Assembly (NCBI GenBank): GCA_900546785.1
Contig: URED01000045.1
Span: forward strand, 1 to 14,496
DNA from: an uncultured Oscillospiraceae bacterium
Lineage (GTDB): Bacteria > Bacillota > Clostridia > Oscillospirales > Acutalibacteraceae
Direction of reading: 5' to 3'
DNA length: 14,496 bases
Positions 1 through 14,496 of this stretch are shown in pieces; within the stretch, counting starts at the first letter, position 1; each line of letters starts with the position of its first letter. A program made the translations under genes and the position numbers. The notes beneath the pieces are model-generated. The model saw only the letters and a list, made by a program, of their open reading frames with translations. It had not been told where the DNA came from and ran no database searches.

Positions 1-173
1 TTAAAGAGATCCAGCATTACATATTCAGCATTGCAGATCCGGAATGCCGGGAGATTGCCATGCGCCGCTGCTTTAAAGGCGAGACTTACGAACAGATTGG
101 CGAGGTAATGTATATGCACAGGACTACCACACGCCGAAAGCTTCAAAAATATCTTGCACACAATGCACATTAA
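1..173 (+). CDS. Late-gene regulator, sigma-70 region 4-like HTH (3' end only)
   Basis: An open frame enters from the left edge (first full codon at base 3) and stops with TAA at 171-173, giving the last 56 residues. The segment CREIAMRRCFKGETYEQIGE followed by a run rich in T and R (TTTRRKLQKYL) has the layout of a sigma-70 region 4 helix-turn-helix: a helix, the conserved tyrosine/glutamine/isoleucine turn, then a basic recognition helix. Small proteins of this sort sit immediately before the small terminase gene in many Bacillota prophages and are annotated as ArpU-like or sigma-factor-like late regulators. I infer that it activates the structural operon that follows. The N-terminus lies outside the window, so the exact family cannot be fixed. 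Confidence 0.72.
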   Translation, partial: KEIQHYIFSIADPECREIAMRRCFKGETYEQIGEVMYMHRTTTRRKLQKYLAHNAH

Positions 174-213
174 TTCTGTGCTATTATTAAACTAAAGAAA
201 TAAAAAAACAGCT

Positions 214-280
214 GCCGATAATCTGACGGTATCAATTTGGCTACCAATTAAAAAACTCTGATTATATCGGCGTATTTTTT
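214..280 (+). terminator. Interrupted inverted repeat followed by T-run (possible terminator or structured RNA)
   Basis: GCCGATA (214-220) is the exact reverse complement of TATCGGC (265-271). The pairing can continue inward through ATC (221-223) with GAT (260-262) across a 2-nt bulge. The apical part contains a smaller GGTA (228-231) / TACC (242-245) pairing. A T-rich run, TATTTTTT, follows at 273-280. This could end the upstream regulator transcript or be a protein-binding or structured RNA element. The long apical loop makes it a weak match to a standard terminator. Confidence 0.4.
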
Positions 281-301
281 CTTATAAAAATGTTCTAAGC
301 A

Positions 302-342
302 GCAGGCGATTTGCAGTCGCCTGCAAAATTTTAATTTTTTTT
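302..342 (+). terminator. Hairpin with two mutually exclusive pairings, then T-run, in the small-terminase leader
   Basis: GCAGGCGA (302-309) pairs perfectly with TCGCCTGC (317-324) around a 7-nt loop. The loop itself, TTTGCAG (310-316), can instead pair perfectly with CTGCAAA (321-327) around a TCGC tetraloop, so the two stems exclude each other. The second stem is followed by A, TTTT, AA and eight Ts (335-342), as in an intrinsic terminator. The element ends about 20 nt before the small terminase start. I infer a terminator or attenuator controlling entry into the late operon; binding by a regulator is an alternative. Confidence 0.5.
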
Positions 343-350
343 AATTTGGA

Positions 351-357
351 AAGGAGG
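351..357 (+). promoter_or_regulatory. Ribosome binding site that fixes the small terminase start
   Basis: AAGGAGG lies 6 nt before ATG 364. The longer open frame would begin with TTG at 346, but that codon and the next ones would be the Shine-Dalgarno itself. ATG 364 is therefore the supported start. Confidence 0.88.
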
Positions 358-363
358 GCGGAG

Positions 364-753
364 ATGTTAAGAGGAAAACAAAAGCAGTGCCTTGAACTGA
401 TGCTTTCCGGCGAATTTACACAGAAACAGATAGCCGAAAAGATAGGCGTCACGGAGCAGACAATAACGAATTGGAAAAAGAAAGAAGAATTCTGCAAAGA
501 GTACAATTCCGCCCTGAAAAGGAAAATCAACCTGCACGCAGCGGCAGCATTCAAAGCGGAAGCTGATTTGCTAAAGAGGGCAGATAGTGACGCGGTGAAA
601 CTGAATGCTGCAAAAGATATACTCGATCGTGCCGGATTCAAACCGCGAGATGAAGTATCGCTCATCCAAAGCGCCGATGAAAGCTTAAAAGAAATGACCG
701 AATACCTTAACGGGCGGATCAAAAATGACAACCAAACAAAAACAAATACTTGA
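364..753 (+). CDS. terS: Terminase small subunit (HTH, phBC6A51-like)
   Basis: A 129-residue protein predicted to bind the phage packaging site and hand DNA to the large terminase. Residues about 18-40 form a helix-turn-helix (FTQKQIAEKIGVTEQTITNW), the usual DNA-binding module of this family. A basic and alanine-rich helical region follows (about 45-90), which would be the oligomerisation part. The start is ATG 364, set by AAGGAGG 6 nt upstream. The gene stops inside the large terminase gene, overlapping it by 29 nt in another frame, so the two are translationally linked. Position between the HTH regulator and the large terminase supports the call. Length and HTH match small terminases of Bacillota phages. 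Confidence 0.85.
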   Translation: MLRGKQKQCLELMLSGEFTQKQIAEKIGVTEQTITNWKKKEEFCKEYNSALKRKINLHAAAAFKAEADLLKRADSDAVKLNAAKDILDRAGFKPRDEVSLIQSADESLKEMTEYLNGRIKNDNQTKTNT

Positions 754-1999
754 CCTGCTTTATGACAATCCCGTTCTTATAGGCCATTGGGTGGGCTTTA
801 AAGACCTTACTACTCTGCATAACGAGTGGTTGAGGTCTTTTCTTTATTCAAAAGACAGTCAGACGAAGCAGGCTCACAGAGGTTCGTACAAAACAACGGA
901 CGTTTCTTTATTTATGGCGCTGCACATCTTAGTAGCGCCGTACAAGAACGTGCTGTTTTTCCGTAAAACAGATAATGATGTTATCGAGGTCATTAAACAG
1001 GTTAAACAGATCTTTGCAACAGGCTGTGTGCGTGAAATTACACATGAGCTTTACGGTATAGATCTTGAAATCGTGAAAGATAACGCTTCTGAGATCGATA
1101 CAAATCTTGCAACAGGCGTGCGCGGCGCGTCTCAAATCGTGGGAATGGGAACCACGGGAAGCGTGACGGGCAAACACGCTGACATTGTGGTTACAGATGA
1201 TATTGTCAATTTAAAAGATCGCATAAGCCGTGCCGAGCGCGAGCGCATTAAGATCTTTTACCAAGAATTGCAAAACATTTGCAATCGCGGCGGTCGCTTT
1301 ATCAACCTCGGCACACCCTGGCATAAGGACGATGCGTTCACGCTTATGCCGAATATCGAAAAGTACGATTGCTACTCAACCGGGCTTATAACGCCGGAAA
1401 AGCTTAAAGAACTGCGCAGCAGCATGAGCCCCAGTCTTTTTGCCGCCAACTATGAATTGAAACATATAGCAGATCAGAACGCTATGTTTACCGAACCTAA
1501 GTTTACGGATAAGGTTGAACTGCTATATGACGGTATTTCGCACATTGACGCTGCATACGGCGGCGAGGATTACACCGCATATACTGCGTTCAAGAAGCAG
1601 GCGGACGGAACGATCATCGGCTTTGGAAAGATCTGGCAAAAGCACGTGGATGACTGCTTAAACGAAATCGCAGCATATCAGAAAAACTATAGGCTCGGCA
1701 CGATCCACTGTGAGCGCAATGCGGATAAAGGCTATCTTGCTAAGGAGCTTCGCTCAAACGGCTTGCCCTGCGATTCCTATGCAGAGAAAATGAATAAGTT
1801 TATCAAGATCTCAACGTATTTAAAGGCGAATTGGAACAGAATTTACTGGATCAACGATACAGATCCGGAATACCTTGCACAGATTCTTGATTACACGGAG
1901 CAGGCGGCACACGATGACGCGCCGGACAGTGCTGCAAGCTTAATAAGGAAGATATCCGGCACGAAAAGTAAAATCAATCTATACCCGGAGGGCATATGA
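725..1999 (+). CDS. terL: Terminase large subunit (packaging ATPase and nuclease)
   Basis: A 424-residue motor protein that cuts concatemeric DNA and pumps it into the procapsid. The N-terminal ATPase has a Walker A-like HRGSYKTT at residues 51-58, a Walker B-like stretch DIVVTDD (153-159) and a coupling-type motif LGTPWH (195-200). The C-terminal RNase H-like nuclease is suggested by spaced acidic positions: D275 and D282 (HIDAAYGGED), E330 (HCERNADKG) and D397/D398/D401 (HDDAPDSAA). The Walker A is unusual, with Tyr where the Gly of GK[ST] is normally found. ATG 725 has only a weak upstream GGGCGG, so coupling to the overlapping small terminase probably drives translation. The end overlaps the portal gene as ATGA. 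Confidence 0.92.
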   Translation: MTTKQKQILDLLYDNPVLIGHWVGFKDLTTLHNEWLRSFLYSKDSQTKQAHRGSYKTTDVSLFMALHILVAPYKNVLFFRKTDNDVIEVIKQVKQIFATGCVREITHELYGIDLEIVKDNASEIDTNLATGVRGASQIVGMGTTGSVTGKHADIVVTDDIVNLKDRISRAERERIKIFYQELQNICNRGGRFINLGTPWHKDDAFTLMPNIEKYDCYSTGLITPEKLKELRSSMSPSLFAANYELKHIADQNAMFTEPKFTDKVELLYDGISHIDAAYGGEDYTAYTAFKKQADGTIIGFGKIWQKHVDDCLNEIAAYQKNYRLGTIHCERNADKGYLAKELRSNGLPCDSYAEKMNKFIKISTYLKANWNRIYWINDTDPEYLAQILDYTEQAAHDDAPDSAASLIRKISGTKSKINLYPEGI

Positions 2000-3333
2000 A
2001 CTATAACATTTTCAGAATGAATGCAGAGGAGCCGCTTACGGCTGAAAAGCTGCAAGAATTTATTAATAAAAACCGGCAGATCAGCACGGAGCGATATGAC
2101 AAGCTGATAGGCGCATACCGTAACGATTATGAGATCTACCATATGCCAAAAAAGCCGGACAACAAGCCGGATAACAGGCTTTCTGTGAATTTTGCAAAAT
2201 ATATAACCGACACCTTCAACGGCTTCTTTGTGGGCGTGCCGATCAAAGTGCAGTGCGATGATGCGCGCGTGAACAGTTACATAAACGAGCTGAACGCTTA
2301 CAATAATTTGGACGATCAAAATAGTGAACGCTCAAAAATCAGCTCTATCTACGGACGTGCCTACGAGATGTATTATGTGGATAGCAATAATAAGATCGGC
2401 ATCACGTACCTTGCGCCGAATGAAGCGTTTATGATCTATGACGACAGTGTGCTGACGCGCCCGCTGTATTTCGTCCGTTATTACAACGATAGCGATGATG
2501 TGATGCACGGTTCCGTTTCCGACAGACAGAAAGTCATGTATTTTAAAAGCCAGGGCACATTGAAGTTCGTTGAAGACCGTGAAAACGCGGGAAAGGTACA
2601 CGGCTTTAACGGCGTGCCAGCGGTTGAGACCATAGAGAACGAGGAACGCATAGGGCTTTACGAGGGCGCGCTTCCGATGATGAACGAATATAACAAAGCG
2701 CTTTCTGAAAAGGCAAACGATATAGATTATTTTGCAGACGCTTATATGAAGGTGCTCGGTCCGGATCTCAGCAAAGAGGAGCTATACGGCGTTCGGGATA
2801 ACCGCGTTATTAATATACCCGCAACAGACGGCATAAACGGTGACGCAGAATTTATGGCAAAGCCGAATGCAGATACGTCACAGGAAAATATGTTAGATCG
2901 CCTTGAACGTCAGATCTTTGTTACATGCATGGTTGCAAATATCAATGATGAGAATTTTGACGCGGCGTCAGGACAGGCTATGCGGTTCCGCCTTTCGATC
3001 ATGAGCAACAAGGCAAAAGAAAAGGAACGTAAATTTACCGCCGCTCTTTATGAACGATACAAGCTGATCTTCTCCAATCCGATAAGTAAAATGGCAAAGG
3101 ACGATTGGATGAAGCTTAATTTTGTATTTACGCAGAATTACCCCGTCAACCTCACGGATGAGGCGGATATCGCTCAGAAATTAAAGGGCATCGTCAGCAA
3201 TGAAACGCTGCTCGGTCAGCTTTCTTTTGTAGATGATGTCAAAGCAGAGCTGGAGCGGATGGAAAAGGAAACGGACGCGCTGGCTTATCAGACGGATTAT
3301 GAAACGGCAAGGACAACGATAACCGATGAGTAG
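1996..3333 (+). CDS. Portal protein (SPP1 gp6-like)
   Basis: A 445-residue portal subunit, forming the ring at one capsid vertex through which DNA is packaged and ejected. The N-terminal region, with LSVNFAKYITDTFNGFFVGV, is characteristic of the SPP1 gp6/Phage_prot_Gp6 family. Central elements include LAPNEAFMIYDDS and, later, the long helical SGQAMRFRLSIMSNKAKEKE segment typical of the stem/wing helices. GGAGG (1987-1991) precedes ATG 1996, which overlaps the large terminase stop (ATGA). The gene ends 8 nt inside the next one. It is slightly shorter than SPP1 gp6 but looks complete. Its place between the terminase and the MuF gene is the standard one. Confidence 0.9.
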   Translation: MNYNIFRMNAEEPLTAEKLQEFINKNRQISTERYDKLIGAYRNDYEIYHMPKKPDNKPDNRLSVNFAKYITDTFNGFFVGVPIKVQCDDARVNSYINELNAYNNLDDQNSERSKISSIYGRAYEMYYVDSNNKIGITYLAPNEAFMIYDDSVLTRPLYFVRYYNDSDDVMHGSVSDRQKVMYFKSQGTLKFVEDRENAGKVHGFNGVPAVETIENEERIGLYEGALPMMNEYNKALSEKANDIDYFADAYMKVLGPDLSKEELYGVRDNRVINIPATDGINGDAEFMAKPNADTSQENMLDRLERQIFVTCMVANINDENFDAASGQAMRFRLSIMSNKAKEKERKFTAALYERYKLIFSNPISKMAKDDWMKLNFVFTQNYPVNLTDEADIAQKLKGIVSNETLLGQLSFVDDVKAELERMEKETDALAYQTDYETARTTITDE

Positions 3334-4819
3334 TTATTGGCAGAAAAGGCAGGCGCAGCTCAACAGCTCACTTGAAAAGGATGAGGCGGCGCTCAAAAGA
3401 CGGCTGCTCGGTGCCTATGAAAGGGAAGCCGCAAAGCTTGATAAGGAAATAGCCGCTTATTACCAGAAATACGGCAGGGATAACGTCATAGAATATGCCC
3501 GGCTGTTTGAGCAGCTGGACGCTGAGGATATAAAGCTGCTCATTGAGCGTATGGACGATTTTGCAGAGAAATACCCGCAGTATGCCGATCTGATGCCGGT
3601 AAGGGAAAGCGTATACAGACTTAACCGGCTTGAGGGCTTAAAAGAAAGCGTATTGCTTCATCAGTACGAAATCGGCGCCATAACGAACGGGCAGCTGCAG
3701 GAACACTTGAGCGAGCTGTATTTTACAAACAGTAAAGCGGCGGCAAAAGCGGTCGGCCTTAAGGAAAACGAGAGCATCTTACGCAACTTCGTAAACACAT
3801 CATGGACAGGCAGTAAAGACTATTCGGAGCGGATATGGCAAAACGCCGAAAAGCTTGCAGAGTATCTGAACAGCGATATATCGCAGGGCTTTGCCCGTGG
3901 TGACAGTTACGAACGGCTTTCGCAGCTGGTACGCAGCAGGTTTATCAATGTTTCAAAAAACGATGCCTACAGGCTCATATACACCGAGGGCACCTATGTG
4001 ATGAACGAGGCGCAGGCTAAGGTGTTTGAAGAGGATTTTGAAGAATATGAGTATCTTACTGCCGGAGACGGCAAAGTCTGTTCTACTTGCAGTGCCCTCA
4101 GAGGGAAACGCTTTAAATTCAGCCAGAGAGAACCCGGATCGAACTTTCCGCCCATGCATCCGTGGTGCCGCTGCCATCATAACCCGGTTGTAGACGACTG
4201 GGATAAATGGATAGACGACTACGAAAAACGGCATGGGAATGCAGGAAACAGCTTGCAGGATATATTCAAAGATGATAAAATAAAGACAACGAGAATATCA
4301 CAGCAGGTTCTTGACAATCTTCGATCGCCGGATTTGGATTCCTTAACGAAAGCCCAGAATATAACACTGCGGCAAGGTATGGAAAATCTGCTTAAAAGAG
4401 TAGACGGAAAGCCTGAGGGTACAGAATGCGCATACTATTACGACATGCATGCAAAGTTCCTTAAATGGGAAATGGGAGAACCCGGAGCTCAAAGTATCGG
4501 TGTATACAATCCGTTGATTGATTACATAGCAATGCACAATCACCCCAGCGGCGGAACTTTTTCTCCCGGGGATATAGGGTCATTCGTAAAGAATGATAAT
4601 ATGAAGGTTCTTATAGTCATTGGAAATAATGGTAATCAGTATATTATGCAAAAGGTCAGCTCTTTTAATCGTAGTGAGTTTAGCAAAGATTATGCTGATT
4701 ATTTATATGAATTAAGAAATCAGAATCTTGACTTAGATGAGGCTTTAGATCTTGCAAGTGATTTCTTAGAAAAAGGAGCATCAAAGTATGGATACAAATT
4801 TAGAAAAATCATATTCTAA
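3326..4819 (+). CDS. MuF/SPP1 gp7-type minor head protein with C-terminal JAB/JAMM-like domain
   Basis: A 497-residue two-part protein. The N-terminal part (about 1-160) is charged and helical. Residues about 165-285 form the Phage_Mu_F/gp7 head morphogenesis domain, with C252-x2-C255 (GDGKVCSTC) and the conserved HPWCRCH at 278-284. This minor head component attaches near the portal and can enter the virion. A linker leads to an extra domain (about 340-450) with a JAB/JAMM-like metallopeptidase signature: E367, H404-N-H406, S413 and D416 within HNHPSGGTFSPGD. HxH-to-S spacing is six residues, one fewer than in RadC or AMSH. A helical tail follows. MuF proteins with variable C-terminal effector domains are known from temperate phages (MuF polymorphic toxins). 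I infer that this C-terminus is such an effector; peptidase activity is unproven. Translation is probably coupled to the portal gene, since no good ribosome binding site is seen. Confidence 0.87.
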   Translation: MSSYWQKRQAQLNSSLEKDEAALKRRLLGAYEREAAKLDKEIAAYYQKYGRDNVIEYARLFEQLDAEDIKLLIERMDDFAEKYPQYADLMPVRESVYRLNRLEGLKESVLLHQYEIGAITNGQLQEHLSELYFTNSKAAAKAVGLKENESILRNFVNTSWTGSKDYSERIWQNAEKLAEYLNSDISQGFARGDSYERLSQLVRSRFINVSKNDAYRLIYTEGTYVMNEAQAKVFEEDFEEYEYLTAGDGKVCSTCSALRGKRFKFSQREPGSNFPPMHPWCRCHHNPVVDDWDKWIDDYEKRHGNAGNSLQDIFKDDKIKTTRISQQVLDNLRSPDLDSLTKAQNITLRQGMENLLKRVDGKPEGTECAYYYDMHAKFLKWEMGEPGAQSIGVYNPLIDYIAMHNHPSGGTFSPGDIGSFVKNDNMKVLIVIGNNGNQYIMQKVSSFNRSEFSKDYADYLYELRNQNLDLDEALDLASDFLEKGASKYGYKFRKIIF

Positions 4820-4961
4820 ATTAAAAGATGTAAAGCCTTATGATAAAAATGAGGTTAGGCCCGATGAAATAAAAAGCTGGGCGGAATTTGACAGAGCCTT
4901 GGCTACATTTATAGTTGATTGTGTAGAATCTAACGAGGATAATGACAATGGTAAAAAATGA
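4788..4961 (+). CDS. Small acidic protein of unknown function, overlapping the MuF-JAB gene end
   Basis: A 57-residue ORF, too short for a routine ORF list, beginning MDTNLEKSYSKLKDVKPYD and ending in an acidic stretch. AAGGAG at 4773-4778 lies 9 nt before ATG 4788, a good ribosome binding site. The ORF overlaps the last 32 nt of the MuF-JAB gene in another frame and overlaps the YjcQ gene by 14 nt, so it exactly bridges two real genes. My count gives 14 acidic and 10 basic residues (net about -4). The segment IKSWAEFDRALATFIVDCVE looks like an amphipathic helix. It has no signal peptide or membrane segment. I do not recognise the family. Its position directly after a candidate effector is where an immunity or partner protein would sit, but that is inference only. 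Confidence 0.68.
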   Translation: MDTNLEKSYSKLKDVKPYDKNEVRPDEIKSWAEFDRALATFIVDCVESNEDNDNGKK

Positions 4962-5301
4962 TATAGAAGTAATCGAATACAAGATATTGGCTTATCTGTA
5001 CGAAAGCCTGAGAGCCGGTCACACCACAGCGCTTGAAGAGGTAGCGTGGAAATGCCGGCTTTTTGATATCACCCGTGAATATTGGCTTGTAATTATGAAA
5101 GACCTTATCGATAACGGCTATGTCAGCGGCTTGAAATATGTTGAGGCAAAGGATATGGAATGCGTACTTGAAACAGGCACATTCGCTATCACAGGAGCAG
5201 GAAGACAATATCTCAGGGAAAACAGTACGATGAGCAAAGTCCGCGAAACACTTGGGGAAACATTTAAAATCGTTCTCGGTGGTTTGGTCGGTATGCTGTA
5301 A
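4948..5301 (+). CDS. YjcQ-family winged-helix protein
   Basis: A 117-residue protein resembling the YjcQ family of Bacillota and their prophages. It has a compact winged-helix layout: helix (about 4-22, DIEVIEYKILAYLYESLRAG), a second helix (about 40-55, REYWLVIMKDLIDNGYV), a strand pair (about 60-80) and ITGAGRQYLRENS, as in DNA-binding wHTH proteins. An earlier ATG at 4942 adds only MT; GAGG at 4935-4938 is 3 nt from that ATG but 9 nt from ATG 4948, so 4948 is preferred. The function is unknown. YjcQ genes often occur among head genes in prophages. Here it could regulate the module or act as antitoxin or immunity to the MuF-JAB protein; neither is shown. A terminator follows. Confidence 0.8.
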   Translation: MVKNDIEVIEYKILAYLYESLRAGHTTALEEVAWKCRLFDITREYWLVIMKDLIDNGYVSGLKYVEAKDMECVLETGTFAITGAGRQYLRENSTMSKVRETLGETFKIVLGGLVGML

Positions 5302-5317
5302 TCAAAACAACAAGTTT

Positions 5318-5345
5318 AAGCACCATGCAAAGGCACGGTGCTTTT
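5318..5345 (+). terminator. Intrinsic terminator after the yjcQ gene
   Basis: AAGCACC (5318-5324) pairs perfectly with GGTGCTT (5337-5343). Inside, TGC and GCA can add three pairs across an A-C mismatch. The stem runs straight into TTTT (5342-5345), with a further T-run (5354-5359) nearby. It lies in the 69-nt gap between yjcQ and the prp gene, the clearest transcription boundary inside the late operon. Confidence 0.7.
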
Positions 5346-5370
5346 CTTATGCCTTTTTTGAGGTTTAGCA

Positions 5371-5670
5371 ATGATAAAAGTAAAAATCGAACAGGGAAAA
5401 ATAACAGCAAGCGGGCACGCAGGTTATGCGCCGAAAGGGCAGGATATTGTGTGCGCCGCTTTTTCTGTGCTTTCTCTAACGCTTGATACCGCCGTTAAAA
5501 AGCTTACCGATGATGATATTCGGATAAGCCTTGAAAGCGGCAGCATGGAGGCGCGGTGGCAGCAGATCAGCCCGCAGGGGCAGCTGCTTATAAATGCTTA
5601 TATTGAGGGTGTTAAGGCGCTTGCTGAAAACTACCCTGAATATATAACGGTGCAGGCTCGGAACACGTAA
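5371..5670 (+). CDS. prp: Ribosomal-processing cysteine protease Prp (YsxB family)
   Basis: A 99-residue protease of the Prp family. The signature GHAGYAPKGQDIVCAA gives the catalytic pair H16 and C28, with the same 12-residue separation as H22/C34 of Staphylococcus aureus Prp, and the length is typical. Cellular Prp removes the N-terminal extension of ribosomal protein L27 at a LQFFA-type motif and also trims the capsid and scaffold proteins of staphylococcal phages. Here scaffold, capsid and tail tube, all downstream, begin with LQLFA or LQFFA at residues 6-10. I infer that this phage-encoded copy processes them. GAGG at 5360-5363 is 7 nt before ATG 5371. The gene follows a terminator hairpin, so it may depend on read-through or a promoter I could not identify. 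Confidence 0.92.
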   Translation: MIKVKIEQGKITASGHAGYAPKGQDIVCAAFSVLSLTLDTAVKKLTDDDIRISLESGSMEARWQQISPQGQLLINAYIEGVKALAENYPEYITVQARNT

Positions 5671-5756
5671 AAAGCTGAGGAAAGAGCAGGCGTGGCACTC
5701 GTTAAAATCTACGGAATCTACAGTCAAGCATTGGGACTTAAAACTATGGAGGTATT

Positions 5757-6386
5757 ATGAATCGTTACACACTTCAGTTATTCGCAGAAAGTATGTCGCA
5801 ATTCGAAGCGGATAACAAGGAAAAACAATCCACGGAAGCAAAGGTTAAGGGCTCCCCTGACGGAACGCAGGAAAGTAATGAAGAAAAGGCGGGAGGAGCG
5901 CAGGGGAAGCTCTATACCGATGAAGATGTGGACAAGCTCATCAACCGCAAGTTTGCGGAATGGCAGGCAAAAAAGGATAAAGAAATCGATGAGGCAACAA
6001 AGCTTGCGGATATGAACGCTCAGCAGAGAGCAGAATATCAGCGCGATCAGCTTCAAAAGGAGCTGGACGAATATAAACGGCGCGAAACGCTTGCCGAAAT
6101 GGGCAAAACGGCGCGCTCCATGCTGGCGGAGCAGGATATAGACGTTCCCGATGAGCTTGTTGCTTCACTCGTAACAGAGGACGCGGAAACGACCGCCGCA
6201 AACGTCAAGGCGTTTGCAAAAGCCTTTACAACTGCCGTGCAGAAAGCGGTTGAAGGGAAGATCGCGCATACCGAGCCCAAGGCGGGCGGCGCTGCAACCA
6301 TGACCAAGGCGGAGATCCTTGGTATCAAAGATCCTATAGTAAGGCAAAAAGCCATTTCCGAAAATATAGGATTATTTAAAAATTAA
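5757..6386 (+). CDS. Capsid scaffold protein (DUF4355) with Prp leader
   Basis: A 209-residue internal scaffold that shapes the procapsid and is lost before or during packaging. After a short leader (MNRYTLQLFA, residues 1-10) comes a charged, disordered region (11-50). Then KLYTDEDVDKLINRKFAEW opens the DUF4355 core, a long coiled coil rich in K, E, Q and A (about 50-115). A second helical part and a basic C-terminal segment (KDPIVRQKAISENIGLFKN) would contact the capsid protein, as in other scaffolds. LQLFA at 6-10 is a Prp cleavage motif. GGAGG (5748-5752) stands 4 nt before ATG 5757. The gene lies directly before the major capsid gene, the standard place. Confidence 0.9.
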   Translation: MNRYTLQLFAESMSQFEADNKEKQSTEAKVKGSPDGTQESNEEKAGGAQGKLYTDEDVDKLINRKFAEWQAKKDKEIDEATKLADMNAQQRAEYQRDQLQKELDEYKRRETLAEMGKTARSMLAEQDIDVPDELVASLVTEDAETTAANVKAFAKAFTTAVQKAVEGKIAHTEPKAGGAATMTKAEILGIKDPIVRQKAISENIGLFKN

Positions 6387-6403
6387 CGAAAGGAAATGAG
6401 AAA

Positions 6404-7321
6404 ATGAAAAGATATGATCTTCAGTTCTTCGCAGCAGAAGAAAACCTGACTAAGGCGGCGGATATAGAACCGGCAATCTCAATTGATTTTGTCAGCCGTC
6501 TCAATTCAAACATCAAAGCGCTTCAGGAAGTGCTTGGCATCACCAATATGGTGCCGATGGCAAACGGCACGCAGATTAAAATCTATAAAATGACTGCCGA
6601 AAACACGCCGTCACAGGTGGGCGAGGGTGAACCGATCCCGCTTACAAAGATTACAAGGAAGCTTGCGAAAACGATAACGCTTACGCTCAAAAAGCACCGC
6701 AAGGCAGCTTCCGCAGAAGCAATCCAGCAGGACGGCTATGAGAACGCCGTAAACAAGACGGATAAGAAGCTGCTCGATCTCACGCAAAAGGAGATCAAAA
6801 ACGATTTCTTCTCCCTCATTGAAACCGGCACGGGAACCGCTTCCGGCACAACGCTTCAGAACACGATGTCCAACGTATGGGCAAAGCTGGTCAAGGCGTT
6901 TGAGGACGAAGAGGCGGACGGCATCTATTTCATCAGCTCCGATGACGCAGCAGATTACCTTGGCAATGCCAGCATAACAACGCAGACGGCAATGGGCCTT
7001 ACATACATTCAGAACTTTCTCGGTCTCGGTACGGTGATCGTTTCTCCGAGAGTGACTGCCGGCAAGGTTATCGGAACGGCAAAAGAAAACCTAAACGGTG
7101 CTTTTATTCCAATGACTTCGGGCGATCTGGCAAGAGCGTTCCAGCTCACGGCAGACGAGACCGGATTTGTCGGCATGAAGCATACGCCTAAAACAGACAA
7201 TGCAACGGTTGAAACGCTTATGATGAATGGCGTTACATTCTATCCCGAACGTCTTGACGGTGTTATCGTTGGCACGATCACGCCGGCAGCTTCTCTAACC
7301 GAGCCCGAAGATACGGAATAA
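6404..7321 (+). CDS. Major capsid protein (HK97-fold) with Prp leader
   Basis: A 305-residue protein expected to form the icosahedral shell. The leader MKRYDLQFFA (1-10) carries LQFFA, identical to the L27 motif cut by Prp. The next part is consistent with the N-arm and E-loop of HK97-fold capsids: NMVPMANGTQIKIYKM, then GEGEPIPLTKI and a lysine-rich beta segment (LAKTITLTLKKHRKAASAEA). An A-domain-like C-terminal half follows, with IYFISSDDAADYLG, VIVSPRVTAGKVIGTA and a final VTFYPERLDGVIVGTI. AAAGGAA (6389-6395) lies 8 nt before ATG 6404. Size and location after the scaffold gene support the role. No separate HK97-type prohead protease is seen. Confidence 0.9.
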   Translation: MKRYDLQFFAAEENLTKAADIEPAISIDFVSRLNSNIKALQEVLGITNMVPMANGTQIKIYKMTAENTPSQVGEGEPIPLTKITRKLAKTITLTLKKHRKAASAEAIQQDGYENAVNKTDKKLLDLTQKEIKNDFFSLIETGTGTASGTTLQNTMSNVWAKLVKAFEDEEADGIYFISSDDAADYLGNASITTQTAMGLTYIQNFLGLGTVIVSPRVTAGKVIGTAKENLNGAFIPMTSGDLARAFQLTADETGFVGMKHTPKTDNATVETLMMNGVTFYPERLDGVIVGTITPAASLTEPEDTE

Positions 7322-7348
7322 GCCAAGTTATGAAAGGAGGGCGGCTTT

Positions 7349-7672
7349 ATGATAATTGATACGGTCAGAGCGCTAATTAAAGAGGAAGACGGCACGATCA
7401 GTGATGAGCGGATCTTGCATTGGATCAATACGGTTGAGAGCCGCCTCAAGCTTCGGCTTGGCACAAGCATTCTGCCCGATGCCTTTGAGCATATCGCCGT
7501 TGAAGCTTGTATAGAGCTGTTTCGCCGCTATTCCTATGAGGGAATCTCTTCTGAAAACGATGGCGGGCTTTCCGTTTCATTCGTTGAGGATATCCTCAAT
7601 AAATATGCCGGCGAGATCAACGCATATAAGGCGCAGAACGGCACGGGGTTCGGAAAGGTGAAGTTTCTATGA
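7349..7672 (+). CDS. Head-tail connector protein (SPP1 gp15/HK97 gp6-like)
   Basis: A 107-residue, mainly helical adaptor that would bind beneath the portal ring. The pattern fits the small Phage_connect family: an N-terminal helix (TVRALIKEEDG), the DERILHWINTVESRLKLRLG helix and a long central helix rich in A and E (AFEHIAVEACIELFRRYSYEG), ending with a loop rich in S, E and G before a last helix. AAAGGAGG (7333-7340) is 8 nt before ATG 7349. It ends in an ATGA overlap with the next gene. First of four consecutive connector and completion genes, which is the normal order after a capsid gene. Confidence 0.83.
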   Translation: MIIDTVRALIKEEDGTISDERILHWINTVESRLKLRLGTSILPDAFEHIAVEACIELFRRYSYEGISSENDGGLSVSFVEDILNKYAGEINAYKAQNGTGFGKVKFL

Positions 7673-7971
7673 TCTGGAAATTTGTAAAGCTTTTCAAAAA
7701 CGAACAAACGGGCACGGATGAGCTCGGCAATCCTGTATCCGAGCCGAAGCAGGTAAAAGAAATCCCCGCCCGCTTTACGCCGTTCGTCCTGAAGCAGCAG
7801 GATCTTGAGGGCAGGGAGATCACCGTGCGAACAAGGAATATATTACTGCGCTGTGCCTTTTCTGGCGTGCCGGATTTCAGTTTTTTGGAGTTTGACGGCA
7901 AAACATATGAAAATACGGAAATACAGGCTTTGGGGCGTTTTACCTTGATTATTTTGGAGGGCGCAAAATGA
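7669..7971 (+). CDS. Head closure / stopper protein (SPP1 gp16-like)
   Basis: A 100-residue, beta-rich protein likely to close the connector channel and form the tail docking surface. Features: an initial strand (MIWKFVKLFK), the TDELGNPVSEP loop common in this family (a D-x-x-G-N-x-V pattern), then alternating strands (ITVRTRNILLRC, LEFDGKTYENTEIQALG) and a hydrophobic final strand (RFTLIILEG). Size and location between the gp15-like and gp10-like genes support the call. ATG 7669 overlaps the previous stop, and the end overlaps the next start as ATGA, so translation is coupled. Sequence identity alone would not be enough; gene order carries much of the assignment. Confidence 0.78.
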   Translation: MIWKFVKLFKNEQTGTDELGNPVSEPKQVKEIPARFTPFVLKQQDLEGREITVRTRNILLRCAFSGVPDFSFLEFDGKTYENTEIQALGRFTLIILEGAK

Positions 7972-8330
7972 GCGATTATGTTTTAGGCTATAACGAGCTT
8001 ATGAGGAAGCTGAAAGCGATGAACTCAATCCGTTTTGACGCCGTTGTTAAAAAGCAGGTAACGCAGATGTATCAGCGCGCCGCAAAGCACGGCGCAAGCG
8101 GCGGCGGAACGCCTTATGACACCGGTGAGCTTATGGAAAGCCGGTATCAGAAAAAAGATGAATTCGGCTACACAAAAGAATATGCGCCGCATGTGGAATA
8201 CGGCCACCGCACAAGAGGCGGGGGCGGATTCGTGCCCGGCCAGTATTACCTGCGCAGCAATGTGCAGGCACAGCAGCCGATATTTAAAGAAGACCTTGAA
8301 AAAGAGATTGAGAGGGCAATGCATGCTTAA
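7968..8330 (+). CDS. HK97 gp10-like tail completion protein
   Basis: A 120-residue protein of the HK97 gp10-like type, involved in joining the tail to the head. The tell-tale parts are TPYDTGELMESRYQ (the P-x-D-T-G-x-L core), EYAPHVEYGHRTRGGGGFVPG and YYLRSNVQ near the C-terminus. This arrangement, with a tyrosine-histidine segment followed by a glycine-rich stretch, is typical. GGAGG (7956-7960) lies 7 nt before ATG 7968. The last 8 nt overlap the start of the next gene. It appears complete and ordinary for the family. Confidence 0.86.
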   Translation: MSDYVLGYNELMRKLKAMNSIRFDAVVKKQVTQMYQRAAKHGASGGGTPYDTGELMESRYQKKDEFGYTKEYAPHVEYGHRTRGGGGFVPGQYYLRSNVQAQQPIFKEDLEKEIERAMHA

Positions 8331-8730
8331 AAAGCTATCGTTTGTGGATCTGATCGCGGCGCTTATCGCTTTGCTCAAACAGAACACGGCTGCAAAAGTC
8401 TATGATTATGTGCCGCAGGACGCACCGTCGCCGCTGATCTATATTGAGGCAGCGGGCAAGCAGGCGAATGACACGAAAGCCATGTTCTGTGAGGTTTACA
8501 GCGTTAATATTCACGCCGTGGCAGAGCCATATGAAGGCAATACCGCCATTTACAAGTTAATCAATGAAATTGAAGAAGCCCTTACGGAGGATATTACACT
8601 TCCGGAGGGCTTTGATGTTATATATCAGCTTTCGGACGGCGTAGAAGCGATATATGAAGAAGAAACGAAAGAAAAACACGCCGTGTTGCCGGTGCGCTTT
8701 AAGGTGGCATACGGCTATAAAATCAAATAA
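8323..8730 (+). CDS. Tail terminator-like protein (SPP1 gp17 position)
   Basis: A 135-residue protein in the place of the tail-to-head joining or tail terminator gene, just before the tail tube. The frame is open back to 8116, but that part lies inside the gp10-like gene. ATG 8323 is the supported start, with GAGAGGG (8310-8316) 6 nt upstream and an 8-nt overlap. The sequence has an N-terminal helix (FVDLIAALIALLKQ), then VYDYVPQDAPSPLIYIE, a proline-containing turn and strand usual in tail terminators. Strands such as YSVNIHAVAEPY, the helix AIYKLINEIEEAL, and a last strand (LPVRFKVAYGYKIK) follow. The role is inferred from fold-like pattern and gene order. Confidence 0.74.
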   Translation: MLKKLSFVDLIAALIALLKQNTAAKVYDYVPQDAPSPLIYIEAAGKQANDTKAMFCEVYSVNIHAVAEPYEGNTAIYKLINEIEEALTEDITLPEGFDVIYQLSDGVEAIYEEETKEKHAVLPVRFKVAYGYKIK

Positions 8731-8742
8731 AGGAGATTTGAA

Positions 8743-9312
8743 ATGAAAAAGTTTAATTTACAGCTGTTCGCCGAGCCGTATGACGGCCTTGCGGCGCCGG
8801 TTGTGCAGGCGCTTGCAGGAAAGGATCTTATTCTTTCTGTTTGGGATTCCACAGGGACAACGCTCCTCGCCATAAAAGGGCAGCAGGGGCTTACCATCAA
8901 CCGCTCATCGGATTCCATTGAGATCACCTCAAAGGATACAGAGGGCGATTGGAAAGATAAGATTGCCGGAATGAAAGAGTGGAGTATCGATACGGACGGA
9001 TTATTTTACGCCAGCGATACTTCTCATACAACGCTTTCCACCTATTTTGATAACGGCGATCCGGTTTGCATTAAGGTTGTCAATAAAAAGCAAAAGAAAG
9101 GCATGTTTGCAGGCTTTTCAGTCATTACGGATTACTCTCTTGAGGCGCCGCATGATGACGCCGTAACTTTCAGTATGTCGCTTGAAGGAAAAGGCAAGCT
9201 TGTTGATTTGACGGCCGAACCGTTGGATACAGATACGATGCCGGAGGGTTATGCAACGGCTGAAACCTCTCAAAGCACGAATAGCAATGATCAATCTGGT
9301 ACGGAGGGCTGA
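8743..9312 (+). CDS. Major tail tube protein (TP901-1-like) with Prp leader
   Basis: A 189-residue protein expected to build the tail tube. The core DLILSVWDSTGTTLLAIKG, SDSIEITSKDTEGDWKDKI and EWSIDTDGLF is characteristic of the TP901-1 major tail family. The C-terminal tail (about 160-189) is acidic and rich in S, T and N, probably disordered. Notably the N-terminus is MKKFNLQLFA, with LQLFA at residues 6-10, the same motif and position as in the scaffold and capsid proteins; cleavage by Prp would leave EPYDGLAAP as the new N-terminus. AAGGAG (8730-8735) precedes ATG 8743. The gene follows the tail terminator and precedes the assembly chaperones. Confidence 0.87.
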   Translation: MKKFNLQLFAEPYDGLAAPVVQALAGKDLILSVWDSTGTTLLAIKGQQGLTINRSSDSIEITSKDTEGDWKDKIAGMKEWSIDTDGLFYASDTSHTTLSTYFDNGDPVCIKVVNKKQKKGMFAGFSVITDYSLEAPHDDAVTFSMSLEGKGKLVDLTAEPLDTDTMPEGYATAETSQSTNSNDQSGTEG

Positions 9313-9314
9313 TC

Positions 9315-9623
9315 ATGTTTGAGTACGATGGAAAAAACTTTGAGTTAAAATTTAACATAAACCGAATAGAACTCATCGAAGAACAGACGCAAATGCCTAC
9401 GCTGGTACAGATCCAGCGCACAGGCGGAATGTTTAAACTGCGCGACCTCAAGATCTTTTTCGCTTACGGGCTTAAGGAAGAGGGCGCGGATGTTTTCTAT
9501 TCCATTAAAAAAGGGTTTGAGCTCTGTGAAAAGCTTATTGAGGAAAAAGGATATCCATATGTGTCTGCTTTGGTTCTTGAAAGCTTGCAGAGGGATTGCC
9601 CTTTTTTCTTCCAAGACGCCTGA
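9315..9623 (+). CDS. Tail assembly chaperone, N-terminal frame (gpG-like)
   Basis: A 102-residue protein in the position of lambda gpG, a chaperone that coats the tape measure protein during tail assembly. It starts at ATG 9315 with GGAGG (9303-9307) 7 nt upstream. The sequence is a short beta strand (NFELKFNINRIELIEEQT) followed by helices (LRDLKIFFAYGLKEEG, KKGFELCEKLIEEKG). Near its end it reads R-D-C-P-F-F-F before TGA at 9621-9623. The CCT TTT codons at 9600-9605 form part of a -1 slippery heptamer, through which a minority of ribosomes should enter the next frame. The fused product would have 97 residues from this frame plus 154 from the next (251 in all). Confidence 0.82.
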   Translation: MFEYDGKNFELKFNINRIELIEEQTQMPTLVQIQRTGGMFKLRDLKIFFAYGLKEEGADVFYSIKKGFELCEKLIEEKGYPYVSALVLESLQRDCPFFFQDA

Positions 9624-10069
9624 TAGATTTTGAATATTTAACATATAAGCAGCCGGATGATGATTATATAGAAGAAGCGAAGCCATACCAAAAGGATATG
9701 GACTTCGCTTTTTTTGCGGCAAATTTCGGATATTCAAAATCAGAATATGAACAGCTTACGCCGCGAGAGGTCAGATTCCTCTATAAAGCTTATGAGGATA
9801 AAATCGTCTCCGAAAGTTACAGGATCTATAACGCGGTTTATACGGCTTTTTATAACGCAAACAGATCAAAGCGCAAACGTGCTTTAAAGCTGTTCAAGAA
9901 AAAGCCCGAAAAAATCAGTAAGGCTACCGCACAGGAAAACATGAACGCCGTTTTGGAATCGCAAAAGAATGACGGCGATTGGGTACGCAGACTTTATGAG
10001 GCGAATGGATACGTTATTCCAACGGAGGTGAAAAGAAGTGGCAACGCTAAGCGTAAAAATAACAGGTGA
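9596..10069 (+). CDS. Tail assembly chaperone, -1 frame extension (gpT-like part of a G-T fusion)
   Basis: This frame is open from 9596 to TGA 10067-10069 and is best read as the extension reached by -1 frameshifting at 9599-9605, not as an independent gene. Its only early start-like codon is TTG 9596, with a GAGGG far too close to serve as a ribosome binding site. After the slip, reading resumes at 9605 with F-L-P-R-R. The extension is charged, with DMDFAFFAANFGYSKSEYEQL, a lysine/arginine-rich segment (NRSKRKRALKLFKKKPEK) and a C-terminal helix. In lambda the T extension recruits the tape measure protein. It overlaps the tape measure gene by 32 nt, as expected for this module. Confidence 0.8.
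   Translation: MPFFLPRRLIDFEYLTYKQPDDDYIEEAKPYQKDMDFAFFAANFGYSKSEYEQLTPREVRFLYKAYEDKIVSESYRIYNAVYTAFYNANRSKRKRALKLFKKKPEKISKATAQENMNAVLESQKNDGDWVRRLYEANGYVIPTEVKRSGNAKRKNNR
9599..9605 (+). promoter_or_regulatory. -1 ribosomal frameshift slippery heptamer C CCT TTT
   Basis: In the gpG-like frame (codons at 9600 and 9603) the sequence C CCT TTT has the X XXY YYZ form. After a -1 slip, Pro pairs on CCC and Phe on TTT. The -1 frame stays open for a further 154 codons. GAGGG at 9590-9594 lies just upstream. I see no strong downstream hairpin. Confidence 0.8.
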
Positions 10070-12611
10070 CGCAAGTGATTTTCAAAAAGCCGTGTCGGCG
10101 GCAGAGAAAACACTAAGCAACTTTGATAAAAAAGTCGGCAGCATAGGAAAAACTGTTTCGAATATCGGCAGTAAACTATCAAAGTACATAACAACGCCGG
10201 CAATGTCAGCCACTTCCGCGCTGGTCGGCGTAACACTTGTTAAAGGCTTTGACAGGCTTAAAGGAATCGATGAGGCAAGAGCAAAGCTAAAAGGTCTTGG
10301 CCACGATGCTGAAAGCATTGAGGAAATCATGAATTCTGCGCTCACCTCGGTTAAAGGAACGGCTTACGGTCTGGGCGAAGCGGCAACAACAGCCGCAAGC
10401 GCCGTAGCCGCAGGAATTAAGCCCGGCAAGGAATTGACAAGGTATCTTTCCTTAACGGCAGATGCCGCTGCCATAGCAGGCTCTTCTATGTCCGAAATGG
10501 GCTCCATTTTCAATAAGGTACAAACCTCTCAAGTCGCATATACAGAAGAACTTGAAATGCTTGCCGATCGAGGTGTACCCATCTATGCATGGATTGCTGA
10601 AGAAGCTGGAGTGGCGCAAGGCGCTGTAAAGGAACTTGCCAGCGATGGGCAGATATCCTCGGAGCTGTTTTTGAACGCCGTTGAAAAAAATATCGGCGGC
10701 GCCGCCAAGATTATGGGCGAATCGTCTTTCACAGCAGCGGTGGCAAATATCAATGCATCGCTGTCCCGTATCGGCGCTAACTTTCTTGATGCCGGCGAGC
10801 AGGGCGGAGGCTTTTTCTCTCAGGTTAAGCCACTTTTAGCAGAGTTGAATGATGATCTTGGCACACTGGAAGATAAAGCGGCGGATCTCGGCGTCAAATT
10901 CGGTCAGGCTTTTACACAGGTTGTTAATAAGGCGAGAGAGATAAAGGCAGAGTTTGAGGCGCTGCCGCCGGCTGTTCAAAAGGCAATCGGAGCCGGCGCT
11001 GTCTTTGCTGTCGGTCTGGGGCCGTCACTGCAAGTGGTTGGTCAGAGCATGGAAACGATCAGTACCGTCAGCGGCGGCGTGGGTAAAGCGTTTACGAGCA
11101 TCAAGAGCACAGTAAGCGGCTTGCCGTCAACCTTTAAAACACTCGGTAAGGGTATAGGAAACGTTGTCGGAGATTTAAAAAATCTCGGCAGTGGGCTTTT
11201 ACAGCCTTTTACCTCTCTTGCAAAAGCGCCGCTGTTTGAGCCGGTAACGAGCAAAATCACTTCATTCTTTTCCGGTTTAAAAAGTTTTCCAGGCAATTTG
11301 AAAAGTGCTATCATAACGCCAATATCGAATGGATTTAATACGCTTATAGGCAATATTGGTATGAAATTTCCGGCTCTTGCCGGAATAATAGGAGCTTTTG
11401 AAACAAACACAAAGGGAATGTTTGGGAAAATAGGCGGCAGCCTTTCTTCGTTACTTGGAAAAGTAGGGTCTTTTGCTTCCACATTCGGTCCAACTTTCGC
11501 AAAAGGAATGAGTATAGCGGCAGGTGTAAGCATCCTTGTGGCGGGGCTGGGCTTTTTAAGGCAAAATTTTGACACACAAATAAATGATCTTTTGGCGCAG
11601 GCAACGGAAAAAGGTCCGCAGCTTATAACGAATTTTTGTAATGGCATTGTCAGTGCAATTCCGAATCTTTTGACGCAGGGCACCACCCTGATCAGGCAGC
11701 TGCTCGAGACCATAACAGCGCTTTTACCGTCCTTTATTACAGGCGGTATGGAGATTATTTGTGCCCTTGTAAACGGGCTTGCGCTCAACTTGCCTCAGCT
11801 GATCCCCGCTGCTCTGGATATGATTATAACCCTCGTAACAGGTTTGCTTGATAATTTACCACAGCTCATTGATTCAGGTTTGCAGCTCCTTGTAGGAATC
11901 GTTGAGGGTATTGTAAATTCCTTGCCATTACTTGTGGCATCTATACCTGAAATCATCTCAAGCATCGTTATTACGATCGGGCAGAATTTACCGACTATCC
12001 TTCAAACAGGTATTGAGCTGCTGATTATGCTTATCAACGGTATTTTACAGGCAATACCGGATCTTATAGCTGCCCTGCCGGAGGTAATCAGCACAATTCA
12101 AGATGCGTTTGCCGATACCGATTGGCTTCAGATAGGCAAAGACCTGCTTAACAGCATCATTGATGGTATTAAATCCGTTCTGAGCAATCTCTGGAGTACG
12201 ATCAAGGATATTGCAAACGGAATCGCAGAAATGCTTGGTTTTAACGTTTCCGGGAAAGCGGAAACTTCCGGAAGCTCTGTGCCGCATAACGCCGGAGGCA
12301 CAAACAACTTTGAGGGCGGTTTAACCTATGTCAATGAAGGCGGCAGAGGCGAGTTAATCAGCTTACCGAGCGGCGCTCAGATCATACCACACGATATTTC
12401 GGTTGAATACGCCAAAGAGGTAGCAAGATCGAATTCGGTAAACGGCTCTCTTGATCTAAGCGACCTCGGCGATTACATCGTTGCCGCTGTTGTTGACACG
12501 TCAAGGATGTATGCGAAGGAAATCGGCAAAGGCATATCCAAGATGCGCATGACGGTCAATAACCGAGAGGCAGGCAGATTTATATCAGGTCTCGGATTTT
12601 CAAGGGGGTAA
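10038..12611 (+). CDS. Tail tape measure protein
   Basis: An 857-residue tape measure protein that sets tail length and passes out ahead of the DNA. GTG 10038 is chosen because GGAGG (10024-10028) is 9 nt upstream and the product starts at MATLSVKITGD, the usual tape measure N-terminus. Helical, coiled-coil-prone segments (about 10-60 and 90-320) include the GLGEAATTAASAVAAGI region typical of the family. Hydrophobic stretches lie at about 315-332 and 491-509. Residues about 522-690 hold a run of degenerate hydrophobic repeats (NLPQLI-type units). The end (about 745-790), NAGGTNNFEGGLTYVNEGG then IIPHD, is common to Bacillota phages. At roughly 0.15 nm per residue this suggests a tail of about 125-130 nm (estimate). 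No lysozyme or peptidase motif was recognised. Confidence 0.92.
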   Translation: MATLSVKITGDASDFQKAVSAAEKTLSNFDKKVGSIGKTVSNIGSKLSKYITTPAMSATSALVGVTLVKGFDRLKGIDEARAKLKGLGHDAESIEEIMNSALTSVKGTAYGLGEAATTAASAVAAGIKPGKELTRYLSLTADAAAIAGSSMSEMGSIFNKVQTSQVAYTEELEMLADRGVPIYAWIAEEAGVAQGAVKELASDGQISSELFLNAVEKNIGGAAKIMGESSFTAAVANINASLSRIGANFLDAGEQGGGFFSQVKPLLAELNDDLGTLEDKAADLGVKFGQAFTQVVNKAREIKAEFEALPPAVQKAIGAGAVFAVGLGPSLQVVGQSMETISTVSGGVGKAFTSIKSTVSGLPSTFKTLGKGIGNVVGDLKNLGSGLLQPFTSLAKAPLFEPVTSKITSFFSGLKSFPGNLKSAIITPISNGFNTLIGNIGMKFPALAGIIGAFETNTKGMFGKIGGSLSSLLGKVGSFASTFGPTFAKGMSIAAGVSILVAGLGFLRQNFDTQINDLLAQATEKGPQLITNFCNGIVSAIPNLLTQGTTLIRQLLETITALLPSFITGGMEIICALVNGLALNLPQLIPAALDMIITLVTGLLDNLPQLIDSGLQLLVGIVEGIVNSLPLLVASIPEIISSIVITIGQNLPTILQTGIELLIMLINGILQAIPDLIAALPEVISTIQDAFADTDWLQIGKDLLNSIIDGIKSVLSNLWSTIKDIANGIAEMLGFNVSGKAETSGSSVPHNAGGTNNFEGGLTYVNEGGRGELISLPSGAQIIPHDISVEYAKEVARSNSVNGSLDLSDLGDYIVAAVVDTSRMYAKEIGKGISKMRMTVNNREAGRFISGLGFSRG

Positions 12612-12620
12612 GGATTAACA

Positions 12621-13472
12621 ATGAAATTCAGATATGTCAACAGTCGGGGAGAAATCCTTGACTTTTCGGAGTTTCCTTACCTTTTCCAGAGCGGGGATCT
12701 GGTCAAGTACGCTTGGAGTTATGATTCCGCGAACAACCGCATAACGAACGTGCGCCGTGAAGCGGGAGAAAAGCCCTTTAAAGTGGGTCTGATTCCCGAT
12801 TGGTCTTTGCCTTACGCGGAAAAAAGAGCGGCGTTAAAGGAAGCGGCAAACAGGCTTTACAATGTTATAGAATATGACGTTGTGAATAAAACAGACGGCA
12901 GGATAGAAACCGATACAGGCTCCTACCTGCCGTGCCGCATCTTTGCTTCGGAAAAAAGCGATTGGGAGAACCCCACGCCCTATATGTTCAATGACCTAAC
13001 AGCCGTCAGTGGTAAAAACGCATGGATTACAGAGCAGGATTTTTCTTTTTATAAATCAGCATCGTTCAAAGACGCAGCCGAAAGCTTCCTTGATTACGCA
13101 TATGATTATGCCTATGATTATACCTCGCAGCAGATAGGCCAGGCTTTACTGAATATTGACCATATAGATACGTCTGATTTTAAAATGACCATATTCGGCC
13201 CGTGCAGCTCGCCCCGCATTTTAATAGCGGGGCATCCGTATCAGGTGTTTACTTCGCTTTCACAGGGAGATTATTTAATCGTTGATTCCCGTGACCATAC
13301 CGTTATAAAACATCTTTCAAACGGAACGCAGCAGGACATGTATGATCTTCGCGGCAAAACAAACACCGTGTTTGAAAAGATCCCGCCGGGCAGTAATGCG
13401 GTCAGCTGGGACGGCTCATTCGGATTTGATTTAACTGTTTTTCTTGAAAGGAGCGAGCCGCTATGGAGCTAA
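12621..13472 (+). CDS. Distal tail protein (Dit-like)
   Basis: A 283-residue protein in the slot of the distal tail protein, which caps the tube and carries the tail-tip hub. The start MKFRYVNSRGEILDFSEFPY and the following YAWSYDSANNRITNVRREAGEK match the beta-rich N-terminal domain of Bacillota distal tail proteins. A middle segment, DGRIETDTGSYLPCRIFAS, leads to a C-terminal half with galectin-like beta pattern (FKMTIFGPCSSPRILIAGHPYQV) and the late SNAVSWDGSFGFDLTVFLERS. AAGGA (12610-12614) lies 6 nt before ATG 12621. A short DYAYDYAYDY repeat (about 13084-13113) sits in the linker. The gene overlaps the next one by 10 nt. Family placement is moderately sure; gene order supports it strongly. 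Confidence 0.8.
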   Translation: MKFRYVNSRGEILDFSEFPYLFQSGDLVKYAWSYDSANNRITNVRREAGEKPFKVGLIPDWSLPYAEKRAALKEAANRLYNVIEYDVVNKTDGRIETDTGSYLPCRIFASEKSDWENPTPYMFNDLTAVSGKNAWITEQDFSFYKSASFKDAAESFLDYAYDYAYDYTSQQIGQALLNIDHIDTSDFKMTIFGPCSSPRILIAGHPYQVFTSLSQGDYLIVDSRDHTVIKHLSNGTQQDMYDLRGKTNTVFEKIPPGSNAVSWDGSFGFDLTVFLERSEPLWS

Positions 13473-14440
13473 TCCTTGCAAACGCAGACGGTAATGATAT
13501 CAAGGCGCTTGAATATTCAATGTGCGATTTTGACCTTGGCGGTGAAAATGATTTTGAAATTGAAATACCTGTTGAACAGTGGCAGCCGGAGATCGATTTC
13601 GGCTGCCTTGTTTATGAACCGTTGTCCGAATGCGGCGGCGTTATCTCCGCTATAGAAACAAGCACGGCGGAGAATGTCATCAGATTAAAGGGCTATACAT
13701 GGCGCGGCTATCTGAGCAAACGTATTATTGTTCCGCCTGCTAATTCGGATTACAAAAAAGTAAGCGGCGAGTTAAACGAGTGTATAGGTCAGATCATCAA
13801 TTCCATGTTTGACGGGCTGATCGTATCGAGTAATGAAAATACAGGCGTTGAGCTGAACGCTTTTCAGTTTGACCGATATGTTACGGTTTTGGACGGCTTA
13901 ACAAAAATGCTCAAATCCGTGAATTATAAGCTGAAATTCAGCTATATTCAAGGCGAAGCGGGCGCAGCAGGCTATACAGAGGTTTCGGCATGCCCTATAG
14001 AAGATTATTCCGAGCGCATTGAGCTCTCTCAGGACAGCAGATTGAACTTCACGATAGATTCAAACAAGGGCAGCGTCAATCATTTGATATGCCTTGGCGC
14101 CGGGGAACTTAAAGAGCGTGAGGTGCTGAATCTTTATCTCGATAGCCAGGGGAATATAGGCACTGTGCAGTCGTTTACGGGAATCAATGAAATTGCTCAA
14201 ACGTATGAGAACGCCAACACGGAAGACCTAAGAGCAGACGGTGAAAAGAAATTTCAAGAGCTGCTGCAAGGGACCTCCCTTTCCATGGACGTTGAAAGCT
14301 TAGGCATTGATGTTGAGATCGGCGATATGATCGGCGGGCGAGATTACATAACAGGCGTATCGGTCAAAAAAGCGCTGAAAAGCAAAATCATAACCTATGA
14401 GGACGGAGTAAAATCCGTTCAATATAATCTGGAGGAATAA
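13463..14440 (+). CDS. Tail hub / baseplate protein (siphovirus ReqiPepy6 Gp37-like)
   Basis: A 325-residue protein resembling the ReqiPepy6 Gp37-like family, a tail hub subunit related to the N-terminal part of tail-associated Tal/gp27 proteins. The opening MELILANADGNDIKALEYS, the DFDLGGENDFEIEIP strand pair and GGVISAIET are typical. A middle domain has YTWRGYLSKRIIVPP and the helix FDRYVTVLDGLTKMLKSV. The C-terminal part has NHLICLGAGELKEREVLNLY, and it ends with GDMIGGRDYITG and VKSVQYNLEE, a pattern shared by hub proteins. No peptidase or lysozyme domain is attached, so cell-wall lysis must be carried by another protein outside the window. AAAGGAG (13447-13453) is 9 nt before ATG 13463. 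Confidence 0.86.
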   Translation: MELILANADGNDIKALEYSMCDFDLGGENDFEIEIPVEQWQPEIDFGCLVYEPLSECGGVISAIETSTAENVIRLKGYTWRGYLSKRIIVPPANSDYKKVSGELNECIGQIINSMFDGLIVSSNENTGVELNAFQFDRYVTVLDGLTKMLKSVNYKLKFSYIQGEAGAAGYTEVSACPIEDYSERIELSQDSRLNFTIDSNKGSVNHLICLGAGELKEREVLNLYLDSQGNIGTVQSFTGINEIAQTYENANTEDLRADGEKKFQELLQGTSLSMDVESLGIDVEIGDMIGGRDYITGVSVKKALKSKIITYEDGVKSVQYNLEE

Positions 14441-14441
14441 T

Positions 14442-14496
14442 ATGCAAATAGTAACAGGACGAACGGGTGAGGCGCATGTCACGAGCATTCAGGACA
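14442..14496 (+). CDS. Tail/baseplate protein, 5' end only
   Basis: The first 18 codons, MQIVTGRTGEAHVTSIQD, run off the right edge. GGAGG (14431-14435) is 6 nt before ATG 14442. The start resembles the M-x-I-[VI]-T-G-x-T-G-x-x-H-[VI]-T-S opening of minor structural proteins that follow the tail hub in many clostridial phages. Nothing beyond that can be said from this fragment. Confidence 0.7.
   Translation, partial: MQIVTGRTGEAHVTSIQD

Follow-up and report, generated by a model that had tools for sequence, protein, structure and literature searches.

A phage-encoded Prp protease and its candidate substrates in scaffold, capsid and tail tube

How might a phage mature both its head and its tail with a single enzyme? 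In a 14,496-nucleotide stretch of DNA from an uncultured Oscillospiraceae bacterium (contig URED01000045.1 of assembly GCA_900546785.1; hereafter, the window), a phage gene for a Prp-family cysteine protease precedes genes for a head scaffolding protein, a major capsid protein and a tail tube protein, each of which begins with a short Prp-type leader (Table 1). We consider it probable, at roughly 0.83, that the phage-encoded Prp trims all three proteins, thereby maturing head and tail. Specifically, we infer that the enzyme, produced along with the late structural proteins, would cut the bond after F9 in each leader, that the mature proteins would begin at A10, and that one protease would serve both assembly lines without need of a host Prp. 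A phage-encoded set of this kind, with leaders on scaffold, capsid and tail tube, was not found in the literature searched.

Table 1. Genes and leaders of the phage module in the window; a slash marks the predicted cut.
Feature	Positions	Strand	Description
prp	5371-5670	+	99 aa; Prp-family cysteine protease; H16, D25, C28
Head scaffolding protein	5757-6386	+	209 aa; DUF4355 / phrog_172
Major capsid protein	6404-7321	+	305 aa; phrog_544
Tail tube protein	8743-9312	+	189 aa; PF06199 / phrog_1407
Scaffold leader MNRYTLQLF/A	5757-5786	+	motif codons 5772-5786; predicted cut F9/A10
Capsid leader MKRYDLQFF/A	6404-6433	+	motif codons 6419-6433; predicted cut by the same analogy
Tail tube leader MKKFNLQLF/A	8743-8772	+	motif codons 8758-8772; basis also tail-tube comparisons

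The assignment of the enzyme rests on profile, alignment and predicted structure. Its translation matches PF04327 at 71.5 bits (cut-off 27) as well as phrog_4478, annotated "peptidase". A reading of the DNA made without database searches (the sequence-only reading) had named H16 and C28 of a Prp protease; both are borne out by the open reading frame, and we add D25. In an alignment to 4peo/7kld these residues correspond to H22, D31 and C34 of SaPrp, the catalytic Cys-His pair and loop Asp of that enzyme (PMC9405229), with the same spacings of 9 and 12. The protein is predicted to adopt the Prp fold (pLDDT 89.7): the best PDB matches of the model are 2g0j, 7kld and 7jvs (query TM-score 0.77-0.86), and the 14 chains at E ≤ 0.001 come from seven entries (2g0i, 2g0j, 7kld, 7jvs, 2idl, 1s12 and 4peo), each of which is also a sequence match to the Prp profile. 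Host Prp (ysxB) is likewise a PF04327 protease with the same predicted fold, a Cys-His pair and a substrate with a similar leader; it is encoded between rplU and rpmA and trims the leader of long ribosomal protein L27 (PMC9405229), whereas the window prp does not adjoin rplU or rpmA and sits among the head genes of a phage operon. A tree that is poorly resolved, with few columns and 32 host rows among 58, places phage and host Prps mostly apart: the label changes 5 times, compared with 24.7 times in shuffles. A single clade of host Prps is neither shown nor rejected (p-AU 0.564), and we therefore claim no origin for the enzyme. The "protease" of Shewanella phage vB_SbaS_Y11, treated alongside Prps in PMC10846135, is encoded away from the terminase amid replication-type genes and was left out of the analysis.

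The three structural proteins begin MNRYTLQLFAES (scaffold), MKRYDLQFFAAE (capsid) and MKKFNLQLFAEP (tail tube), and all carry LQ[LF]FA at residues 6-10. The shared motif at identical residues and the position of the protease gene just ahead of its candidate substrates, both claimed in the sequence-only reading, hold in the translations. How often would such a motif arise by chance? A strict form, [LIM]QxF[AS] within residues 3-23, occurs in 201 of 1,240 ORFs from non-host loci and in 11, 9, 12 and 3 of the same 1,240 when the N-terminal window is shifted by 30, 60, 90 and 120 residues. The chance rate is thus 0.2-1% per ORF, and three motifs within one 4-kb module are far beyond it. By eye, false positives of the strict motif include tape-measure-like stretches in two loci (L224 and L365) and an ORF of L017 at 16381. 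The window capsid has no Pfam match at 0.01, and no relative emerged when viral contigs were scanned for the capsid; in 394 genomes from the order to which G014, a Faecalibacterium genome, belongs, the tail tube has two relatives (65% and 61% identical).

Cleavage at LQFFA-type sites, invoked in the sequence-only reading, is indeed reported for L27 and Staphylococcus phage 80alpha (PMC9405229, PMC5744158). The scaffold and capsid of 80alpha carry N-terminal leaders that host Prp cuts between F and A (PMC5744158), and those of the window share the same LQ(F/L/H)FA type of leader; the scaffold cut in Table 1 is assigned by analogy with 80alpha and with the leaders of other phages. Unlike 80alpha, which depends on a host protease, the window phage encodes its own, and its tail tube is leadered too. 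That a tail protein can bear a Prp motif is itself already published: one discussion sentence of PMC5744158 places the motif on the major tail protein of phi13 and on the capsid of phage 80. That brief account describes no phage-encoded Prp, no set of three and no concerted change.

Is the association of prp with leaders peculiar to the window? Protease genes together with leadered virion proteins recur in many related phages. Phages with prp include Brochothrix BL3, Oenococcus Krappator27, Latilactobacillus TMW 1.1447 P1 and Acutalibacter Fontainebleau. Among eight named prp phages (9 of 20 phage records were examined), leaders, counting variants, are present on the scaffold in 8/8, the capsid in 8/8 and the tail tube in 7/8. 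Where prp is in the locus, 23 of 25 tail-tube homologues are leadered (14 strict, 9 variants by eye; 8 of these 25 loci came from the Prp scans and 1 is the window), against 0 of 25 where no prp was found, figures whose independence is overstated because the loci are related by descent; the tail-tube scan alone gives 15/16 versus 0/25. This bears out the co-occurrence that the sequence-only reading proposed to look for in related phages. Excluded from the comparison were 26 tail-tube loci without prp that extend less than 6.5 kb upstream, 4 of which have the strict motif; another form, an FLIF leader with no prp seen, occurs in the excluded loci L143 and L146. The sampled loci are skewed toward relatives of the window's Prp (the best 80 of 552 and the best 80 of 266 relatives), and 37 of 249 were removed as duplicates.

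The sequence-only reading named homologues lacking the motif in phages with prp as a finding that would refute it. The 57 phage-type prp loci with 6 kb or more of downstream sequence include 11 without the strict motif; by eye, seven of these have a variant leader on at least two proteins, in one (L043) the capsid alone carries such a leader, and three (L035, L077 and L245) have no leader, with no head module recognized in the ORFs examined. In all, 19 of 24 prp loci without the strict motif were examined by eye. Leaderless tail tubes accompany prp in L026, L132 and PLgT-1; in L019 the leader is on a tail protein only, and in L228 the protein picked as capsid has none.

Leaders of otherwise unrelated proteins are more alike within a phage than between phages. 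Likeness within phages was 30.49 for scaffold and capsid (n = 37), 29.92 for scaffold and tube (n = 25) and 28.48 for capsid and tube (n = 25), versus permuted means of 22.73, 23.95 and 22.83, and for each pairing 0 of 2,000 permutations was as high as observed; some tail tubes without a profile match were chosen by a loose motif, which affects true and permuted pairs alike. Control residues 41-72 gave no within-phage likeness (579 and 428 of 2,000 permutations). By eye, rare variants recur on two or three proteins of a single phage: KQMF/KQMF/KQVF in L127, NLQLH on all three proteins in L095, LQMY/LQMY/LQIY in L219 and AFVF/AFIF/TFIF in L137. Recent copying of leaders at the DNA level is unlikely, as third codon positions agree at 2-9 of 15 (raw counts) in 20 of 21 phages, the exception being L015 with 12 of 15. 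There is also a hint that the enzyme varies with its sites: in L110, L120, L127 and L135, which have Glu after the catalytic Cys, 10 of the 12 leaders have Lys at P4, but three of these four have related capsids, and L014 has the Glu without the Lys.

Could the host's Prp do the trimming, as it does for 80alpha, leaving the phage copy as a spare or for another target? In favor of this, 80alpha is leadered but does not itself encode a protease (PMC5744158, PMC9405229), and among 18 genomes hand-picked from phage-type loci, 13 of the 17 with readable L27 have an L27 leader and their own Prp gene adjoining rpmA, in addition to the phage-type Prp. An E. coli genome used as a control gave no match to PF04327. 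The window's host, too, may have its own Prp. However, none of the 25 tail tubes from loci where no prp was found has a leader, the rare variants shared by the proteins of one phage are unlike the L27 leader, and the remaining 4 of 17 hosts have no L27 leader yet still hold phage-type prp and leadered phage proteins. The genus of the Faecalibacterium genome G014 is one such case: all 24 readable L27 sequences (27 found) are leaderless, and no Prp match lies within 200 kb of L27 on the same contig in any of the 27. Even so, phage-type Prp and leadered capsids occur in this genus. That the genus lacks Prp altogether is ruled out, as 30 of 31 genomes have it, mostly as fusions. We thus regard trimming by host Prp as unlikely.

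Of the 31 genomes of this genus, 25 encode Prp as an in-frame fusion with a presumed scaffold, the two being joined through a leader-type site. Among 3,471 homologues, all 120 of those listed are in-frame Prp fusions with LQLFA where the parts join. The C/Nu3 gene of phage lambda similarly encodes a protease and a scaffold in a shared frame that may contain an internal start. The lambda protease is unrelated, however, and in the Faecalibacterium fusion a Prp site marks the junction; in the window, unlike lambda, prp and scaffold are separate genes.

These fusions also bear on whether phage Prp chiefly targets host L27 or other host proteins, so as to take over or restore ribosomes. The window leaders do match the L27 type (NLQLFA/NLQFFA), but phage-type prp is located in the head module, is retained in hosts with leaderless L27, and in several phages accompanies leader variants unlike that of L27, all of which makes a chiefly host-directed role exceedingly improbable. 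The sequence-only reading had proposed a self-contained circuit that could also act on host L27. Co-occurrence, concerted leader change, leaderless-L27 hosts and the Prp–scaffold fusions argue for the circuit; action on L27 is no more than possible and is not its general function.

Might the leaders instead be assembly or chaperone tags that stay uncut in virions, with Prp binding rather than cutting? Pre-cleaved 80alpha scaffold is not viable while the uncleavable form is (PMC5744158), which indicates a role for the leader sequence itself. Yet Prp cleavage of such sites is reported for L27 and 80alpha, as noted above, and every one of the 39 aligned Prps retains the catalytic H and C, while 36 retain the D. 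Moreover, leaderless tail tubes start about where the predicted cut would leave leadered ones: among 83 leadered tail tubes, 64 have the residue after the motif 6 residues ahead of a [YF]C anchor, and leaderless homologues begin 6-9 residues ahead of that anchor in 24 of 32. Permanent tags are thus very unlikely. Under trimming by phage Prp, the leader may still act as a tag for assembly or timing until it is removed, because the 80alpha scaffold leader is needed for assembly and its cleavage is not; likewise, cleavage may not be essential, as uncleavable 80alpha capsid and scaffold are viable (PMC5744158).

The relevance of Prp cleavage was termed still unclear in PMC5744158, and the present findings bear on why Firmicutes L27 and some phage shell proteins have a cleavable leader in common. 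Phages with their own Prp, some in hosts with leaderless L27, uncouple virion maturation from the assembly of ribosomes and provide test systems in culture, while the leader variants common within a phage are natural protease-substrate pairs for the study of Prp specificity. If one enzyme acts on head and tail, it would provide a simple means of timing both assembly lines. More tentatively, and with more doubt than confidence, phage Prp and phage-specific leaders on scaffold, capsid and tail tube, at times joined by one on the minor head protein or the tape measure, may form a maturation system that is widespread. Protease and leaders would then evolve in step, leaving each phage with a cutting code that is partly its own; Prp itself may have begun as a virion-maturation protease, from which host L27 trimming was recruited.

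The protease gene and three N-terminal leaders at residues 6–10 described by the sequence-only reading proved correct when we re-read the open reading frames (ORFs). The neighboring genes encode an SPP1-type portal, a Mu F-type minor head protein, connectors, and a tail terminator (Pfam, PHROGs), with a likely terminase large subunit nearby that scores under the Pfam cut-off; given these neighbors, the region looks like a siphovirus late operon. A YjcQ-family gene (PF09639) also lies there. The minor head protein, for which Phage_Mu_F is the sole Pfam family above cut-off, contains HNHPSG...SPGD (by eye) in its C-terminal part, which resembles a JAB/RadC-type metal-binding motif.

Features of the late operon in the window
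Feature	Positions	Strand	Detail
Mu F-type minor head protein	3326-4819		HNHPSG...SPGD in C-terminal part
YjcQ-family gene	4942-5301		between minor head gene and prp
prp	5371-5670	+	ORF reading
scaffold	5757-6386	+	MNRYTLQLFA, motif residues 6-10
capsid	6404-7321	+	MKRYDLQFFA, motif residues 6-10
tail tube	8743-9312	+	MKKFNLQLFA, motif residues 6-10

Is the window protein a Prp? It matches PF04327 at 71.5 bits (cut-off 27) and phrog_4478, “peptidase.” Its H16, D25, and C28 align with the same spacing as H22, D31, and C34 of Staphylococcus aureus Prp, as numbered in PMC9405229; across 37 phage and 2 host Prps, the H and C are conserved in 39/39 and the D in 36/39. An AlphaFold2 model (pLDDT 89.7) hit seven PDB entries (14 matches, E ≤ 0.001), every one of which matches the Prp profile. 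Four loci (L110, L120, L127, and L135) have Glu right after the catalytic Cys, and 10 of their 12 leaders have Lys at P4; elsewhere Ala or Ser usually takes the Glu position and Leu the P4 position, with L014 as an exception in having Glu without Lys.

How widespread are such leaders? We gathered 248 loci: the window Prp gave 14 in viral contigs, a Prp alignment gave 80 in genomes (best 80 of 552 relatives) and another 74, not already collected, in viral contigs (from the best 80 of 266 relatives), and a tail-tube alignment gave 80. With the window these made 249, or 212 once duplicates were removed. Chance does not account for the leaders. Our strict pattern required [LIM]QxF[AS] at residues 3–23, counted from a start that has a Shine-Dalgarno-like site; it occurred in 272/4,173 plus-strand ORFs (including L27 genes of host-type loci) vs. 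1/1,858 on the minus strand. Among plus-strand ORFs of at least 150 aa, host-type loci excluded, 201/1,240 carried it in the N-terminal window, and windows 30, 60, 90, and 120 residues further in held 11, 9, 12, and 3.

The 161 prp loci kept comprise 58 host-type, with L27 adjoining prp, and 103 that lack a following L27 and were therefore classed as phage-type, of which a few may be host genes. In the 57 phage-type loci that extend 6 kb or more past prp, the proteins with the strict motif in that 6 kb numbered four in 3 loci, three in 22, two in 11, one in 10, and none in 11. The sequence-only reading expected prp phages to carry the motif; this held by the strict pattern in 46 of the 57 and, read by eye, through variant leaders on at least two proteins in 7 more (L110, L120, L127, L131, L135, L137, and L229), and failed in part in L043, with a variant on the capsid only, and wholly in L035, L077, and L245, where neither leader nor head module was recognized. 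Reading by eye found no leader in L199 or L244 either. Variants include KQMF, KQMF, and KQVF (L127), LLQGF, LLQAF, and LLQAF (L131), and AAFVF, AAFIF, and RTFIF (L137); shorter loci show NLQLH three times (L095), LQMY, LQMY, and LQIY (L219), and LQLFN, LQYFT, and LQIFG (L111).

Two further proteins are possible substrates: a 505-aa Mu F-type minor head protein (L210:8175-9689, phrog_115) with the leader ...MKLNLQFFA|SKSS, which may be a fourth, and a 1,091-aa protein about 4,644 bases after prp in L135, beginning ...IIYLPQMFA|ADY and likely the tape measure from its size and place.

The eight named phage records compared contain Prp, annotated as peptidase in six (Lj965, Fontainebleau, BL3, phiFL3A, PLgT-1, and Krappator27) and found by tblastn only in DO134P1 and TMW 1.1447 P1. 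Counting such variants as LQLFD, LQVFT, or LQLLA, leaders occur on the scaffold in 8/8, the capsid in 8/8, and the tail tube in 7/8, the Fontainebleau tail tube and DO134P1 scaffold and capsid being named by position; the PLgT-1 tail tube has none, despite prp. The six Bacilli phages of this set have prp between the portal and minor head genes, and the other two named phages before the scaffold gene. The unannotated MT835606 has three leadered ORFs.

Tail tubes with prp in their locus carry the strict motif in 14/25 cases and a variant, by eye, in 9 more (23/25 in all), vs. 0/25 without prp in loci reaching at least 6.5 kb upstream (Fisher P = 9.5e-6, strict; 5.6e-12, any leader; both are underestimates, the loci being related). 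The tail-tube scan alone gave 15/16 vs. 0/25. Of the 120 closest homologues in a protein search, 96 match a looser pattern within residues 1–30; in 64/83 leadered tubes from this search, a conserved [YF]C anchor comes 6 residues after the position that follows LQxF. Leaderless tubes in the loci start 6–9 residues before the anchor in 24/32, a set including three whose FxF leader the pattern missed (L137, L143, and L146). P0070 begins MAYDNNAYCDF. From these distances, leaderless tubes start about where a cut would leave leadered ones.

Do the leaders of one phage change together? For 37 phages with capsids <70% identical, we compared the N-terminal 32 residues within each phage against permuted partners. 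L019, L223, and L228 stayed in the comparison although the head proteins chosen for them (in L228, the capsid) lack a leader. Scores were 30.49 vs. 22.73 (SD 0.87) for scaffold–capsid (n = 37), 29.92 vs. 23.95 for scaffold–tube (n = 25), and 28.48 vs. 22.83 for capsid–tube (n = 25), none reached by any of 2,000 permutations; at residues 41–72 of the same proteins, within-phage scores were matched in 579 and 428 of 2,000. A single protease acting on every leader of a phage would predict such likeness. Between scaffold and capsid leaders, matching third codon positions number 2–9 of 15 in 20/21 phages and 12 of 15 in L015, which suggests that selection on the protein, rather than recent copying, maintains the likeness.

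L27 was found in 17 of 18 genomes with phage-type prp, leadered in 13 and leaderless in 4. In each of the 13, a Prp match adjoins the L27 match and at least one further Prp is present. In the four (G005, G010, G013, and G014), all Prps above cut-off are phage-type; G014 has two, G013 has an additional match below cut-off, and G010 is a “Bacteroidales” metagenome-assembled genome whose contig may be misbinned. Gallibacter (G013) has a prophage (L038) in which prp is accompanied by leaders on all three proteins, the scaffold, the capsid, and the tail tube. Across the genus of G014, a Faecalibacterium prausnitzii genome, L27 was found in 27 of 31 genomes, starting MAHKKG in 24/24 readable cases, with a Prp match within 200 kb on the same contig in 0/27. 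Leaderless L27 in hosts with phage-type prp and leaders thus indicates, from sequence, that the phage system is independent of long L27.

In the F. prausnitzii prophage L046 (= L005), the Prp frame continues into a presumed scaffold, so called because it lies between portal and capsid, with LQLFA at the join; L010 (LQLFA) and L011 (LQLFG) share this frame. All 120 homologues listed of 3,471 (248–787 aa, E ≤ 1e-3) have LQLFA at the join. In the genus, 25/31 genomes have the fused frame with LQ[LM]F[AG], that of L323 being short and unusual; of the other six, five have a shorter Prp frame and one has no Prp frame. A leadered capsid adjoins the fusion in 5/5 regions examined. Upstream of the junction motif, L046 has an ATG with a possible ribosome-binding site, so that the scaffold may be produced on its own as well. 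The downstream part in L353 matches phrog_13908, function not assigned.

Three of these genomes (G020, G032, and G048; loci L352–L354) share a compact cluster of terminase, portal, Prp::presumed scaffold, leadered capsid, a protein of 627–633 aa that in L353 matches phrog_511 (internal virion protein), and one more protein, followed by the same two host genes. A PHROGs scan of L353, the sole cluster scanned, matched no tail gene. The cluster capsid and the flanking host gene each occur in 30/31 genomes, both within 9 kb in 13. The cluster resembles a phage head element that has no tail, has been retained for a long time, and may be domesticated.

Host Prp cleaves L27 and the 80alpha scaffold and capsid, and the phi13 tail protein carries the Prp motif (PMC5744158). 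Phage Prps are already annotated as peptidases in phage records; the papers searched described neither a phage-encoded Prp with three leaders nor a Prp::scaffold fusion, parts of which earlier Prp papers could contain. The sequence shows both enzyme and leaders; most likely, phage Prp trims each of the three proteins (scaffold, capsid, and tail tube) just past F9. That cleavage happens, when it happens, and whether it is needed are inferred. In 80alpha, the scaffold leader is essential and its removal is not (PMC5744158), and by analogy the leader may restrain or steer assembly until it is cut.
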